DNA of 64,000 nucleotides from Streptomyces venezuelae (lineage in GTDB: Bacteria > Actinomycetota > Actinomycetes > Streptomycetales > Streptomycetaceae): positions 186,001 through 250,000 of the forward strand of contig NZ_CP029192.1 in assembly GCF_008642315.1 (NCBI RefSeq). Reading direction: 5' to 3'. The notes below the pieces were generated by a model. That model searched no databases. It was not told the origin of the DNA and saw only the letters and a program-made list of their open reading frames with translations. Numbering within the stretch: position 1 is the stretch's first letter; every line of letters begins with the position of its first letter. Both the position numbers and the translations under genes were made by a program. Positions 1-64,000 of the stretch are shown here, in pieces.

Positions 1-1223
1 GCGTACGGCAGGTGCTCGGCCGGATCGCCGACCAGGCCGCCACCTGGGACAGTGCCGTGGGCCAGGCACTCGCCCTGAAGAAGGCGATCGAGCTGGCCGC
101 CCTCGGTGCCAAGTTGCCCGACGTGGTCAACTCCCGGTTGCAGTGGCAGCCCGACATCAAGGCGTGGACCCCGGGCAAGCCGACGCCGACCAGGGCCGAG
201 GACGCCGTGTTCTGGCCGACGGGGAAGCTGACGCTCGTCACCGACCTGCGCGGCTCGCTGCGCCCGGACGTGCCGCAGGCCGCGGACGTCACCTGCACGC
301 TGGGCAAGTTCGACCTGCGCATGGTGCCCGGGTTCGACGCGGTCGTGCTGCACTTCGACGAGATCCGGTTCAGCATGCGGGCCGGGCAGAAGCCCGACGT
401 CGAGGTGAAGTTCGGGGGCGTCGACTTCGTGGGGAACCTGGACTTCGTCCAGACCCTGCGCAACATCATTCCGCTCGACGGTTTCAGCGACCCGCCGGCC
501 ATCACGGTCGACGGGTCGGGTATCCACGCCAACTACTCCATGCAACTGCCGAACGCGGCCGTCGGCGTCTTCAGCCTGGAGAACCTCTCCCTCAACGCGG
601 TGCTGTCCGTTCCGTTCATCGGTGACACGCCGCTTCAGGCCGGGTTCGCGTTCTGCCGCCGCGAGGCGCCGTTCCGCCTCACGGTGTCGATGCTGGGCGG
701 CGGGGGCTACTTCGGGATCGTCCTGAACCCCAAAGAGATCGCGGTGCTGGACGCGGCCCTGGAGTTCGGGGCCGCCGTGTCGATGAACTTCGGGGTGGCG
801 AGCGGCAGCCTGTCGGTGATGGCCGGCATCTACTTCCGGCTCGACCTGGCGCAGAACAGCGTCACGCTCGTCGGCTATCTGCGGGCGCGCGGCGAGGTCG
901 ACGTCCTCGGCATCGTCTCCGCCTCCATCGAGCTGTACATGGAGCTGGGTTACAAGGACGGATACGCGATCGGCCGGGCCACCCTGACGATCAGCATCGA
1001 GATCGGCTTCTTCGAGACGTCGGTGACGATCAGCTGCGAGAAGAAGTTCGCGGGCAGCGGCACCGGAGCCGGCGCGTTCGCCGCGTCGGCCGGGGGCACG
1101 CCCTGTCCCGCCATCGCCCCGCCCACCTTCGTCGATCTGATGTCCCCGTACCCCGACCCGGTGACCGGCGCCCTGATCGACCCGGTATTCGACTACTGCA
1201 CCGCGTTCGCGGAGGTGGACTGA
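1..1223 (+). CDS. C-terminal part of a large beta-rich protein, unknown function
   Basis: The frame is already open at the left edge, so only the last ~405 residues of a longer protein are visible. The first GTG in the window (position 12) has no ribosome site and is not a credible start. The visible part alternates short hydrophobic and polar stretches typical of extended beta structure (for example GGGGYFGIVL near residue 230 and ELYMELGYKDGYAIGR near residue 305). It ends in a Gly/Ala-rich hinge and a Pro-rich tail. The stop lies 2 nt before the ATG of the next large gene, whose ribosome site (GGAGGTGG) is inside these last codons, so the two are very probably cotranscribed and coupled. 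I do not recognise the family. N-terminal features such as a signal peptide cannot be judged. Confidence 0.8.
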   Translation, partial: VRQVLGRIADQAATWDSAVGQALALKKAIELAALGAKLPDVVNSRLQWQPDIKAWTPGKPTPTRAEDAVFWPTGKLTLVTDLRGSLRPDVPQAADVTCTLGKFDLRMVPGFDAVVLHFDEIRFSMRAGQKPDVEVKFGGVDFVGNLDFVQTLRNIIPLDGFSDPPAITVDGSGIHANYSMQLPNAAVGVFSLENLSLNAVLSVPFIGDTPLQAGFAFCRREAPFRLTVSMLGGGGYFGIVLNPKEIAVLDAALEFGAAVSMNFGVASGSLSVMAGIYFRLDLAQNSVTLVGYLRARGEVDVLGIVSASIELYMELGYKDGYAIGRATLTISIEIGFFETSVTISCEKKFAGSGTGAGAFAASAGGTPCPAIAPPTFVDLMSPYPDPVTGALIDPVFDYCTAFAEVD

Positions 1224-1225
1224 CC

Positions 1226-4200
1226 ATGGACAGCATCCGTTGGACCGTGCTTCCCGACGGCGTCGCCGACGCGGACACGGTACGCGTGTCCGTGCTCGTC
1301 AGCCCGCGCCTCACCGGCATCGGGGCACTCGGCCAGTCCCCGTACTTCGCGAAGTGGCCGGAGCGGCTGGCCGCTCTCCTGCCCTCGCTGTGGCTGGAGT
1401 TCAACGACCTGGCGAACACGCGCGTGACCGCGCTGCGGCCGACGGGCCGCTATCCGGCCGCCGATCTCGGCCTGTGGCGGACCCTGTTCGACGACTCCAC
1501 CTTCGTACGCCCTCAGCCGCCGCCCACCGCGCTCGCGGCGGACGAGCGGCGGACGCTGCGCTCCTATCCGGGCAAGCTGGTGCACGACGAGGTCACCGGG
1601 TTGTACGAGGCGATCGCCGTTTACACGACGGAGAGCAGGCTGCGTACCGCTTGGGCCAGGGAGGAGCGGGCGCTGTGCGAGGAGCCGCCGACGGACCATC
1701 GCGGCTGGGAGCTGCCCGCGCTGTTCCGGGTGGCCGATCTGATTCCGGACCGGGTGCTCGAACTGGGGCGCGACCCGAAGACGGGATACGCGGTTCTGGA
1801 GGATGTGCTGCATCCGCGTGGCTCCGGTGCGACGGTCGACGACGGTCGCACGCCACGCTTCATGGACCGAACGAGCGGGGCGTACTCCGACGACAAGCGG
1901 ATGCTGCCGCTGGCCGAGGCCTCCAGGTTCTACGACCGGGGCAAGGCGCCGTCCGCGCCCGGGGTCGCGGAGGAGCCGACGCACCGGATCGACTTCCATG
2001 AGGCGTGCGGGTTGCTGGGCGACTGTCCGGAGCTGCAGCGGCGGTTCGGGCTGGTGCTCGATCTGAGCTTCGCGATGCCGGCGGGGGTGGGGGACGGGGC
2101 GCAGGTGCGTGTGCACTTCGACGACGCGCTGCCGGAGGCGGGCGTGCTCAACGCTCCGGGCAAGTGCCCCTGGACGCGCATCCGTTACACGCGGGGCGGT
2201 GTCTTCGAGGCGGCCGTCGGGGACAGCGGCGTGATCAAGGACCGCATGCTGGATCTCGGCGATCCCGAGCTGTGGCATCTCACCGAACTCGACGTGGACG
2301 GAGCGGCCCTCAAGCACGTCGACTACGCCCGCACGATCGACACCCTGTGGAACGGCGACCGCCTGCCGTCGGGCGCACGGGCGGTGGCGCAGCAGGTGAC
2401 GGGCACCGGCACCCCGGCGGCCCGCGGCGCCGGGATCACGCTGCTGCACACCGACCGCGACCGGCACCTCGCCGGGCTCATCGGCGCCGACGTGGGCCGG
2501 CAGGTCGACGCGGCGGAGACCGTGCTGACCGCCGTGGACCTGCTGCGGGGGTACCGCGTCGACATCGGGGTCGTCGATCCCGCCACCGGCCGGATCGCGC
2601 AATGGCGTTCGCTGCTGCGCCGCCGGGGCCGCTACACGGTCCGTCGTCCGGGTCAGCAGCCCGTCGAGATCCAGGGGGTGCGGCCGGACGAGGGTGTGGT
2701 GCGGGCCAGCGCGGTCACCGTCGACGCGGCCGACGACCGGCAGCTGTACGGGCACCAGGCCGTGTTCGGCTGGCACGGCTGGAGTCTCGCGGCGCCGCGC
2801 CCGGGCCGCACCATCGGCCTGGACGACCAGCCGGAGGCACCGGCGCCGCCCGTCTCGCCGGACGTGCCGCTCGACACCAAGTTCGCCGCCGAGCCGGGCT
2901 CACTGCCCGCCCTGCGGTTCGGCCGCACCTACCGGATGCGTGCCAGGGTCGTCGACCTGGCGGGCAACGGCCTCGACCACACGGCGAGCACACCGGACGC
3001 CGTCCACTCCGACGCGATCACGTACGGCCGTTGGGAGCCGGTCCCCCAGCCCGTGGTGATGCCGCTCCTGCCGTTCAACGAGGGCGAGTCCACCGAGCGC
3101 CTCGTCATCCGCAGCACCGTCACCGACGACGGCCGCGCGATCTCCACCGACGAGTACGCCCTGCGCCGCTCCGACGTCCCCGACCACGAGGCGCGTTCGG
3201 AGGTCGACGGTCTGGACCGGCGGTACAAGCCGATCGCGGAACGCCACGTGGCGCCGCCGAAGACCGCCCTGCAGATGGCCGAGGAGCACGGCGTGTTCGA
3301 CGCGGTCTTCGGTCCCGGCACCTCCGCCGAGGTCCGCGAGGAGTACGTCGCCGTCGCGTCCCGCGAGGCCGGGTCCTTCCTGGACACGAAGGTGCGGGAC
3401 CCCGAGTGGCCGCACCTGGAGCACGATCTGCTGCGCGAGGGCGACATCCACATCGCCAAGCACGACGTGCACGATCCGCTGCCGCTCACCCGGCTGCCCC
3501 TCCCCCGCCGCGGCGCCTGCCTGGAGCAGGGCGAGTTCGTGGTGCACAGCGCCGACCAGCTACTCCTCCCGTATCTGCCGGACGTCCTGGCCGAGGGAGT
3601 CATGCTGCGCGGTCTGCCCGGCGACACGGAGAACCGGAAGATTCCGTTCCCCGGCCCGTGGCCGCAGGCCAAGCCGTTCAAGCTGCGCGTGAGGGAAGGC
3701 GACGGGGAACCGCACTGGCGCGACGGCGTGCGCGAACGGGTGCTTGAGGTGTTCCTCACCAAGGGTGAGATCGCCACGGTCCGGCTCAGTTGCTATCTCC
3801 ACGCGGCCAAGTTGCCGCTGCTACGGCAGTGGAGCCTGCTGACCGACTCGCCGTTCTGGGCCGGCCTGCCCGCCGCGGACAAGGCCTTCGTCATGCGGGC
3901 AAGCGCCGACGGCGAGAACTGGATGCTGACCCCGTGGGTCGAGCTGACGCTGGTCCACGCGGTGGAGAAGCCGGTGCTCCGCCCCGAGCTCGGCGAACTG
4001 GCCTCCCACCGCACGGCGGAGCAGACCGCGGCCCGGCTGACGGGGACGCTGACGAGCCACGCCGAGAGCAGCGGTCACGTCGAGCTGGACGCGCACTGGA
4101 GCGAGTGGCTGGACGACGTCACCAGGCCGGAGCCGGTCCGGATCGACGGCCACACGCATCTGGAGGACATCACCCTCGCCTACACCGCCGACGAGGAACA

Positions 4201-5368
4201 CGTCGACCGTGCGCACGAGTTCGGTGACACCAGGCACCGCAACGTCCGCTACACGCCCACCGCCGTCACCCGGTTCCGCGAGTACTTCCATCCCAGCATC
4301 ACGCAGGACCGGGCCAGCGTCACCCGGGTCGGCCCGGCCGCCGCTCCCCTGCCGGTGCCCAGTTCGCGCCGTCCCGAGCCGCCCGCGGTGGCCTACGTCG
4401 TGCCGACCTTCCGCTGGCAGCAGACGGTCGACGAGGAGCGCCGCGCCGTCACCCGGCACCGCCGCCCCGCGGGCCTGCGCGTCTATCTGAACCGGCCGTG
4501 GTTCTCCTCCGGGGACGACGAGATGCTGGCCGTCCTGCTCGATCCGGCCGGCGCGGCCCTGCCGGACACCTTCGTCACCCGCTGGGGTGTGGACCCCGTC
4601 TGGGCCGATCCGACGGTCCTGCCGAACCCGGCCGCCGCGCATTTCCCGAACGCGGCGAAGAGACTGGCGGGGCTGCGTCTGGCGGAGTCCCCCGACGCGG
4701 CGCCTGTGGTCGTCGACGCGGTGGCGTTCGCTCCGGCGTTCCATGCGGAGCGGCGGCTCTGGTACGTCGACATCGATGTGGACTTCCGTGACACGGCCGC
4801 CACCGCGACGTCGTACTTCCCTTACGTGCGGCTCGCCCTGGCCCGCTATCAGCCGTACTCGGTCGACACGCTGCACCTGTCGAAGGTCGAGCGCGCGGAG
4901 TTCGCCCAGCTGGTGCCGCCCCGCTCGGTCACCGGGCGCAGGGAAGGCGATCGGCTCACCGTGCGGCTCGTGGGTCCGGCGACGTACAACGAACTCGGCG
5001 AGCTGAGCGGCACGGGAGTGGTCGCCGCGGCCGCGAGCCGCCGGGTCGTCGTGACCCTGCAGAGCCGGGCGACCCTGCAGACGGACGAGATGGACTGGCA
5101 GCAGGCGGGTGCTCCGGCGGAGCTGACGTGCCGGGCCGACGGCGGCTCGTTCGTGTGGGACGGGAGCATCGCCGTGCCGGACGTCCAGTTGCTGACCTCG
5201 TACCGGCTGCTCGTGCAGGAGTACGAGCTCTACCGCACCGACGCGGACACCGCCACGGACACCCTCACCGTGAACGGCGCCTCGGTGCCCGCGGCCCGGC
5301 GTCCGGTGCATGCCGACTACCTCGGGCTGAGTGTCGGCGTGCTCGGGCGGATCGACTTCGAGCTCTAG
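1226..5368 (+). CDS. Giant (1380-residue) uncharacterised protein
   Basis: Starts at ATG with GGAGGTGG 8 nt upstream, inside the previous gene. The protein has no signal peptide, membrane helix, nucleotide-binding loop or metalloprotease motif that I can see. Stretches such as YRMRARVVDLAGN (about residue 570) resemble beta-sandwich (Ig/FnIII-like) domains. Acidic loops and frequent Trp/Tyr suggest a multidomain structural or carbohydrate/polymer-binding protein. It is the middle gene of a three-gene unit: partial giant protein, this gene, then a secreted trypsin-like protease 9 nt downstream. The pairing suggests a protein assembly processed by or displayed with the protease, but that is inference. 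Large antisense open frames across this gene are codon-bias shadows. Confidence 0.85.
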   Translation: MDSIRWTVLPDGVADADTVRVSVLVSPRLTGIGALGQSPYFAKWPERLAALLPSLWLEFNDLANTRVTALRPTGRYPAADLGLWRTLFDDSTFVRPQPPPTALAADERRTLRSYPGKLVHDEVTGLYEAIAVYTTESRLRTAWAREERALCEEPPTDHRGWELPALFRVADLIPDRVLELGRDPKTGYAVLEDVLHPRGSGATVDDGRTPRFMDRTSGAYSDDKRMLPLAEASRFYDRGKAPSAPGVAEEPTHRIDFHEACGLLGDCPELQRRFGLVLDLSFAMPAGVGDGAQVRVHFDDALPEAGVLNAPGKCPWTRIRYTRGGVFEAAVGDSGVIKDRMLDLGDPELWHLTELDVDGAALKHVDYARTIDTLWNGDRLPSGARAVAQQVTGTGTPAARGAGITLLHTDRDRHLAGLIGADVGRQVDAAETVLTAVDLLRGYRVDIGVVDPATGRIAQWRSLLRRRGRYTVRRPGQQPVEIQGVRPDEGVVRASAVTVDAADDRQLYGHQAVFGWHGWSLAAPRPGRTIGLDDQPEAPAPPVSPDVPLDTKFAAEPGSLPALRFGRTYRMRARVVDLAGNGLDHTASTPDAVHSDAITYGRWEPVPQPVVMPLLPFNEGESTERLVIRSTVTDDGRAISTDEYALRRSDVPDHEARSEVDGLDRRYKPIAERHVAPPKTALQMAEEHGVFDAVFGPGTSAEVREEYVAVASREAGSFLDTKVRDPEWPHLEHDLLREGDIHIAKHDVHDPLPLTRLPLPRRGACLEQGEFVVHSADQLLLPYLPDVLAEGVMLRGLPGDTENRKIPFPGPWPQAKPFKLRVREGDGEPHWRDGVRERVLEVFLTKGEIATVRLSCYLHAAKLPLLRQWSLLTDSPFWAGLPAADKAFVMRASADGENWMLTPWVELTLVHAVEKPVLRPELGELASHRTAEQTAARLTGTLTSHAESSGHVELDAHWSEWLDDVTRPEPVRIDGHTHLEDITLAYTADEEHVDRAHEFGDTRHRNVRYTPTAVTRFREYFHPSITQDRASVTRVGPAAAPLPVPSSRRPEPPAVAYVVPTFRWQQTVDEERRAVTRHRRPAGLRVYLNRPWFSSGDDEMLAVLLDPAGAALPDTFVTRWGVDPVWADPTVLPNPAAAHFPNAAKRLAGLRLAESPDAAPVVVDAVAFAPAFHAERRLWYVDIDVDFRDTAATATSYFPYVRLALARYQPYSVDTLHLSKVERAEFAQLVPPRSVTGRREGDRLTVRLVGPATYNELGELSGTGVVAAAASRRVVVTLQSRATLQTDEMDWQQAGAPAELTCRADGGSFVWDGSIAVPDVQLLTSYRLLVQEYELYRTDADTATDTLTVNGASVPAARRPVHADYLGLSVGVLGRIDFEL

Positions 5369-5377
5369 GAGGTTCGG

Positions 5378-6226
5378 ATGTCAGGACGACCTTTCGCCTA
5401 CTGCCTGGTGGCCCTCTTGCTGGTCCTGACGTGGTCCTCTCCCGCATCCGGCGCTCCGGCGAGCAGGTTCAACGATCCGCAGCCGCACCGCGGCGGTGCC
5501 GAGTACCGCGTGACATACGGGGGACGGACGTTCGCCTGTTCGTCGGGGTTCGCCGTGCGGAAGGTCGTCAGCGGCAAGCGCGGCATGGCAACGGCCGGGC
5601 ACTGCGCGCCGACCGGGACGGATGCGACCTCGGGAGAGTTCAGGTTCGGCACGTTCTTCGAGTCGTACAACACGGAGACGATGGACGCCGCGATGATCAG
5701 CGGCACTCGCATCAAGCCGCAGGTGTACGCGACGACCCTCTGGACGGACGGCGGTACGCCGAGCACACCCGTCGCGCGTCGCGTCCTGGAGAAGGTGGAC
5801 GGTCCCGTGCGCGGGCAGAAGGTGTGTGTCAGCGGGAAGGTGACCAAACTGGTCTGCGACATCGAGGTGTACAACCTCACCGGCGGTGAGTCCTGCGGCG
5901 ACGAGGAGCCGATCGTGTGCACCCGGGGCCTGGTGCTCGCGGGGAAGGAGGGCGTGGACATCGTGGACGAGGGCGACTCGGGCGCTCCCGTGTTCGTGCC
6001 GGTCGACAAGGAGGTCGACGGGCACATGGTGTTCGGGGCCAGGCTCGTCGGCATGCTGATCGGCGGCGGGCCGCGGCGTCAGGGTGGTCCCGAGGATCTC
6101 GTGACGTTCCATACCGTCAGGCAGGTCGAGTGCGCCCTGACCGTGGAGGTGCTGACGACGGCGGACACGCAGGCGCGCGGCACCGCACCGAGGTCGCCCC
6201 GGGCGGACTGCCCGATCTCGGACTGA
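5378..6226 (+). CDS. Secreted trypsin-like (S1 family) serine protease
   Basis: 282 residues with a good AGGAGG ribosome site 5 nt before ATG. Residues 1-26 form a signal peptide (basic start, hydrophobic core ending at ASGAPA). The triad is visible: His75 in ATAGHC, Asp103 in TMDAAMI and Ser201 in EGDSGAP. Extra Cys pairs (54/76 and 150/160 regions, 173/181) suggest disulfides, as in exported chymotrypsin-fold enzymes. It closes the unit with the two giant proteins, 9 nt after the upstream stop. Its likely role is extracellular proteolysis, perhaps of its neighbours' products; the substrate is not evident. The family assignment is secure. Confidence 0.92.
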   Translation: MSGRPFAYCLVALLLVLTWSSPASGAPASRFNDPQPHRGGAEYRVTYGGRTFACSSGFAVRKVVSGKRGMATAGHCAPTGTDATSGEFRFGTFFESYNTETMDAAMISGTRIKPQVYATTLWTDGGTPSTPVARRVLEKVDGPVRGQKVCVSGKVTKLVCDIEVYNLTGGESCGDEEPIVCTRGLVLAGKEGVDIVDEGDSGAPVFVPVDKEVDGHMVFGARLVGMLIGGGPRRQGGPEDLVTFHTVRQVECALTVEVLTTADTQARGTAPRSPRADCPISD

Positions 6227-6228
6227 CT

Positions 6229-6256
6229 CCCCTCAGTGGGGCACCTCGCTGAGGGG
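6229..6256 (+). terminator. Bidirectional hairpin between convergent genes
   Basis: Inverted repeat CCCCTCAG / CTGAGGGG (6229-6236 and 6249-6256, 12-nt loop) sits in the 32-nt gap between the protease stop and the stop of the opposing CNNM gene. No strong U-tract is present, as is common in Streptomyces. Confidence 0.6.
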
Positions 6257-6258
6257 CC

Positions 6259-7311
6259 TCAACCGTCGGGGGTCCGCGGTGCGCCGGAGTCCCTCGGCGC
6301 GGCGTGCATCAGGCGGGCCAGCAGGTCGTCGAGCGTGACCATGCCGGTGAGGCGGCCCGTGTCGTCGCTGACCACGGCGAGGGAGGCGCGGTGCCTGCGC
6401 AGCTGCTCGATGGCGTGACCGATGGTGTCCTTCGCGGCCAGCTCCGGTACGGGCCGGGCCAGCTCGCGCGCGGTCACGTCGGTGCGGTCCCTGGCGCGGG
6501 CGATCAGGGCGTCGCGGGCGTGCACCGAGCCGACGATCAGGGGGCCGTCGAACACGAGGAGGCGGCTGCGGTCGTGCGCGGCGGCCGTGGTGAGGATGGC
6601 GTCGATGCCCGCGGCGGCCGGGACCGAGGTGATCTGTCCGGCGGGTGTCTGGAGGTCGCCGACCGGCGAGTCCGGTTCGGTGAGGGAGTTGGTGATCAGC
6701 TCCGAGTCGTGCTCGCTGATCAGGCCGAGGCGTGCGGACTCCGTGACGAGGTGGGTGAGTTACTCGCGGTCGTGGACGGGGGCGAGCTCGTCGCGCGGGG
6801 TGACGCGGCACAGCCGTACCAGAGCGTTGCTGACCCTGTTGAGCAGTCCGATGAGCGGACGGACGACCTTGACGACCGCGCGGAAGGCCGGGGAGAGGAG
6901 CATGGCCGAGCGCTCGGGGTGGGCGATGGCCCACGACTTGGGCGCCATCTCGCCGACGACCATGTGCAGGAAGACCACGACGATCATCGCGAGGGCGAAG
7001 GAGACTCCGTAGCTGAGGCCGCTGGGCAGGCCCCAGCGGTGCAGCAGCGGGTCAAGTGCGTGCGAGATCGCGGGTTTGGAGATCGAGCCGAGGCCCAGGG
7101 TGCAGACGGTGATGCCGAGTTGCGCGCCGGCGAGCATCAGGGACAGCTCGCGCATGCCCGCGAGTGCCGCCTTGGCGCCGCGTCGGCCTTCGGACGCGGC
7201 CTTCTCCATGCGGTGCCGTTTGGCGGCGACGAGCGCGAATTCGGCGGCCACGAAGAAGCCGCTGCCGATCAGCAGCAGGACGGTCAGGAAGAGCACCATC
7301 GGGAAGCTCAT
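6259..7311 (-). pseudogene. CNNM/CorC-type membrane protein interrupted by in-frame TAA
   Basis: One continuous frame of 350 codons encodes a DUF21 (CNNM) membrane domain followed by a CBS-pair region, but codon 184 is TAA (6760-6762 on the + strand reads tta). Translation just after the stop continues perfectly (LTHLVTESARLGLI and then CBS-like sequence to 6259), so the lesion is a single point change, most simply GAA to TAA in an expected EELTHLVTE. The first 183 residues contain the N-terminal membrane segments (MSFPMVLFLTVLLLIGSGFF...). The start overlaps the stop of the upstream paralogue by 4 nt (7308-7311), so the pair was translationally coupled. It would have been a divalent-cation transport or hemolysin-C family protein. 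Either a recent pseudogene, readthrough, or a sequencing error. Confidence 0.85.
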
Positions 7312-8678
7312 GCGCTCGGCTCCTCGGCGTTCGACCGGCCCCTGCCGGCGAGGGGAGCATCAGGGACGGCCTCGGGCAGCCTCTCCATGCGCACCTGCTC
7401 CGCGACGTGCCGCTCCAGTGTGCGTACGTCGATCACCACGGTGTCCCCGTCGGGCAGCCGCACGAGGAGTCTGTCGCCCACGGACGGGAAGCGGCCGAGC
7501 CGGTCGACGACGAATCCGGAGACGGTGTCGTAGTCCTCCTCCTCGGGCAGCTCGATCCCGGTGGCCTCGGCGACCTCGTCGAGGCGGCGTCCCGCGTCCA
7601 CCAGCCAGCCCCGTCCGTCGGCGACGGCGAGTTCGACGACGGTGTCGCTCTCGTCGGCGATGTCACCGACGAGTTCCTCGGCGATGTCCTCGTACGTGAC
7701 GATGCCCGCCACGCCTCCGTGCTCGTCCAGGACGACGGCGAACTCGTCGTCGCGCTGCCGCATCTGCTCGACGGCGTCGGGCAGTTCGAGCGTGTCCGGC
7801 AGGAGCAGCGGCCGACGGGCGATCGCGCCCGCGGTCGTGCCGGACAGGCTGCCCGCGGTGAGCCGTGTCAGCTCGCGCACGCCCAGCACACCGCCGATGC
7901 CGTCGGGGTGGTCGCCGAGGACGGGGTAGTTCGAGTGGCCGTGCCGGGCGACCAGTTCGACGGCGTCGGCCGCGCTGGCCTCCTTGCGGACGAAGACGGC
8001 GTCGGCGCGCGGCACCATGACTTCGTCGAGGGTGCGGTCGGAGAATTCGAGCGCGTGGTCGAGGAGTGTCGCGGTGTCCTTGGGCAGCTCTCCCCGCTCG
8101 TGGGACTCTCCGATGAGGTGGCCGAGCTCCTCCAGCGTGGCGCCGTGGTGGAGCTCCTCGACGGGTTCGATCCCGACGCGGCGCAGCAGCCGGTTGGCGG
8201 CGCTGTCGAAGATCCGCACGACGGGTCCGACCACCTTCAGATACGCGAGGGTGGAGACCGCGAGGGATTTGGCGAGGCGCTCGGGCACGGCGAGCGCGAG
8301 GTTCTTGGGGGCCAGCTCGCCCAGGACCATCTGGACGACGGTGGCCAGGACGAAGGCGAGGACGACGGAGATGCCGCCGACGGCGCCTTCGGGGATGCCG
8401 ATGCCGGTGAGGGCGGGTCTGAGCAGGGCGGACACGGAGGGTTCCGCGATGAAGCCGACGACCAGGCCGGTCACGGTGATGCCGAGCTGTGCGCCGGACA
8501 GCATGAAGGAGAGCCGTCCGAGGACCTGCAGGGCGCGGGCCGCGCGCTTGTCGCCCGCCGCGGCCTCGCGAGCCAGGGCGAGGCGGTCCGCGGAGACGTA
8601 CGCGAATTCCTGCGCCACGAAGTATCCGGTGCCGGCGGTGAGGACGAAGACGGCCAGCAGACCGAGGGCGGCGCTCAT
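7308..8678 (-). CDS. CNNM/HlyC-CorC family membrane protein (DUF21-CBS-CorC_C)
   Basis: 456 residues. The N-terminal DUF21 domain (about 1-190) has four hydrophobic segments and the typical QEFAYVSADR and LGELAPKNLA signatures. A CBS pair follows (about 215-335, with MVPRADAVFV and VTYEDIAEELVGDI), then a C-terminal transporter-associated domain (about 350-430, DTVSGFVVDRLGRFPSVGD). Family members act as Mg/Co-linked transporters or regulators in the cytoplasmic membrane. It overlaps the next gene by ATGA, and that partner is broken by a stop codon. This copy appears complete. The substrate is not known. Confidence 0.9.
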   Translation of the reverse strand: MSAALGLLAVFVLTAGTGYFVAQEFAYVSADRLALAREAAAGDKRAARALQVLGRLSFMLSGAQLGITVTGLVVGFIAEPSVSALLRPALTGIGIPEGAVGGISVVLAFVLATVVQMVLGELAPKNLALAVPERLAKSLAVSTLAYLKVVGPVVRIFDSAANRLLRRVGIEPVEELHHGATLEELGHLIGESHERGELPKDTATLLDHALEFSDRTLDEVMVPRADAVFVRKEASAADAVELVARHGHSNYPVLGDHPDGIGGVLGVRELTRLTAGSLSGTTAGAIARRPLLLPDTLELPDAVEQMRQRDDEFAVVLDEHGGVAGIVTYEDIAEELVGDIADESDTVVELAVADGRGWLVDAGRRLDEVAEATGIELPEEEDYDTVSGFVVDRLGRFPSVGDRLLVRLPDGDTVVIDVRTLERHVAEQVRMERLPEAVPDAPLAGRGRSNAEEPSA

Positions 8679-8743
8679 CGGCGCGCCGGTGGGGAAAGCG
8701 GTGGGGGGTCCGTCGGTGGGGCGGACAATGCGGTGCTCCTCGT

Positions 8744-9226
8744 TCAGGGTGTTTCAGGACAACGGTCCTGGTCATCTCCGGGTTCCCTGATCACTTTCCG
8801 CCGCCGCAGCGCGGCGTGCCACCCGATGCGTCGGTCGGGTCCGTCGGCGAGGGGGCCGGGGGTCATGCGCGGGTCCATGTGCGGGCACCGCGTGCCGCCG
8901 GACGGGAAGGCGGTCGCCGTCTCGTCCTCCATGGCGGCGAAGAAGCGGCGCCCGGCGGACGACTGGCGTGAGGTGGACCAGGCGTATCCGGCGCCGGCGG
9001 CGAGGGCCAGGTGCACGGCGTGCCGTCCGATGCCCTGGCCCTGCCAGTGGGTGGCGACGGAGACACTGCCGATGTATCCGCGTCGGCAGGGGTGGCAGAC
9101 CTGGTATTCGAGGCTGCCGACCTGTCGGTCGTCACGGTCGAGGACGACGACGGCCCGGCGTCCCGCGGGCAGCGTCTCGACGACGCTGTCGTAGTGGACC
9201 GCGGGAGGCCGGGCCGGAGGGTTCAC
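8744..9226 (-). CDS. GNAT-family N-acetyltransferase
   Basis: 160 residues starting at a GTG that overlaps the stop of the upstream acyltransferase gene by 4 nt (GTGA, 9223-9226), so translation is coupled. The acetyl-CoA binding region is visible as GYIGSVSVATHWQGQGIGRH (about residues 55-74), matching the GNAT V-x-x-x-x-Q/R-x-x-G-x-G/A motif, followed by AVHLALAAGAGYAW. The C-terminal ~50 residues are basic and lie outside the usual fold. The substrate is unknown. A longer upstream in-frame extension exists but is antisense-like sequence inside the previous gene, so the GTG start is preferred. Confidence 0.8.
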   Translation of the reverse strand: MNPPARPPAVHYDSVVETLPAGRRAVVVLDRDDRQVGSLEYQVCHPCRRGYIGSVSVATHWQGQGIGRHAVHLALAAGAGYAWSTSRQSSAGRRFFAAMEDETATAFPSGGTRCPHMDPRMTPGPLADGPDRRIGWHAALRRRKVIREPGDDQDRCPETP

Positions 9227-10422
9227 TCGGCCGGTTCCTTCTGTCTCTCGTCCTGCCGTTCCCGTTCCTGCGCCTGCGCCTGCGCCAGTCCCTTGCCCTG
9301 GGCGAGGGAGGTCGCGTCCTGTTTGAAGGCCCAGGTCATCTTGGGCTCCATCGCGAAGCGGAACATGCGCTGCACGGGTGGCGTGCACAGGAGCGTGATC
9401 ACCGTTCCGGCGAGGAGCGTCACGGTGATCTCGCCGAGGGGCCGGTGGATCCAGTCGGCGTCGTACCAGTCCCAGAACCGGGATCCCTTGGCGAGGAAGC
9501 CGTGCAGCAGGTAGCCGTACAGCGTGCCGGCGCCCAGCGCGGTGAACCACAGCTTGCGGCCCGGCACCCAGGCGAAGAAGCAGGCGACGAGGATCAGCGA
9601 GCAGCCGAAGAGCCCGATGGTCATGACGGCGCCCGACCAGCCGGGCGCGGCCAGTTCCTGTGCGCTGTCACGGCGGTAGAACCACGCCGCGTTCATGCGC
9701 GGGGCCGCCCAGTAGGCGAAGGCGAGGGCCATGGCGAAGACCGGCAGGGCCAGGATGCGCGCCTCGCGGCGGCGCACCAGCTGGAAGTGGGCCGGTTTCA
9801 GGACGAGGCCGAGGACGAAGAAGGGCAGGAACTGCAGGACGCGCTGCAGGTCGAGGTCGTCACCGATGTCCGGCGACACGGACGCGAGGACGGCGATGGC
9901 GAGCGCGATCGGCAGGGGCCAGCGCACGCGCTGCCAGATGGGGGTCGTGAGCCGCCAGATGAAGAGCGCGGCCAGGAACCAGGTCAGGTACCAGGGGTCG
10001 AGCAGGCTGATGGGGTAGTCCGGGTCGCCGCCCGCCCACCGTTTGAAGAAGGTGTACGCCACTTCGAAGATCACGTAGGGCACGGCGATCCCCGTGACCA
10101 GGCGGCGGATGCGTTTCGGGCTCGCGTCGAAGCTGCGGGAGAAGTAGCCGGAGATGACGATGAACGCCGGCATGTGGAACGTGTAGACGGTGATGTACAG
10201 CGCGGCGGCCGCCCTGCTGTCGCCGCGCAGTGGTTCCCACGCGTGTCCCATGGCGACGAGGACGATCGCCAGGTACTTGGCGTTGTCGAAGAACGAGTCC
10301 CGTTGCTTGGCCGGCTTCGCCGCGCCCGGGGCCGGGCTCGCGGCGGCGAGCGGGCGCGTCATGGGCCGTTGGGGAGGCAACGCCAACGTATGACGGCCCG
10401 TTGGCCGTGCGGTCTCACTCAA
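9223..10422 (-). CDS. Acyltransferase family 3 (OafA-like) membrane protein
   Basis: About 399 residues with roughly ten hydrophobic segments. The family start signature is visible as FFDNAKYLAIVLVAMGHAWEP, where the His is the conserved catalytic residue, followed by FHMPAFIVISGYFS. These enzymes transfer acyl groups to extracytoplasmic sugars or lipids. A TTG start at 10422 follows GGGAGG by about 5 nt; a GTG at 10434 or ATG at 10362 are alternatives. The C-terminal tail (about 35 residues) is Gln/Glu/Arg-rich and cytoplasmic. It is coupled to the downstream GNAT gene, giving a two-gene acylation unit. Confidence 0.85.
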   Translation of the reverse strand: MSETARPTGRHTLALPPQRPMTRPLAAASPAPGAAKPAKQRDSFFDNAKYLAIVLVAMGHAWEPLRGDSRAAAALYITVYTFHMPAFIVISGYFSRSFDASPKRIRRLVTGIAVPYVIFEVAYTFFKRWAGGDPDYPISLLDPWYLTWFLAALFIWRLTTPIWQRVRWPLPIALAIAVLASVSPDIGDDLDLQRVLQFLPFFVLGLVLKPAHFQLVRRREARILALPVFAMALAFAYWAAPRMNAAWFYRRDSAQELAAPGWSGAVMTIGLFGCSLILVACFFAWVPGRKLWFTALGAGTLYGYLLHGFLAKGSRFWDWYDADWIHRPLGEITVTLLAGTVITLLCTPPVQRMFRFAMEPKMTWAFKQDATSLAQGKGLAQAQAQERERQDERQKEPAE

Positions 10423-10655
10423 GATGCCTCCCACAGTGAACCTGGGCCTGCGAAATCACGTCTTGCTCTGAATGCGGGTGATACGCCGTCGCAGAACATC
10501 TCCGGCACCCTAGCCATACTTCTACAGTCGCGTAAAACCCCACTGGTCGTGGGCTTCACCACGTGGATCGGGCGTCCCGAGGGACAGGTGCCGTACGCCG
10601 ACTGCCCCCGGGTACCCACAAAAACGTCAACGAATCAGAAGCGCTCCCGAAACGG

Positions 10656-10697
10656 ATGAGGCCGGCGCGACACCTTCTGGTGTCGCGCCGGCCTCAT
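10656..10697 (-). terminator. Strong argG terminator hairpin
   Basis: Perfect 19-bp inverted repeat (10656-10674 with 10679-10697; arm starts ATGAGGCCGGCGCG) around a 4-nt loop, 36 nt after the argG stop. The T-rich CCGTTTC follows on the argG strand. No gene of its own in this stretch. Confidence 0.85.
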
Positions 10698-10733
10698 GTG
10701 CCGTCGGTGGCTGCCGCCCCGCTTGCCCGCGGG

Positions 10734-12223
<1,490 letters not shown>

Positions 12224-12263
12224 AGACGGGTGCGTGAGGCCCTGGTCCCGTGGCGTACGAGGG

Positions 12264-12674
12264 TCAGGCGGCGCCGTCGAACGGCGTGATGCGGCGGTAG
12301 GCGGCCCGGGCGTACCACACCCGGGCCGTCGCCGTTCCGATGAGGGCGGCGGCCAGCAGGCACGCCACCCAGCCGGGGTCCCGGTGCCCGGCCCAGGAGA
12401 GTTCCCCGGTGGGGTGGGCGGCGAAGACGTTCAGCAGGGCCCAGCAGAGCAGGGCCGTGCCCGGCGCCGCGACGAACCTGCCGAGCGTCCCGACGAGCGC
12501 GGCCACCACGGAGAGCGCCGCGAGGGCGAGGCCCGTGCGGTCGAGTGCGCCGAGCAGGTCGAACGCGATGACCAGCACCAGGGAGCCCGAACAGGCCGTC
12601 GTCCACACGAACGGCGTCGCCATGGGTTCAGGGACGGCCCTTGCGCCCTTGGCGATGTACCGCCACTCCACCAC
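12264..12674 (-). CDS. Small four-helix membrane protein, unknown
   Basis: 136 residues from a GTG with GGGGAGGA 6 nt upstream; a GTG at 12710 is an alternative but lacks a ribosome site. Four hydrophobic segments are visible (ACSGSLVLVIAFDLLGAL, ALAALSVVAALVGTLG, ALLCWALLNVFAA, ACLLAAALIGTATARVWYA) with short polar loops, typical of small actinobacterial integral membrane proteins. No catalytic motif. It is flanked by argG and a secreted protein in the same orientation but with wide gaps, so it is probably monocistronic. Confidence 0.72.
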   Translation of the reverse strand: MVEWRYIAKGARAVPEPMATPFVWTTACSGSLVLVIAFDLLGALDRTGLALAALSVVAALVGTLGRFVAAPGTALLCWALLNVFAAHPTGELSWAGHRDPGWVACLLAAALIGTATARVWYARAAYRRITPFDGAA

Positions 12675-12776
12675 CGTCGTTCCTCCCCACCACCGGGTGC
12701 CGGGCGCCACACCGGCCCCCGGCCTCTCCCCGGTCGGCCGATTGTCCCACCCCGTGGCGGGAAAGCCGAGGTCGGA

Positions 12777-13388
12777 TCAGTAGAGCTTGTTCACTGCGGT
12801 GGCGGTCGTGGTCTTGAAGTCGGCCACCTGAGCGTTCGCGAAGTTGCCCATCTGGCCCCACCTCACGAGCGTCACCGTGTTGCCGTCGCGGCCCACCGAG
12901 AACATGTTGATGTCCGAGGCGCCCCACGTGGCGGTGGTGTGGACGCCGTAGACGTGCGCGCCCTCCTCGGCGTTCACCTTGCCGTAGTACTTCTGCTTCG
13001 CGGTGATGTCGGGGTACTGCTCCATCACCGACTTCGCGCAGCCGTCGAGGTTCTTGCGCAGCAGGGCGGCGAAGTCCTTGGCCCGCTGCTCGCTGCGCTC
13101 GACCACGGTCACCTGAAGTGCGGTGGTGTCGAGGTCGGTGTGGTACGCGCGGTGCACCGAGATCGACGGCAGGGCCTCGCCGACGCACATCGGCAGCGGG
13201 TCGGGCTGACCCGCCGTGACCGGCCCCGCGGTCCAGGAGGACGAGGCGTGCGGCGGCAGCTCGCCCGGCGAAAGGAAGCGGGGGGTGCCGGCCGCGGCGG
13301 CCGGTACGGTGCTCGCGGCGACGCCTGCCGCGGCGATCGCGGCTCCCATGGCGAGCAGTCCCTTGTTGACGCGCTTGTTCATCTGCAT
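12777..13388 (-). CDS. Secreted protein of unknown function
   Basis: 203 residues with GGGGGA before ATG. A signal peptide is clear (MNKRVNKGLLAMGAAIAAAG... cut after PAAAAG). The mature part has two Cys (MCVGEALP and LDGCAKSV) that could form a disulfide, and an even alternation of beta-type segments ending at AVNKLY. The size and pattern resemble small extracytoplasmic ligand-binding or PknH-ectodomain-like sensor folds, but I cannot confirm this. No close operon partner. Confidence 0.75.
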   Translation of the reverse strand: MQMNKRVNKGLLAMGAAIAAAGVAASTVPAAAAGTPRFLSPGELPPHASSSWTAGPVTAGQPDPLPMCVGEALPSISVHRAYHTDLDTTALQVTVVERSEQRAKDFAALLRKNLDGCAKSVMEQYPDITAKQKYYGKVNAEEGAHVYGVHTTATWGASDINMFSVGRDGNTVTLVRWGQMGNFANAQVADFKTTTATAVNKLY

Positions 13389-13569
13389 TGTGTTTCCCCC
13401 ATCGGATGTACGTCGGCGTGCTGGTCCGGGACCAGGTGTACGTCAGGAGACCGCTCCCTTGATCCCACGCTCCATACGACCCGCGACCCCCCACGCCCGT
13501 TGCCCTCCGCCACGTCACAGCTCCGTCCCCGGTGTCACCGAACGGCAACAGCGGTCCACGACCGGGAAG

Positions 13570-13770
13570 TCACCGCGCGCGCAGCCGCGCGTCCACGCGG
13601 TGCAGCAGGGCGCGCCCCGGATGGTGGTCCGCCACCCAGGCCCGGTCCGCCGCGGCGATCTCGTCGTCCCCCCACACGAAGGGCCGCCCCGCCGCGTGTA
13701 CGGCGATGGTGCGGGTCTTCCAGTGCAGGCCGCCTCGTTCGTCCTCGCCCGTCGGTTCCGGCCGGTCCAC
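13570..13770 (-). pseudogene. Short C-terminal remnant resembling a HAD-type hydrolase
   Basis: A 66-codon frame from GTG ends in HAAGRPFVWGDDEIAAADRA followed by WVADHHPGRALLHRVD. This matches what I recall as the C-terminus of actinobacterial HAD-domain (Swiss-Army-Knife-type) proteins. The N-terminal catalytic DxDxT part is absent and a stop lies 34 nt upstream of the GTG, so it is likely a 3' fragment. It could also be a genuine tiny gene. No ribosome site is evident. Confidence 0.5.
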
Positions 13771-13941
13771 CAGCGGCAGTTGCGTTGCGGGCTGGGCACG
13801 GCGTCACGCTACCGGTCCGGGGTCGCCGTGACGGCGTAGTCGTTTTCGCTGTTCACCGCCCGCCTGTGACCATCGCACCATTCACTCGTTTGACGGAGGT
13901 CAGGACGTAACACCGTCAGCCTTCGGAAGGTCACCCGATCG

Positions 13942-16005
13942 ATGAGCACATCGCAAAGGCGCCGGGCCAAGGCGTTCGAGCCCGTGGCCCTCGACCATGC
14001 CGAGGCCGTCATCGTCGACCAGTACACCCGCCTCGTACGCCTCGCCTACCTCACGCTGCCCGGCAGACTCAGCCGGCACCGCCGCGTCCTCGCCGCGCAT
14101 TCTCTGGTACAGCGCGCCCTGCCGGGATTCCGGGTGCGGCATGCGACGGCCCGGGTTCCGCTGCCGCGTTCGGGAAGTGCGGATGCGGCGGGGACGGAAC
14201 CCGCCAGGACGGGGACGGCATACATGACCGCGCGCGTGCTGTGCGCGGCGCTGGCCCACGAGCGGCGGCCGCGCGGTTGGCCGGACCGTCTGCCGCCGCC
14301 CCGCGCCCTGCGCCCGGCGCTCCCGGTGGTCTGGGGGCTGCGGCTGTTCCCCCGCGCAGGCGGCACGGAGGAGATCGCTCTGGCGCAGGTCCTCTCCGAG
14401 CTCCCCGCACCCGCGCGCGCCGCGTTCGTGCTGTGCAGGCTGGACGGGCTGGCGCATCCCGAGGTCGTGGATCTGCTCGCCGCCGCCGACGTCCCCGATC
14501 CGGAGGCAGCGCTGCGCGCCGCACGCCGCGTCGAAGAGACGGTCGGCGAGGCGGCAGGCAGGCTGCTGCACTCGCAGGAGTTCGACGCCTGTTCCGTGCA
14601 GACCCGGCCCACCGATCTGCTGCGCCGCCGACGCCGCTTCCGGCTCGTCTGGTGCGCGGCGGGCGTCACCGCGATCAGCTGCGCGGCGCTGCTTACGATC
14701 GGCCCCGTCCCCGTCCCGGGCGACAAGCCGACACGGCAGACCGGCGGACGCCCCGCGATCAGCGCCGACGCGCTGCTCCGCACCTCCTCCGACGTGTGGG
14801 CGGACACCTCGCGGGTGGACTTCAGCGCCTGGCCCGCGCGCGGCTCCCGCACCGACGACCGAGAGCTGCTCACCCGCGCCCTCGCCGCCTGGACCGACCC
14901 CCCACCCGGCACGCGCGTCGGCGCCGCCCCGGCGACGACCACCGAACCTCCGCCCCGGGGAACCCAGTTGCTGTACGCCGATGACGTGGACGGCGAGGCG
15001 GTCGTCCTGTTCCACGACGGCAGGCGCGTGGTCCGGTACGTGGAACCGGCGTCCCCGACGGAGCCCGCGTCCCTGGACTTCTCGCGCGCCGACGACTCCG
15101 ACGTGACCACGGCGGCGGCACTCGCCGTCGGCCGCGAGGACGGCAAGATCCGCTATCTCACCGCTCCGTGGATCGCGGAGGCCCGCACGCGCGATCTGCT
15201 GAGCCCCAACTCCCCGGGGCGGCCCCTCGACGTGTCCGGCCAGGGCCTCACCGCGGCCGTCGACGCGCCATCGGCGGCGGGCCCCTGCGACAGCCTGCCC
15301 GTGCTCCAACTGCGCTCGTCCGCCCGCATCGTGGAGAAGCACGCCTTCCTCGTCACCGACCTCGGCGACCTCGCCCCCGCCCACCTCAGCTACACCCCGC
15401 TGCCCGGCACCGGCGCGCCCGCCCGCCAGCCGCGCGAGGCCACCAGCGGCACCGCCCTGCGGAGCTGGGCCCGCGGTGCGTGCCGCCTGGCCGAACTGCG
15501 CGGGCACGGCGTGCGGGCCGTCAACCAGTGGGACTACGCCGATCAGAAGCTGCCCGAGGACGGCGGCCGGGCCGTGTGGTCCTGTACGCGCGCCTCGACC
15601 TGGCGCGGGCCGGGCAGCGTCCTGCTCCAGTTCCGTACGTCCACCGAGTCCGCGACGGCCCCGGCGAAGGTCGTCGGACGGGCCCGCACGACGGCCGCCT
15701 GCAGCCGGTTCGGCCAGCACGTCGTGGCCGGTACGCGGTGGACGGCCGGATCCGGGCACCGGTACGTGCTGGCCGCCGGCAGCCGCGACGTCACCCGGCT
15801 CACGGTCACCGGGGACGTCGACACGGAGCGACGCGGCCGCACCCTGGCCGTCCGGGCTCCCGAGGACGCCCGCGTGACGGTGCGGGCACGCCTGGCGGAC
15901 GGCGAGGAGCTGGCCGAGGTGGGCGCTAGTACGAACCGGCCCGGCCAGGAAAGCGCCCCGGGGGGTGACCGGGGGTCGGCCACTTCGGGTGGCGGACGTC
16001 GATGA
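13942..16005 (+). CDS. Sigma-factor-like N-terminus fused to a membrane-anchored extracellular domain
   Basis: 687 residues; GGAAGG lies upstream of ATG. Residues ~20-210 look like a degenerate ECF sigma region (VIVDQYTRLVRLAYLTLP near region 2; IALAQVLSELPAPARAAFVLCRLDGLAHPEVVDLL near region 4). One membrane helix follows an Arg-rich stop (about 234-256). The remaining ~430 residues would be outside the cell and are Thr/Ala/Arg-rich with several Cys. Such one-piece proteins occur in Streptomyces without a characterised role. The layout suggests a transmembrane signal protein or one using the sigma fold for protein contacts. Its last 80 nt overlap the convergent MFS gene. Confidence 0.8.
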   Translation: MSTSQRRRAKAFEPVALDHAEAVIVDQYTRLVRLAYLTLPGRLSRHRRVLAAHSLVQRALPGFRVRHATARVPLPRSGSADAAGTEPARTGTAYMTARVLCAALAHERRPRGWPDRLPPPRALRPALPVVWGLRLFPRAGGTEEIALAQVLSELPAPARAAFVLCRLDGLAHPEVVDLLAAADVPDPEAALRAARRVEETVGEAAGRLLHSQEFDACSVQTRPTDLLRRRRRFRLVWCAAGVTAISCAALLTIGPVPVPGDKPTRQTGGRPAISADALLRTSSDVWADTSRVDFSAWPARGSRTDDRELLTRALAAWTDPPPGTRVGAAPATTTEPPPRGTQLLYADDVDGEAVVLFHDGRRVVRYVEPASPTEPASLDFSRADDSDVTTAAALAVGREDGKIRYLTAPWIAEARTRDLLSPNSPGRPLDVSGQGLTAAVDAPSAAGPCDSLPVLQLRSSARIVEKHAFLVTDLGDLAPAHLSYTPLPGTGAPARQPREATSGTALRSWARGACRLAELRGHGVRAVNQWDYADQKLPEDGGRAVWSCTRASTWRGPGSVLLQFRTSTESATAPAKVVGRARTTAACSRFGQHVVAGTRWTAGSGHRYVLAAGSRDVTRLTVTGDVDTERRGRTLAVRAPEDARVTVRARLADGEELAEVGASTNRPGQESAPGGDRGSATSGGGRR

Positions 16006-17305
16006 CGTAGTCGTGCGCGTGCCGCCAGCCGTGCGGGCCCGCGTACGCGTCGACGAGGTGCGGGTCGTCGGCGGGCAGGGCGGTGTGGAGGTGCGGGAGG
16101 CGGGCCGGGTCGTGGGTCGGCCAGAGCAGCGCGGCCGCGGTCGCGGCGACGAGTGCGAGGCCGGCGAGCGCCGCCGCCGCGACGGTCATTCCCGCGGCGG
16201 CGGCCAGCCACCCCGCGAGGGGGTAGGTGAGCAGCCAGCAGGCGTGGCTGAGCGCGAACCTGCCGGCGAACGCGGCCGGCAGGTCGGAGGGCGCGGCGGA
16301 GCGGCGGACGATGCCGCCCGCCGGGGTCGCGACCATGGACGAGCCCGCGCCGAGAAGCATCCAGGCGGCCAGCAGCCAGCCCCAGGCCCGGGTGCCGTGC
16401 CCGAGGCCCGCGGTGAGGGCGGTGAGGACGGCGCCGAGCAAGAACCCGGCGCCCAGCATGACCCGGCGGTCGCCGAAGCGTTCGAGGGCGCGCGGCAGGA
16501 GCAGGGCGGCCACCATGGATCCGGCTCCGAACGCCCCCAGGGCCAGCGACACTTCGCCCGCCCCGAGCCGCAGGTGCTCCCTGACGAGCACCACTGTGTT
16601 GACGATGACCATGGCGCCCGCGGCGGCCACCACGAGGTCCAGCGCGAGCAGGGCGCGCAGCCTGGGCGTGGCCCAGTGGAGACGGATGCCGAACGTCGCC
16701 CGGACGTGAACGCCGCCGGCGTGCTCGACCGGGCGCGGCGCGGGCAGCGCGACCGATACGACCAGGACCGCCGAGGCGAGGAAACCGAGAGCCGTACCGG
16801 CGAACAGCCAGTCGTACGTGACCGTCGCGAGCAGCGTGGCGGCGAGGACCGGGCTGAGGAGGCTCTCGAGTTCGTACGCGAGCCGGGAGAGCGACAGGGC
16901 GCGCAGGTAGTCGCGTTCGTCGGGCAGGATCTCGGGGATCGTCGCCTGGAAGGCGGGGGTGAAGGCGGCCGATGCGGCCTGGAGCAGGAAGATGAGGACG
17001 TACACCTGCCACACCTGGTCCACGAAGGGCAGGACGAGTGCGATCCCGGCCCGGAGGCCGTCCATCGTCACCAGCAGGGCGCGGCGGGGCACGCGGTCGG
17101 CGAGGGCGCTGATCAACGGGGCGAGGGCCACGTACGCCACCATTTTGAGCGCCAGTGCGGTGCCGAGGACGGCGGAGGCGTCGGCTCCCGCGAGGTCGTA
17201 CGCCAGGAGGCTCAGGGCGACGGTGGCGAGGCCGGTGCCGGTGAGGGCGACGAACTGGGCGGTGAACAGGCGGCGATACGTGCGGTTTTGCAGCACTGAG
17301 CGCAT
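15926..17305 (-). CDS. MFS exporter, second gene of an ArsR-controlled unit
   Basis: 459 residues with about twelve membrane segments. The MFS loop 2-3 signature appears as ALADRVPRRALLVTMDGLRAG, and a long C-terminal His-containing tail follows (THDPARLPHLHTALPADDPH and HGWRHAHDYV). GGGGAC precedes ATG at 17305. An upstream in-frame ATG at 17371 lies inside the operator palindrome and is unlikely. It follows the ArsR regulator on the same strand, with a perfect 28-bp palindrome between them. The His-rich tail and the metal-site regulator suggest export linked to metal stress, but drug export is equally allowed by the fold. The 3' end overlaps the sigma-like gene by 80 nt. Confidence 0.88.
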   Translation of the reverse strand: MRSVLQNRTYRRLFTAQFVALTGTGLATVALSLLAYDLAGADASAVLGTALALKMVAYVALAPLISALADRVPRRALLVTMDGLRAGIALVLPFVDQVWQVYVLIFLLQAASAAFTPAFQATIPEILPDERDYLRALSLSRLAYELESLLSPVLAATLLATVTYDWLFAGTALGFLASAVLVVSVALPAPRPVEHAGGVHVRATFGIRLHWATPRLRALLALDLVVAAAGAMVIVNTVVLVREHLRLGAGEVSLALGAFGAGSMVAALLLPRALERFGDRRVMLGAGFLLGAVLTALTAGLGHGTRAWGWLLAAWMLLGAGSSMVATPAGGIVRRSAAPSDLPAAFAGRFALSHACWLLTYPLAGWLAAAAGMTVAAAALAGLALVAATAAALLWPTHDPARLPHLHTALPADDPHLVDAYAGPHGWRHAHDYVIDVRHPKWPTPGHPPGRFPGRAGSY

Positions 17306-17349
17306 GACGGCGTCCCCTGGGTTGAGGGCCCGGACACCTTCACGGTAGA

Positions 17350-17377
17350 CGACGTGTGCGCAGATGCGCACACGTCG
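17350..17377. promoter_or_regulatory. Perfect 13-2-13 palindrome, predicted ArsR operator
   Basis: CGACGTGTGCGCA (17350-17362), GA, then TGCGCACACGTCG (17365-17377). It lies 24 nt after the ArsR-type stop and 44 nt before the MFS start. The 12-2-12 architecture is that of SmtB/ArsR-family operators, so it is a likely site at which the regulator controls the exporter. Confidence 0.75.
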
Positions 17378-17401
17378 ACGTAAGGAACTGCGCGTACACG
17401 A

Positions 17402-17761
17402 TCACGCGTGCCAGGGGGCGCCGGTGACCTGATGGTCGGCGTGGCTCAGCGCCTCGGTGACCAGACGCCGCAGATGGCCGTCGCGCAGCGAATACACCAT
17501 CCGGCGCCCGTCCTTGCGGGACTGGACCAGGCCCGCGAGCCGCAGCTTGGCCAGGTGCTGGCTGACGGCCGGCCGGGCCGCCTCGCTCGCCGCGGCCAGC
17601 TCGGTCACGTCGGCCTCTCCCCCGGCCAGCAGCCACAGCAGGTGCAGCCGGGTGGGGTCGGCGAGCAGCGCGAACACGGTCGTGGCGGTCTCCAACTGCT
17701 CCCTGCCCGGCCTCCGTTGGTGCCCATGATGTGCAGGTGAGGTTTCCGTGCGCTCCGGCAT
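17402..17761 (-). CDS. ArsR/SmtB-family metal-sensing repressor, NmtR-like alpha5 site
   Basis: 119 residues. A winged helix is visible (LLADPTRLHLLWLLAGGEADV, then ARPAVSQHLAKLRLAGLV and RRMVYSL for the wing). In the C-terminal helix, Asp94-x-His96-x10-His107-x2-His110 reproduces the alpha5 ligand pattern known for SmtB (D-x-H...H-x2-E) and, with the final His, that of NmtR (D91, H93, H104, H107). That predicts Zn, Ni or Co sensing with release from DNA on metal binding. The N-terminal 20 residues also carry a His cluster (HHGH). It lies just upstream of the MFS exporter it probably represses. Confidence 0.9.
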   Translation of the reverse strand: MPERTETSPAHHGHQRRPGREQLETATTVFALLADPTRLHLLWLLAGGEADVTELAAASEAARPAVSQHLAKLRLAGLVQSRKDGRRMVYSLRDGHLRRLVTEALSHADHQVTGAPWHA

Positions 17762-17833
17762 GGCCCCATCGTAGGGCCGTACGCTGCGACGGCACCGGAA
17801 CGGTCCTGCTGTTCCGGTGCCGCGTTCTGGGAC

Positions 17834-17890
17834 TCAGCCCCGCGGACGCGCCCAGGTCTTGGGCCCGATGATGCCGTCGTTCTCAATCCT
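17834..17890 (-). pseudogene. Remnant of a peptidoglycan-binding domain
   Basis: The minus strand reads IENDGIIGPKTWARPRG followed by stop at 17834-17836. DGIIGPKTWA is the end signature of PG_binding_1 domains. No upstream coding for the rest of the domain exists; the region is occupied by the end of an MFS gene in another frame. A short 3' relic of a secreted cell-wall enzyme. Confidence 0.4.
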
Positions 17891-19370
17891 GCGCGGTACG
17901 GGGCCGCCGCACGGCCGACTCCGGTGCCCCGGTGTCGGGCGCCGGGGCCGCGACGGGTTCGACGCGGTCGGTCGCGGGGCGTACGGGGATGAGGGCGGCG
18001 ACGACCGCGGCCGTCAGGGCCACGCCGCAGCCGATCGCCATGGCGACGCGGAAGCCGTTCTCGGAGGGCAGGGCGTAGCCCCCGAAGTCCGTGGTCAGCT
18101 GGGCCAGGACGACACCGATGACGGCCGCGGAGACAGAGCTGCCGATCGAACGCATCAGGGTGTTGAAGCTGTTGGCCGACGCGGTCTCCGACGGGGGCAC
18201 GGCGCCCATGATGAGGGCGGGCATCGCTCCGTAGGCGAAGCCGACTCCCGTGTTGCAGACGATCGTCACGACCAGCAGGCTCCACGTGGAGCCGGAACTG
18301 ATCAGGGGCAGGCCGAGGCCGTAGCCCGCGGCGATGACGAGGCTGCCCACGGACAGGGTGACCTTGGGGCCGCGGGCCGCGGACAGCTTGGCGCCCAGCG
18401 GTGACATGGCCATCATCATCAGTCCGGCGGGAGCCATCCACAGGCCCATGGCGACCATCGACTGGCCGAGGCCGTATCCGGTGGCTTCGGGGAGCTGGAG
18501 GAGCTGCGGTACGACCAACGACTGGGCGTACATGGAGAATCCGACCAGGATCGAGGCCGCGTTCGTCATCAGGACCTGGGGGCGGGCGGTCACGCGCAGG
18601 TCGACCAGGGGGTCGGTCAGGCGCAGTTCCCAACAGGCCCAGGCCAGCAGTGTGACGACGGCGCCGGCGAACAGGCCCAGCGTGGTGGCGCTCCCCCAGC
18701 CCCAGTCGGCGCCCTTGGAGACGCCGAGCAGCAGACAGATCAGGCCGACTCCCAGGCCGACGGCGCCGAGCCCGTCGAAGCCGCCGCGGGCGTCGTTCCG
18801 CTGTTCCGCGGGCACGAGGGCCAGGATCAGGGCGCCGACGACGAGAGCCAGGCCCGCGACGACCCAGAACAGCACGCGCCAGCTGGCGTTCTCGGCGATG
18901 GCGGCGGCGAGCGGAAGGCCGAGCGCGCCGCCCACGCCCATGGAGGCGCTCATGATGGCGATGGCCGAGCCGAGGCGCTCCGCGGGCACCACGTCACGCA
19001 GCAGGCTGATGCCGAGGGGTACGACGCCCATGCCCATGCCCTGCAGTCCGCGACCGGCGATCATCGGCACGACGGACGAGGACAGGGCGCACACGACGGA
19101 GCCCACGACCAGCGGTATCAGGGAGGCGAGCAGCATGCGCCGCTTGCCGAACATGTCGCCGAGGCGCCCGGCGACGGGGGTGGCGACCGCGGCGGCCAGC
19201 AGGGTCGCCGTGATGACCCATGAGGCGTTGGACGCGGAGGTGCCGAGCAGGTCGGGGAGTTCCGCGATCAGCGGCACGACCAAGGTCTGTGTGATCGCGG
19301 CCACGATGCCCGCGAAGGCGAGGATGCCGATCACCGCGCCCGGCCGGGTCGCTGGTTGTGCACTGTCCAC
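17883..19370 (-). CDS. MFS multidrug exporter (DHA2/EmrB-like)
   Basis: 495 residues from GTG with AGGGAG 6 nt upstream. Upstream in-frame codons (from 19520) run through an operator-like repeat region and are rejected. It has about fourteen hydrophobic segments. The motif A loop reads GRLGDMFGKRRMLLASL, and the motif C-like segment GRGLQGMGMGVVPLGISLLR follows. Divergently transcribed from a MarR regulator across a 170-nt region packed with TGCA motifs, the classic arrangement for a MarR-repressed drug pump. The substrate is not deducible. Confidence 0.9.
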   Translation of the reverse strand: MDSAQPATRPGAVIGILAFAGIVAAITQTLVVPLIAELPDLLGTSASNASWVITATLLAAAVATPVAGRLGDMFGKRRMLLASLIPLVVGSVVCALSSSVVPMIAGRGLQGMGMGVVPLGISLLRDVVPAERLGSAIAIMSASMGVGGALGLPLAAAIAENASWRVLFWVVAGLALVVGALILALVPAEQRNDARGGFDGLGAVGLGVGLICLLLGVSKGADWGWGSATTLGLFAGAVVTLLAWACWELRLTDPLVDLRVTARPQVLMTNAASILVGFSMYAQSLVVPQLLQLPEATGYGLGQSMVAMGLWMAPAGLMMMAMSPLGAKLSAARGPKVTLSVGSLVIAAGYGLGLPLISSGSTWSLLVVTIVCNTGVGFAYGAMPALIMGAVPPSETASANSFNTLMRSIGSSVSAAVIGVVLAQLTTDFGGYALPSENGFRVAMAIGCGVALTAAVVAALIPVRPATDRVEPVAAPAPDTGAPESAVRRPRTAQD

Positions 19371-19383
19371 GGGTGCTCCCTGT

Positions 19384-19421
19384 TGTTGCCGTAGGTCGAC
19401 GTCGTTGCCGTAGGCCGACGT
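19384..19421. repeat. Two tandem 19-nt repeats in the exporter leader
   Basis: GTTGCCGTAGGTCGACGTC (19384-19402) is followed directly by GTTGCCGTAGGCCGACGTG (19403-19421), differing at two positions. They lie between the TGCA operator cluster and the exporter start, just upstream of its ribosome site. Likely a slippage duplication; a regulatory role is possible. Confidence 0.7.
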
Positions 19422-19449
19422 GCCGTGGCACGAACACCACGGAGACGAT

Positions 19450-19516
19450 GTGCACCGTACACTAGATATGCACAATGCATACCGCATGCTGCATGCACAC
19501 GATGTGCAACATGCAT
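19450..19516. promoter_or_regulatory. Cluster of TGCA palindromes, predicted MarR operators
   Basis: In 67 nt there are several overlapping palindromes: ATGCA-CAA-TGCAT (19468-19480), GCATGC-T-GCATGC (19484-19496) and TGCACA-CGA-TGTGCA (19494-19508), plus further TGCA cores. The density is far above background and lies exactly between divergent marR and exporter genes. Multiple cooperative repressor sites are expected. Confidence 0.6.
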
Positions 19517-19540
19517 ACAATCCGTGATATATCTGCTCGC

Positions 19541-19987
19541 ATGGACAAGCCGCTGGACCAGATCGAGTTCGAGACGATGCTCCTCGGCCGCCACATGAGC
19601 CTGCTCACGTCGCGGGGCGGCGGGCGGCTCGACCGCAGCGCCTACATCATCCTCAGCCGGATCCGCGTCGAAGGCCCCATGTCCATCGGGCAGTTGAGGG
19701 ACGCGTTCGGTCTCGACACGTCCACGCTGAACCGGCAGACCGCCGCGATGCTCCGCGCCGGCGTCGTCGAACGCATCCCCGACCCCGACGGCGGCATCGC
19801 CCGCAAGTTCGCCATCACCGAGGAGGGCGAGCGCCGTCTGGACGACGACAGGACCGAGAACGTCACGGGCCTCGGCAAGGTCCTGGCCGACTGGTCCCCC
19901 GACGAGGCAGCGCAGCTCGCGGCCTGCCTCGCCCGCCTCAACCGCGACATCGAACGGCTCGACGGGCGCCCTTGGCCGCGTGACTGA
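19541..19987 (+). CDS. MarR-family transcriptional regulator
   Basis: 148 residues from MDKPLDQIEF. The upstream ATG at 19475 would add a Cys/His/Met-rich stretch that is just the translated operator repeats. The winged-helix core is visible: ILSRIRVEGPMSIGQLRDAF, then LDTSTLNRQTAAMLRAGVVE (recognition helix) and the wing DPDGGIARKFAITEEGERRL. It is divergent from the MFS exporter and probably represses both promoters through the TGCA cluster, with release by an exported compound. Stops 11 nt before the end of the convergent TetR gene. Confidence 0.92.
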   Translation: MDKPLDQIEFETMLLGRHMSLLTSRGGGRLDRSAYIILSRIRVEGPMSIGQLRDAFGLDTSTLNRQTAAMLRAGVVERIPDPDGGIARKFAITEEGERRLDDDRTENVTGLGKVLADWSPDEAAQLAACLARLNRDIERLDGRPWPRD

Positions 19988-19998
19988 GCGGCTGACCG

Positions 19999-20583
19999 TC
20001 AGCGGTGACGGGCGATCAGCATGCGCGCCATCTCCTTGGACCGCAGCGCCGCGTCCCGGTCGCCCTCAGCCGCCGAGATGATCGACCCCTTCATCAGGAT
20101 GTGCCAGGACCGGGCGAACCCGTCGGCGTCGCGCAGCCCCGCTTCCTCGGCCATGCCGCGCACGAGGGAGCGGATGTTCTCCAGGTACTCGATGCACGCC
20201 CGCCCCAACGGATGCTTCCAGCCCATCTCCAGCAGTACGTTGATGAACGTACAGGCGTCGAAGTCGTCGGCCCGGAACCACTCGTCGAAGACGTCGAAAA
20301 TGGCCAGGAGCCTGTCTTCCGGGGTGCTGCCCCGGCTGCGGGCGCCCGCGACGACCCGACCCAGGGTCCACTGCCGCTCCCTGCGGGCGAGGAAGGCGAG
20401 GACGAGCTGGTCCTTCGAGGGAAAATGCCGGTAGAGCGTCGCTTTGGCGACTCCGGAACGCGCGACGACTTCCTCGATGCCGACATCGCGGATGCCGCGC
20501 TGCGAGAAGAGCTCGTACGCGGTCCTCAGTATCCGCTCCCGGGGCTTCAACCGGTTCGTCGAGAGCGGCGATTGACTGCCCAT
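19999..20583 (-). CDS. TetR-family transcriptional regulator
   Basis: 194 residues from ATG 20583. N-terminal HTH: RERILRTAYELFSQRGIRDV, then GIEEVVARSGVAKATLYRHF followed by PSKDQLVLAFL. The C-terminal ligand domain is typical of proteins of this size, with FDEWFRADDFDACTFINVLL and LMKGSIISAAEGD. It diverges from the damaged ABC exporter gene across about 300 nt that contains a consensus-like palindrome AGACCGGTCT, so it probably controlled that exporter. With the exporter destroyed its remaining target may only be itself. Confidence 0.92.
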   Translation of the reverse strand: MGSQSPLSTNRLKPRERILRTAYELFSQRGIRDVGIEEVVARSGVAKATLYRHFPSKDQLVLAFLARRERQWTLGRVVAGARSRGSTPEDRLLAIFDVFDEWFRADDFDACTFINVLLEMGWKHPLGRACIEYLENIRSLVRGMAEEAGLRDADGFARSWHILMKGSIISAAEGDRDAALRSKEMARMLIARHR

Positions 20584-20645
20584 CACCGACCAGAATAGTC
20601 CTGGACACGGGCGCCGCCCGCTGCCATGGTCGAGACAGAGACGCA

Positions 20646-20667
20646 CAAGACAGACCGGTCTTTCTGG
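20646..20667. promoter_or_regulatory. Predicted TetR operator
   Basis: A perfect 10-bp palindrome AGACCGGTCT (20652-20661) with partly symmetric flanks lies 63 nt upstream of the tetR start, between it and the divergent transporter remnant. Form and position fit a TetR autoregulatory site. Confidence 0.5.
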
Positions 20668-20801
20668 TCCCGAGCCGATCACGGCTTTCCGCTCCCAGCA
20701 CCACAGGCCCCCAGCACCACCACAGGTCCCGGTGTGCTCACCAACCGGCAGGGCAGCCGACGCGGGAGATCCCGGCCACCTGCCCGCCACCGGGGACCGC
20801 C

Positions 20802-20868
20802 CCGACGGGTGGGGCCGCACACTCCCTGGCGCGCCCCTCCCGCCAGGCGGAGCCGCCCCACCCGTCGG
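20802..20868 (+). repeat. Nested inverted repeats upstream of the ABC gene
   Basis: Outer perfect 14-bp arms CCGACGGGTGGGGC (20802-20815) and GCCCCACCCGTCGG (20855-20868) enclose an inner perfect 7-bp hairpin CCTGGCG / CGCCAGG (20825-20831 and 20841-20847). As RNA this is a long, very stable cruciform just before the transporter reading frame. It could be a terminator, attenuator or relic of a mobile repeat. Apart from this and the TetR site I see no gene between 20584 and 20882. Confidence 0.65.
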
Positions 20869-20882
20869 CGCCGGCTGCAACC

Positions 20883-21719
20883 GACGCACACACGACCGCA
20901 CTTGCCATCACCGCACGCGGATTGCGCAAGGCCTACGGCGACAGGACCGTCCTGGACGGTGTCGATCTCGCCGTGCCGGACGGGACCGTCTTCGCCCTGC
21001 TCGGGCCGAACGGGGCCGGGAAGACCACCGCCGTCAAGATCCTCTCCACCCTCGTCTCCCCCGGGCCGGGCTCCGGCGCGGTTCGCGTCGGCGGATTCGA
21101 CCTCGTCGGCGAACCGCAGGCGGTCCGCGCCGCGATCGGTGTCACCGGGCAGTTCAGTGCGATCGACGGTCTGCTCACCGGGGAGGAGAACATGCGGCTC
21201 ATGGCGGATCTGCGGCACCTGACCCACCGCGAGGGCCGTCGCGTCGCCGCGGAACTGCTGGAGCGGTTCGACCTCGTGGAGGCGGCCGGAAAGCCCGCCG
21301 GCGGCTACTCCGGCGGCATGCGGCGGCGGCTCGACATCGCCATGACACTGGTCGGCGGACCACGGATCATCTTCCTCGACGAACCGACCACCCGCCTGGA
21401 CCCACGCTCGCGGCACACCATGTGGGGCGTGGTCCGTGAGCTGGTCGCCGACGGCGTCACCGTCTTCCTCACCACGCAGTATCTGGAGGAGGCCGATCAG
21501 CTCGCCGACCGCATCGCCGTCCTCCACGACGGGAAGATCGCCGCGGCGGGGAGCGCCAACGAGTTGAAGAGGCTCGTGCCGGGCGGGCACGTACGGCTGC
21601 GGTTCGACGATCCAGGCGCGTTTCGGTCGGCCTCCGCCGCTCTGCGCGACTCGTCCACCATGTTGCGCCGCAACCTCCTGCACGTACGGCGCTATCCGTC
21701 CCTCACCCTGAACGTCCTG
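20883..21719 (+). pseudogene. DrrA/DrrB-type ABC exporter remnant, in-frame deletion fusion
   Basis: Residues match a drug-exporter ATPase: Walker A LLGPNGAGKTTAVKIL, Q-loop VTGQFSAID, signature YSGGMRRRLDIAM and Walker B RIIFLDEPTTRLDPRSR. The natural start seems lost: codons ACCGACGCACACACG before ITARGLRKAYGD are not preceded by ATG/GTG, leaving only an internal TTG at 20922. From about 21648 the frame switches abruptly to DSSTMLRRNLLHVRRYPSLT, which is the N-terminus of the DrrB permease, so the ATPase tail and intergenic region are deleted. At 21719/21720 the permease is cut and joined to a regulator in reverse orientation. Confidence 0.85.
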
Positions 21720-22666
21720 CGGCGGCCAACTCCACGGCGAGGGGAAGTCCGTCGAGGTGGCGGCAGAGTTCAGCCACCGCGTGCGGCGGCAGGTCCACGT
21801 CGGGGCGGGCCGCCCTGGCCCGCTGGGTGAAGAGTTCGGCCGCCATGTCGGGGCCGAGTTCCGGCAGGGCGTACAGCGCCTCCGACGTGAGGTCCAGCGG
21901 AGCGCGGCTGGTGGCGAGAACCCGCAGGTCCTTGGAGGCCGACACGAGGCCGCGTGCGAGGTCGGCCGCGCCCCGGACGACCTGTTCGCAGTTGTCGAGG
22001 ATGAGGAGGGCGGGGCCGGTGCCGAGCGCGGCGCGGACGGCGGCCACCGGGTCGGCCGGGGCGTGGCCGCCGACGCCACCGGGCCGTCGCTCACCCGCGC
22101 CGAGCGCGGCGGCCACCTCCGCGGCCACGTCGCTGTCCGTGGTGACGCCGGCGAGCGGCACGAAGTGCACGACGCGCTGTTCGGCGCGGTGGCCGACGGC
22201 GTGGGCGAGGCGGGTCTTGCCGAGGCCTCCGGGGCCGACGACGGTGACGGCACGCGCGGTGCGCAGCAGTCGCAGCACCGCGGTGATGTCCTCCTCCCTG
22301 CCCAGGAGTTGGTTCGGCTCGAGGAGCACTCCGTGACGGACGGCGGGCGTCCCGCCGCGCCGCAACTCCCGCTGTACGGCCTTGAGTCCGGTGCCGGGCT
22401 CCGTGCCGAGTTCGTCGCGCAGGCCGCGTCGGTACGTCTCGTAGCGCGCCAGTGCGGCGGACGGGCCCGCCGTCGCCGACTCGCCGCGCAGGAGTTCGGT
22501 GAGCACCTCCTCGTCGCGCGGGAGCCGGGCGGCAGCGGCGAGCGGTGCGGTGGCCTCCGCATGCCGTCCGAGGCGGGCGAGGGCGAGGAGGCCGCGGAGC
22601 CGGGGGGGCGGTGATCTCCTGGCCTCGGTGGGCGACTTGGGTGAGCAGGGTCAGGTCGACGGTCAC
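21703..22666 (-). pseudogene. AfsR/BTAD-type regulator remnant (deleted, frameshifted, truncated)
   Basis: The gene begins at a GTG overlapping the CGNR stop (22663-22666) with VTVDLTLLTQVAHRGQEITA, the start of a BTAD regulator. A seven-C run (22609-22615 as G on the + strand) shifts the frame by one; with six C it would continue as PRLRGLLAL. That then jumps to ARLGRHAEATAPLAAAARLP, so the winged helix and half of the BTAD are deleted. The remaining frame has the end of the BTAD (ALARYETYRRGLRDELG), a P-loop VVGPGGLGKTRLAH and LLILDNCEQV. It stops just after DGLPLAVELAA at the junction with the DrrB fragment, losing the C-terminal half of the family. Confidence 0.85.
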
Positions 22667-23250
22667 CCGGTGTCCTCCGCGAGCTGTCGGGCGCGGTGTC
22701 GGGCGACGTTCAGGCGGTTGCCGCAGAGGCCCGGCGTGCAGTAACGGCGGCGGCCGGCCTTGCTGGTGTCCACGAACATGCCGTCGCAGGTGGGTGAGGC
22801 GCAGTGCCGGACGCGGTCGCCGCTGAGCGTGTGCAGGACGCCGAGCAGGCCGGTGCCGATCAGTGCGGCGAGCTCGTCGGCGAGCGCGGCACCGGGCCCG
22901 GCGGTCGTGAACCAATGCCAGTGGCCGTCGGCGTCCCGCTCCAACACCGGTCGCGTGCCCGCGCGTTCGACGAGCGCGTTGGCGCCGACGGCGAGGGCGT
23001 CCTCGTCCGTGGACTCCAGCAGGGTGCGCACTTCGTGGCGGAGTGCGAGCACGTCCTCCAGATCCTCGGGGGACGGATCGCGGCCCGACGGCAGGGCCTC
23101 CGCAGACAGGTCGTGTCCGGCGAGGAACCGCCCCAGAGCCGCCGCGTCCACGAGGCTTTCACCCGTACTTCTTCGCACCAGGGCAGCGGTGTTGACCAGA
23201 TCGGTCGCCACACCGGCTCCGAGCGCGTAATCGGAAAAGGAGGACTTCAC
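22663..23250 (-). CDS. CGNR zinc-finger (ABATE) protein
   Basis: 195 residues. The C-terminal treble-clef finger is intact: CASPTCDGMFVD, then RRYCTPGLCGNR, i.e. Cys-x4-Cys...Cys-x4-Cys followed by the family GNR. The N-terminal ~120 residues form the ABATE domain (LVNTAALVRR, LRHEVRTLLEST). Members are presumed stress-linked DNA- or RNA-binding regulators. It is divergent from an alpha/beta hydrolase with symmetric GTAAT repeats between them. Its stop overlaps the start of the broken BTAD regulator by 4 nt. Confidence 0.9.
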   Translation of the reverse strand: MKSSFSDYALGAGVATDLVNTAALVRRSTGESLVDAAALGRFLAGHDLSAEALPSGRDPSPEDLEDVLALRHEVRTLLESTDEDALAVGANALVERAGTRPVLERDADGHWHWFTTAGPGAALADELAALIGTGLLGVLHTLSGDRVRHCASPTCDGMFVDTSKAGRRRYCTPGLCGNRLNVARHRARQLAEDTG

Positions 23251-23281
23251 GCCTTACTCCTACCGCCTCACCCCTGCTAGC

Positions 23282-23312
23282 GTAATCGGAGTAATCACAT
23301 TACACCGATTAC
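23282..23312. promoter_or_regulatory. Nested GTAAT palindromes between divergent genes
   Basis: Outer arms GTAATCGG (23282-23289) and CCGATTAC (23305-23312) enclose an inner palindrome GTAAT-CAC-ATTAC (23291-23303). Four GTAAT half-sites in 31 nt, in an unusually AT-rich patch, between the CGNR gene and the hydrolase. A probable operator, plausibly for the CGNR protein, overlapping both promoters. Confidence 0.65.
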
Positions 23313-23326
23313 CCCAGGGGGGTCGC

Positions 23327-24181
23327 GTGAGCACGTCCACCGAGTCCGCGCCGTGGCAGCTCCGTCAGCGGATCCAGGTCACGGGAGGCGAGGTCGCGGC
23401 CGACGTCTTCGGCGACGGCCCGCCGCTCGTCCTGGTCCACGGCACGCCGGCCTCCTCCTACCTCTGGCGAGACGCCGTGCCCGAACTCGCCCGCCACCAC
23501 ACCGTGCACGTATGGGACCTGCTCGGGTTCGGCGCGTCCCGTGTCGCGTCCGGCGTCCGGCCCTCCATCGCCCAGCAGGCCCGTACGCTCGCGGATTTGG
23601 TCGCGCACTGGGGGCTGACGGCGCCGCACCTCGTGGGGCACGACATCGGCGGCGGGGTCGTGATGCGCGCCCATCTGGTCGAACGGGTTCCGTCCACCGG
23701 ACTCGCGCTGCTCGACGCGGCCGTCATCGGCCCGTGGAACACGCCGTTCACCGAGCACCAGCAGCGGTACGCCGAGGCGTACCGCTCGATGCCGCCGCAC
23801 GTGTTCGCCGACATCGTCGAGGGCCGGCTGCGGACCGCGACACACCGTCCGATGCCCGAGGCCGACGCAGCGGCGTATCTCGCGCCCTGGAGCGGGGCCG
23901 AGGGGCGGCAGCGGTGGATGGATCAGGTCTGCGCCGTCACCTTCGAGGACACGCGGGAGGTCGTCGACCGTCTGGAGCACGTGACCGCGCCGACCCTCGT
24001 GCTGTGGGGACAGGAGGACCAGTGGCTCACGCCCGCCGCGGGCGAGCGGCTGGCGGCGGCCATTCCCGGCGCCCGCTTCGACACCGTCGCGGGCGCGGGT
24101 CACTTCATCGCGGAGGACCGTCCCCTCGAGACGGCTGAGGCCCTGGTGGGCTTCTTCGGCCGCCACCGACTTCCTTCTTGA
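23327..24181 (+). CDS. Alpha/beta-fold hydrolase with Asp nucleophile (dehalogenase/epoxide-hydrolase type)
   Basis: 284 residues from GTG preceded by AGGGGGG. Oxyanion region LVHGTPASSYLWRD (37-50). The nucleophile elbow LVGHDIGGGV places Asp106 where Ser sits in esterases, as in haloalkane dehalogenases, fluoroacetate dehalogenases and epoxide hydrolases. Acid Asp231 (GQEDQWLT) and base His259 (GAGHFIAED) complete the triad. The Trp usually following the nucleophile Asp in classic haloalkane dehalogenases is Ile, so the substrate class is uncertain. Divergent from the CGNR gene through a palindromic region, suggesting joint control. The 3' end overlaps the SRPBCC gene by 77 nt. Confidence 0.88.
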   Translation: MSTSTESAPWQLRQRIQVTGGEVAADVFGDGPPLVLVHGTPASSYLWRDAVPELARHHTVHVWDLLGFGASRVASGVRPSIAQQARTLADLVAHWGLTAPHLVGHDIGGGVVMRAHLVERVPSTGLALLDAAVIGPWNTPFTEHQQRYAEAYRSMPPHVFADIVEGRLRTATHRPMPEADAAAYLAPWSGAEGRQRWMDQVCAVTFEDTREVVDRLEHVTAPTLVLWGQEDQWLTPAAGERLAAAIPGARFDTVAGAGHFIAEDRPLETAEALVGFFGRHRLPS

Positions 24182-24683
24182 GGTTGCGCAGGGTCCGGTC
24201 GATGTTGCCCACCTGAAAGGCGGCGAAGGTCTGGCCCCGCGTGGCGATCCGGTCGAAGGCGTTCGCCACGAAGTCCGGCCAGGAGCGCCGGTCGTCCGTC
24301 CAGGTCTCGGTCACCCGCGTCACCGTCCCCTCTCCACCGGCCTCCGCCGCCACTTCCACCTCTTCGAAGCGGTACTCCCAGGTGGCGATGGGTGCGCTCA
24401 GCCGCGGGCGCTTCAGGCCGATCGCGTGCACCCGGAAGGCGAAGCGGCTGCCCGGGTCCGCCGCGGTCACCGTGCAGCGGGTGGTCCAGCGGAACGCTCC
24501 GCGCTTGTTGTGCCCGAGGAAGACCAGGCCCTTCTCTGCCGGTTCGTCCGGGCCCGGCACAGTCGCGCCGAGGTTCTCCGGGCTCCAGCGGCCCATCTGT
24601 GTGGGCCTGCTGACCTGCGCGTACACCTCCGACGGGGACGCCTGGACCAGAATGCTGCGGGACACGGTGAACGTGCGGGCCAT
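24105..24683 (-). CDS. SRPBCC (START-like) family protein
   Basis: 192 residues, ATG with CGGAG 7 nt upstream. The fold pattern is clear: FTVSRSILVQASPSEVYAQV at the start, SRPTQMGRWSPENLG, then long beta strands (GSRFAFRVHAIG, TWEYRFEE, VTRVTETWTD) and the C-terminal helix AAFQVGNIDRTLRNLK. Such proteins bind hydrophobic ligands or act as polyketide cyclase-like enzymes; many are stress proteins. The last ~25 residues, which overlap the convergent hydrolase, are low-complexity (Gly/Arg/Pro) and may be non-essential. Confidence 0.85.
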   Translation of the reverse strand: MARTFTVSRSILVQASPSEVYAQVSRPTQMGRWSPENLGATVPGPDEPAEKGLVFLGHNKRGAFRWTTRCTVTAADPGSRFAFRVHAIGLKRPRLSAPIATWEYRFEEVEVAAEAGGEGTVTRVTETWTDDRRSWPDFVANAFDRIATRGQTFAAFQVGNIDRTLRNLKKEVGGGRRSPPGPQPSRGDGPPR

Positions 24684-24712
24684 GGGAATGCTCCGTTCCT
24701 CGGCCCCCGACC

Positions 24713-25942
24713 TTACCCGCCAGTAGGTCCAACCGGAAGCGCCCGATCATCGCGGGACCCCAGCGGCGGATGCGCCGGTGCGGCCCGCTCCCTCGTCAGC
24801 GCCTTGGTGATCTTCCGGGCCAGGAGCGGGTCGGCCGGAAGGGTGTGCGCGGCGAACCAGCGGGCGGCCGACGGGTCGGGGGACGGCTCGACGAACTCGG
24901 CGCCCGCGTAGTCGTCGAGCGGGGGATCGTAGATGTATCCGGTCACCACCCCGTGCCGCACCAGACGGTCCACCAGCCGGTCCCGGTCCTGCACCAGGAG
25001 CGGTACGCGGAAAAGCGGCGGCGGACCGTCGTCCGCGGGCCGACCCTGGAGCGCCCGGGTCGCCCAGCCGGTACCCGCCAGGAGCGACAAGCCCGCCCTG
25101 CGCCGAGCGAGGTCGGCGTCGAGCCGGGCGGTGCGCAGCCGCAACTGCCCACGAACCAGAGCCCCGTGGCGGGACCGGTAGCCGTGCAGGTCGACGCGGA
25201 CCCACGGATCGTAGGCGGCGAGGCTCGGCGCCGCGGCCGCGCAGCGCGTGAGACGGGGCCCGTGCAGGTCCATGCGGAACGTGTCGCGCTCCAGCAACCC
25301 GAAGCGTTGCAGCGTGCGCCATACGGGACGCACCACGTGCAGGCCCCGCACGGCCGAACGGGCCAGGGGCCGCAGGGTGGTGGACAGGTCGGCGCGGAGG
25401 CTGCGCGGCAGCAGGAGTTCGTCGCGGAGCCGCTCCAGTGTGCGGCAGGTGGCATCGTCCTCGACGGCGAGGAAGCCGCCGGCCATCGCCGCCACATGCT
25501 TGGAGAGGCTGAACGCCGCCGCCGTCCCGAACGTCCCGATCGGCTGCCCGTCCACGCGCGTCCCGATCGCGTGGGCGGCGTCCTCGAACAGGGGTATGCC
25601 CAACTGGTCGCAGCGACGGCGCAGCTCGACGACGCGGTCCGGGATTCCGTACAGGTTCGTGGTGAGGACGGCGTCCACGTTCCGCCAGGTCTGTTCCGGC
25701 ACGGCCGCCGGGTCGATGTTGCCGTCCCAGACGGAGACAGGGGCCTGCACCGGGCGCAGTCCCGCCGCGAGGACCACGAAGAGGATCACGTCGTCGTTCA
25801 CCGGCGACATCAGGACGCGCGCGCCTGGCCTGCACCAGTGCCGCAGCGCCAGGTAGAGCGCGAGCCGCGCCGAGGGCGTGTAGACGCAGGGACGTCCGAG
25901 CCGTCGCGCCATCGTCGTGGCGAGCCCCGTTCCGTACGGCAT
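24713..25942 (-). CDS. DegT/DnrJ/EryC1-type PLP aminotransferase-like protein
   Basis: 409 residues from ATG preceded by GAGGTGAGG. Fold-type I PLP signatures are present: the DAAH motif (Asp121, LFEDAAHAIG) and the Lys148 Schiff-base lysine in FSLSKHVAAM, followed by AGGF. These enzymes aminate keto-sugars or act as dehydratases in surface polysaccharide and antibiotic pathways. The C-terminal half is more divergent and Arg-rich. It lies directly downstream of a FemAB-like gene (64-nt gap, same strand). The two may modify a cell-surface glycopolymer; that link is inference. Confidence 0.82.
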   Translation of the reverse strand: MPYGTGLATTMARRLGRPCVYTPSARLALYLALRHWCRPGARVLMSPVNDDVILFVVLAAGLRPVQAPVSVWDGNIDPAAVPEQTWRNVDAVLTTNLYGIPDRVVELRRRCDQLGIPLFEDAAHAIGTRVDGQPIGTFGTAAAFSLSKHVAAMAGGFLAVEDDATCRTLERLRDELLLPRSLRADLSTTLRPLARSAVRGLHVVRPVWRTLQRFGLLERDTFRMDLHGPRLTRCAAAAPSLAAYDPWVRVDLHGYRSRHGALVRGQLRLRTARLDADLARRRAGLSLLAGTGWATRALQGRPADDGPPPLFRVPLLVQDRDRLVDRLVRHGVVTGYIYDPPLDDYAGAEFVEPSPDPSAARWFAAHTLPADPLLARKITKALTRERAAPAHPPLGSRDDRALPVGPTGG

Positions 25943-26006
25943 CCTCACCTCTTCCGTCCCGCTCCTGAACGAACCCCTGCCGTACCGCCACCCGTCCGAG
26001 CGGCTC

Positions 26007-27104
26007 TCAGTACCCGCCACCCGGCCGCGACGTGCGCATCGAGCCGACGGTCTTCAGGAGCCGGTCGGCCGGTTCTCTGAGCCGAGGGTGGGCCAGAACC
26101 GTGTTGCGCAGGCCCCGCACCGGTCTGCGCCACAGCCGGTGGGCGGTCGCCACCGGATGGGGGCGGGTCGCGAACCCTTCCCCGACGCGCAGTTCACGGG
26201 TCTTGAGCCAGTCCTTGTACTCCTTGTCGCCCCGGCCCATGTCCATGATCCGCACCCCGCCGCGGCCCGCCGCCTCCGCCATCCGCAGATGCATGATGAG
26301 GCCCGGCGAGTAGTAGCCGAGCTCGGGGTCGTACGCGGTGAACCAGGCGGCGGACACGGTGCGCGACGTCGGCCCGAAGTGCGCGGCGACCGGCCGGTCA
26401 CCGGCGTACACCACGGACAGCACGCCGGTGAAGTGGTCCTCGCGGACTTGGAAGAGGTCGTGCACCAAGTCGACTATCCAAGGCCGCGCGAAGCGGTCCA
26501 TGCGGCCCGTCCTGCGGTACTGGGCGGACTTCCAGCGCATGAGGGTGCGCAACATCTCCGGATCGCGCTCGTCGTGGACGAACCGCATCTCGCCGACGTC
26601 GCGGCCGAGGCGGCGCTCCTTCTTCAGCGTCGTCTTGGCCAGACCCGGGTAGGCGCCGCGCAGCCACTCCGCATAGCTCTCCGCCTCGCCGACCTTCAGG
26701 TCGAGGACCGGGGAGGCGAAGGTGCCGGTGACGTACGCGCCGAATGGTTTCTGCTCCTCTACGAGGTGGTCGAACTCGAAGACGGAGAGCCCGCAGGCCC
26801 GCAGCAACTGGCGTGTGTTCCAGGTGACTCCGGGCCGGTGCACGAGGGCCTGGCAGTCGCTGAGGCCAAGTCCGATGGCCCGACCCACGCCGAAGGCGTT
26901 GCGCTCGAAGGGCAGGAAGCCGACGGCCCGCCCCTCCTCTCGCAGCACCGCCACGCGCGTCCCGCCCCGGTGTCTGGCGACACCCGTCGCGAACTCCGGT
27001 GCCAGGAAGGGGTTCGCGAACTGCGGCGACTCGTCCATCGCCCGGTGCCAGGCCCCGCGCAGCGACGCGCTCAGTCCGTCGAGCCGGTGGATCGTGATGT
27101 CCAT
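26007..27104 (-). CDS. FemAB/CelD-like GNAT acyltransferase
   Basis: 365 residues from MDITIHRLDG; a further 38 codons upstream are unlikely. Typical Acetyltransf_6 features: FANPFLAPEFATGVARHRGG early, LGRDVGEMRFVHDERDPEML mid, and the CoA-fold region DRPVAAHFGPTSRTVSAAW and YDPELGYYSPGLIMHLRMAE followed by MGRGDKEYKDWLKT. Family members add amino acids or acyl groups to cell-wall or polysaccharide precursors (FemABX, CelD/BcsL). Operon with the DegT-like gene. Confidence 0.82.
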   Translation of the reverse strand: MDITIHRLDGLSASLRGAWHRAMDESPQFANPFLAPEFATGVARHRGGTRVAVLREEGRAVGFLPFERNAFGVGRAIGLGLSDCQALVHRPGVTWNTRQLLRACGLSVFEFDHLVEEQKPFGAYVTGTFASPVLDLKVGEAESYAEWLRGAYPGLAKTTLKKERRLGRDVGEMRFVHDERDPEMLRTLMRWKSAQYRRTGRMDRFARPWIVDLVHDLFQVREDHFTGVLSVVYAGDRPVAAHFGPTSRTVSAAWFTAYDPELGYYSPGLIMHLRMAEAAGRGGVRIMDMGRGDKEYKDWLKTRELRVGEGFATRPHPVATAHRLWRRPVRGLRNTVLAHPRLREPADRLLKTVGSMRTSRPGGGY

Positions 27105-27236
27105 CTCAGGCCGACCGCCCTTCCGCGAGCTGACCGCTCCCCCGCCCCTGCCCTGCGAGGCTAAAAGGTCGCGAAAGCGTACGCATGTGTCAAGAGCGCC
27201 GACATCGCGTGGCCGCATCCCGCGCGACGGGGTTGT

Positions 27237-28730
27237 TCAGTCCTGGCCGACGGTGTACCGGTCCTTGACCTTCACCTCGGCGACCGAGCGCCCTTCGGGG
27301 AAGACGTTCTGCCAGTCGCCGATCACGTGGAGCTCGTCGGTGCCCATCGCGCGGACGACGGTGAGGCCCTCGTCGTACGCCTTGTAGGCCTTCATCCAGA
27401 GGTTGGAGAACGCCTGCGAACGGATCAGATGCATCCAGTCCGGGCGGTAGAGCTCACGGTTGTAGTTCGACTCCCCCATCGTGGCGACGAACTTGGAGTA
27501 CATCGCCTTCACGTACTCCAGCGTCACCTCGTCGCCCTCGCCGATCGCCTGGTCACGGGCTTCCTTGAGGGCGATGCGGAACTTCTCCAGGAGCCCTTCG
27601 GTGGCGCCCGAGGTGTACGACTCGTGGATCGTCGGCGGGTCGCACAGCCCGTACTTCGGCGACGACAGACGAAGGAGCAGGCGCAGTGTGGGCTCGGTGA
27701 TCCAGAGCGGGCCCGGCTCGTCGCGGTTGCCGATCGGGTTCGGCAGCACGTCTTCGTGCTCCCAGGCGGGAGGCGTGACGAGGTGGACGCCGGCGCGGCG
27801 CCGGTCGTGGCCGAAGCCGGTGGAGTGCTCCAGCTGGCCGATCGGGAGGTGCGTCTTGAGCGCGGAGAGATAGGCACCGTTGATGTCGAGAGCCGTCACC
27901 TCGTGTGCGCCTTGCGGGAGTTCGGGGCGGGTCCACTTCGGGCGTGCCTCCCAGATCTGGTCCGGGCCGCGCGAGGTCTGCTTGCGGAGGATGTCGGGGA
28001 TCCAGGGATGCGCCACGATGTCGTAGCGGCCGCCCTTGCGGGTCTCGTCCAGCAGAGCCATCGCGTCGGGGATGGCCCGCTTCACGAGGGCTGCGGTGGC
28101 GGCGTCCACGTCACCTTCGTTCGCGGCCAGTGCGTCCTTCACCGCGCGGGTGATGGCGTCGGGGGTGCCAGGGGCCTCGCCAGTGGCGGGCGCGGCGCGG
28201 CGGCCTGTGGGGGCGAGCTTCACGGGGGCGGGAGTGGGGCCAGGGGCGGGGGCGGGGGTGGGGATGGGGTGGGGGTCGGGGTTGGGGGCTGGTGCGGGTG
28301 TCGGTGGGAGCGGGGCGGCGTCGGCTTGGCCGCACTCGGCGGGGTCCAGGTGTTGCGTGAAGCCTTCGAGCTGGTCGGTCGCGGGCTGACCGCACAGGAC
28401 GCACGGCTTGGGCTCCGGCCCGGGCTCGGGCTTCTCGTCCGCCTCCGGTTCCGGCTCACCGACCGGTTCCGCCTCGGCCGTCGGCTGCGGGTCGAGCCTC
28501 GTGCGGGCCGACTCCAGGAAGTACGCGTACTTCTCCCGTACCGCTCCCGTCGGCTCCCGCCCCGACTCCCAGCCGCCGACCGTGGTCGGGCTGACGCCGA
28601 TGGCCCGCGCCACCTGCGCCTGGGACAGGTTGAGGGCGTCACGCAGGGCTCGGCGCTCCTCGACGGGGGGCAGCTCCGCCTCGGGTCCGGACGCGGCCAG
28701 CAGCGCGTCGATCGCGTCGAAGTCGCTCAC
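27237..28730 (-). CDS. XRE-HTH protein with zinc knuckle and polymerase-like C-terminus, Tap-like
   Basis: 497 residues from a GTG overlapping the upstream XRE gene by 4 nt (28727-28730). HTH at about 23-78 (LNLSQAQVARAIGVSPTTVG). A likely zinc site Cys110-x2-Cys113-x13-His127-x5-Cys133 follows (CVLCG, HLDPAEC). A Pro/Ala linker spans about 140-175. The C-terminal 270 residues are well conserved in character (WEARPKW, ALDINGAYLSALKTHLPIG, VKAMYSKFVATMGESNYNRE, AMGTDELHVIGDW). Motifs LDINGAYLS, KAMYSKFVATMGE and GTDELHV fall in the order and style of family-B DNA polymerase motifs A, B and C. HTH plus this tail resembles what I remember of the Streptomyces telomere-associated protein Tap. That identity is a hypothesis. 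Confidence 0.7.
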   Translation of the reverse strand: MSDFDAIDALLAASGPEAELPPVEERRALRDALNLSQAQVARAIGVSPTTVGGWESGREPTGAVREKYAYFLESARTRLDPQPTAEAEPVGEPEPEADEKPEPGPEPKPCVLCGQPATDQLEGFTQHLDPAECGQADAAPLPPTPAPAPNPDPHPIPTPAPAPGPTPAPVKLAPTGRRAAPATGEAPGTPDAITRAVKDALAANEGDVDAATAALVKRAIPDAMALLDETRKGGRYDIVAHPWIPDILRKQTSRGPDQIWEARPKWTRPELPQGAHEVTALDINGAYLSALKTHLPIGQLEHSTGFGHDRRRAGVHLVTPPAWEHEDVLPNPIGNRDEPGPLWITEPTLRLLLRLSSPKYGLCDPPTIHESYTSGATEGLLEKFRIALKEARDQAIGEGDEVTLEYVKAMYSKFVATMGESNYNRELYRPDWMHLIRSQAFSNLWMKAYKAYDEGLTVVRAMGTDELHVIGDWQNVFPEGRSVAEVKVKDRYTVGQD

Positions 28731-29032
28731 CGCCGGGCTCCCGTCGGCTCGTCGGCCGCGGTACGGCGATTCGGCACGGTGCGGCGGCGGTCGGCGGAGA
28801 GCGCGTCGCACGCGCGCGTGGGACCGGCGAGGAGGTCGAGTACGTCGATGCCGTAGTGCGCGGCGATCGCGTCGCAGTCGTCCAGATCCCAGGCCGCGCT
28901 ACCGGACTGACGGCGCGACACCTGCGTCTGGTCGACGCCGAGCACGGCGGCGAGGCTCGCCTGTGTGTCGCCGGTGAGCTGCATGAGCGCGGCCACGGCG
29001 GCCCGCAGTCGCTCGCTGGAAGACATCCCCAT
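28727..29032 (-). CDS. Small XRE-family DNA-binding protein
   Basis: 101 residues. HTH: ALMQLTGDTQASLAAVLGVD then QTQVSRRQSGSAAWDLDDCD, followed by a short helix pair (AIAAHYGIDVLDLLAGP) and a basic tail. No Shine-Dalgarno; TAGGCT (29039-29044) sits 6 nt before the ATG, so the mRNA is probably leaderless. A palindrome at 29052-29068 overlaps the predicted -35, suggesting autorepression. It is translationally coupled to the large HTH/polymerase-like gene and probably works with it. Confidence 0.82.
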   Translation of the reverse strand: MGMSSSERLRAAVAALMQLTGDTQASLAAVLGVDQTQVSRRQSGSAAWDLDDCDAIAAHYGIDVLDLLAGPTRACDALSADRRRTVPNRRTAADEPTGARR

Positions 29033-29038
29033 GACCGC

Positions 29039-29068
29039 AGCCTAACCAAGCGTGCGCGATATTCGCAC
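29039..29068 (-). promoter_or_regulatory. Leaderless promoter with overlapping palindrome
   Basis: -10 TAGGCT (29039-29044) and -35 TGCGAA (29062-29067), 17-nt spacing. The palindrome GTGCG-n7-CGCAC (29052-29068) with inner GCGA-TAT-TCGC (29056-29066) covers the -35 region. Confidence 0.5.
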
Positions 29069-29097
29069 ATGGCACGCGGATTACGCATTCGGCGCGG

Positions 29098-29750
29098 TCA
29101 GCGTGCTGGTACGGCAGCGCGTCCGCACGCATCGTTGCGCCAGATGAACACCTCAGTGCTCGGGGCGCGTTCGGAGAACAGGGCCGACGCGGAGGCCTCC
29201 CGCAGCAGTGTTCGCAGGTCGGACTCGAAGCGGTCCCGGCGGTTGCCGAACAGGTGCGGTGCCGAGCTCGACATCGAGAACACACCCGCTACGACGTCGT
29301 CGATCGAGCGTTCCAAGGTTTGTCCGCCCGGGACCACTCCGCCGGGGCGGAGCTCCTTACCGTCGCCGCCACGCGTTCCTGATCCATCCAGTGGAAGGAC
29401 TGGCCGAAGGTCGCAACGGTGAACGTGCCCAGGTCTGCGGGCAGGTCCTCAGCCCTGGCCCGCACCCACCGCGTCCGCCCGGACACTCCCCGCCCTGCGG
29501 CGTCACGCGCCGCCTCGGTGATCATCCCGTCGTCCGGGTCGACGCCCACGACCTCGTGGAACAGAGGGGCCAATGTCAGGGCGAGCGTGCCCGGTCCGCA
29601 GCCCACGTCGATGAGGCGCCCGCTGCCGTCGAGCTCCAGGGTTTCGGCCAGTGCGGCGGCCAGGCCCGGCGCGTAGGGAAGGCGTCCGCGCGCGTAGTGG
29701 GCCGCCGCGCCCTCGAACAGGGTCTCGTCCCACTCCCAACCAGCCGCCAT
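29098..29750 (-). pseudogene. Class I SAM methyltransferase, internally deleted and frameshifted
   Basis: From MAAGWEWDETLFEGAAAHYA the frame encodes a normal Rossmann methyltransferase start (LIDVGCGPGTLALTLAPLF, VVGVDPDDGMI, RARAEDLPADL, FGQSFHWMDQERVAATVR). After ATVR one base is missing: the shifted frame reads ELRPGGVVPGGQTLERSIDD and then VVAGVFSMSSSAPHLFG to FIWRN. So the catalytic domain's second half (roughly 60-100 residues) is deleted between RPGGV and PGGQ, and the two ends lie in different frames near 29355-29362. Encoded alone, the N-terminal part would stop at 29289. Non-functional as an enzyme. Confidence 0.8.
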
Positions 29751-29884
29751 GCCCGTCCGCCGACTCTCCCGCGCCGTATCGCGCTCCCCCGTCGCTCGGG
29801 GCCGCACACAGAACGTACTCTTTTCGCTCATCCGGATCTTTGCCCGCAAGATGCCCGCGGGTACCCGCAAGAGGAGTTTCATCA

Positions 29885-32800
29885 GTGGAGTTTCGGCTGC
29901 TCGGAGCGGTCTCCGTCGCCACTGAGGTCGGCGTGCTGCCCCTCGGCCCCGCGAAGCGGCGCAGCCTGCTCGCCGCCCTGCTGCTCAGACCCAACCATCC
30001 GGTCCCGGTGGACCAGCTGACGGCCGCGCTGTGGGACGACGAACCGCCCGCGCGGGCTCGCGGCGTCATCCAGGGTCATGTGTCGCGGCTGCGGGTGCTG
30101 CTCAACAGCATGGACGCCGACATGTTCGGCGTCGAACTGCTCACCCAGGGCACTGCGTACGTCCTGCGGATGCCGGAGTCGCTCCTGGACGCCCACCGCT
30201 TCGAGGAGCTGGTGACGCTGGCCCGCAGCCAGCGGGAGCCCGCCGACGCGGTGGCGATGTATCAGGAGGCGCTGTCGCTGTGGCAGGGCCACGCGTTGAC
30301 CGGCGCGTATCCGAGTCAGCCGCTGCAGGCTGCCGCGCAGGCGCTGGAGGAACTCCGCCTCGCCTCCGTGGAGTCGCTGGCGACGGCGTACTCGCGGATG
30401 GGAGAGCACGCCCGTGCCGCCGCGGTCCTGCGTGCGGAGGCGAGCGTCCACCCGCTGCGCGAGTCGCTGGCCGCCTCGCTCGTGCGGGAGCTGCAGCGGG
30501 CGGGGCGCCGCTCGGAGGCCCTCGACTGGTTCCACCGCACGCGGCGGCTGCTCGCCGACGAGCTGGGGGTCGACCCGGGCCGGGAGCTGGCCGACGCGTA
30601 CACCGATGTGCTGCGTGGGGAGGGGGAGGTGGGTGGTGCGGCGCGGCGGCGGTTCGGCTCGGCCGCTGTGACGGTATCCGGGCCGGTAGCCGGGTCAGTT
30701 TCAGGTCCCGCATCAGCCCCGACGACCCCGGCCTCTGCCCCCGCTCCGGCCTCCTCCCTTCCTCCAACCCCGGTCTCACCCTCAGGCTCGACCTCACCTT
30801 CAGCCTCCGACTCACCGTGGGCCTCTCCCTCGCCCTCAGCCTCGGTGGCCACCTCAGCCGCACCCCCGGGCAATGCCCGCCAACCGACGAGCGCCGCCAC
30901 CCCCGCCCCGACCCTGACCCCGGCCGCGCCTCCGGCCCCACCCGCACCGCCCTCCCCCGTCGCCCACCCGTTCCCCACGGTCGACCTTCTCCCCCGCATG
31001 CCCCGCGGCTTCCACGGTCGTGCCGATGAGCTCACCGCGTTGTCCCGGGCCGCCGCCGGCGAGGCGCCCGTGTGCCTGGTCACCGGCCCCGCGGGCGTCG
31101 GCAAGACGGCGCTCGTGACGCACTGGGCGCACCGGAACCGTGAACAGTTCCCCGGCGGCCTGCTCTACGCCGACCTGCGCGGCTTCAGCGACACGGGTGA
31201 GCCGGCCCTCCTCGAAGTGCTGCGGGAGTTCCTGCTCGCGCTGGGCGTCGCGCCGCGCCGCATACCGGAGTCGGTCGGCGGCGCGTCCGCGCTGTTCCGT
31301 TCCCTCTGCGCCGACCGCAGGATCCTCGTCGTACTCGACAACGCGCGGGCGGCCGAGCCGGTCAGAGAGTTGCTGCCGGGTGGCGCGGAGTGCGTCACCG
31401 TGGTGACGAGCCGGTACCGGCTGCGCGGACTCATCGCCTCCGACGCGGCCAGGCCCGTCCCCCTGGACGTACTCGAACCGGAGGACAGCACCGCACTGCT
31501 CGCCGCGGTGCTCGGCCAGGAGCGGGTGCTCGCGGAGGAGGTGGCCGCCCGGCGCCTCGCGGAGCTCTGCGGCGGTCTGCCGCTCGCCCTGCGGGTCGCC
31601 GCAGCCCGGCTCGCGGACCAGCCGGACTGGCCGTTGAGTTCCATGAGTGCCGAACTGTCCGACGAGTCACGCCGGTTGAGCCTCCTGGACGTGGAGGACA
31701 CGGGTGTCCGCGCCGCGTTGCGGCTGACGGTACGACGGTTGCCGGACGACGCCGCGCACCACTTCGCGCATCTCGGACAGCATCCGGGTACGCACGTCGA
31801 CCGGTACGCGGCCGCGGCCCTCGCGGGGACGGACCCGGACACGGCGGCCGCCGCGCTGGACAAGCTCACCGCGGCGCACCTCGTGATCCGGACCGCGCCG
31901 GACCGCTGGACGCTGCACGACCTCGTACGCCTGTACGCGCGGGGCCTGGAGGCCGGCCCCGATGCCCTGGTGCGCGGTCTCGACCACAGCGTGGCCACAG
32001 CGCTCGCCGCCGCCGACGCGGCCGAGCCGGGCGACGAGTCGTGCTTCACGCTGCCCACGGACTTCCGTACGCCGCAGACCACGCGGGAGTTCGCCGACCG
32101 CGAGCAGGCCATGGCCTGGTACGCGGCCGAGCGCGACGACCTGGCACTGGCCGCGGCCGCCGCGCGTGCCGCGGGGCTGCACGGCAGGACGTGGCGGATC
32201 GTCCTCGCGCTGTGGCCGCAGATCGTGTGGCGGGTGCGGGACGACTGGACACCGTTGCTGCGTACGGCACTTGAGGCGGCGCAGGCCGACGGGGACGCGC
32301 GGGCCGAGTCGCGGGTGCGTGCGCTGCTCGGGTGGGTTCTCACGGAGGAGGGCCGTACCTCCGAGGCGCTGGCGCATCTGGAGGCCGCGCCCGTGCTCGC
32401 CGCCCGGGCCGGTGACCGGCGGGGCGAGGCGACCGCGCTGATCAACCTGTCGCTCGCGCAAGCCGAGCTCGGCAGCCCCGAGGAGGCCGCCGAGGGCTGC
32501 GCGCAGGCCGCGGAGCTCGCGCACAGTGTCGGCGACCGGAACACCGAACGCCTCGCGCTGTACCACCTCGCCCGGCACCGCCTCGACGCACGGGAGTGGC
32601 AGCCTGCCTTCGAGACGGCGGTCGCCGCACTCGACCTCGACGCCCCTGCGGAGGCGTCGGCGGCCGCCCGGGTGCTCCTGCGGACCGTCATCGGCGAGGC
32701 GCTGCTCGGCATGGGCGACGAGGCGGAGGGCATCCGGCGGCTGGAGAGCGCGGCCCGCGAGGCGGAGTCGTCCGGCTACGACGACGGCGCGGTCCGCGCA

Positions 32801-32887
32801 CTCGGCGCGCTGCTGCGGGTGTCGGCGGACGCAGGGCTCCAGGCGCGGCACGACACGGCGATGGTGCGGCTGATGGCTCGTACGTGA
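29885..32887 (+). CDS. AfsR-type SARP regulator (wHTH-BTAD-NB-ARC-TPR)
   Basis: 1000 residues from GTG (VEFRLLGAVSVATEVG) with AGAGGAG upstream. Domains: OmpR-type winged helix about 1-95, BTAD about 100-250 (LDAHRFEELVTLARSQ to RRLLADELGVDPG), a Ser/Thr/Pro linker about 265-360, NB-ARC with P-loop VTGPAGVGKTALVTHW (about 400) and ILVVLDNARAAEPV, then TPR-like repeats to the end. This architecture activates secondary-metabolite or regulon promoters, often phosphorylation-controlled (AfsR/AfsK). There is no adjacent biosynthetic cluster on its strand, so it is probably pleiotropic. Upstream codons to 29651 belong to the antisense methyltransferase remnant. Confidence 0.93.
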   Translation: MEFRLLGAVSVATEVGVLPLGPAKRRSLLAALLLRPNHPVPVDQLTAALWDDEPPARARGVIQGHVSRLRVLLNSMDADMFGVELLTQGTAYVLRMPESLLDAHRFEELVTLARSQREPADAVAMYQEALSLWQGHALTGAYPSQPLQAAAQALEELRLASVESLATAYSRMGEHARAAAVLRAEASVHPLRESLAASLVRELQRAGRRSEALDWFHRTRRLLADELGVDPGRELADAYTDVLRGEGEVGGAARRRFGSAAVTVSGPVAGSVSGPASAPTTPASAPAPASSLPPTPVSPSGSTSPSASDSPWASPSPSASVATSAAPPGNARQPTSAATPAPTLTPAAPPAPPAPPSPVAHPFPTVDLLPRMPRGFHGRADELTALSRAAAGEAPVCLVTGPAGVGKTALVTHWAHRNREQFPGGLLYADLRGFSDTGEPALLEVLREFLLALGVAPRRIPESVGGASALFRSLCADRRILVVLDNARAAEPVRELLPGGAECVTVVTSRYRLRGLIASDAARPVPLDVLEPEDSTALLAAVLGQERVLAEEVAARRLAELCGGLPLALRVAAARLADQPDWPLSSMSAELSDESRRLSLLDVEDTGVRAALRLTVRRLPDDAAHHFAHLGQHPGTHVDRYAAAALAGTDPDTAAAALDKLTAAHLVIRTAPDRWTLHDLVRLYARGLEAGPDALVRGLDHSVATALAAADAAEPGDESCFTLPTDFRTPQTTREFADREQAMAWYAAERDDLALAAAAARAAGLHGRTWRIVLALWPQIVWRVRDDWTPLLRTALEAAQADGDARAESRVRALLGWVLTEEGRTSEALAHLEAAPVLAARAGDRRGEATALINLSLAQAELGSPEEAAEGCAQAAELAHSVGDRNTERLALYHLARHRLDAREWQPAFETAVAALDLDAPAEASAAARVLLRTVIGEALLGMGDEAEGIRRLESAAREAESSGYDDGAVRALGALLRVSADAGLQARHDTAMVRLMART

Positions 32888-33001
32888 GGGCGGGGCGACG
32901 GCGCTCAGGTGGGCATGTCGGGCCCGCACGCCCTGTGGGGTCTGAGCCCGCGCGCCGAGTCGGGCCGGCGCCGCATGTCGAGTCGGGGCCGTCCCCACGT
33001 C

Positions 33002-33289
33002 TCACTCCGCGGCACTCCCGGGCGGCGTCTCCCGCTCGCCGCGCGTGGCGTGCTCGGTGAGCTGCTCGTTCACCTCGCGGGTCTGCTCGGCGAGCCGGCG
33101 GGCCCGCTCCTCGGCGCGGTCCGCCCGTGCGTTGATGCGGGCGATGTCGTCCTCGATGACCTTCAGGGCCATCTCGGTCGCTGCGTCCGCGTCCTGCGGC
33201 GGCAGATCGCCGGGGAGCGCCTCAAGCGCGGTCTTGACCGCGGGGATGCCGCCGCGCTCGTGGATCTCTTTCCAGAACTCGTAATCCAT
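33002..33289 (-). CDS. Small coiled-coil protein, unknown
   Basis: 95 residues, ATG (MDYEFWKEIHERGGIPA). The middle is strongly helical and heptad-like (IEDDIARINARADRAEERAR and RLAEQTREVNEQL) with a short acidic tail. No membrane segment or cysteine. Family not recognised; it may be a small structural or adaptor protein. It is followed upstream (higher coordinates) by another tiny gene on the same strand, about 180 nt apart. Confidence 0.65.
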   Translation of the reverse strand: MDYEFWKEIHERGGIPAVKTALEALPGDLPPQDADAATEMALKVIEDDIARINARADRAEERARRLAEQTREVNEQLTEHATRGERETPPGSAAE

Positions 33290-33471
33290 CGCGCCATCTT
33301 GGCCGATCGGCAGGCACCGACGCGAACGGCGGCCGAGACGTCCGAAGTGTGTGTGCTAGGTGTTCGAGACGTTGGGGACGAACCGCCGGAGCATCCGGTC
33401 GCGGGAGGGCCCCCGAGTGCCCGTCCCCGCGCTCGCGCTCCCGCACTCCCGCGCCTCCGCGCCGCCGCCCG

Positions 33472-33645
33472 CTAGGACGTGGGCGCCGCGGGCGTACCGG
33501 CCCGGGCGGGCGTGCTGAAGTCCAACAGGTCCTCGGCCGTCTGCTGGGTCTCCTCCGCAGCCTTGCGGGCCGTGGCGACGACGTCGCCGTGTTCCTGGAT
33601 GAGCGTGTGGTAGATCGGCGCCTGGGTGGCGTCATTGGCCGGCAT
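33472..33645 (-). CDS. 57-residue small protein, unknown
   Basis: Reading the minus strand from ATG 33645 gives MPANDATQAPIYHTLIQEHG followed by DVVATARKAAEETQQTAEDL and LDFSTPARAGTPAAPTS, then stop. AAGGAG lies 9 nt before the ATG, and third-position GC is high, supporting real coding despite the short length. It is acidic and helical, with no cysteine or membrane segment. Similar ~57-residue proteins seem common in Streptomyces; function unknown. Confidence 0.65.
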   Translation of the reverse strand: MPANDATQAPIYHTLIQEHGDVVATARKAAEETQQTAEDLLDFSTPARAGTPAAPTS

Positions 33646-33838
33646 GACCTGCGGCTCCTTGTTCGGTGACGGGTTGAACTGGTCGGCCGTGGGCGGCCGA
33701 CCCGCGACCTTACGCGAACTCGGTCCCCCGGTGGGACCCGACCCCGATCATGAGACGGCTGCTTGTGACCACCTTCACACGCGAGGGGCGGTCGGGGCCG
33801 GTGAAGCCTAGGGTGACCGTGTGCGCGAGGAGAGCATC

Positions 33839-34825
33839 GTGGTGTCGCCCGTCGTGCGGCGCCGGGCCGAGCTGCTCGGAGCGGCCGGTGAGGAGTGGCT
33901 GGCGGGGCTGCCCGCGCTCGTCGCCGACCTCGCGCGCCGGTGGTCCGTGACGGTCGGGGCGCCGTTCCGTGCGGGAGCGGGCGGTTACGTGGCGCGGGCC
34001 CGCGCCGAGGACGGCACGGCCCTGGTCCTCAAGCTGGCGCTGCCCGAGCCCGGGAGCGCGGGGCAGATCGCCACCCTCCTGCGCGCCGGAGGACGCGGCT
34101 ACGTACGCGTGCTCGACCACGACGCCGACCGCTTCGCGCTGCTCATGGAGCACCTCGGCGCACCGCTGTCGGAGCTCGCGCTCCCGCCCGAGCGGCAGAT
34201 CGCCGTCCTGTGCGCGACGCTGCGCCGGGTCTGGCAGGTCCCGCGCTCCCCCGATCTGCTCACGGAGGCCGCCGACGAGGACAAGGCCACCGGTCTCGCC
34301 GTGCTCGTCGAGCGCTTGTGGAGGGACCTGGACCGTCCGTGCTCCGTCGCCGCGTACGACAGGGCCATGACGTACGCCGAGCGCCGCGCCAGCGCCCACC
34401 GCGCGTCCCGGGCCGTGGTCGTCCACGGCGACCCGCACCCGGGCAACCTGCTCAGGCTTCCCGCTTCGGGGACGCCGCGAGCGGGGGCGGAGAGCGGCTT
34501 CGTCTTCGTCGACCCCGACGGCTTCCTCGCGGACCCCGCGTACGACCTGGGTGTCGTCCTCCGCGACTGGTGCGCCGAGCTTCTGTCCGGCGACGCGCGA
34601 CGGCTGGCCCGCCGCTACTGCGCGCTGCTGGCCGAGGAGAGCGGGGCCGACGCCACGGCCGTCTGGGAGTGGGGCTACCTCGAACGCGTCTCGACGGCGC
34701 TCTACCTCCTCGCCCACGGCGCGGAGGCGCCGAGCCGCCCGTACTTCGCGACGGCGGAGATCCTCGCGGACGTAGACGTAGACGGAGACGGAGACGGAGA
34801 CGGAGACGGAGACGTGGGCGCGTAG
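33839..34825 (+). CDS. Aminoglycoside/hydroxyurea-type phosphotransferase
   Basis: 328 residues from GTG with GAGGAG 6 nt before it; an earlier GTG (33821) has no ribosome site. Kinase-fold motifs: ATP-lysine region TALVLKLALPEPG, catalytic loop VVHGDPHPGNLLR and metal site VDPDGFLADPAYDLGVVLRD. This matches the APH(6)/hydroxyurea phosphotransferase group that inactivates small molecules by phosphorylation. The extreme C-terminus is an Asp/Gly repeat encoded by a hexanucleotide tandem repeat. Transcribed alone; it may be a resistance or housekeeping kinase. Confidence 0.88.
   Translation: MVSPVVRRRAELLGAAGEEWLAGLPALVADLARRWSVTVGAPFRAGAGGYVARARAEDGTALVLKLALPEPGSAGQIATLLRAGGRGYVRVLDHDADRFALLMEHLGAPLSELALPPERQIAVLCATLRRVWQVPRSPDLLTEAADEDKATGLAVLVERLWRDLDRPCSVAAYDRAMTYAERRASAHRASRAVVVHGDPHPGNLLRLPASGTPRAGAESGFVFVDPDGFLADPAYDLGVVLRDWCAELLSGDARRLARRYCALLAEESGADATAVWEWGYLERVSTALYLLAHGAEAPSRPYFATAEILADVDVDGDGDGDGDGDVGA
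34769..34816 (+). repeat. Hexanucleotide tandem repeat in coding sequence
   Basis: Eight consecutive 6-nt units: GACGTA twice, GACGGA five times, GACGTG once. They encode Asp-Val/Asp-Gly pairs at the kinase C-terminus. The unit size is a multiple of three, so slippage would change length without a frameshift. Confidence 0.9.
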
Positions 34826-34902
34826 CGGGCGTGAGGGACTGGCGCATTCGGGTACCCGGAGCACTCGCAGACGGATTCGCCCACGGGCCCAAGGAGGCGT
34901 CC

Positions 34903-35094
34903 ATGCCACTCACCTTCCGCAAGAGTCTCCGGATCCTTCCCGGGGTGCGCCTGAACATCAACAAGCGCTCGTGGTCCCTGACCACGGGCGGCAGGCACGG
35001 CCCCCGGCGCACCCACAGCAGCACCGGCCGCCGCACGACATCGATGGACCTGCCCGGCCCGTTCGGCTGGCGCCGCACCACGAAGCGTCGATGA
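34903..35094 (+). CDS. DUF4236 family small protein
   Basis: 63 residues, AAGGAGG 7 nt before ATG. The sequence MPLTFRKSLRILPGVRLNIN followed by KRSWSLTTGGRHGPRR and a conserved-looking SSTGRRTTSMDLPGPFGWR matches the small basic DUF4236 group (family start FRKSxxIxPGVRxNxS). The function of the family is unknown. It ends 48 nt before the Thr leader peptide; no terminator is obvious between them, so readthrough into the attenuator is possible. Confidence 0.8.
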   Translation: MPLTFRKSLRILPGVRLNINKRSWSLTTGGRHGPRRTHSSTGRRTTSMDLPGPFGWRRTTKRR

Positions 35095-35129
35095 CGAAAA
35101 AGCACGTGCCGTGGCGGATCGCCCTCTGT

Positions 35130-35135
35130 TACGGT
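35130..35135 (+). promoter_or_regulatory. Possible -10 box of the Thr leader transcript
   Basis: TACGGT ends 7 nt before the ATG of the leader peptide, which has no Shine-Dalgarno. A transcript beginning at or next to that ATG would be leaderless, as actinobacterial attenuator peptides often are. No convincing -35 seen. Confidence 0.4.
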
Positions 35136-35142
35136 CCCCGAC

Positions 35143-35196
35143 ATGAACAAGCGCGCTGCGATGACGACGACGCCGGAGAGTGTCCCGGCGCGCTGA
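35143..35196 (+). CDS. Threonine-rich leader peptide of the tRNA synthetase gene
   Basis: A 17-codon frame, MNKRAAMTTTPESVPAR then TGA, with three consecutive ACG threonine codons at 35164-35172. It ends 85 nt before the threonyl-tRNA synthetase start and is followed by a strong terminator hairpin. Thr codons in a leader before a Thr-charging enzyme are the hallmark of ribosome-mediated attenuation. The peptide itself is not expected to have another function. Confidence 0.8.
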   Translation: MNKRAAMTTTPESVPAR

Positions 35197-35243
35197 CCGA
35201 TGTCTCAGTCCGAAGCCCCGGGGCGAGTGCCCCGGGGCTTCGG
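35151..35243 (+). promoter_or_regulatory. Transcription attenuator with alternative hairpins
   Basis: Pause structure: GCGCGC (35151-35156) with GCGCGC (35188-35193), inner CGCCGG (35171-35176) with CCGGCG (35185-35190), enclosing the Thr codons. Terminator: 35210-35224 with 35229-35243. Antiterminator: GTCCCGG (35182-35188) can pair with CCGGGGC (35218-35224), the terminator's left arm, with a single G-U. A ribosome stalled at Thr codons would free the antiterminator arm; one reaching the stop codon (35194) would cover it and allow termination. Confidence 0.75.
35210..35243 (+). terminator. Attenuator terminator hairpin
   Basis: Perfect 15-bp stem CCGAAGCCCCGGGGC / GCCCCGGGGCTTCGG with GAGT loop, followed by CTTGTGG. 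It lies between the leader peptide and the synthetase gene on the same strand, so it must be conditional for the gene to be expressed. Confidence 0.85.
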
Positions 35244-35281
35244 CTTGTGGTCACTCGCCTCACGTCCGCGAGGAGACCCCC

Positions 35282-36550
35282 ATGAACACCGCCATGAGAG
35301 ACCGCGCCGCCGGCCACGACCACCGCAGACTCGGCCGTGAGCTGGGCCTGTTCGGCACCGATCCGCTGATCGGCGCGGGACTGCCGTACTGGCTGCCGGA
35401 CGGAGCCGCCGTGCGGCACGCCCTGGAGGAGTACATCCGCGACGCCGAGCGGCGCGCCGGCTACCGGCACGTGTACTCGCCCGTGCTCGGAAAGCGGGAG
35501 CTGTACGAGATCTCAGGGCACTGGTCGCACTACAGCGACGACATGTTCCCGCCGATGCAGCTGGGCGGCGAGGAAGTGGTGCTGCGGCCGAGCCTCTGTC
35601 CGCACCACGCGGTGATGTACCGCTCCCGTTCCCACAGTTACCGCGAGCTGCCGCTGCGCATGGCCGAGACCGGCGGCATGTACCGCGCCGAACTCTCCGG
35701 TGTGCTCGGCGGGTTGAACCGCGTCCGCGCCATCCATCTCAACGACGCCCACGTCTTCTGCACCTTGGACCAGGTCGCCGACGAGGCGCGGGCCGCCCTG
35801 GAAATGATCCGTCGCGCATACGACGCGCTCGGCATCCGGCCCGCCCGCTTCCGGCTGTCCCTGCCGGGCCCCGGCGGCAAGTACGTCGCCGATCCCGAGA
35901 AGTGGCGGCGGTCCACCGCCCTGCTCACCGAAGTGCTGGACGGCTCCGGGCTGTCGTACGAGGCCGCCGAGGGCGAGGCGGCGTTCTACGGTTCGAAGAT
36001 CGACGTGCAGGTCGTGGACGCGGCGGGCCGTGAGTCCACCCTCTCCACCGTCCAGGTCGACTTCCACCAGCCCGAGCGGTTCGATCTGCACTACATCGGC
36101 GCGGACGGCGCCAAGCACCGCCCGGTGATGGTCCACCGCAGCATCATCGGCAGCGTCGAGAGAGCGGTCGCGCATCTCGTCGAACGGCACGGCGGCGCTT
36201 TCCCCGCCTGGCTCGCGCCCGTCCAGCTGGCGGTCCTGCCGGTGTCCGAGGCCCAACTGCCGGGTGCTGAGGATCTGTTGCGGCGGTGCGCCGAGGTCGG
36301 TCTGCGGGCCGAGCTCGCCGGCCCCGAGCTCGGCAGTCTGGGCGCGCGCGTCCGGGCCGCCCGCCTCGTGCCCTATCAGGTCGTGATCGGCGCCAAGGAG
36401 GACGCCGAAGGCCTGGTCGCGCTCCGGCTGCGCGACGGTCGGCGCATCGACGCGATGCCGGCCGCCGACGCCCTCGCCCGGATCGGCGAACTCGTCGGGG
36501 CACACCGCACCGAGCTGTGGGACGGCGGGGACAGCGGGGACGGCGAGTAA
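35282..36550 (+). CDS. Threonyl-tRNA synthetase paralogue lacking TGS and editing domains
   Basis: 422 residues, GAGGAG 6 nt before ATG. It corresponds to only the class II catalytic core plus anticodon-binding domain of ThrRS, which normally also has N-terminal TGS and editing domains (~640 residues). Motif 2 region RMAETGGMYRAELSGVLGGL then NRVRAIHLNDAHVFC, and motif 3 HRSIIGSVERAVAHLVE. The three zinc ligands of ThrRS are present in context: Cys in PSLCPHH, His in NDAHVFC and His in RPVMVHRS. The C-terminal HGTP domain runs from LAPVQLAVLPVSEAQ. An active but non-editing Thr-charging (or Thr-like-activating) enzyme is expected, controlled by Thr attenuation. Confidence 0.9.
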   Translation: MNTAMRDRAAGHDHRRLGRELGLFGTDPLIGAGLPYWLPDGAAVRHALEEYIRDAERRAGYRHVYSPVLGKRELYEISGHWSHYSDDMFPPMQLGGEEVVLRPSLCPHHAVMYRSRSHSYRELPLRMAETGGMYRAELSGVLGGLNRVRAIHLNDAHVFCTLDQVADEARAALEMIRRAYDALGIRPARFRLSLPGPGGKYVADPEKWRRSTALLTEVLDGSGLSYEAAEGEAAFYGSKIDVQVVDAAGRESTLSTVQVDFHQPERFDLHYIGADGAKHRPVMVHRSIIGSVERAVAHLVERHGGAFPAWLAPVQLAVLPVSEAQLPGAEDLLRRCAEVGLRAELAGPELGSLGARVRAARLVPYQVVIGAKEDAEGLVALRLRDGRRIDAMPAADALARIGELVGAHRTELWDGGDSGDGE

Positions 36551-36584
36551 CCGGGCCGCGGGCGAGCGGGCGAGCGGGCGAGAG

Positions 36585-37199
36585 TCAGAATGCGCCGATG
36601 ACCAGCGTGAGCCCCATGACCGTCATCGTCGCGGCGATCAGGAAGTCCAGCGCGCGCCAGGAGGCGGGCCGCGCGAAGAAGCCGCTGAGCAGCCGCGCGC
36701 CGTACCCGAGCGCGGCGAACCAGCAGACGCTGCCGAGCATCGCGCCCGCCCCGAAGGCCCAGCGGAGCGCGTCGTGTCCCGCGGCGACCGAGCCGAGGAG
36801 GAGGACGGTGTCGAGGTAGACGTGCGGGTTGAGCCAGGTCATGGCCAGGCAGGCGAGCAGGGCGCCGCGCCGTGACCCGGCCGTCGCGCCCGTCGCCGTC
36901 ATGGCGGTGGGGCGCAGGGCACGGCGTGCGGCGAGCACGGCGTACGAGAGGAGGAAGCCTCCGCCTATCAGGCCGACGAGGGTCAGCGCGGGCGGCCAGG
37001 CCGTGACCACCGTGCCGACTCCGGCCACGCCCGCCGCGATCAGCACCATGTCGGAGAGCGCGCAGATGGTGACCACGCTGAGCACCGACTGGCGTCGGAT
37101 GCCCTGGCGCAGGACGAAGGCGTTCTGTGATCCGATGGCGACGATGAGCGAGAGCCCGGTGCCGAATCCGGCGGCCGCGGCGGTCAGTGCTGTTCCCAT
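36585..37199 (-). CDS. LysE/ArgO-family amino-acid exporter
   Basis: 204 residues, six hydrophobic segments. The family start signature is FGTGLSLIVAIGSQNAFVLR QG region (GSQNAFVLRQG), and MTWLNPHVYLDTVLLLGSVA is the second conserved segment. These proteins export basic amino acids or related compounds across the cytoplasmic membrane. Divergent from an ArgP/LysG-type LysR activator across 67 nt, the arrangement in Corynebacterium lysE-lysG. The substrate may be Arg, Lys or a hydroxylated or antimetabolite analogue. Confidence 0.92.
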   Translation of the reverse strand: MGTALTAAAAGFGTGLSLIVAIGSQNAFVLRQGIRRQSVLSVVTICALSDMVLIAAGVAGVGTVVTAWPPALTLVGLIGGGFLLSYAVLAARRALRPTAMTATGATAGSRRGALLACLAMTWLNPHVYLDTVLLLGSVAAGHDALRWAFGAGAMLGSVCWFAALGYGARLLSGFFARPASWRALDFLIAATMTVMGLTLVIGAF

Positions 37200-37210
37200 G
37201 GCGTCGACGT

Positions 37211-37249
37211 TAAGGATCTTTGGCGCCCTAAGTACAGGTAAAGATTCTG
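37211..37249. promoter_or_regulatory. LysR-type operator between lysE-like and argP-like genes
   Basis: AT-rich intergenic stretch with an imperfect inverted repeat AAGGATCTTT (37212-37221) and AAAGATTCT (37240-37248), between divergent starts. Fits a LysR-type activator site. Confidence 0.45.
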
Positions 37250-37266
37250 ATGTAGCTTAAGTAATC

Positions 37267-38256
37267 GTGATGTCAGAGCCAGCTGGTGCGGAGCGGTCGT
37301 CGGCGAGCCCGAAACTGCAGGTGACGAGCCCGAAACTGCAGCCGGGCGCGCTGTCCGAGCTGCCTCTGGACCACGTGCGGACGCTGCTCGCCGTCGTCGA
37401 CGAGGGCACCTTCGACGCCGCCGCGGCCGTGCTGCACGTCACGCCCCCTGCGGTCAGCCAGCGCGTGAAGGCGCTGGAGCGCCGGACCGGCCGCGTCCTC
37501 CTGATGCGGACGAAGCCGGTGCGGCCCACCGAGTCGGGGCAGGTCGTGGTGCGGTTCGCGCGGCAGCTGGCCCGCCTGGAGCGCGACGCGCGGGCCGAGC
37601 TCGGCATGAGCGACGCGGGCGAGACCGCCGTGCTCCCGGTCGCGGTGAACGCCGACTCGCTCGCCACGTGGTTCCTGTCCGCGCTGGCCCGGGTCCCGGA
37701 CGAGCCGCGGATCTGTTTCGAGCTGCGCCGCGAGGACGAGGACCACACGACGTCGCTGCTGCGGGAGGGCTCGGTGATGGCGGCGGTCACGTCGTCGCCG
37801 GACGCGGTGTCGGGTTGTACGGTGCGGCGGCTCGGCCGGATGCGGTATCTGCCGGTCGCCTCGCCCGAGTTCGTGGCGCGGCGGCTCGGCGACTGGCCGC
37901 GCGTGCCGCTCGGGGACGTCCTCGCGGACGCTCCTGTGATCTTCTTCGACCGCCGCGACTGTCTGCAGGACGACTTCGCGCGCAAGGTGACGGGCGGGCG
38001 CGGGGCGAGCCCGCTGCGGCACTACGTCCCCTCGTCGCGCGGGTTCGTCGAGGCGATCGAGGCCGGCCTCGGCTGGGGTGTGGTGCCGCGGGAGCAGGCG
38101 GAGCCGCTGTTGCGCGCGGGCACGCTGGTCCTGCTCGATGCCGAGCGGGTGGTGGACGTACCGCTGTTCTGGCAGCAGTGGAAGCTGGACTCCCCGGCGC
38201 TCGCCGCGCTGGCGGACGCGGTGATGACCACCGCCGCGACGGCCCTGGACCAGTGA
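37267..38256 (+). CDS. ArgP/LysG-type LysR transcriptional regulator
   Basis: 329 residues as drawn. HTH: LPLDHVRTLLAVVDEGTFDA then AAAVLHVTPPAVSQRVKALE. The effector domain follows with DRRDCLQDDFARKVTGG and YVPSSRGFVEAIEAGLGWGV, diagnostic of the ArgP branch that activates LysE exporters in response to Lys/Arg. The first ~30 residues are unusual and contain a 21-nt tandem duplication (SPKLQ repeated). The family usually starts near the equivalent of LPLDHVRT, so the true start may be a few codons downstream. It controls the divergent exporter. Confidence 0.9.
   Translation: MMSEPAGAERSSASPKLQVTSPKLQPGALSELPLDHVRTLLAVVDEGTFDAAAAVLHVTPPAVSQRVKALERRTGRVLLMRTKPVRPTESGQVVVRFARQLARLERDARAELGMSDAGETAVLPVAVNADSLATWFLSALARVPDEPRICFELRREDEDHTTSLLREGSVMAAVTSSPDAVSGCTVRRLGRMRYLPVASPEFVARRLGDWPRVPLGDVLADAPVIFFDRRDCLQDDFARKVTGGRGASPLRHYVPSSRGFVEAIEAGLGWGVVPREQAEPLLRAGTLVLLDAERVVDVPLFWQQWKLDSPALAALADAVMTTAATALDQ
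37304..37341 (+). repeat. 21-nt period direct repeat at the argP-like N-terminus
   Basis: CGAGCCCGAAACTGCAG occurs at 37304-37320 and again at 37325-37341, separated by GTGA. It duplicates the codons for SPKLQ. In frame, so tolerated. Confidence 0.9.
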
Positions 38257-38332
38257 CCCCGGAACCACCGGACCGGCGACTCGGGGCGAACAGAACGTGC
38301 GGCACTCGCCAGTCCTGTCTAGCGTCACTGGC

Positions 38333-38599
38333 ATGAACACTGATCCGCAGAGTTACGAGCTGCTGCTGGTGCCCGAGTTCACCGAGGGCGACGGAACGGC
38401 GGAGGGCGGCACCGCCGGGGCGCTGCGTTCGGCGCTCGTGGTGGCCACCGGCAGGACCGGCGCCTCCGGCTATCCGCGGTACGTGGGCGACGGCATGGAG
38501 GCCGACATCGACCCGGAGACCCGGGCCGTCGAGGCGGTGCTCGTCGACGGGGCCGAACTGGATTACGGCCTATCGGTACGGGTCGCCCCCGCGGGGTGA
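38333..38599 (+). CDS. Small acidic protein, unknown
   Basis: 88 residues from MNTDPQSYELLLVPEFTEGD; twelve further upstream codons are possible. No Shine-Dalgarno, but TAGCGT lies 7 nt before the ATG, compatible with a leaderless transcript. The sequence is Gly/Ala/Asp-rich with beta-like segments (ALRSALVVATGRTG, AVLVDGAELDYGLSVRVAP). Family not recognised. It sits between the argP-like regulator and the hydroxylase operon but has its own spacing (about 75 nt after argP, 206 nt before the operon). Confidence 0.6.
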   Translation: MNTDPQSYELLLVPEFTEGDGTAEGGTAGALRSALVVATGRTGASGYPRYVGDGMEADIDPETRAVEAVLVDGAELDYGLSVRVAPAG

Positions 38600-38665
38600 C
38601 GAACAGCAGGACCGGCAGGGTGACAAGAGGACGCGTCGCGTCAAGAATTCCGCCGCAACTAATTA

Positions 38666-38679
38666 TGCGGATTTCCGCA
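38666..38679. promoter_or_regulatory. Palindrome in an AT-rich patch upstream of the hydroxylase operon
   Basis: TGCGGA-TT-TCCGCA, perfect 6-2-6, inside an unusually AT-rich stretch (38645-38700). It lies 127 nt upstream of the operon's first start codon. A candidate operator or activator site; nothing else recognisable between 38600 and 38805. Confidence 0.45.
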
Positions 38680-38805
38680 ACACAAATCATTCATGCTGGC
38701 TTGAACGCATCGCTTTCCGGGGGACCCACAGGTTGAACGGGTAGGCTTCGGTTTCCAAAAGACCGACATGAGTATTCCTCCTGCCGACCACGTGGGGAGC
38801 TGGTC

Positions 38806-39612
38806 ATGCGACCGGGCGAGCGGATCGGGGGCCTCGTTCAGTCCCTCTCGGAACACCTCGTCAGCAATGTCGAGGAACATCTGCTGGAGGGCGCGCGCCG
38901 CGCTTTTCTGCAGAACGGATTCACGAAATTACCCTTCTTGGTGCCCGACCGGGTCAAGTCGTCGGTCGCGGACGAAATAGAGAATCTCGTCGCCGAACAC
39001 GGCGTGCGGCGCGGGATGAGTTTCAAGGAAACCGGCGGCACGCCGCGACAGATGCGCAATGTGCGCCATCGGGAGATCAGCGAGCACGGGACCGTGATCC
39101 CGCACGTGTATGCGTCCACCGATCTGCTCGATGCGCTGGGGAGGGTCGCCGGTGAGCCGGTGCTCCCGTGCCCCTACGAGCCGGAGCGGTACGTGATCAC
39201 CGAGCTGGAGCAGTCCGGCGACACGCACGGGTGGCACTGGGACGACTACAGCTTCGCGCTCGTATGGGTGGTCGCCTGTCCGCCCGCCGAGCACGGCGGG
39301 TTCGTGCAGTGCGTGCCCCGCACGTACTGGAACAAGCAGGATCCGCAGCTGCACCGCCAGTTCATCTCGCAGCCCATCCACTCCTTCGAACTGCGGCCCG
39401 GCGACCTCTACTTGATGCGGACCGACACCACCCTGCACCGCGTCTACCCGCTCACCAGCGGGCGGCGCCTCATCATCAACATGGGGTACGCGTCCCGCGC
39501 CGACCTGCACAAGCCGATCAGCCACGAGACCATGGACGGGCTCTGGAACGGCTCCCGCGAGGACCAGACTGAGCGGATGGACCACACAGATCAGGCGGAG
39601 CAGACCGTATGA
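38806..39612 (+). CDS. Fe(II)/2-oxoglutarate oxygenase, BesD/HalD-like with hydroxylase triad
   Basis: 268 residues, GGGGAG 6 nt before ATG. The iron site is visible: His144-x-Asp146 in HGWHWDDYSF and distal His211 in TTLHRVYPL, with Arg220/221 (SGRRLIINM) for 2-oxoglutarate. As I recall, the amino-acid halogenase BesD uses His137/His204 with Gly139; the 67-residue spacing is identical here, but Asp146 restores a carboxylate ligand, predicting hydroxylation not halogenation. MSFKETGGTPRQMRNVR and PYEPERYVIT also fit the family, which acts on free polar amino acids. First gene of a four-gene operon with 4-nt overlaps. Confidence 0.88.
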   Translation: MRPGERIGGLVQSLSEHLVSNVEEHLLEGARRAFLQNGFTKLPFLVPDRVKSSVADEIENLVAEHGVRRGMSFKETGGTPRQMRNVRHREISEHGTVIPHVYASTDLLDALGRVAGEPVLPCPYEPERYVITELEQSGDTHGWHWDDYSFALVWVVACPPAEHGGFVQCVPRTYWNKQDPQLHRQFISQPIHSFELRPGDLYLMRTDTTLHRVYPLTSGRRLIINMGYASRADLHKPISHETMDGLWNGSREDQTERMDHTDQAEQTV

Positions 39613-40937
39613 CCCCAGTGGAGGGGGCCACGGCGGCAGCGCCCGGGCCCCCTCGACTGGTCAGACAGTTGGGCACATCGGGGCTCGTCGCGCACTACGT
39701 CACCTCGGTGATGGGCGCGGGCGTGCTGTTGATCCCCGCCCTCGCCTGGGCGGAGGCCGGGCCGCTGTCCCTCGTCGCGTGGGGGGTGCTGATCCTCTAC
39801 AGCTATCCCTTCGCGCTCGTCTTCGCGAAGCTGTCCGTGCGGCATCCCACGAGCAAGGGCGTCGCGCAGTTCGTGGAAGCGGCGTTCGGCGCGAGGGCGG
39901 GCCGGATCGCCGCCGTATTCCTGCTCCTCACGCTGCTCGCGGGCAATCCGGTGCTTGGGCTCGCGGCCGGCCGCTATCTGCTCGCGGCGGTCGATCCCGC
40001 GGCGTCGAACCGGGCGTCGCTCCTCGCGGGCGCCGCCGTCATCGTGTTCTGCGTCGCGCTCAACCTGTGGGGAATCAGGGTGAGTACCCGCGCTCAGATG
40101 GTGGTGCTCGGTTCCGTGGTACTGCTCCTGGCCGTCGTCATCGTCCTGGCCCTGCCCGAGGGGGACTACGGACGCCTCACCCCGTTCGCCCCGCACGGCT
40201 GGAGCTCCCTCGGCAGTACGGTGCTCATCTGCTTCTTCGGATTCATCGGCTGGGAGAACGCGGCCCCGGTCGCCGAGGAGGTGCGGGACCCCGAACGCAC
40301 CTTTCCCCAAGGGATTCTCTACGCCGTCAGTTGCGTGGGACTTCTGTATTTCGCCATGGCGTTCACCGTCTCCGTGGCCCTGCCCGAGGCCACCGCGGGC
40401 CAGTCCGATCTGACGGCGTTCGTCAGGCTCCTCCAGGTCGCCACGGGCTCGGGGCTGGAGAGCACCGGCTACCTCGTCGCGGGCGTCCTGCTGCTGCTCA
40501 CCACCAACGCCTGGTGCCTGGGCACCTCGCGCGTCGTCTTCGCCCTCGCCCGGGACGGCATCCTGCCGGTCCGGCTCAGCCGGCTCTCCCGGCACGGCAG
40601 GGTCCCCGCACGCGCGGTCCTCGCACTCCTGCCCGGCTACGCCGTGTCGGTGCTGCTGCTCCTGGCCACCGACTCCAGCGAGACGACGCTGATCAAAGCA
40701 TCGTCGGCCACCTACCTGCTCATCTTCCTCATGGCCTTCCTCGCCGCCGCCCGGCTCCTGCCCCCGGGCGGCACCTCCCGGCTGAACCTGCTGCTCATCG
40801 CGACGACCGTCGTGATACTGCCGTTCTTCGGCGTCAGTGTCGTCATCGCCCTGGCGATGCTGCTCCTCTCCGTCGTCGCCGAGCGCCGGCTGCGCAAGCG
40901 CGTCCCCCCGTCCACCGACTCAGGAGTACTCACGTGA
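39609..40937 (+). CDS. APC-family amino-acid permease
   Basis: 442 residues, twelve hydrophobic segments; start overlaps the hydroxylase stop (ATGA 39609-39612). The signature of the family is in helix 1 (VTSVMGAGVLLIPALAWAEAG) and the FFGFIGWENAAPVAEEVRDP segment of helix 6-8 type. It transports an amino acid or amine across the cytoplasmic membrane. Inside this operon it most likely brings in the substrate or moves the product of the hydroxylase/carbamoyltransferase pathway. Next start overlaps its stop (GTGA). Confidence 0.9.
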   Translation: MTPVEGATAAAPGPPRLVRQLGTSGLVAHYVTSVMGAGVLLIPALAWAEAGPLSLVAWGVLILYSYPFALVFAKLSVRHPTSKGVAQFVEAAFGARAGRIAAVFLLLTLLAGNPVLGLAAGRYLLAAVDPAASNRASLLAGAAVIVFCVALNLWGIRVSTRAQMVVLGSVVLLLAVVIVLALPEGDYGRLTPFAPHGWSSLGSTVLICFFGFIGWENAAPVAEEVRDPERTFPQGILYAVSCVGLLYFAMAFTVSVALPEATAGQSDLTAFVRLLQVATGSGLESTGYLVAGVLLLLTTNAWCLGTSRVVFALARDGILPVRLSRLSRHGRVPARAVLALLPGYAVSVLLLLATDSSETTLIKASSATYLLIFLMAFLAAARLLPPGGTSRLNLLLIATTVVILPFFGVSVVIALAMLLLSVVAERRLRKRVPPSTDSGVLT

Positions 40938-41920
40938 CCGCGCGACACATCCTGCGGATACAGGACCTCTCAGCCAAGGAAATGTGCTCCCTGCTCGACC
41001 TCGCCGAAGCGATGAAGCGCGGCGACGACACGAGCGCCCATCTGGCGGGCCGCTGCATAGGCCTGCTCTTCAACGTGCCGTCCACCAGGACCCGGGTCTC
41101 GTTCCAGGTCGCGGCCTCCCAACTCGGCGCCGACAGCTACCCGTACGGGGTCGAGGAGCTGCGGCTCGCCAACCGCGAGTCGATCGAGGACACCATCGGC
41201 GTCCTCAACCGCTACCTCGACGCCCTCGTGGTGCGCTGGTACGACATGAACGACTACGGCGCCGGGCACCGCAGGCTGCGCGCGATGGCCGAGCAGGCCA
41301 CGATCCCCGTCATCAACGCGCTCGACGACGAGGAGCACCCCTGCCAGGTCCTCGCCGACCTCATGACGCTGCGCGAACTGTACGGCGGGGAGGTTCCGGC
41401 CCGACGGGTCGTGTACGCCTGGTCGTACTCCCCGCGGCAGAAGACCCCCGGCGTCCTGCACTCCTCCATGATGGCCGCGGCCCTCCTCGGCCACCGCGTC
41501 ACCGTCGCCCATCCGCCCGGCTTCGCCCCCGAGGAGCGCGTGACCCGCGCCGCACGTGACGCCGCCGCCCGCACCGGCGCGAGCATCGAGCTCACCCACG
41601 ACCTGGAGGACGCCGTCCGCGGCTGCGCCGCCGTGTACACCCTCAGCTGGAAGTCCCCCACCCTCGCGGGCCAGGAGGAGATCCAGGCGCGGACGCGGCT
41701 CGCGGACCGGTGGCGGATCACCGAACCGCTGATGCGGCTGGCCGGGGACGAGGCCGTGTTCCTCGACTGCATGCCCACCAACCGGGGCGAGGAGGTCGAC
41801 GCCGACGTGAAGGACGGACCGCGGTCACGGATCTTCCAGCAGGCGGAGAACCGCCTGCACACGCAGAAGGCCCTGCTGACCCAGCTGTTCGACGGAACAC
41901 TCACGGGCGGCGGACGATGA
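40934..41920 (+). CDS. Atypical ornithine/aspartate-type carbamoyltransferase
   Basis: 328 residues from GTG overlapping the permease stop. Carbamoyl-phosphate motifs are intact: STRTR at 50-54 and HPCQVLADLMTL at 135-146. The amino-acid side is different from ornithine transcarbamylase: HCLP is DCMP (278-281) and the SMG loop is replaced by TLSWKSP (236-242); the residue after STRTRVSF is Gln rather than Glu. So carbamoylation of a non-ornithine acceptor, possibly the hydroxylated amino acid made by the first gene, is predicted. It could form a carbamoyl ester, ureido group or modified citrulline. No arginine-pathway neighbours are in this operon. Confidence 0.85.
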   Translation: MTARHILRIQDLSAKEMCSLLDLAEAMKRGDDTSAHLAGRCIGLLFNVPSTRTRVSFQVAASQLGADSYPYGVEELRLANRESIEDTIGVLNRYLDALVVRWYDMNDYGAGHRRLRAMAEQATIPVINALDDEEHPCQVLADLMTLRELYGGEVPARRVVYAWSYSPRQKTPGVLHSSMMAAALLGHRVTVAHPPGFAPEERVTRAARDAAARTGASIELTHDLEDAVRGCAAVYTLSWKSPTLAGQEEIQARTRLADRWRITEPLMRLAGDEAVFLDCMPTNRGEEVDADVKDGPRSRIFQQAENRLHTQKALLTQLFDGTLTGGGR

Positions 41921-42681
41921 GGGCGTCACGGTCCGGCACCCGGGTGGCGCTGGTCACCGGCGGCGGCGGAGGCATCGGCAGCGCCGTCGCGCGACGGCTC
42001 GCCGACGAGGGCGCCGCCGTCGCGGTCGTCGACCGGGACGACGCGGCGGAGACCGTGGCCCGCGGCATCCGCGCCGACGGCGGGCGCGCCGAGGCGTTCC
42101 TGTGCGACGTCTCCGACGAGGAGGCGGTGCCGGCCCTCGTGAAGGACGTCGTGGGGCGGCTCGGCGACATCACCGACGCGTGCTGCGTGGCGGGGAGCAT
42201 CCGGCGCGGTACGGTGCGGGACCTGTCCCTGGAGGACTGGCACGGGTCGTTCGCGGACAACGTGGACTCGGTGTTCCTCGTCTGCCGGGCGGTGCTCCCG
42301 CTGATGGAGCGGGCGGGCCGCGGCAGCATCGTGACGGTGGCCTCCGGGTGGGGGCTGCGCGCCGGGGAGAAGGCGGCCGCGTACTGCACGGCGAAGGCCG
42401 GTGTGGTGATGCTGACGCAGGCGATGGCACTGGACCACAGCCCCGGGGGTGTCCGGGTCAACTGCGTCGCCCCCGGTGACACGCGCACGCCCATGCTCGC
42501 CCGAGAGGCGCGCCAGCTGGGCCAGTCGGACGCCGATTTCCTCGCGGAGGCCGCCAACCGGCCGCTGGGCCGCATCGGCACGCCCGAGGACATAGCTGCC
42601 GCTGTCGCGTTCCTCGCCGGTCCCGACGCCGACTTCGTCACGGGGAGCGTGCTCTCGGTCGATGGCGGGGGGAGCGTCTGA
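41917..42681 (+). CDS. Short-chain dehydrogenase/reductase
   Basis: 254 residues; ATG overlaps the carbamoyltransferase stop (41917-41920). Cofactor loop TGGGGGIGSAVARRL, acidic residue after beta2 (VVDRD) pointing to NAD(H), active-site Ser in TVASGWG and the YCTAK (Y-x3-K) pair. The C-terminus is PEDIAAAVAFLAGPDADFVT then GSVLSVDGGG. Last gene of the hydroxylase operon; it probably oxidises or reduces the hydroxyl/keto group of the pathway intermediate. Confidence 0.92.
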   Translation: MRASRSGTRVALVTGGGGGIGSAVARRLADEGAAVAVVDRDDAAETVARGIRADGGRAEAFLCDVSDEEAVPALVKDVVGRLGDITDACCVAGSIRRGTVRDLSLEDWHGSFADNVDSVFLVCRAVLPLMERAGRGSIVTVASGWGLRAGEKAAAYCTAKAGVVMLTQAMALDHSPGGVRVNCVAPGDTRTPMLAREARQLGQSDADFLAEAANRPLGRIGTPEDIAAAVAFLAGPDADFVTGSVLSVDGGGSV

Positions 42682-42786
42682 GCCTGTTCCTCACGGTCGG
42701 CGGCTACGTTGGGGCCAGCAGCGCACTCGGGCGGTGTCACCGTCACCGCCGTTGCCGCCGGGCGGAGGCTGGGTCAGGTCGTGCTG

Positions 42787-42873
42787 TGCACGGAAGGAGC
42801 CCGCTGCGGCTGCCTCGCGGACGTATGCGGTGAACTCGCGCGGGGCGCCGCCCAGTACGCCCTGAACGCCCGG
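42787..42873 (-). pseudogene. C-terminal remnant of an NmrA-type NAD(P)-binding protein
   Basis: Minus-strand codons give GVLGGAPREFTAYVREAAAA, the usual C-terminal signature of NmrA-like oxidoreductases (VLGRxPRxFxDYxRxxAA). No start or upstream Rossmann part is present. The rest of 42682-43081 shows no convincing gene; it holds only this relic and the promoter region of the next small gene. Confidence 0.5.
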
Positions 42874-43081
42874 TGGCGGATGCGGCCTCCCCCGTGTTCC
42901 CGATCGTGCCGACTGGCCACGCCTGGGCCCCGTTGTGGCTTCCCGGAGTAGGGCACGCCGCGCTACGTACAGAGCTACCGTTTTCGCCCACCCGAATATT
43001 CGAATGCATGTTCCCCTCTGGGAGGTAGTCTTACGACTAGCGCCCCACCAGGCGGCTCCCATCCCAGGTCAGGAGAACTCC

Positions 43082-43324
43082 ATGTCGTACGGCACCCCTG
43101 AAGAGTCTGGCGTCCGCACCTACACCGCACGCGCGGTCAGCAAGCAACAGATCGGTGAGTACCGGCTGACCGTGACCTGCCGCGCCGAGACCGACAACAT
43201 GATGGCACCCGAAGTCGAGGTGCTTTTCCAGAAGTTCATGGACACCCTCAGCGCCTCGCCGGACTTCACCGTCACCGCACAGCGCACTACCGAGTTCGCC
43301 GAGAACATCACGGCGACCACCTGA
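43082..43324 (+). CDS. 80-residue small protein, unknown
   Basis: ATG with AGGAGA 7 nt upstream. The sequence begins MSYGTPEESGVRTYTARAVS and continues with an alternating beta-type segment (EYRLTVTCRAETDN) and a helix (EVEVLFQKFMDTLSASPDF), ending TEFAENITATT. It has one Cys and no signal peptide. A strong terminator follows immediately. Looks like a real stand-alone gene; family not recognised. Confidence 0.7.
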   Translation: MSYGTPEESGVRTYTARAVSKQQIGEYRLTVTCRAETDNMMAPEVEVLFQKFMDTLSASPDFTVTAQRTTEFAENITATT

Positions 43325-43336
43325 CGCTCCCCGCCC

Positions 43337-43364
43337 AACGCCCCGGCGGCTTCGCCGGGGCGTT
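43337..43364 (+). terminator. Terminator of the 80-residue gene
   Basis: Perfect 12-bp stem AACGCCCCGGCG / CGCCGGGGCGTT with GCTT loop, 12 nt after the stop codon, followed by CGCC. Confidence 0.85.
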
Positions 43365-43377
43365 CGCCGGTCCCCTA

Positions 43378-43404
43378 CCTTCCGTACCCCGCGGGTGCGG
43401 AAGG
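43378..43404 (-). terminator. Probable terminator of the secreted protease gene
   Basis: CCTTCCG (43378-43384) pairs with CGGAAGG (43398-43404), with a T-G wobble and inner ACCC/GGGT, CGC loop. It lies about 113 nt after the protease stop on that strand. Confidence 0.55.
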
Positions 43405-43517
43405 CGGGCACGGGTGAGTTCCGACCTCGGACAGCGCGGGAGCAGGCTCTCGGATTGTTCGGGTTCGGGAGCCCTCACTCATGTGCGGTCGCCGGACGAC
43501 CTCAGCGAGCGGACCTG

Positions 43518-44447
43518 CTAATTCTTCGCATCGACGGACGAGCGGTGCTTCTCCGCCAGGGCGGGCTTGGGCAGGGTGCAGCCGGGGCGGTTCAGGTCGA
43601 TCTTGTTCCCGGCGCCGACGCAGGGAACGATGATGTAGGTCTGCTGGGCGTAGCCGATGTTGGGCCGGACGGTGACCTTGCCGTTCTCGTCGACCTCGCA
43701 CGGGTTGTTGTCTGTGCAGCGCTGGCCGCTCTCATTGATGGTGTTGTTGACGGCGACGACCTTGCCGGTGGCGTCGTCGATCACCGGCGATCCCGAGGTG
43801 CCGCCGATGACCTGGCAGGGCTGGGTGTAGCGGAGCGAGTCCTTCCAGGTCCACTGGCCTTCCTTCAGGCGGTACGCGAAACCGTCCGTGTTGCACCGGT
43901 ACATCCGCTTCCAGTAGCCGGAGGCGACCGTGATGGCCCGGCCCGTCTGCGGGTGCGCGGCGTCCAGGTCGAGGGCCTTGATGCCGTAGCGGCTCTCGAT
44001 GTCGCTGTAGGTGCTGGTCAGTTCGTACACAGAGACGTCGGTGTCGGTCATCGTGCCGTACGCGATCTTGCTGGCGCGAACGGTGCCGAGGCTGCCGCCA
44101 CCGGCGTTCAGGAGCGTGAAGCTGCGGCTCGACGCCCGGTTGACGATGACCTGACCGGCGCTGGGGAAACCTGTCTCCAGGCAGTGGCCGTTGGAGAGCA
44201 CGAGCGCCTTGTCCGTGGGCTGCGAGCTGGGCACGCGCACCACGGAGCCCGAGCAGTTGCTCAGTGCCACGGTACCGGCGAAGGTCACAGCCTTCGTCTT
44301 CACCTTCGCCTGGGTCACCGCGGCGGGTTGCGCCGCGGCCGTGCCTTTGTCGGACACCGGCGCGCCGTTGGTCACGGCGGACGCGGGTATCGCCGTCGCG
44401 CCGAGGAGCAGCGCGGTGCAGACGGCACCGACGAGAGGCTTGTTCAT
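43518..44447 (-). CDS. Secreted trypsin-like serine peptidase
   Basis: 309 residues with GAGGGGAA before ATG. Signal peptide MNKPLVGAVCTALLLGATAI cut near PASA|V. Catalytic His in VLSNGHCLE and Ser in IGGTSGSPVID are clear, and the Asp is probably in TDTDVSVYELTS. Six or more Cys in the mature part (NCSG, GHCLE, YRCNTD, QPCQV, RCTDNNPCE, VPCVG) imply disulfides. A separate lineage from the protease at 5.4 kb. No operon partners; bounded by terminator-like hairpins. Confidence 0.88.
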   Translation of the reverse strand: MNKPLVGAVCTALLLGATAIPASAVTNGAPVSDKGTAAAQPAAVTQAKVKTKAVTFAGTVALSNCSGSVVRVPSSQPTDKALVLSNGHCLETGFPSAGQVIVNRASSRSFTLLNAGGGSLGTVRASKIAYGTMTDTDVSVYELTSTYSDIESRYGIKALDLDAAHPQTGRAITVASGYWKRMYRCNTDGFAYRLKEGQWTWKDSLRYTQPCQVIGGTSGSPVIDDATGKVVAVNNTINESGQRCTDNNPCEVDENGKVTVRPNIGYAQQTYIIVPCVGAGNKIDLNRPGCTLPKPALAEKHRSSVDAKN

Positions 44448-45040
44448 GTGGGGTTCCCCTCTGATGACTGTGTGACCGAAGGTCCTTCGGTTTTGTCATG
44501 TGCATTTTTGGGGCAACCCATCGCAGGAGCAAGACCGCATGCGGTCAAGCACACTCGACGACCCACTCCGGTGTCGGCAGCCGGGCTCACCGACCGCGGA
44601 GCCGCTCGGTTTCACGCCACTCCTCGTCCGCGATCCATTCCCGGGTGCGCTCCAGGTCGCGGAGTTGCACGCTGACGGACGGGGCGATCTCAAGAACCCA
44701 GCTGTCCCTCGACAGCCGATCTTCACCGTTTGCCAAGTGATCTTTACCGTGGGCCGCTAGTGGCGAAGTTTCCAGATCAGAGGCGTGATCAATTGAATCG
44801 CCACGGCCGCGCCACCCATAGCCGGTTTCCGCCAGGGGGACGCCAGGGCTCCAAGGCCCGATGATGGACTGCGAACCCCTCTGGTTTCGACAGAGGCCGC
44901 ACAGCAGAGTGGCCGGGGTTCTGGTTGCCTCCAGAACCCCGGCCGGTGCGGGCGTTGAGACGGGGCCGGCCGATCACGTTCCGGTCGGGCCCGTTTCACG
45001 CGGGCTCGACTTTCCGTCCGGGCGTCTCATTCGACCGTGC
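44448..45040. other. Gene-poor interval with remnants
   Basis: No intact gene. On the minus strand 44587-44760 is an open segment that looks coding (SRDSWVLEIAPSVSVQLRDL then ERTREWIADEEWRETERL, stop at 44587) but has no start or ribosome site, probably the 3' end of a lost gene. Another 20-codon hydrophobic stretch ending WKLRH stops at 44757. A strong hairpin is at 44911-44944. The composition here is less GC-rich than neighbouring genes. Confidence 0.45.
44911..44944. terminator. Strong hairpin in the gene-poor interval
   Basis: Perfect 14-bp stem GGCCGGGGTTCTGG / CCAGAACCCCGGCC with TTGCCT loop. It is 97 nt downstream of the small membrane peptide gene on the minus strand, so it probably ends that transcript; it may also be left over from a deleted gene. 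Confidence 0.7.
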
Positions 45041-45169
45041 TCAGCGCACGATCTCTCCCACACATCCTGCAACCGCGGAGACCGCACCGAGCACGGCAAT
45101 GATCACCTGGGCTCGGACGGATGGGGCGAGCCGTATCCGCTGGTCCGACCGCTTCTTCCGGTTGTGCAT
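45041..45169 (-). CDS. 42-residue membrane peptide
   Basis: GAGGGGGTGAAC precedes ATG (45169). The peptide is a basic head MHNRKKRSDQRIRLAPSVRA followed by one hydrophobic helix QVIIAVLGAVSAVAGCVGEI and ends VR. The ribosome site is one of the best in this interval, which supports translation. Size and layout resemble small membrane proteins of actinobacterial plasmid or integrative elements, but no element is visible here. Confidence 0.6.
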   Translation of the reverse strand: MHNRKKRSDQRIRLAPSVRAQVIIAVLGAVSAVAGCVGEIVR

Positions 45170-45437
45170 GTTCACCCCCTCCCTCAAGACGGGGCGCGCC
45201 CAGCATGCGCACTGGGCGTCCGGGTCTATCTGACCCCGGACTCTTGGTGGCAGACCATGTGGCGCACCCTGGCGAACTGTGGCGAATAGTCGATGGATCG
45301 CGCCGCCGTCCAGCTCCTCGCCGAGCCGCCGCGACGGCAACACCTTCGATTGCCAGCCGGGCTGTTGCCAGCCGGGCTGACCAGGAATCCGCTGGGGTAT
45401 TTCCAGCAGCGGCCGCACTCGGCAAGCCCGGACCCGG

Positions 45438-45593
45438 TTACGCCAAGCCACGGCCGCCGTACAGGGGCACTTCGGCAGGCGTCAGGTCGTCCCGCACGCG
45501 CACCAACCGCACCGGATGACGCCAGCGGCCCGCAGAGTCCATAGAGACATCGGCGGCGACTTCGGCGAACAGGGGCGGCTCGACCAGGCGCAC
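45438..45593 (-). pseudogene. C-terminal fragment of an ATP-dependent DNA ligase
   Basis: Minus-strand frame VRLVEPPLFAEVAADVSMDS followed by AGRWRHPVRLVRVRDDLTPA and EVPLYGGRGLA then TAA. R-H-P-V-R-x-x-R with xxDLTPxEVP is the OB-fold C-terminus of actinobacterial ATP-dependent ligases. An in-frame TAG lies just upstream (45603-45605) and no adenylation domain is found, so only the 3' end survives. Confidence 0.6.
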
Positions 45594-45898
45594 CGTCAGC
45601 TGCTACTTGCTGCCCCACCCGGCAGAGAAGGACCGCCCTCCCACGGATGCGTCCCTGCCGACGGTGCCGGCTGCGCGGCCAGCACTCTGGCCGCAGTGCG
45701 GGACAGCGCGGTGCTCCGGGGGCGAACTACAGCCGGCCTGCATCATCCAGCCGCCCCAGAAGCACGGCTGCCGGAGCCGTGGGACTGCCCCGCGGCCGCC
45801 GATCCCACCCGGCAGCTCGATCCCGATCAGACAGGCTTCATCGACGAGCGCGGCCGCGGTAAAGACCAGACGCAGCCACTGGTCGACCGCCTCACGCC
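45594..45898. other. Interval before the reductase remnant
   Basis: No intact gene. The + strand frame leading into the reductase remnant contains RQLDPDQTGFIDERGRG, which may be leftover from its upstream (adenylation/carrier) part; I could not confirm this. Confidence 0.3.
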
Positions 45899-46715
45899 GT
45901 GCTCCTGACCGGCGTCACCGGAAGCCTCGGCGGACACCTGCGCACGGAACTCCTCAACCGCACCCCGGCCACCGTCTACTGCCTGCCCCGCGGCGCAGCA
46001 GACCGCACCCAGCACCGGCTGGCCCGACTCGGCCGCCCCCCGGGGGGGGCGGCCCACGTCAACCTCGCCGGAACCGAAGTCGACGAACAGACCCCGGCCA
46101 CCACCGCCACGGCGGGCCCCCTGGGCTATTCGCTGACCAAGGTCAGGCCGGAGCACGACCTGCGCGCCGCGGCCGGGCGCGGCACGCCGCTGACCGGTTT
46201 TCCGGCCCGGAGTGGTCACCGGGCACTGCCGGACGGACAGTACCGGCGCTTCCGATCTTTTGGTACCGATGCTCCGCGCCTCGGCTGCTCTCGGCTGTGT
46301 ACCGCTGGGGGTGGGCACGGTCCCCGTCGACGCGGTGGACGTGGTGGCCCGTTCCCTTGTGGAACTGTGCCGCAAACCGGACGCGGCCGGCGGTACGTAC
46401 CATCTGACTCACCCGGATCCCGTGCCGCTGACCGACGTGTTCGCCGCCATGCGCCGAGCTGGATACCCGTTGGACGGCGTGGACGCCGAACAGTGGTGGT
46501 CTTTCATCGACGACCACGCCGCCGATCCGGCCAGCTCGCCCCAGGCCGCTTTGCGTGACCTCACCCGCTACTCGATGATCACCGAGCCCGAGTACCGGGT
46601 GCCCCCATCCGCGCCCTGGGTGACAGCGGCATCCTCCCGCCGCCCCCGTACCCGCCCGGTGCACACCCATGACGCACGCGACCACACCCGCAGCAGACTC
46701 CTCGGGGGGTGCTGA
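45899..46715 (+). pseudogene. Thioester reductase (NRPS R-domain type) remnant
   Basis: Begins at the Rossmann loop VLLTGVTGSLGGHLRTELLN followed by RTPATVYCLPRG, the standard start of thioester-reductase domains. It then jumps (large internal deletion) to GYSLTKVRPEHDLRAAAGRG, where the catalytic Y-x3-K pair is conserved (YSLTK). At 46197-46200 a run of four T puts the downstream part out of frame; with three T it reads PLTGFRPGVVTGHCRTDSTG and continues through LGCVPLGVGTVPVDAVDVVA to the C-terminus. Missing adenylation and carrier parts, internal deletion and frameshift make it non-functional. Confidence 0.75.
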
Positions 46716-46876
46716 ACAGCACCGAGAACGAGGAGGACGGCAAGGAGAAGGCGGAGAGCAAGGGGAAGGAGGAGGGCAAGGGCCGCTCGTCCCGTTCGGA
46801 CGACAGTCGCTGACGCGTGCGTGCCTGCCGGGCGTCGCTGCGCAGGCGGGGGTCCAAAGACAGGCTCTGAGGTCTC
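46716..46876. other. Intergenic, highly charged open segment
   Basis: A 34-codon + strand frame (46709-46813) from GTG encodes a Lys/Glu/Gly-rich tail (STENEEDGKEKAESKGKEEG). No ribosome site; probably the end of a lost gene or chance purine-rich sequence. Confidence 0.25.
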
Positions 46877-47245
46877 CTAGGGGGCGCCGTCGGGTCCGGG
46901 CCCCGCGTCGATGGTGGGCGCTCCCGTGAAGTATTCGAGCGTGCCGGTGAGGTCGAGGAGCCGTTCCAGGTTCGGGGGCCGGTCGTCCAGGTGGAGCCGG
47001 GTCCCGGTCTCTTCGGTGCGGCGGCCGATCATCAGCAGGATGGACAGGCCCATGGAGTCGACGTTGGCGACGCCCGCGCAGTGCAGGTGCAGATCCTGGA
47101 GGCGGGGCCGGGCGGCGAGCTGCTCGGTGACCTCGGTCAGGAGGAACTCGGCGTTGTCGTAGTCGAGATCGCCGGTGATCTCTATGTGGACGGTGTCCGC
47201 AGTGCCCGCGGTGGCCAGGCGGAGTGCGGGAGGCAGTGTGGTCAT
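46877..47245 (-). CDS. STAS-domain anti-anti-sigma factor
   Basis: 122 residues; ATG overlaps the upstream stop (47242-47245). STAS fold: VHIEITGDLDYDNAEFLLTE and the phosphoacceptor loop ANVDSMGLSILLMIG with Ser64. In partner-switching systems the unphosphorylated form binds an anti-sigma kinase and frees a sigma factor; phosphorylation by the kinase is reversed by a PP2C phosphatase. Last gene of a phosphatase/B12-sensor/STAS operon; no anti-sigma kinase or sigma gene is adjacent. Confidence 0.9.
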   Translation of the reverse strand: MTTLPPALRLATAGTADTVHIEITGDLDYDNAEFLLTEVTEQLAARPRLQDLHLHCAGVANVDSMGLSILLMIGRRTEETGTRLHLDDRPPNLERLLDLTGTLEYFTGAPTIDAGPGPDGAP

Positions 47246-48360
47246 ACGGGCGTTCCAGGCGCGGTGGGGTGATCGGTGGTGAGGGCTTCGAGTCCGCGTC
47301 GGAGGATACGGGACGCCCGGGGGAAGTCTTTCAGCTCGTGCAGGAAGAGGTCGAGGGCCGGGGGCAGGGACCGTGCGGGCACCCCGCGGGCCTCCAGGAT
47401 CCGGGCGGTCCAGGTGATGAACCAGCTGAAGAGGTCCTCGTCGCCGAGGTAGAGGGCCGTGGCGAGGAACTCCACGATGTGCGCGAGGTCCTCGGCCGTG
47501 CGTTCGCGCTGCGCTTCGTCGTAGCCGCGCATGGCGGGGAACGCGTCCTCCAGGGCGCGGAAGACGGTGCGCACCAGGGCGTCGCCGCTCCGGGTGACCA
47601 TCGTGTATTCCTGGTCGGCCAGGTGCGGGAGGTCGTCCATCTGCTGGTGGTCGGCCTGCGGGCGGGGAAGTGGCCCCTCGGCGAGGCGGTCGGCGGCGGC
47701 CGGGGCGTCGGGCGCCCACGCGTCGGCGCCGAGCAGGTGCGCGTAGCGTCCGCCGGGTCCGAACGCGGCGCCGCCGACCAGGACGGGGACGCCGACGGCC
47801 TGGCACGCGGTGATCGCCGCGTGCGCCGTGGGGAGCCTGGTCGCGATCGAGCTGGACAGCGCGACCGCGTCGGCCTGTGTGGTGTGCAGGTGGGAGATCA
47901 GGTGCGGTACGGGAACCTGGGCGCCCAGGTAATCGACGCGCCAGCCGCGCAGTTTCAGCACTTCGGCGAGGAGCCGGGCGGGCAGGGCGTGCCACTCGCC
48001 GTCGACGCACGCCACCGTGATGCGGCCCCGGTCGGGGTGTCTTCGGGCGGCGGGGTGCAGGGCCAGGGCGGCGACGGCGCGTTCGTTGATGGAGGTGGCG
48101 GCGTGTTCCTGGGCGATGCTGAGGCGGTTCGCGGCCCACTCCTCGCCGACTCTGCTCTGCACGGCGGCGATCACGTCGACGAGGACGGATTCCGGGTCGG
48201 CGCCGTCGTCCAGGGCGCGCAGGACGACGTCCGTGGCCGTGTACTCGTCGCCGACCGCCACGGCTTCCCACAGCTGGTCGGCCATTTCCGGGGACGCGAC
48301 CGAGGACGCGGCCGGGGACGTGGACAGGGCATGGACGCGGGACGGGGTGCTGGTGCTCAT
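47242..48360 (-). CDS. Cobalamin-binding-domain regulator (partner switch sensor)
   Basis: 372 residues from MSTSTPSRVHAL; start overlaps the phosphatase stop (48357-48360) and stop overlaps the STAS start. Central part: helical cap (VLVDVIAAVQSRVGEEWAAN, RLSIAQEHAATSINERAVAA) followed by a B12 Rossmann domain (ITVACVDGEWHALPARLLAE, RGWRVDYLGAQVPVPHLISH, VPVLVGGAAFGPGG). The E-W-H segment stands where MerR-type B12 photoreceptors have E-x-H, whose His can ligate cobalt. The C-terminal ~130 residues are helical and unassigned. No DNA-binding domain, so it likely senses cobalamin, light or redox and signals to the phosphatase or STAS protein. Confidence 0.85.
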   Translation of the reverse strand: MSTSTPSRVHALSTSPAASSVASPEMADQLWEAVAVGDEYTATDVVLRALDDGADPESVLVDVIAAVQSRVGEEWAANRLSIAQEHAATSINERAVAALALHPAARRHPDRGRITVACVDGEWHALPARLLAEVLKLRGWRVDYLGAQVPVPHLISHLHTTQADAVALSSSIATRLPTAHAAITACQAVGVPVLVGGAAFGPGGRYAHLLGADAWAPDAPAAADRLAEGPLPRPQADHQQMDDLPHLADQEYTMVTRSGDALVRTVFRALEDAFPAMRGYDEAQRERTAEDLAHIVEFLATALYLGDEDLFSWFITWTARILEARGVPARSLPPALDLFLHELKDFPRASRILRRGLEALTTDHPTAPGTPV

Positions 48361-49997
48361 GCGGTGCGCCTGCCCCGAGTACGGCCGTTCACGGCACTCT
48401 GGGGGTGAGTGCGTGGCGCGGAGATCGCGACGACGGCCATGTCGTCGTGCCGACGGCTGCCGAGCCACTGGGAAGCGAGCATCTGGACATGGTCCACGAT
48501 GCCTTCCGAGGGCATCCCGGCACATCCGGCCAGGGCACGCCGCAGGCGTCCCTCTCCGAACTGCGCGTCGCCCATGGGGCCGCCCTGGGCCTCGGTGATG
48601 CCGTCGGTGTACAGGATGCACGTCTCCCCCGGGGCGAGCGTGACCGCGGTGGTGCGGGCGGGAACGTTCGGCATGGCTCCGACCAGGGTGCCGCGGGTGT
48701 CGGCCTCCTCGACCGTGCCGTCCGCGCGGATGATCAGCGGGGTCGGATGACCGGCGCTGGTCAGCCGCAGGTGTACCTCGTCCTCCTTGCGCACGGCGGA
48801 GGCGAGGACCAGCGTCGCGAACCGGGTGTGGTGGGAGTTGAGCAACGCGGTGTTGAGCAGGGTGAGCATCCGCTGGTGGTCGTCCGCCATCGGCAGCAGC
48901 GCGTGCAGGGTGTTGCGGATCTTGCCGGTGAGGACGGCGGCCTCAAGCCCTTTTCCACACACATCGCCCAGCGTCACCAACGAGGGCTCGCCCTCGACGG
49001 CGGCCGGGTGGACGTCGTAGAAGTCCCCGCCGATCCGCTCGTGGTCGGCCGAGGGGCGGTAGCGGCCGGCGAAGTCCACTCCGGAGATCTGCTGCAGGGT
49101 GGGGGGCAGCAGCTCGCGCATCAGCACTTCGGTGATGGCCGTCTGCTCCGCGTAGAGACGGGCGGCCGACATGGCCGCTCCGCTCCGTGCGGCGAAGAGG
49201 CGGGCGAAGACCTCTTCCTTCTCGGTGAAGCCGACGCCGCCCTCCTTGCGCAGCAGGACCAGCGCACCGGCCGGGACGCCGTGCCCGGGCAGCGGAGTGA
49301 TCACTATGGCTCCGACGGGGCCGAAGCCTTCGGGGATCATCCACTCCGGCGCGGCCGACGGGTCGATCCACCGGGAGGGGACCGGCGGGAACCCGCGCAG
49401 GGCTTCGCCGAGGCCGGGGACCTCGTCGGGGTCGACGGGCCGCTCCGACGTGGTGGGGCTGCCGCCGCGCAGGCAGGTCACCACGGGCAGGCGGTGGCCG
49501 CGTGCCGGTGCGATGGCCAGTGCCGCGTCGGCCAGGTTCTCGGCGGCCATCTGCGCGGTCACGTCCATGCAGCGCCCCAGGTTGAGGGAGGAGAGCAGTG
49601 TGCTCGACGCCTTGGCCAGGAAGGCGGTCCGCTCCCTCTCCATGTGCAGGGCCTCTTGGGCGAGCCGATGGTCCGTCTGGTCCACCAGCCACCAGGCGAC
49701 GGTGCCGTCGTCCCGCACGCTCGGGTGTGCCTCGAAGTGGCGTCCCTCGATCACCCCGGAGAGTGGGGCGTCGGACTCCTGTACGGCGCGTGGTCCGGGC
49801 AGGCGCGTCGCGTCGTGGGCGGCGGCCAGCCAGGCCGGGACCACGGCGTCGAGGCGCATCCCGGAGCGGGCCGCGGGCAGCAGCGCCCGTGCGGCGGCGT
49901 TGCACTGCTCGACGAAACCCGCCGCGTCGACGACCAGGACCGGGTAGGGGGCACAGCTCCACGGGAAGTCCGGCTCCGTGACTGCGGCGGTCTGCAT
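48357..49997 (-). CDS. PAS-GAF-PP2C (SpoIIE/RsbU) phosphatase
   Basis: 546 residues from MQTAAVTEPDF. A TTG five codons upstream is a weaker start, and no Shine-Dalgarno is evident. N-terminal PAS-like segment (YPVLVVDAAGFVEQCNAAAR), GAF-like middle (LNLGRCMDVTAQMAAENLAD to LYAEQTAITEVLMRELLPP), then the PP2C/SpoIIE domain with metal Asp residues in IGGDFYDV, VTLGDVCGKGLEAAV, ILYTDGITEAQ and RRHDDMAVVAI. It would dephosphorylate the STAS protein of the same operon. Its sensory input probably includes the B12 protein encoded next. Confidence 0.9.
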   Translation of the reverse strand: MQTAAVTEPDFPWSCAPYPVLVVDAAGFVEQCNAAARALLPAARSGMRLDAVVPAWLAAAHDATRLPGPRAVQESDAPLSGVIEGRHFEAHPSVRDDGTVAWWLVDQTDHRLAQEALHMERERTAFLAKASSTLLSSLNLGRCMDVTAQMAAENLADAALAIAPARGHRLPVVTCLRGGSPTTSERPVDPDEVPGLGEALRGFPPVPSRWIDPSAAPEWMIPEGFGPVGAIVITPLPGHGVPAGALVLLRKEGGVGFTEKEEVFARLFAARSGAAMSAARLYAEQTAITEVLMRELLPPTLQQISGVDFAGRYRPSADHERIGGDFYDVHPAAVEGEPSLVTLGDVCGKGLEAAVLTGKIRNTLHALLPMADDHQRMLTLLNTALLNSHHTRFATLVLASAVRKEDEVHLRLTSAGHPTPLIIRADGTVEEADTRGTLVGAMPNVPARTTAVTLAPGETCILYTDGITEAQGGPMGDAQFGEGRLRRALAGCAGMPSEGIVDHVQMLASQWLGSRRHDDMAVVAISAPRTHPQSAVNGRTRGRRTA

Positions 49998-50064
49998 GTG
50001 GGGGGAGACCAAATATCGAGGACCCGCTGGGCGAGTCCCTCACCTCACCAACTCGTACGGAATT

Positions 50065-50080
50065 GTTGCCTTGCGGCAAC
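50065..50080 (-). terminator. Terminator of the Lrp gene
   Basis: On the minus strand GTTGCC-GCAA-GGCAAC, a 6-bp stem with a GNRA tetraloop followed by AATT, 34 nt after the Lrp stop. Confidence 0.55.
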
Positions 50081-50113
50081 GATCCCGCACGGGACACCTT
50101 CCTGGCAACCCGC

Positions 50114-50566
50114 TCAGCCGGTGAGCGGTGAGACAGGGCGTTCGAAGAACGTCTCGAGGGAGACCGTGGCCTGCGTGCCGCTGACGCCGTCGATCGCGTA
50201 GAGGCGACGCAGCACGTCCTGGAGCTGTTCCGTCGTCGACGTACGGACCTTCACCAGAACCGACGCACTGCCCGCGATCACGTGGGCCTCCTGTATCTCG
50301 GCGATGGCCGCGAACGCGTCGGCGGACTCCCCCATCCACGCCGTGGAGTCGACCATGACGAAGGCCAGCACCCCGCGGTCGAGCGCCGCCGGGTCCACCT
50401 CGACGGTCGTGCGCCGGATGACTCCGCGCTCGCGGAGCTTGCGCACCCGCTCGTGGGCAGCGCCCGCGGAGAGACCGGCCCCCTTGCCGAGCGCTGCGTA
50501 CGAGATGGTCGCGTCCTCCTGGAGGAGGGCGATCAGCCGGCGGTCGATGTCATCCACGGTCACCAT
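50114..50566 (-). CDS. Lrp/AsnC-family regulator
   Basis: 150 residues from ATG 50566. HTH: DIDRRLIALLQEDATISYAA then LGKGAGLSAGAAHERVRKLR, and the RAM effector domain (GVLAFVMVDSTAWMGESADA, AHVIAGSASVLVKVRTSTTE, GVSGTQATVSLETFFERPVS). Such regulators respond to amino acids. Divergent from the SMP-30 gene with 77 nt between starts, so it may control that lactonase. Confidence 0.93.
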   Translation of the reverse strand: MVTVDDIDRRLIALLQEDATISYAALGKGAGLSAGAAHERVRKLRERGVIRRTTVEVDPAALDRGVLAFVMVDSTAWMGESADAFAAIAEIQEAHVIAGSASVLVKVRTSTTEQLQDVLRRLYAIDGVSGTQATVSLETFFERPVSPLTG

Positions 50567-50643
50567 GGCGCAACCATACAGCGTTCTGGCATAGTCGCGA
50601 TCAACCGAACAGCATTCACCTTCGGACCGCCAAAGGGGTATCC

Positions 50644-51570
50644 ATGTCCGGCAGTGACAGCACTTCCCTGTACGAGATCCTGGACGAGCGGTTCCGCACC
50701 GGACGGTGCGCGAACGGCGACGACCGGCTGGAGCAGTTGTACGGGGGCTGCCGGTGGGCCGAGGGCCCGCTCTACCTCCCCGCCTGGCGCCAGCTCGTCT
50801 GGAGCGACATCCCGAACGACCGGCTGCTGCGGTGGGACGAGTCGACGGGCGCGGTCTCCGTCTTCCGCTCCCCCGCCGGGCACGTCAACGGCAACACCCT
50901 CGACCGGGAAGGCCGCCTCATCAGCTGCGAGCAGGGCAACCGGCGGGTCACGCGCACGGAACCGGACGGCAGGATCACGGTGCTCGCCGAGCGGTACGAG
51001 GGCAAGCGGCTGAACAGCCCCAATGACGCGGTCGTCCGCTCGGACGGCTCCGTGTGGTTCTCGGACCCGGACTTCGGGATCACCAGCGACTACGAGGGAC
51101 ACCGCGCCGAGCCCGAGATCGACGGCCTGAACGTGTACCGGATCGACCCGTCGACGGGTGAGGTGCGTCTGGTGGCGGACGGTTTCGGGGCGCCGAACGG
51201 GCTCGTCTTCTCGCCCGACGAGCGGCAGTTGTACGTGTCCGACACGCGCGGCGGCTGCATCCGCGTCTTCGACGTGCGCGAGGACGGCACGCTCTCCGAC
51301 GGGAAGGTCTTCGCCGAGGCGAAGGACGACGTCAGCCGCTTCGACAACATCCGCTTCGACGACGGCGGCCGCTTGTGGGCGGCCGCCATCGAGGGAGGGG
51401 TGCACTGCTACGACCCCGACGGCACCCTCATCGGGCGACTGCGGGTGCCGGAGCCCGTCTCCAACATCGCCTTCGGCGGCCCGAAGAACAACCGGCTCTT
51501 CATCACGGCGACCAGCTCGCTGTACTCCCTGGTCATGTCCGTCACCGGGCTGCCGCGCGTGCGCGGCTGA
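50644..51570 (+). CDS. SMP-30/gluconolactonase-type beta-propeller hydrolase
   Basis: 308 residues. Typical six-bladed propeller signature: CRWAEGPLYLPAWRQLVWSD (metal Glu), HVNGNTLDREGRLISCEQGN, LNSPNDAVVRSDGSVWFSDP (metal Asn/Asp) and NGLVFSPDERQLYVSDTRGG. These metal-dependent enzymes open sugar lactones. Lrp-type divergent regulator upstream; its stop is only 3 nt from the stop of the convergent LPMO gene. Cytoplasmic (no signal peptide). Confidence 0.93.
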   Translation: MSGSDSTSLYEILDERFRTGRCANGDDRLEQLYGGCRWAEGPLYLPAWRQLVWSDIPNDRLLRWDESTGAVSVFRSPAGHVNGNTLDREGRLISCEQGNRRVTRTEPDGRITVLAERYEGKRLNSPNDAVVRSDGSVWFSDPDFGITSDYEGHRAEPEIDGLNVYRIDPSTGEVRLVADGFGAPNGLVFSPDERQLYVSDTRGGCIRVFDVREDGTLSDGKVFAEAKDDVSRFDNIRFDDGGRLWAAAIEGGVHCYDPDGTLIGRLRVPEPVSNIAFGGPKNNRLFITATSSLYSLVMSVTGLPRVRG

Positions 51571-51573
51571 GCG

Positions 51574-52164
51574 TCAGAAACGGACGTCGGAGCAGGCGTA
51601 GAAGGCGTTGCCGGTGTCCGCGATGGTCCACACGCCGAGGATGATGTGCTGGCCGGTCTTCTGGGGCAGGACACCGCTGTGGGTGACCGTGGAGCCGGGC
51701 TGGCGGCCGCCGAAGGGCACCGCGAGGAACGGCTGCGGGTCCAGGTCGGCCCGGGTCAGCGGCTTGGTCGGGTCCCAGCCGTCCTTGGTGATGTAGTAGC
51801 GGAAGTCGGTCGTGGCGTGGCGGGCGGTGATGCGCCAGAGGAAGGTGTGGTTCTGGCCCGCGGTCAGCTTGGTGGTGGGCCACTTTCCGCCCCGGGGGTC
51901 ATCCAGTTCGGAGAAACGTCCGATGCCGCCCGAGCAGATGTGGCCGTCGCCGGGACCGCGCGCGGGGAATCCCTTGGGGCCCTCCACGCTCGGCGGCTCC
52001 CACTGGATCTGTCCGCAGTTGCGGACGGTGCCGTTGCCGCACAGCTGCTGGCGGCTGACGGGCGAGTCGGTGTAGCCGTGGGCCTGGGCGCTGCCGCTGG
52101 TGGCCAGCATGGCCGAGCCGGCGAGGCCGAGGCCCAGGAGTAACGAGGTGAGCTTCTTGCGCAT
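51574..52164 (-). CDS. Secreted AA10 lytic polysaccharide monooxygenase
   Basis: 196 residues. Signal peptide 1-28 ends AQA, leaving His29 (HGYTDSPVSRQQLC) as the mature N-terminus; His29 and His116 (TARHATTDFRYY) form the copper histidine brace. A single catalytic module, without a carbohydrate-binding domain. It oxidatively cleaves crystalline chitin or cellulose outside the cell. Ribosome site GGGAGC before ATG. Convergent with the SMP-30 gene. Confidence 0.95.
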   Translation of the reverse strand: MRKKLTSLLLGLGLAGSAMLATSGSAQAHGYTDSPVSRQQLCGNGTVRNCGQIQWEPPSVEGPKGFPARGPGDGHICSGGIGRFSELDDPRGGKWPTTKLTAGQNHTFLWRITARHATTDFRYYITKDGWDPTKPLTRADLDPQPFLAVPFGGRQPGSTVTHSGVLPQKTGQHIILGVWTIADTGNAFYACSDVRF

Positions 52165-52270
52165 GATGTGCTCCCGTGGTCCGAGAGGATGCGGTTGTGT
52201 CTCACGTTCGGTGCGGTCTAGACCAAGTCAGAGGCTAGTCCGACGAGTTGGGCATGTCCATACCAATGAA

Positions 52271-52325
52271 GCCCCGGTGGATGGAGCCCGAAAGCCGTCG
52301 GCTTTCGGGCTCCATCCACCGGGGC
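52271..52325 (-). terminator. 55-nt perfect inverted repeat after the nucleoside operon
   Basis: Arms of 27 nt (52271-52297 and 52299-52325; left arm begins GCCCCGGTGGATGGAGCC) are exactly complementary around a single central T. It lies 13 nt after the MFS stop, with TTCATTGG beyond it. An exceptionally long stem for a terminator; it should stop transcription from both sides. Confidence 0.85.
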
Positions 52326-52337
52326 CACCGGCACCGC

Positions 52338-53795
52338 TCAGTCCGTGGCTTCCGCCTCCACCGGCTTGGGGATGAGGAAGGACGTCGCGAAGGCCAGCGC
52401 GATGAGGACGACTCCGGCGATCATGCCTGCCGTGTACCCGGCGGGTGACGACTTGTCGGCCGGGGCGGCGGCGGTCTGCACGGCGTACAGGACCGCGAAG
52501 CTGAGGCCCGCGCCGAGGTTGAAGGCGCCCGCGTTCAGACCGGGCAGGAAGCCCGGGTTCTCCTTCGGGGAGAGCACGATGCCGAGCCCGTTGAGGACGA
52601 TGTTGCCCACGCCCGCGTAGGTGACGCCGATCAGGATCGACGCGGCGAGCAGCAGCAGCCGCGAGTCGGCGTGCAGCGTGAACAGCATCAGGGCGACCGT
52701 CACGGCCGAGCCGATGAGTCCGAGGCGCAGGATGCGCCCGTAGCCGTACGTGGCCGCGAGGCGTCCCGCGAGGGGGCCCATGGCGAGGCCCGCGAGGGCG
52801 TACGGCGTCAGGGTCCACCAGGCGGACTGCTCGGCGCTCATGCCGAACCCTGCCTGCGCGTCCTGCGCGAAGGCGGGGATCATGCCGTTCATCACGGCGA
52901 ACACGCCGGTCATGGTGAGGACCGTGGTGAGCAGCAGGGCCCAGGTGGAGCGCCGGCGCAGGTGGCGGGTGGCGACCAGGGGGTGGCTGCTGCGGTCCTC
53001 GATGCGCCAGAACAGGGCGAAGGCGATGGCGGTGACGACGAAGAGGCCCACGACGAGCGGCCAGTTCGCGTCGCCGAGCTTGCCCGCCTCGTTGAGGGCG
53101 ATCAGCGCCGCGCCGACCGAGATGACCAGGAGGGTGACTCCGGGCCAGTCCATGCGGGAGTCGGCGTTGTCGGTGGAGGGGGCGGCCTTCGACTCGGGGG
53201 TGAGGGTGGCGACGAGGAGCGTGGCGATCGCGGCGACGCCGGCCATGGCCCAGAAGACGGACTGGAAGCCGTGGTGGTCGGCGAGGTAGCCGCCGGCCAG
53301 GGAGTCGACGCCCGCGATGCCGCCGTTGACGGCGGTGATGACACCGAGGAGCGTGCCGTACTTCTTCGGCTCGTGGACCTCGTTGCGCAGCATGATCAGG
53401 CAGAGCGGCACGGTGGGGCCTGAGACGCCCTGGATGACGCGGCCCGCGAAGAGCATCGGCACGCTCTCGGCGAGTGCGGCGACGACGCAGCCGACGACCA
53501 TGAGGGCGAGCATCCCGGCGAGCACCTTGCGCCGTCCGACGAGGTCGCCGAGGCGGGGAAGGAAGAGCGAGAAGAGCGCGGCCGAGGTGAAGAACGCGGT
53601 CTGGGTGAGGCCCACCTCGGCGGAGGTCGCGCCGAGGGAGTCCTCGATGTTCTTCAGGGCGGGGCTGAGCATGCTCGCGTTGAGCTGGAACGCGAAGCAG
53701 GCCGCGAGGAGCGCGGTGACCAGGACGCCGATGCGCACCGGTCGGGAGCCGCGGGCGCCGCCCGGAGCGGCGGCGGGTTCGGTGAGGGCGTTCAT
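52338..53795 (-). CDS. MFS transporter, probably for nucleosides
   Basis: 485 residues, about fourteen hydrophobic segments (DHA2-like). Motif A: LPRLGDLVGRRKVLAGMLAL; GRVIQGVSGPTVPLCLIMLR follows. The start overlaps the nucleoside hydrolase stop (ATGA 53792-53795), so the two are coupled; the transporter most likely imports the ribonucleosides that the hydrolase cleaves. LacI-type control upstream of the hydrolase. Substrate inferred from context only. Confidence 0.88.
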   Translation of the reverse strand: MNALTEPAAAPGGARGSRPVRIGVLVTALLAACFAFQLNASMLSPALKNIEDSLGATSAEVGLTQTAFFTSAALFSLFLPRLGDLVGRRKVLAGMLALMVVGCVVAALAESVPMLFAGRVIQGVSGPTVPLCLIMLRNEVHEPKKYGTLLGVITAVNGGIAGVDSLAGGYLADHHGFQSVFWAMAGVAAIATLLVATLTPESKAAPSTDNADSRMDWPGVTLLVISVGAALIALNEAGKLGDANWPLVVGLFVVTAIAFALFWRIEDRSSHPLVATRHLRRRSTWALLLTTVLTMTGVFAVMNGMIPAFAQDAQAGFGMSAEQSAWWTLTPYALAGLAMGPLAGRLAATYGYGRILRLGLIGSAVTVALMLFTLHADSRLLLLAASILIGVTYAGVGNIVLNGLGIVLSPKENPGFLPGLNAGAFNLGAGLSFAVLYAVQTAAAPADKSSPAGYTAGMIAGVVLIALAFATSFLIPKPVEAEATD

Positions 53796-54739
53796 GCGCT
53801 GACGTCACCGATCCGCTCGAGGGCGTCCACGATGAGGTCCCAGAAGCGCGTGTGGTCCAGGTCGACGGCGACCTGGGTGGTGCAGTCGTCCGGGGCCGGG
53901 GCGCGGAAGTCCGTCACGGTCATGCCGAGGGTGAGGGTTCCGGTGAGCTCGATGTCGACCGGAGCCTTACGGACGGTCATGACGCTCGGGTCGATGACGT
54001 AGGCGACGGCGCACGGGTCGTGGACCGGCGGGGCGTCGAAGCCCTGGGCCTCCAGGTACATGGCGCCGAAGAAGTCGAGGAGCTCATTGACGAAGAGGGC
54101 GGGCTTGGTGCCTACCTTGGCGATGCGCTCGATGACCTCAGGGGTGGCGAGGGCCTGGTGGGTCAGGTCGAGGCCGACCATGGTGACGGGCCAGCTCTCG
54201 TTGAAGACGATGTGCGCGGCCTCGGGGTCGATCTTGATGTTGAACTCGGCGACGGGGCTCCAGTTGCCCGTGTGGTAGCCACCTCCCATGAGGACGACCT
54301 CGCGGACGCGCTCGACGATGCGGGGCTCCTTGCGGGCGGCCAGGGCGATGTTGGTGAGTCCGGCGGTGGGGACGATGGTGATCTCGCCGGGCTCGTGGGC
54401 CATGACCGTGTCGATGATGAGGTCGACGGCGTGGCGCTCGTCCAGGGCCAGGGTCGGCTCGGGCATGACGGGGCCGTCGATGCCGCTCTCGCCGTGAATG
54501 TCGGGGGCGGTCTCCACGTCGCGTACGAGGGGGCGGGGGCAGCCCGCGGCGAAGGGGACGCCGGTGATGTTCGCGATGCGGGCCACCGACAGGGCGTTGC
54601 GGGTGACCTTCTCCAGGGTCTGGTTGCCCACCACGGTGGTGACGGCTACCAGGTCGACATCCGGGTTTCCGTGCGCCAGGAGCATGGCGATCGCGTCGTC
54701 ATGTCCGGGGTCGCAGTCCAGGATGATCTTTCGGGGCAT
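53792..54739 (-). CDS. Inosine-uridine preferring nucleoside hydrolase
   Basis: 315 residues from ATG with AGAGGTT upstream. Diagnostic N-terminal calcium motif ILDCDPGHDDAIAML (Asp8, Asp10, Asp14, Asp15). Further active-site segments: TTVVGNQTLEKVTRNAL, TIVPTAGLTNIALAAR, VLMGGGYHTGNWSPVAEFNI and PVHDPCAVAYVIDPSV with the His/Asp pair. It hydrolyses ribonucleosides to base and ribose. Operon with the MFS gene; divergent from a LacI regulator with operator-like palindromes in between. Confidence 0.95.
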   Translation of the reverse strand: MPRKIILDCDPGHDDAIAMLLAHGNPDVDLVAVTTVVGNQTLEKVTRNALSVARIANITGVPFAAGCPRPLVRDVETAPDIHGESGIDGPVMPEPTLALDERHAVDLIIDTVMAHEPGEITIVPTAGLTNIALAARKEPRIVERVREVVLMGGGYHTGNWSPVAEFNIKIDPEAAHIVFNESWPVTMVGLDLTHQALATPEVIERIAKVGTKPALFVNELLDFFGAMYLEAQGFDAPPVHDPCAVAYVIDPSVMTVRKAPVDIELTGTLTLGMTVTDFRAPAPDDCTTQVAVDLDHTRFWDLIVDALERIGDVSA

Positions 54740-54789
54740 CGCGGAACCTCTTTGTTCGGCTGAGCGGGCGCCGCGCGTGCGGCGACGCT

Positions 54790-54805
54790 CGGGAAAACGT
54801 TCTCC
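54790..54805. promoter_or_regulatory. LacI-type operator upstream of the nucleoside hydrolase
   Basis: GGGAAAACGTTCTCCC, a near-perfect palindrome centred on AACGTT, 51 nt upstream of the hydrolase start. Confidence 0.7.
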
Positions 54806-54965
54806 CAAGACTGTGTGCACCGGCGCGAATTATGTCAATGGTCAACGACACAAACTGGCAAACTCGCCCGGAACGGACAGTGGGCCAGAGCGCATCGGCA
54901 CCCACAGAATTGGTCCAACAGGGAGAATACGCCCGGAAAATCGGGCCTGGTGGCGGTGGTAGCCC

Positions 54966-54981
54966 GCTGATAACGTTTGCC
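54966..54981. promoter_or_regulatory. Second LacI-type operator, upstream of the regulator gene
   Basis: TGATAACGTTTGCC shares the AACGTT core with the site at 54790 and lies 27 nt before the lacI-like start, suggesting autoregulation and possible looping between the two sites. Confidence 0.55.
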
Positions 54982-55007
54982 GAAACGCATCGAAGGGTGG
55001 GCGCGGC

Positions 55008-56057
55008 GTGGCCGACGTAACGCTGAGAGACGTGGCCCGGGCCTCCGGCTGCTCCGTCGCCACGGTCTCCCGGGTCCTCGCGGGCACGCGCCCCGTCGGC
55101 GCCGAGACCGCGCGCCGGGTCCGCGCTGCCGCCGAGACGCTCGGCTACCGGCCGAACCACGCGGCGCGCGCCCTGCGCAGCCGCACCACGGGCACGGTCG
55201 GGCTCGTCCTGCCGCAGATCACGAACCCCTTCTACCCGACGCTGGTGCGGGAGTTGACGCACGCCCTGCACGCCGAGGGCCGTGCCGTGCTGCTCGCCGA
55301 CTGCGACGACGACCCGGCGGCCGAGGCGGAGTACATCGCCGATCTGCTGGGTCGGCAGGTCGACGCGCTCCTGGTGATCCCGGCACACGAGGAGCGCAGC
55401 CGGGACGCGGTGACCGCGGCGGCGGCCCGGGTGCCGCTCGTCCTGATGGACCGCGGCTGCGGGCCCGCCGTCGCCGACTCCGTGGCGGTGGACAACACCG
55501 CGGGCATGGCGCTCGTCCTCGACCACCTGGCCGCCACGGGCCGCCGCCGCGTCTGCTTCCTCGGCGCGACGGGCACCGCCTCTGCCGCCGCGGAACGCCG
55601 GGGCGCCTACGCGGCGGGTGCGGCGGCCATCGATCCCGGCGCGCCGGACCGGGTGGCCCTCGGCGACTTCTCCGTGGAATGGGGCAGGGCCGCCGTCGAC
55701 GAGGTGTGGCCCACCCGGCCCGACGCCCTCGTCTGCGCCAACGACCTGATCGCCATCGGCGCGCTCCAGCGCCTGCAGCAGCTCGGCGTCGATGTACCCG
55801 GCGAGGTCGCCGTCACGGGCTTCGACGACATCCCGATGGCGGCGCTCTCGGCGCCCGGCATCACGACGGTCCGCCAGCCGGTGGCCGAGCTCGCGGCGGA
55901 GGCGGCGCGGCTGCTCGGCCGCCGTCTCGCGGGCGGCGAGGACGGCCGCCCCCGGCAGGCGATACGACTGGCACCTGAGCTGGTGGTGCGCGAGTCGAGC
56001 GGGGTGGAGGCGCTCGGGTCAACGCTTCACGCGGTAGCGCGAGTAGAGGACGCCTGA
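55008..56057 (+). CDS. LacI-family transcriptional regulator
   Basis: 349 residues from GTG. HTH and hinge: VTLRDVARASGCSVATVSRV then LGYRPNHAARALRSRTTGTV; the periplasmic-binding-like domain carries LPQITNPFYPTLVRELTHAL, VDALLVIPAHEERS, DALVCANDLIAIGALQRLQQ and VTGFDDIPMAAL. It is divergent from the nucleoside hydrolase operon and, with the AACGTT operators, almost certainly represses it. Its last 39 nt overlap the convergent reductase gene. Confidence 0.94.
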   Translation: MADVTLRDVARASGCSVATVSRVLAGTRPVGAETARRVRAAAETLGYRPNHAARALRSRTTGTVGLVLPQITNPFYPTLVRELTHALHAEGRAVLLADCDDDPAAEAEYIADLLGRQVDALLVIPAHEERSRDAVTAAAARVPLVLMDRGCGPAVADSVAVDNTAGMALVLDHLAATGRRRVCFLGATGTASAAAERRGAYAAGAAAIDPGAPDRVALGDFSVEWGRAAVDEVWPTRPDALVCANDLIAIGALQRLQQLGVDVPGEVAVTGFDDIPMAALSAPGITTVRQPVAELAAEAARLLGRRLAGGEDGRPRQAIRLAPELVVRESSGVEALGSTLHAVARVEDA

Positions 56058-56585
56058 GCCGAAGGAGCGGTGCTCGATGAGGTCGAGACCCACTCGGCGC
56101 TCGTTCCGGGCGAAGAACGGAGTTCCTCCGCCGACCAGCACCGGATAGGTCCTGACGCGGTATTCGTCGATCAGATCCAGCGTGGCCGCGTCGGCGGCGA
56201 GGCCCGCACCGCCGATCGCGATGTCCCCCTCCCCCGGCTCGGCCCGCAACCGCTCGATCTCCTGCGCCGGACTGCCCGAGGCAAGGCGGGTGTTGCTCGC
56301 CCGCACCTCCGTCAGCGTGGTGGAGAAGACCACCTTGGGGAGCGCGTTCCAGAGCGCGGCGAACTCGCGTGTGGGGGCGTCGAGCGAGGGGTCCCGGTCG
56401 GCGGTGTCCCAGTACAGCATCGTCTCGTACAGCCGCCGTCCCAGTAGGTGCGCGCCGAGTCCGCCCACCTCCTCCGTGGCCAGACGGAAGACGTCCTCGT
56501 CGGGCACCGACCAGCTGAAGCCGCCGTCCGGCCCGACGATGTAACCGTCGAGCGAAAGGCTCATCGAGTAGGTCACGCTGCGCAT
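56019..56585 (-). CDS. Dihydrofolate-reductase-like (RibD C-terminal) protein
   Basis: 188 residues, GGGAGGAC before ATG. Family signature: MRSVTYSMSLSLDGYIVGPD, LGRRLYETMLYWDTAD, KVVFSTTLTE, GDIAIGGAGLAADAATLDLI, RTYPVLVGGGTPFF. These NADPH reductases are related to RibD/DHFR but mostly uncharacterised. Convergent overlap with the LacI regulator. Confidence 0.92.
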   Translation of the reverse strand: MRSVTYSMSLSLDGYIVGPDGGFSWSVPDEDVFRLATEEVGGLGAHLLGRRLYETMLYWDTADRDPSLDAPTREFAALWNALPKVVFSTTLTEVRASNTRLASGSPAQEIERLRAEPGEGDIAIGGAGLAADAATLDLIDEYRVRTYPVLVGGGTPFFARNERRVGLDLIEHRSFGSGVLYSRYRVKR

Positions 56586-56697
56586 GGCAAGTCCTCCCGC
56601 CGACGGGCGTCGGGCGCCGACATGAGACTGGACGGGCCCTGAGGAAAGGCACTTGGCTTTCGACCTCAGTGTGGCGCGGACCAGCTGGACACGCCCC

Positions 56698-58161
56698 TCA
56701 GCCGACGGATCCCGGCACCGTCCACGCGTGGACCGGGACATCCTCCGTCGCTTGTTTCAGGGAGTGGCGGAAGATGTCACGGTCGCAGGCGCCGGCTCGG
56801 CGGGCGTGCCGGTGCCAGTGCGCGGGGGAACCGCCGGAGGCGACGCGGGCCTCGATGACGCCCAGCCATCGCTGGATCTCGTCGTCCGCGACGTCGGCCC
56901 CGGCCAGACCGCGGGCCGCGCGCCCCAGGAGGGATCGGACCAGGTCGTGCGCGTTCCGCTGCGCCGGCGCACCACGTGCCTGCGGCCACCACAGCGTGGC
57001 GTTCAGTCCCTGGCGGGCGGCGGCGTAGAAGTTGGCGCGTGCGTGGGTGAAGGGCAGGGCGGGCACCACCGGCTCGTGGTCGGCCGCGTGGTCCAGGACG
57101 AGGCCGATCAGCAGGGCGGTGTTGGCGGCCATGTCGGCGGGGGTGGGGCCGGAGGGCAGCGCGCGCATCTCGATCCGCAGGTGCCCGTCGCCGATGGGGT
57201 CGTACACGGGACGGTTCCACCACCAGACGGTGCCCATGTGCAGCCGCAGCTCTTCCAGCTCCGCGGGTCCCCCGTGATCCGTTTCCTCCGTCGGCGCCGT
57301 GTCGGCGCACATCGGCAGGAGCGGGCGGTGCCTGCACGCGGCCTCCATGAGCTCGCCGACCCCGTCGCGCACCCATCCCTCGCCGAAGCCCGTACGTTCG
57401 AACGAGCCGGATGCGGGCGAGCGGGGCGTGCCGAACGCCTGCTCGTACCACGGAATGCGGCTCTCGTCCCACAGCAGGCGGCCGAGGAGCACGGGAGAGT
57501 TGGCGCAGACCGCCAGCACCGGGGCGATGACGAGCTGCGCCGCGTTGTAGAAGCGGGCGAAGTCCGACGCCGGGACGGTCAGGTGAATCTGCCAGGAGCT
57601 GACCGCTCCCTGGGCGCACACGGTGTCGGAGCGGAGGCGGCAGCTCTGCTCTCCGTGGACGTGGACGTTCAGGTCGCGCGGTGTGCGGCCGAGGGCGTCG
57701 TCGAGGAGGCTGTAGCGGCGCTTCGGGGAGACGTTGTGCCGTGTGAGGTCGCCGGGGCGCAGGGTGGGCAGGATGCCCGAGCAGTACGGCACCGCGTCGT
57801 GCGGCAGGGCGGCCTTCGCGACCGCGTTGAGCAGGTCGCGTGTTTCCTGGTGCAGGGCGGTGAAAGGGGAGCCTCGCAGGGGGACGGGGGTGAGGTTCCC
57901 CTCCAGGTTGTACCGGTTGACCTCGAGGACGAGCCGCGGGTCGGCCGCGGCGAGGCGGACTTCCTCGTTCCGCGCGACGGGGAGGCCGTCGTCCGGGTCG
58001 GCCAGGAACATCTCCAGTTCGGCGCCGAGCATCGGTTGCGGGAGGCCGAAGGAGGACCGGGTGAGAGTGTCGTCGAGGACACCGAGCGACTGTTCCAGCC
58101 TCGTGCGGAAGAGCTGGTGGTCCTCATCCGTGAACACGGTCTGCCGCAGTTCGCGACCCAT
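56698..58161 (-). CDS. Glutamate-cysteine ligase family (GCS2/carboxylate-amine ligase) protein
   Basis: 487 residues. Signature segments: PMLGAELEMFLADPDDG, LVLEVNRYNLEGNLTPVPLR, SSWQIHLTVPASDFARFYNA, LHMGTVWWWNRPVYDPIGDG then HLRIEMRALPSGPTPADMAA. These ATP-grasp-like ligases form gamma-glutamyl or related amide bonds (GshA, EgtA, YbdK groups). No mycothiol or ergothioneine genes are adjacent, so the acceptor amine is unknown. No tightly linked partner. Confidence 0.9.
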   Translation of the reverse strand: MGRELRQTVFTDEDHQLFRTRLEQSLGVLDDTLTRSSFGLPQPMLGAELEMFLADPDDGLPVARNEEVRLAAADPRLVLEVNRYNLEGNLTPVPLRGSPFTALHQETRDLLNAVAKAALPHDAVPYCSGILPTLRPGDLTRHNVSPKRRYSLLDDALGRTPRDLNVHVHGEQSCRLRSDTVCAQGAVSSWQIHLTVPASDFARFYNAAQLVIAPVLAVCANSPVLLGRLLWDESRIPWYEQAFGTPRSPASGSFERTGFGEGWVRDGVGELMEAACRHRPLLPMCADTAPTEETDHGGPAELEELRLHMGTVWWWNRPVYDPIGDGHLRIEMRALPSGPTPADMAANTALLIGLVLDHAADHEPVVPALPFTHARANFYAAARQGLNATLWWPQARGAPAQRNAHDLVRSLLGRAARGLAGADVADDEIQRWLGVIEARVASGGSPAHWHRHARRAGACDRDIFRHSLKQATEDVPVHAWTVPGSVG

Positions 58162-58331
58162 GGCCTGCTCCTAGTCCGACGCATCGAGACGACGGCTTCC
58201 TGCCCCCGACGAGGGCGACCCACCGTTTGGAGTCGTTTAACTGCAGTATGTGGCGATTACCCGTCCTCGGCGCCCCGAGATGACGGAGGCCAGGCCCGGC
58301 GCCGCGCGATACGGCCTGAATACTGGCCGCC

Positions 58332-59069
58332 ATGAACGATGTCGAGGTAGTCGTCGCACATTCCGAGCGCACCACCCTGCGCGTCGGCGACATGTTCCTG
58401 AAGGTGGACGCCGATCCACAGCGCCTCGAGGCCGAGGTCGAGGCGATGGCACTGGTGCCGGTCCCGACCCCTGAGGTCCTGTGGCACAAGCCGTCCGTGC
58501 TCGCCATCGCCGCGGTGCGGGGGGCGGCGCTCGGCCGGCTCGGCGAACCGTCGACCGCGTCGCCCGCGGCCTGGGCCGCGGCGGGCGCAGCCGTCCGCGA
58601 GCTGCACGACGCGCCGCTGCCCACCCGGACCGGTCGCGGCCCGGAGGAGCTGGCCGCGGAGCTCGACGCCGAATGCGCGTGGCTCGTGGCGAACGACGTC
58701 CTGCCTGCCGACCTCGTCACCCACAACCGCCGGGTGGCCGAGGCCGCGCTCCGGCCGTGGAAGCCGGTCTTCACCCACGGTGACCTGCAGATCGCCCATG
58801 TCTTCGTCGAGGCAGACCAGGTCACGGGCATCATCGACTGGTCCGAGGCTGCCCGCGGCGACGCCCACTTCGACCTGGCCGTCCTGACGCTCGGACACGA
58901 GGACCGTCTCGACGACCTGCTCACGGGCTACGGCACGGACGTCGATGTCGACGTGATCCGCGCGTGGTGGTCCCTGCGCAGCCTCCTCGCCATTCGCTGG
59001 CTGGTGGAGCACGGCTTCGACCCGACCGCTCCGGGGTGCGAGATCGACGTACTCAGGGCTCGGATGTGA
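58332..59069 (+). CDS. Aminoglycoside phosphotransferase-fold kinase
   Basis: 245 residues. Kinase-fold motifs: MFLKVDADPQRLEAEVEAM (ATP-lysine and helix C), catalytic loop FTHGDLQIAHVFVE and metal loop IIDWSEAARGDAHFDLAVL. The family includes antibiotic and small-metabolite kinases; similar short proteins are abundant in Streptomyces. No adjacent operon partner; substrate unknown. Confidence 0.9.
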   Translation: MNDVEVVVAHSERTTLRVGDMFLKVDADPQRLEAEVEAMALVPVPTPEVLWHKPSVLAIAAVRGAALGRLGEPSTASPAAWAAAGAAVRELHDAPLPTRTGRGPEELAAELDAECAWLVANDVLPADLVTHNRRVAEAALRPWKPVFTHGDLQIAHVFVEADQVTGIIDWSEAARGDAHFDLAVLTLGHEDRLDDLLTGYGTDVDVDVIRAWWSLRSLLAIRWLVEHGFDPTAPGCEIDVLRARM

Positions 59070-59106
59070 GGGTAGGTGAGGGAGATGACGCTGGGATTCA
59101 GTCGGG

Positions 59107-59701
59107 ATGGATCCGGAACCGGACATGCTTCGGCTCGCCGGCCGAACGGCGGCTGAGCAGGGCGTCCGCAACGTGACATGGGTGCTGGGCTCCGACGCCG
59201 TCGTTCCGGTGGTGGGGGCGTTGGTGGGGCGCGAGTCCCTGGCGATGGCGGTGGTCGGGCAGGCACTGCACTGGATGCGGCACGAAGAGCTGTTCCGCAC
59301 TCTGCGGCCGCTGTTCCGCGCGGGCGGGGGGCATCGCGGTGGTGGCCAACGGCACCCCGTTGTGGCTGCAGGACAGTGCCTGGTCGCGCGCTCTGCGGGC
59401 CGGTCTCGAGGATCACTTCGGCACGAGCCTGGAGGCGACCTGCGGAACCAGCGCGCGTGACCGGCGTCGGTACGCGGAGGCGCTTCGGTCCGCGGGGTAC
59501 ACCGAGGTGCGGGACACGGTGATCGACTACAGCGACGAGCTGGGCTTCGACGAGCTCATCGGCGGCGTCTGCTCCGCGATCCCCGCGGACGAACTGCCGG
59601 ACGACCGGGCGGCGTTCGCCGAACGGATTCGCCGGTCGCTCCCGCCCGGTCCGTATCTCGAGACGATTGAGGTCTCCGTACTCGTGGGCCGGGCGGCGTG
59701 A
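59107..59701 (+). pseudogene. Methyltransferase remnant, N-terminally truncated and frameshifted
   Basis: Starts abruptly at MDPEPDMLRLAGRTAAEQGV, the acidic-loop region of a SAM methyltransferase, so the glycine-rich motif I is gone. WVLGSDAV, AVVGQALHWMRHEELFRTLR continue the family. At 59326-59331 a run of six G shifts the frame; with five G it continues as AGGGIAVVANGTPLWLQDSA then WSRALRAGLEDHFG to the natural C-terminus SVLVGRAA. Truncated and frameshifted, hence non-functional. Confidence 0.78.
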
Positions 59702-59779
59702 TCGGTGCCGTGTTCCGCACGGCGACCGTTCGCGGTCCGTCCCGCCGCCGCGCGACGGCGGGACGCTCACCGCCTCGGC

Positions 59780-61123
59780 TCAGCGGGCGACCCGCCACGT
59801 GAGCGAGTCCGTCAGGAGGACGCGCAGGTCCGGGGCGCGGACCGCGTCCGTCGGGTCCGTGGCGCGGACCGTCAGCTTGTGGCTGCGGCCGTCGGCCGGG
59901 ACGCCGAGGGAGCGGGGCGTGACCACCAGGTCGCCCCGGGCGCCGCGGACCTCGCGGCCGTCGACGCTCCAGCGCAGCCGGACGCCGTCCGCGACGCGCA
60001 CGCGGACCTTGTCGTCACGGCGCACCGCGCGGTCTGTAGCCGTTTCCGCGGTGACGACCGACGCGTGCCGGTGGAAGCCCGCGATCATCGCCTCGCGGCC
60101 GGGGAGGTTGAACTCGCGGCCGAGCGTGCGCATGATCGAGTCCGTGGTGGGGCGGTAGAGCCCGCGGGGGTAGTAGCCGCCGCCCTCGTACGCGCCCACC
60201 TTGCCGCCGTCCGGTGAGGTCTGGCCGATCCAGCGGTACCACTTCTTCTTCTGGGCGGTGAGCTGTGCGGCCGTGAGCTTGCTGGTGTTGCTCTCCCAGG
60301 GCTCGGCGCCCGTGTACGTGCCGTACTCCTCGTACCAGTACTCGTCCGCCAGCTTGCCCAGCGAGTGCCCGGTCTCGTGGACGACGACCTGGTCGGACTG
60401 GGCGTTGTCCGACGAGGCGGTGGCGATGCCGTCGTAGCCGGACGGCGAGGTGATGTCGTTGTAGCCCGCGCCGCCGTACTTCGTGGAGTTGGCGAGGACG
60501 ATGACGAGGTCGGGGTCCGCGGCCTTCTTCGCGTACGTCTCGACCTTGTTGGTGTCCACGCACAGCAGCCGCTCGATGCCGTCGCAGAAGAAGGCCGAAC
60601 CGAGTGCGGTGTCCTTCACGGTGCCGTTCGCCGGGTCGTTGGAGACGCCGGACTGGCGGGAGACCGCGTCGACCGCCCAGACGTTGAAGAGGCTCTTGTA
60701 CGACGCGTAGGGCTCGACGGCCGAGACCTTCGCCCACTTGGCGCGCACGTCGGCGTGGAAGTCCGCCTGCTGAGAGGCGGTGTAGCCGTCGCCGATGAAG
60801 ACGACGTCGAGCTTGGTGCCGGTCGGTCCCGCTTGCACGATCGGGACGACGTCGCCGTCCCCCTTGATCTTCTCGCGCGCGCTCGGCGAGAGCGTCGGGG
60901 AGGCGGGGACGTCGGTGTGGCGTGGGTGGGCGTCGGGTCCCGTGAAGTACTCGACGCGCTGGGACTGCGCGGCGGCGCCCGGCTCCGGGGCCGGGTTCGC
61001 GGCCGCTGCCGTGCCGACGGGCCCGGTGGCCGCGGCTGCCGCGGCGAGGGCGATGCCCGTGGCGAGCGCCACCCGTAGCGGGGTGCGTCTGGTGCGGATG
61101 GATATTCGATGCGTGGGGGGCAT
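59780..61123 (-). CDS. Secreted M64 family metallopeptidase
   Basis: 447 residues from MPPTHRISI with GGAAGGA upstream. Signal peptide with Arg-rich head (RTRRTPLRVALATGIALAAA). The zinc site is HETGHSLGKLADEY, with a third-ligand region typical of IgA-peptidase M64 proteins; LDVVFIGDGYTASQQADFHA is the conserved family start. The C-terminal ~100 residues form a beta-rich Ig-like domain. Exported; cleaves unknown proteins. Confidence 0.93.
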   Translation of the reverse strand: MPPTHRISIRTRRTPLRVALATGIALAAAAAATGPVGTAAAANPAPEPGAAAQSQRVEYFTGPDAHPRHTDVPASPTLSPSAREKIKGDGDVVPIVQAGPTGTKLDVVFIGDGYTASQQADFHADVRAKWAKVSAVEPYASYKSLFNVWAVDAVSRQSGVSNDPANGTVKDTALGSAFFCDGIERLLCVDTNKVETYAKKAADPDLVIVLANSTKYGGAGYNDITSPSGYDGIATASSDNAQSDQVVVHETGHSLGKLADEYWYEEYGTYTGAEPWESNTSKLTAAQLTAQKKKWYRWIGQTSPDGGKVGAYEGGGYYPRGLYRPTTDSIMRTLGREFNLPGREAMIAGFHRHASVVTAETATDRAVRRDDKVRVRVADGVRLRWSVDGREVRGARGDLVVTPRSLGVPADGRSHKLTVRATDPTDAVRAPDLRVLLTDSLTWRVAR

Positions 61124-61320
61124 GGGCGTCCTTCCGAAGTCCACGATATAAATGGTGGGTTAAGCAGAGTTAAGGCGCGGCTCAACGTAGAGGCTCCCGG
61201 GATTCGAGGCAATGGGTGAGCTTCAATTTGCCGGTGGGGTGGGTGAGTTCACGCCGACGGAATGAGCGGATCCGCCCGGCTCCTCGTACGAAGAGCCAAG
61301 CCTCCCGGAGAGAGGACGCA

Positions 61321-62715
61321 GTGACGCACAGGAGTTCCGACGGCGTGCCCGTCGACGACCCGGCCGAGATCGGACGGCGCGTCCTGCGCCTGCGCGGCGA
61401 ACGCGGGCTCACACAACGCCAGTTGGCCGAACCCGCCTACACCGCCGCGTACGTCTCCACGCTGGAGTCCGGCAAGGTGCGCCCCTCCGAGGCCGCCCTG
61501 CGCCACCTCGCCGACCGCCTCGGCGTCAGCTACGAAGAACTGGCCACCGGCCGCCCCGCCCACCTCGCCGCGGAGCTGCGCCTGCGCCTCACCGACGCCC
61601 GCCGCGCCCTGGCCACCGGCGCCCCCGAGGACGCGGCCGAGCTCTTCCGCACCGCCCACGAAGAAGCCGTCACGCACGGCCTGGCCGATGAGCAGGCCGA
61701 CGCGCTCCTCGGCCTCGGCGACTGCCTCCTGGAGTCCGGCGAACTCACCGACGCCCGCGACCGGTTCGCCGCCGCCGAACGGCTGCTCGCCGAACAGCCG
61801 CTGCCGCGCCGCGTCCCCGCCGTACGGGGACGCGCCACCGCGCACCTGCTCAGCGGTGAACTGCGGTACGCCTGCTACCTCCTGGAGAGAGCCCTCGACG
61901 AGCTCGACGCAGCCGGGCTGCACGACCCCGAGGCCCTGCTGCTCCTCTACACGGCGTCCATCGCGCCCTACATGGACATGGGCGCCCACGCGCGTGCCGC
62001 ACACGCCGCCGAGCTGGCACTCGCGCTCGCCCCGCGCGTGGGCGACCCCGCGCTGGTGGCGGGGATGCACCGCGGGGTGGCCCGTACGCTCATCGCGGAG
62101 GGCCGCATCGCCGAGGCCGACGCGTCGCTCGCCAAGGCCCAGGAGCTCTACCGCCAGCTGCACATCCGCACGGAACTCGCCCACTGCCACTGGATGCGCG
62201 GCTATGTGCACGCCCAGGACGGCGACTTGGGCCATGCCGAGAACGAGCTGCGCACGGCCCGCGACATCCTCGCCTCCAAGCGGGCCGCGCTCTTCACCGA
62301 GCAGGTCGAGGTCGAACTGGCGGACGTGCTGCGGCGGCGCGGCAAGACCGACGAGGCCGAGGCGCTGCTGCGGCCCCTGCTCACTGCGGGCGACGACGAG
62401 CAAGGGCGTGCCGGGCCGCTCGGCGCCGGACGCGGCGCGGTGCACGCGGGCGGCGCGCACCGGCTGCTCGGCCTCATCGCCGAGGAGCGGGGCGACACGG
62501 AGCGCGCCGAGGAGCACTACTGCGCCGCGCTCTCACTGCTCGAACGCTCCAGTGCGGTGGGCGATCTGGCCGACCTCTGCCGCCTCCTCGGAGATCTGCT
62601 GCGGCGCACGGGGCGCGTGGAGGCCGCGATGGACGCGTACCGCACGGGCCTCGGCCACCGGGCCGCGCCCGGCACCACCACGCTGGGCCCCGCGCCCGCC
62701 ACTCCCCCGATGTGA
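61321..62715 (+). CDS. XRE-family regulator with tetratricopeptide domain
   Basis: 464 residues from GTG (VTHRSSDGVPVDDPAEIGRR) with GAGAGGA upstream. HTH at about 16-70: GLTQRQLAEPAYTAAYVSTL then ESGKVRPSEAALRHLADRLG. The rest is a TPR superhelix (repeated A-x3-G...A-x-L units such as AEELFRTAHEEA, ALLGLGDCLLESGELTDARD). The layout is that of peptide- or ligand-responsive regulators. Monocistronic. Confidence 0.93.
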   Translation: MTHRSSDGVPVDDPAEIGRRVLRLRGERGLTQRQLAEPAYTAAYVSTLESGKVRPSEAALRHLADRLGVSYEELATGRPAHLAAELRLRLTDARRALATGAPEDAAELFRTAHEEAVTHGLADEQADALLGLGDCLLESGELTDARDRFAAAERLLAEQPLPRRVPAVRGRATAHLLSGELRYACYLLERALDELDAAGLHDPEALLLLYTASIAPYMDMGAHARAAHAAELALALAPRVGDPALVAGMHRGVARTLIAEGRIAEADASLAKAQELYRQLHIRTELAHCHWMRGYVHAQDGDLGHAENELRTARDILASKRAALFTEQVEVELADVLRRRGKTDEAEALLRPLLTAGDDEQGRAGPLGAGRGAVHAGGAHRLLGLIAEERGDTERAEEHYCAALSLLERSSAVGDLADLCRLLGDLLRRTGRVEAAMDAYRTGLGHRAAPGTTTLGPAPATPPM

Positions 62716-62872
62716 CCTGCCCTTCCTCCGACGTGCCCAGTCGCTGCATCGAAAGATGTACGGCGATCTCCTCCACCGTCACGACTCCCGTGATCGCGGG
62801 GACGCCCAGGATGGTGAGTACGCCCTGCCCCAGTTGTGAGGAGGCGGAGGCGAACGGCATCGAGGAGAGACA
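62716..62872. other. Short intergenic region with a coding-like minus-strand segment
   Basis: The minus strand reads MPFASASSQLGQGVLTILGV followed by PAITGVVTVEEIAVHLS. It looks protein-like but has no stop or ribosome site of its own and runs on under the XRE gene. Possibly a relic; promoter of the next gene also lies here. Confidence 0.25.
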
Positions 62873-63784
62873 GTGGTTGTGGGACGGGCACTCGGCGGCG
62901 GCCTCATCATGGGCGTGGCGCTCGGCGCGGGTACGGCAGTGGGGCCGGCGCTCGCCGACGGTCTCGGCCTCACCGGGTTCGCGGCGCGGCTCGTTCCTGC
63001 CGCGCTGGTCAGCGCGGTGGCGGTGCCGCTCGTCGTGTTCACGCTGCGCCGCCGGGGCGGCTCCTTGCGCGACATCGGCTTCGGTGAGCGGGGCGGGAAT
63101 CTGCGGGCTTTGGCCATCGGAGCGGGGGTCACCTCCGGCGCCGCCGCACTCGTGCTGGGCGCGGCGACGGCCGCCGGGCTGCTGAGCTGGTCGCGTCCGG
63201 ACGTGCCCGAGCTCGCCGGATTCCTGGTGACGAACGGCGCGGTCGCTCTGCTCCTGGAGGCGCTGCCCGAGGAGACGACGCTGCGGGGGCAGACGTGGAC
63301 CGCGCTGCGCGGCCGGTTCGGCGGTGTCGTCTCCGCGCTCGGCACGACGGCCGTGTTCCTCGTGGTGCCCGGCCTGTCGACCGTCGTGGAGGCCGGGGTC
63401 GCGCCGCTGGTCGGGCGTGCGGCCGGACCCGTCGGCCTCGCGCCGGGCGGACAGAACCCGCTCGACTACCTGATCCTGCTGGTCTTCTTCGGCCTCATGC
63501 TCGTCACGGCCCGCACGGCGGTGCGGCGCGCCCCGCTGTGCGCGGGCATCGGGGCGCATCTGGCCTTCCTGACCGTCAACCGGGTCGTGTTCGAGGGGGA
63601 CGAGCGCGACGCGGGCTGGTCCGTGCACCTGTCGTCCCCGGACGTGGAACTCCTCGTACCGGTCTATCTGCTGGTGGCCATGGCCGGGTTCGCGGCGTGG
63701 CGGTGGACGGAGAGGCGGCGTGGGGGCGCGCCGTCGGCGGCGGGCGTCGGCTCGGTCAGTCGTCGAGCAGCCGCCACGCGGTGA
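62873..63784 (+). CDS. CPBP-family intramembrane metalloprotease-like protein
   Basis: 303 residues from GTG with GAGGAG 7 nt upstream. About seven to eight hydrophobic segments. The CPBP motif EExxxRG is present as LPEETTLRGQTW, and later His residues (GIGAHLAFLTVN) correspond to the second motif. Members cleave or process membrane substrates or self-immunity peptides. The last ~29 nt overlap the damaged regulator gene on the other strand. Confidence 0.82.
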   Translation: MVVGRALGGGLIMGVALGAGTAVGPALADGLGLTGFAARLVPAALVSAVAVPLVVFTLRRRGGSLRDIGFGERGGNLRALAIGAGVTSGAAALVLGAATAAGLLSWSRPDVPELAGFLVTNGAVALLLEALPEETTLRGQTWTALRGRFGGVVSALGTTAVFLVVPGLSTVVEAGVAPLVGRAAGPVGLAPGGQNPLDYLILLVFFGLMLVTARTAVRRAPLCAGIGAHLAFLTVNRVVFEGDERDAGWSVHLSSPDVELLVPVYLLVAMAGFAAWRWTERRRGGAPSAAGVGSVSRRAAATR

Positions 63785-64000
63785 GCGCGAGCCGCGCCCG
63801 GCTCAGTGCAGGTGGAGGAGGTCCGCGGCCCGCCGCAGGGAGCCGGTGGAGCAGTAGGCGTCCAGCGTCTCCAGGTCTTCCGGGCGCTCGGCGAGCGCCG
63901 AGACGGCGACGACATCGGGGTTGTCCCGTACGGCCTCCTGAGGAATGTGCGCGAGCAGCGCCAATGCCCCGAGTTCGTCGTACGGCACGACCGGCCGGCC
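63756..64000 (-). pseudogene. 3' end of a PucR/CdaR-type regulator with deleted HTH
   Basis: Runs off the right edge. The minus strand ends ERPEDLETLDAYCSTGSLRR followed by AADLLHLH and TGA (63803-63805). The next expected segment, the recognition helix (usually HxxVxxRLxxxxxxLG), is missing. In another frame immediately after, the sequence reads RARLALTAWRLLDD and stop (63756-63758), which is the usual family C-terminus. So an internal deletion removed the helix and shifted frame. Upstream domains lie outside the window. Confidence 0.65.

Follow-up and report, generated by a model that had tools for sequence, protein, structure and literature searches.

How is a spare threonyl-tRNA synthetase (ThrRS) gene of Streptomyces venezuelae controlled, and to which signal would that control respond? 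The gene, thrS2, lies in a 64,000-nucleotide stretch of DNA (the window; contig NZ_CP029192.1, positions 186,001 to 250,000) of a genome of 8.94 Mb in one contig, and it is preceded by a short reading frame with a run of Thr codons, thrL. Our reading of the locus, to which we give a probability of roughly 85% and which comes from comparing sequences, is that thrL is a ribosome-mediated transcription attenuator that turns on the auxiliary ThrRS when ACG-reading threonyl-tRNA is short. Statements attributed below to papers with PMC numbers refer to excerpts of those papers.

The thrS2 gene and its leader

The gene, its leader and the putative promoter comprise the following features.

35282..36550 (+): thrS2, threonyl-tRNA synthetase paralogue of 422 aa, with 9 Thr codons, all ACC
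35270..35275 (+): Shine-Dalgarno (SD) sequence of thrS2, GAGGAG
35143..35196 (+): leader ORF thrL, ATG 35143 to TGA 35196, peptide MNKRAAMTTTPESVPAR
35164..35172 (+): control codons ACG ACG ACG, invariant in 65 distinct leader sequences
35130..35135 (+): -10 element TACGGT, 7 nt upstream of the leader start

An earlier note on this DNA had described a 17-codon frame with three adjacent ACG codons and no SD, followed by a ThrRS paralogue, and these elements are all present. The thrS2 product consists of a class II catalytic core and an anticodon-binding domain only, with no TGS or editing domain found, and a separate housekeeping thrS elsewhere in the genome is 38% identical to it. In 110 of 110 paralogues, RPSLCPHH stands where the housekeeping ThrRS of this genome has KAMNCPMH, replacing the MNCP motif at the zinc cysteine. 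We regard this substitution as a lead for possible altered specificity or resistance. Elsewhere in ThrRS, a change of Gly463 to Ser weakens obafluorin and borrelidin (PMC11252418). A change of this type, the known inhibitor-resistance marker, is not present in thrS2, where FYG is kept. The window copy reads FYGSK at this place, as compared to FYGPK in 109 of 110 copies; the site adjoins the glycine tied to inhibitor resistance.

No SD is seen in the sequence before the thrL start. The motif TAnnnT stands before the thrL start codon in every one of 109 loci, with a spacing of 7 nt in 104 and 6 nt in 5. In a second set, the leader core was found in 59 of 60 loci (all but L156), and a looser -10 pattern in 57 of those 59. 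The -10 consensus of S. lividans is TAnnnT at a mean distance of 6.3 nt, and thrL of that species has a mapped start and a leaderless transcript (PMC8079986). Judging from these motifs, the thrL mRNA is very probably leaderless, with transcription beginning at the leader AUG, and this would explain why thrL has no SD.

Distribution and co-occurrence

A TTTP..VPAR leader lies upstream in 109 of the 111 loci that match the protein by tblastn. The two exceptions are L002, which is a housekeeping thrS, and L083, where the contig starts 152 bases before the match. The three-Thr leader also precedes 18 of 20 paralogues with 74-80% identity; the remaining two, L119 and L131, have a two-Thr form of it. 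From 63 further matches of a class-wide draw we took 49 loci (54-83% identity), seven of these 49 in genomes already used, and accepted a leader in 47; a regular expression flags 48, but the match at L311 was unconvincing, and L310 has none.

The synthetase gene occurs in 174 of 392 genomes of the same genus (E 1e-120); across the class, 62 of 394 genomes have it, representing 17 of 137 genera (E 1e-100). Searched with a model of the core RNA, this genome gives a single strong match; at E 1e-4 the model hits 181 of the 392 genus genomes and 6 of 396 genomes in an even draw from the phylum. Both leader RNA and thrS2 are found in 172 of the genus genomes and neither in 209, leaving two with thrS2 only and nine with the RNA only. 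Seven of these nine RNA-only places were read: four hold a broken thrS2 (frameshifted, deleted or truncated), two have lost the gene, and one lies at a contig end. At L146 and L147, no synthetase gene follows the leader and hairpin, the gene having apparently been lost. The leader, as compared across these genomes, is nearly unchanged in many actinobacteria and accompanies thrS2.

Constraint on the leader RNA

Within the leader, the codons ACG ACG ACG CCG, two variable codons and GTC CCG GCG CGC TGA form a block whose fixed codons are identical in the 65 distinct leaders. At fourfold-degenerate sites, leaders differ in 0 of 10500 comparisons, versus 34.1% in thrS2 (1500 sampled locus pairs). 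Constraint at such silent sites acts on the leader RNA. At L126, a deletion shifts the frame after TTTP, yet the stop-proximal RNA GTCCCGGCGCGCTGA is retained, and the peptide after TTTP is likewise altered at L291; hence it is the RNA, rather than the end of the peptide, that is conserved. The number of codons between MKRA and TTT varies among leaders, while the start and the Thr run stay in frame. The use of ACG is not absolute: L292 and L309 open the run of three with ACC, and TTTPET-type leaders have an additional Thr codon, likewise ACC, within the loop of hairpin P2.

Four structures can be drawn in this RNA.

35150..35194 (+): hairpin P1, 35150-35158 with 35186-35194, enclosing the Thr codons; 97.8% of cells paired
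35165..35195 (+): hairpin P2, with 35171-35176 and 35185-35190 as its core and an extension that takes in the ACG codons (RNAalifold consensus, invariant pairs)
35182..35224 (+): antiterminator, 35182-35188 with 35218-35224, plus a few inner pairs
35210..35243 (+): terminator-type hairpin CCGAAGCCCCGGGGC-GAGT-GCCCCGGGGCTTCGG, a perfect 15-bp stem with loop GAGT and no U-tract

P1 is the first hairpin that the earlier note had placed around the Thr codons, and it stands. In the RNAalifold consensus, the ACG codons form part of the 5' arm of P2, which accounts for their fixed third bases, and the two variable codons form its loop. The predicted alternative pairing, GTCCCGG at 35182-35188 with CCGGGGC in the left arm of the terminator (35218-35224), is likewise confirmed, with one G-U pair. 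Segment 35178-35224 has a minimum free energy of -18.7 kcal/mol (consensus -15.1), and folding predicts that, with P1 and P2 blocked, RNA through the terminator's left arm adopts the antiterminator. The fold of 35143-35250 beats 200 of 200 dinucleotide shuffles (z -4.74).

The 15-bp hairpin had been called a terminator. The stem is as described, and its function as a terminator is putative: a U-tract is absent after 35210-35243, and a consensus scan of 34800-36700 returned no terminator call. Across an alignment of 86 relatives, the inner 11 pairs hardly change and the outer pairs are often broken, the outermost in 49 of the 76 sequences with letters on both sides. (This alignment, A1, holds 86 of 95 distinct upstream regions, the nine omitted having mostly long leaders or spacers; a second, A2, was made from 31 of 43 diverse cores with three others added.) L132, a divergent orthologue, has T6 directly after its stem, and its segments AGCGCA and TGTGCT resemble, by eye, a compensated P1.

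Alignment of orthologues had been proposed as a check, with a conserved Thr run and covarying stems expected, and loss of the leader frame and pairing in close relatives would have spoken against the idea. Frame and pairing are both conserved, and the Thr run is kept in all three samples (109/111, 18/20 and 47/49 loci), but the main stems do not covary. P1 shows no covariation in the alignment, the terminator none exceeding shuffles, and the RNAalifold consensus a double change in 1 of 31 pairs. P1, P2, the antiterminator and the terminator core are too uniform for covariation, and what they offer instead is invariance. A T-box or other known riboswitch was also considered; no Rfam match reaches the gathering score within the window, and matches near the leader are all sub-threshold.

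Folding makes the terminator far stabler than the antiterminator once its right arm is present, so the switch would have to be kinetic. Kinetic switching is typical of other attenuators.

A probable second hairpin over the SD of thrS2

Two further pairings involve the region between the terminator-type stem and thrS2.

35249..35278 (+): SD-hiding hairpin, GGTC-A-CTCGC with GCGAG-GA-GACC (minimum free energy fold, pair counts)
35222..35259 (+): alternative pairing between 35222-35229, in the region of the terminator loop, and 35252-35259; 96.9% of cells paired

Located 3' of the terminator stem, GGTCACTCGC pairs with GCGAGGAGACC and masks the SD of thrS2. The shared strand of this hairpin, CACTCGCC, could instead base-pair with GGCGAGTG at the loop of the terminator. 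Double changes are more frequent than after shuffling in both pairings: the loop pairing has 21 double-change cells (4.5 shuffled), and the CTCGC:GCGAG pairing over the SD, 95.1% paired, has 18 (4.3 shuffled). One column triple covaries (G/C/G in 69, A/T/A in 14 and other letters in three). The fit of loops to the strands downstream of them is 11.03, better than the 10.65 reached when they are permuted (0/2000; 206 of 219 loci parsed, 176 distinct sequences, relatedness not corrected). Compared with the consensus loop on the same strands, 40 of 65 variant loops do better, 9 equally well and 16 worse, and in a smaller set the gain of 50 non-consensus loops is slight (10.83 versus 10.68).

A tree-based test of covariation yielded two to four supported contrasts per pair, with no pair significant. 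For loop position 35225 with 35256, 2 of 2 supported contrasts agree; for 35226 with 35255, about 1.5 of 2; for 35270 with 35256, about 2.5 of 4, with 1.5 showing no difference; and for 35228 with 35253, about 0.9 of 3, with 2.0 showing no difference and the partner mostly unchanged. These data make an SD-hiding hairpin likely. A switch between it and the loop pairing is possible, the evidence being mixed.

Might control be exerted mainly at initiation of thrS2 translation, with the loop pairing freeing the SD hairpin and little termination taking place? The terminator stem without a U-tract would suit this idea, as would the conservation of the SD hairpin and loop pairing with some compensatory changes, and the pairing partners of the loop lie 3' of the terminator hairpin, meaning that polymerase must be past them before they can act. 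However, when the structures were forced in equilibrium folding, SD exposure was almost the same (0.326 versus 0.345; higher in 50 of 86), the loop pairing is broken in several loci (L050, L105, L128 and L175), and L132 has its T6 tract. On balance we consider mainly translational control unlikely.

Codon usage in thrS2

The earlier note did not mention the Thr codons of the synthetase gene. In 109 thrS2 genes with 1509 Thr codons, ACC occurs 1444 times, ACT 58 times, ACG 7 times and ACA never; the ACG codons fall in six genes, and 103 of the 109 have none. For other amino acids these genes often use G-ending codons (Ala 37%, Pro 59%, Val 35%, Ser 35%). As controls we used 426 ORFs taken from these loci and from the window, in which ACG makes up 34.6% of Thr codons and is lacking from 1 of 409 ORFs with at least nine Thr codons, and 28 housekeeping thrS genes, in which the figures are 30.2% and 1 of 28; all of these are mechanical open frames, and the housekeeping ones may include bases before the true start. 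The 20 divergent thrS2 genes have ACG at 2 of 187 Thr codons, and 18 of them are ACG-free (L194 and L198, which carry a stop inside the fetched span, are counted unchanged). Class-wide loci with a leader have ACG at 7 of 459 Thr codons. Thr content itself is low, 3.3% in thrS2 (2.3% in the divergent set); the control ORFs have 6.1% and the housekeeping thrS genes 4.5%.

Among the tRNAs read in this genome, tRNA-Thr anticodons are CGU (one), UGU (one) and GGU (two); reading covered part of the 66 tRNA places, those of Leu/Ser length being mostly left out. On our reading, ACG would be where ribosomes stall in the sensor, and the synthetase mRNA would be kept clear of this codon. Structure in the leader RNA cannot account for ACG avoidance in thrS2. 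The avoidance suggests, as independent support, that thrS2 is expressed while ACG is read slowly.

Elf et al. are said to have set out, in 2003, a theory in which leaders use the codons whose tRNA discharges first and the controlled genes avoid them. The split between thrL and thrS2 agrees with that theory of unequal isoacceptor charging; here it is nearly complete and lies in an aminoacyl-tRNA synthetase gene.

Neighbouring genes

Downstream of thrS2, 38806-42681 (+) holds in a row a HalD/BesD-type halogenase, an amino-acid permease, an ornithine-carbamoyltransferase-like enzyme and an SDR, which may form a small cluster that makes a chlorinated or modified amino acid. Upstream, a run of GACGGA/GACGTA repeats (34774-34813) lies at the 3' end of an APH-like gene (33821-34825). 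In 80 relatives, with flanks of up to 5 kb, none of eight window neighbours has a match beside thrS2 at E 1e-10. By this comparison, the genomic setting of thrS2 is not conserved.

The proximity of the cluster raises the idea that thrS2 is the self-resistance enzyme of an adjoining amino-acid antibiotic cluster, co-regulated with it. The enzyme at 38806-39612 is BesD-like and belongs to the HalD family (above the Pfam cut-off, although the NCBIfam BesD model scores below its own), and the halogenase, permease, carbamoyltransferase and SDR genes lie 2.2-6.1 kb from thrS2. Weighing against this, 0 of the 8 neighbours recur beside thrS2 in the relatives, and the ThrRS glycine tied to obafluorin and borrelidin (Gly463, PMC11252418) is unchanged, which makes self-resistance quite improbable. 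A shade less probable again is a leader RNA that serves to bind a ligand or protein, or that encodes a small protein, its Thr codons incidental to structure: the ACG codons do lie in the P2 stem with fixed third bases, but no Rfam family is reached at gathering score (sub-threshold matches only), and neither the ACG avoidance of thrS2 nor the in-frame start and Thr run, kept despite variation in MKRA-TTT length, would be explained.

A model for thrL

Starting from what can be observed at these loci (anatomy, conservation, co-occurrence and codon split), we infer ribosome stalling, termination and an inducer, as follows. Transcription would begin at the leader AUG. With tRNA-Thr charged, the ribosome would reach UGA, either the ribosome or P1/P2 would sequester CCCGGCGCGC, and the terminator hairpin would form. 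A ribosome stalled at the ACG codons would instead occupy the 5' arms of both P1 and P2, GUCCCGG would pair with the terminator's left arm, and RNA polymerase would read into thrS2. The thrS2 mRNA, nearly devoid of ACG, would still be translatable during the shortage. A second, translational layer, for which the case is weaker, may follow, in which the terminator loop competes with the SD for the same strand. The product of thrS2 would serve as a backup ThrRS when Thr-tRNA is short, owing to starvation or to an inhibitor of the housekeeping enzyme.

A more specific form of the model is tentative. In it, thrL senses the ACG-reading class of tRNA-Thr (CGU/UGU) rather than overall charging, the thrS2 mRNA is written almost wholly in ACC and ACU, and one strand swap gates both transcription (terminator) and translation (SD hairpin).

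The earlier note had invoked the logic of trp/thr/his attenuation. What remains of that parallel is a Thr-codon leader ORF (a run of three ACG codons, as read from the sequence) and mutually exclusive terminator and antiterminator pairings, conserved and predicted by folding; what falls away is an intrinsic terminator with a U-tract. The element would work like an attenuator, with a putative terminator.

Relation to known systems

The earlier note knew of no description of attenuation of an extra ThrRS in a Streptomyces, but thrL of S. lividans is already in print: thrL-thrS of strain TK24 (SLIV_19412/SLIV_19410) is listed as an attenuator, a prediction with a mapped start (PMC8079986). Like the leader in the window, it is a leaderless Thr leader before a ThrRS gene, with one hairpin lacking a U-rich sequence; trpL2 of S. 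lividans also lacks a uridine-rich sequence (PMC8079986). Its peptide, MKRVRPFLETTPGFVPAR, is that of the leader at L119 (genome G136), which precedes a thrS2 of the 76% identity class. It has two Thr codons, whereas the window leader has three. The window leader fits the same family, of the leaderless TT(T)P..VPAR type before ThrRS, and, going by the excerpted description, S. lividans thrL is the same element. Alternative pairing, codon avoidance, an SD hairpin and distribution are unreported for it in the excerpts of PMC8079986.

Attenuators have also been predicted for Streptomyces trpS2 and leuS (Seliverstov 2005, PMC1262725), which share with thrS2 a leader peptide and a terminator before a synthetase gene, in one case a second copy. 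The text of that paper has 0 occurrences of thrS and states that no conserved structures were found upstream of other amino-acid pathway genes (PMC1262725). In Anabaena, T2 is likewise a second, editing-poor ThrRS, used under stress; its control is by Zur and zinc at the promoter, without attenuation (PMC4787780).

The closest parallel in function is a spare synthetase that is induced when its tRNA is poorly charged, the auxiliary TrpRS of S. coelicolor. This indolmycin-resistant enzyme was reportedly found by experiment to be under ribosome-mediated attenuation (Vecchione and Sello, 2010). Resistance was tested there, whereas resistance through the ThrRS described here is hypothetical. Trp has one codon, so a codon split is impossible for the TrpRS system. 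The 2009 paper on this system is cited in PMC9437257.

The window element is therefore not new in principle. Breadth, RNA constraint, the codon split and the SD hairpin are what our analysis adds beyond the excerpts of PMC8079986 and PMC1262725, the literature covered being open-licence papers; for the codon split we claim no novelty. A prediction of one paragraph for one strain has become a conserved element, and the spare ThrRS that it accompanies is present in 174 of the 392 genus genomes and, class-wide, in 17 of the 137 genera drawn. With a near-complete split between an ACG sensor and an ACC/ACT enzyme, the theory of unequal tRNA charging becomes directly testable in a small system, and thrL offers a simple reporter principle for compounds directed at ThrRS.
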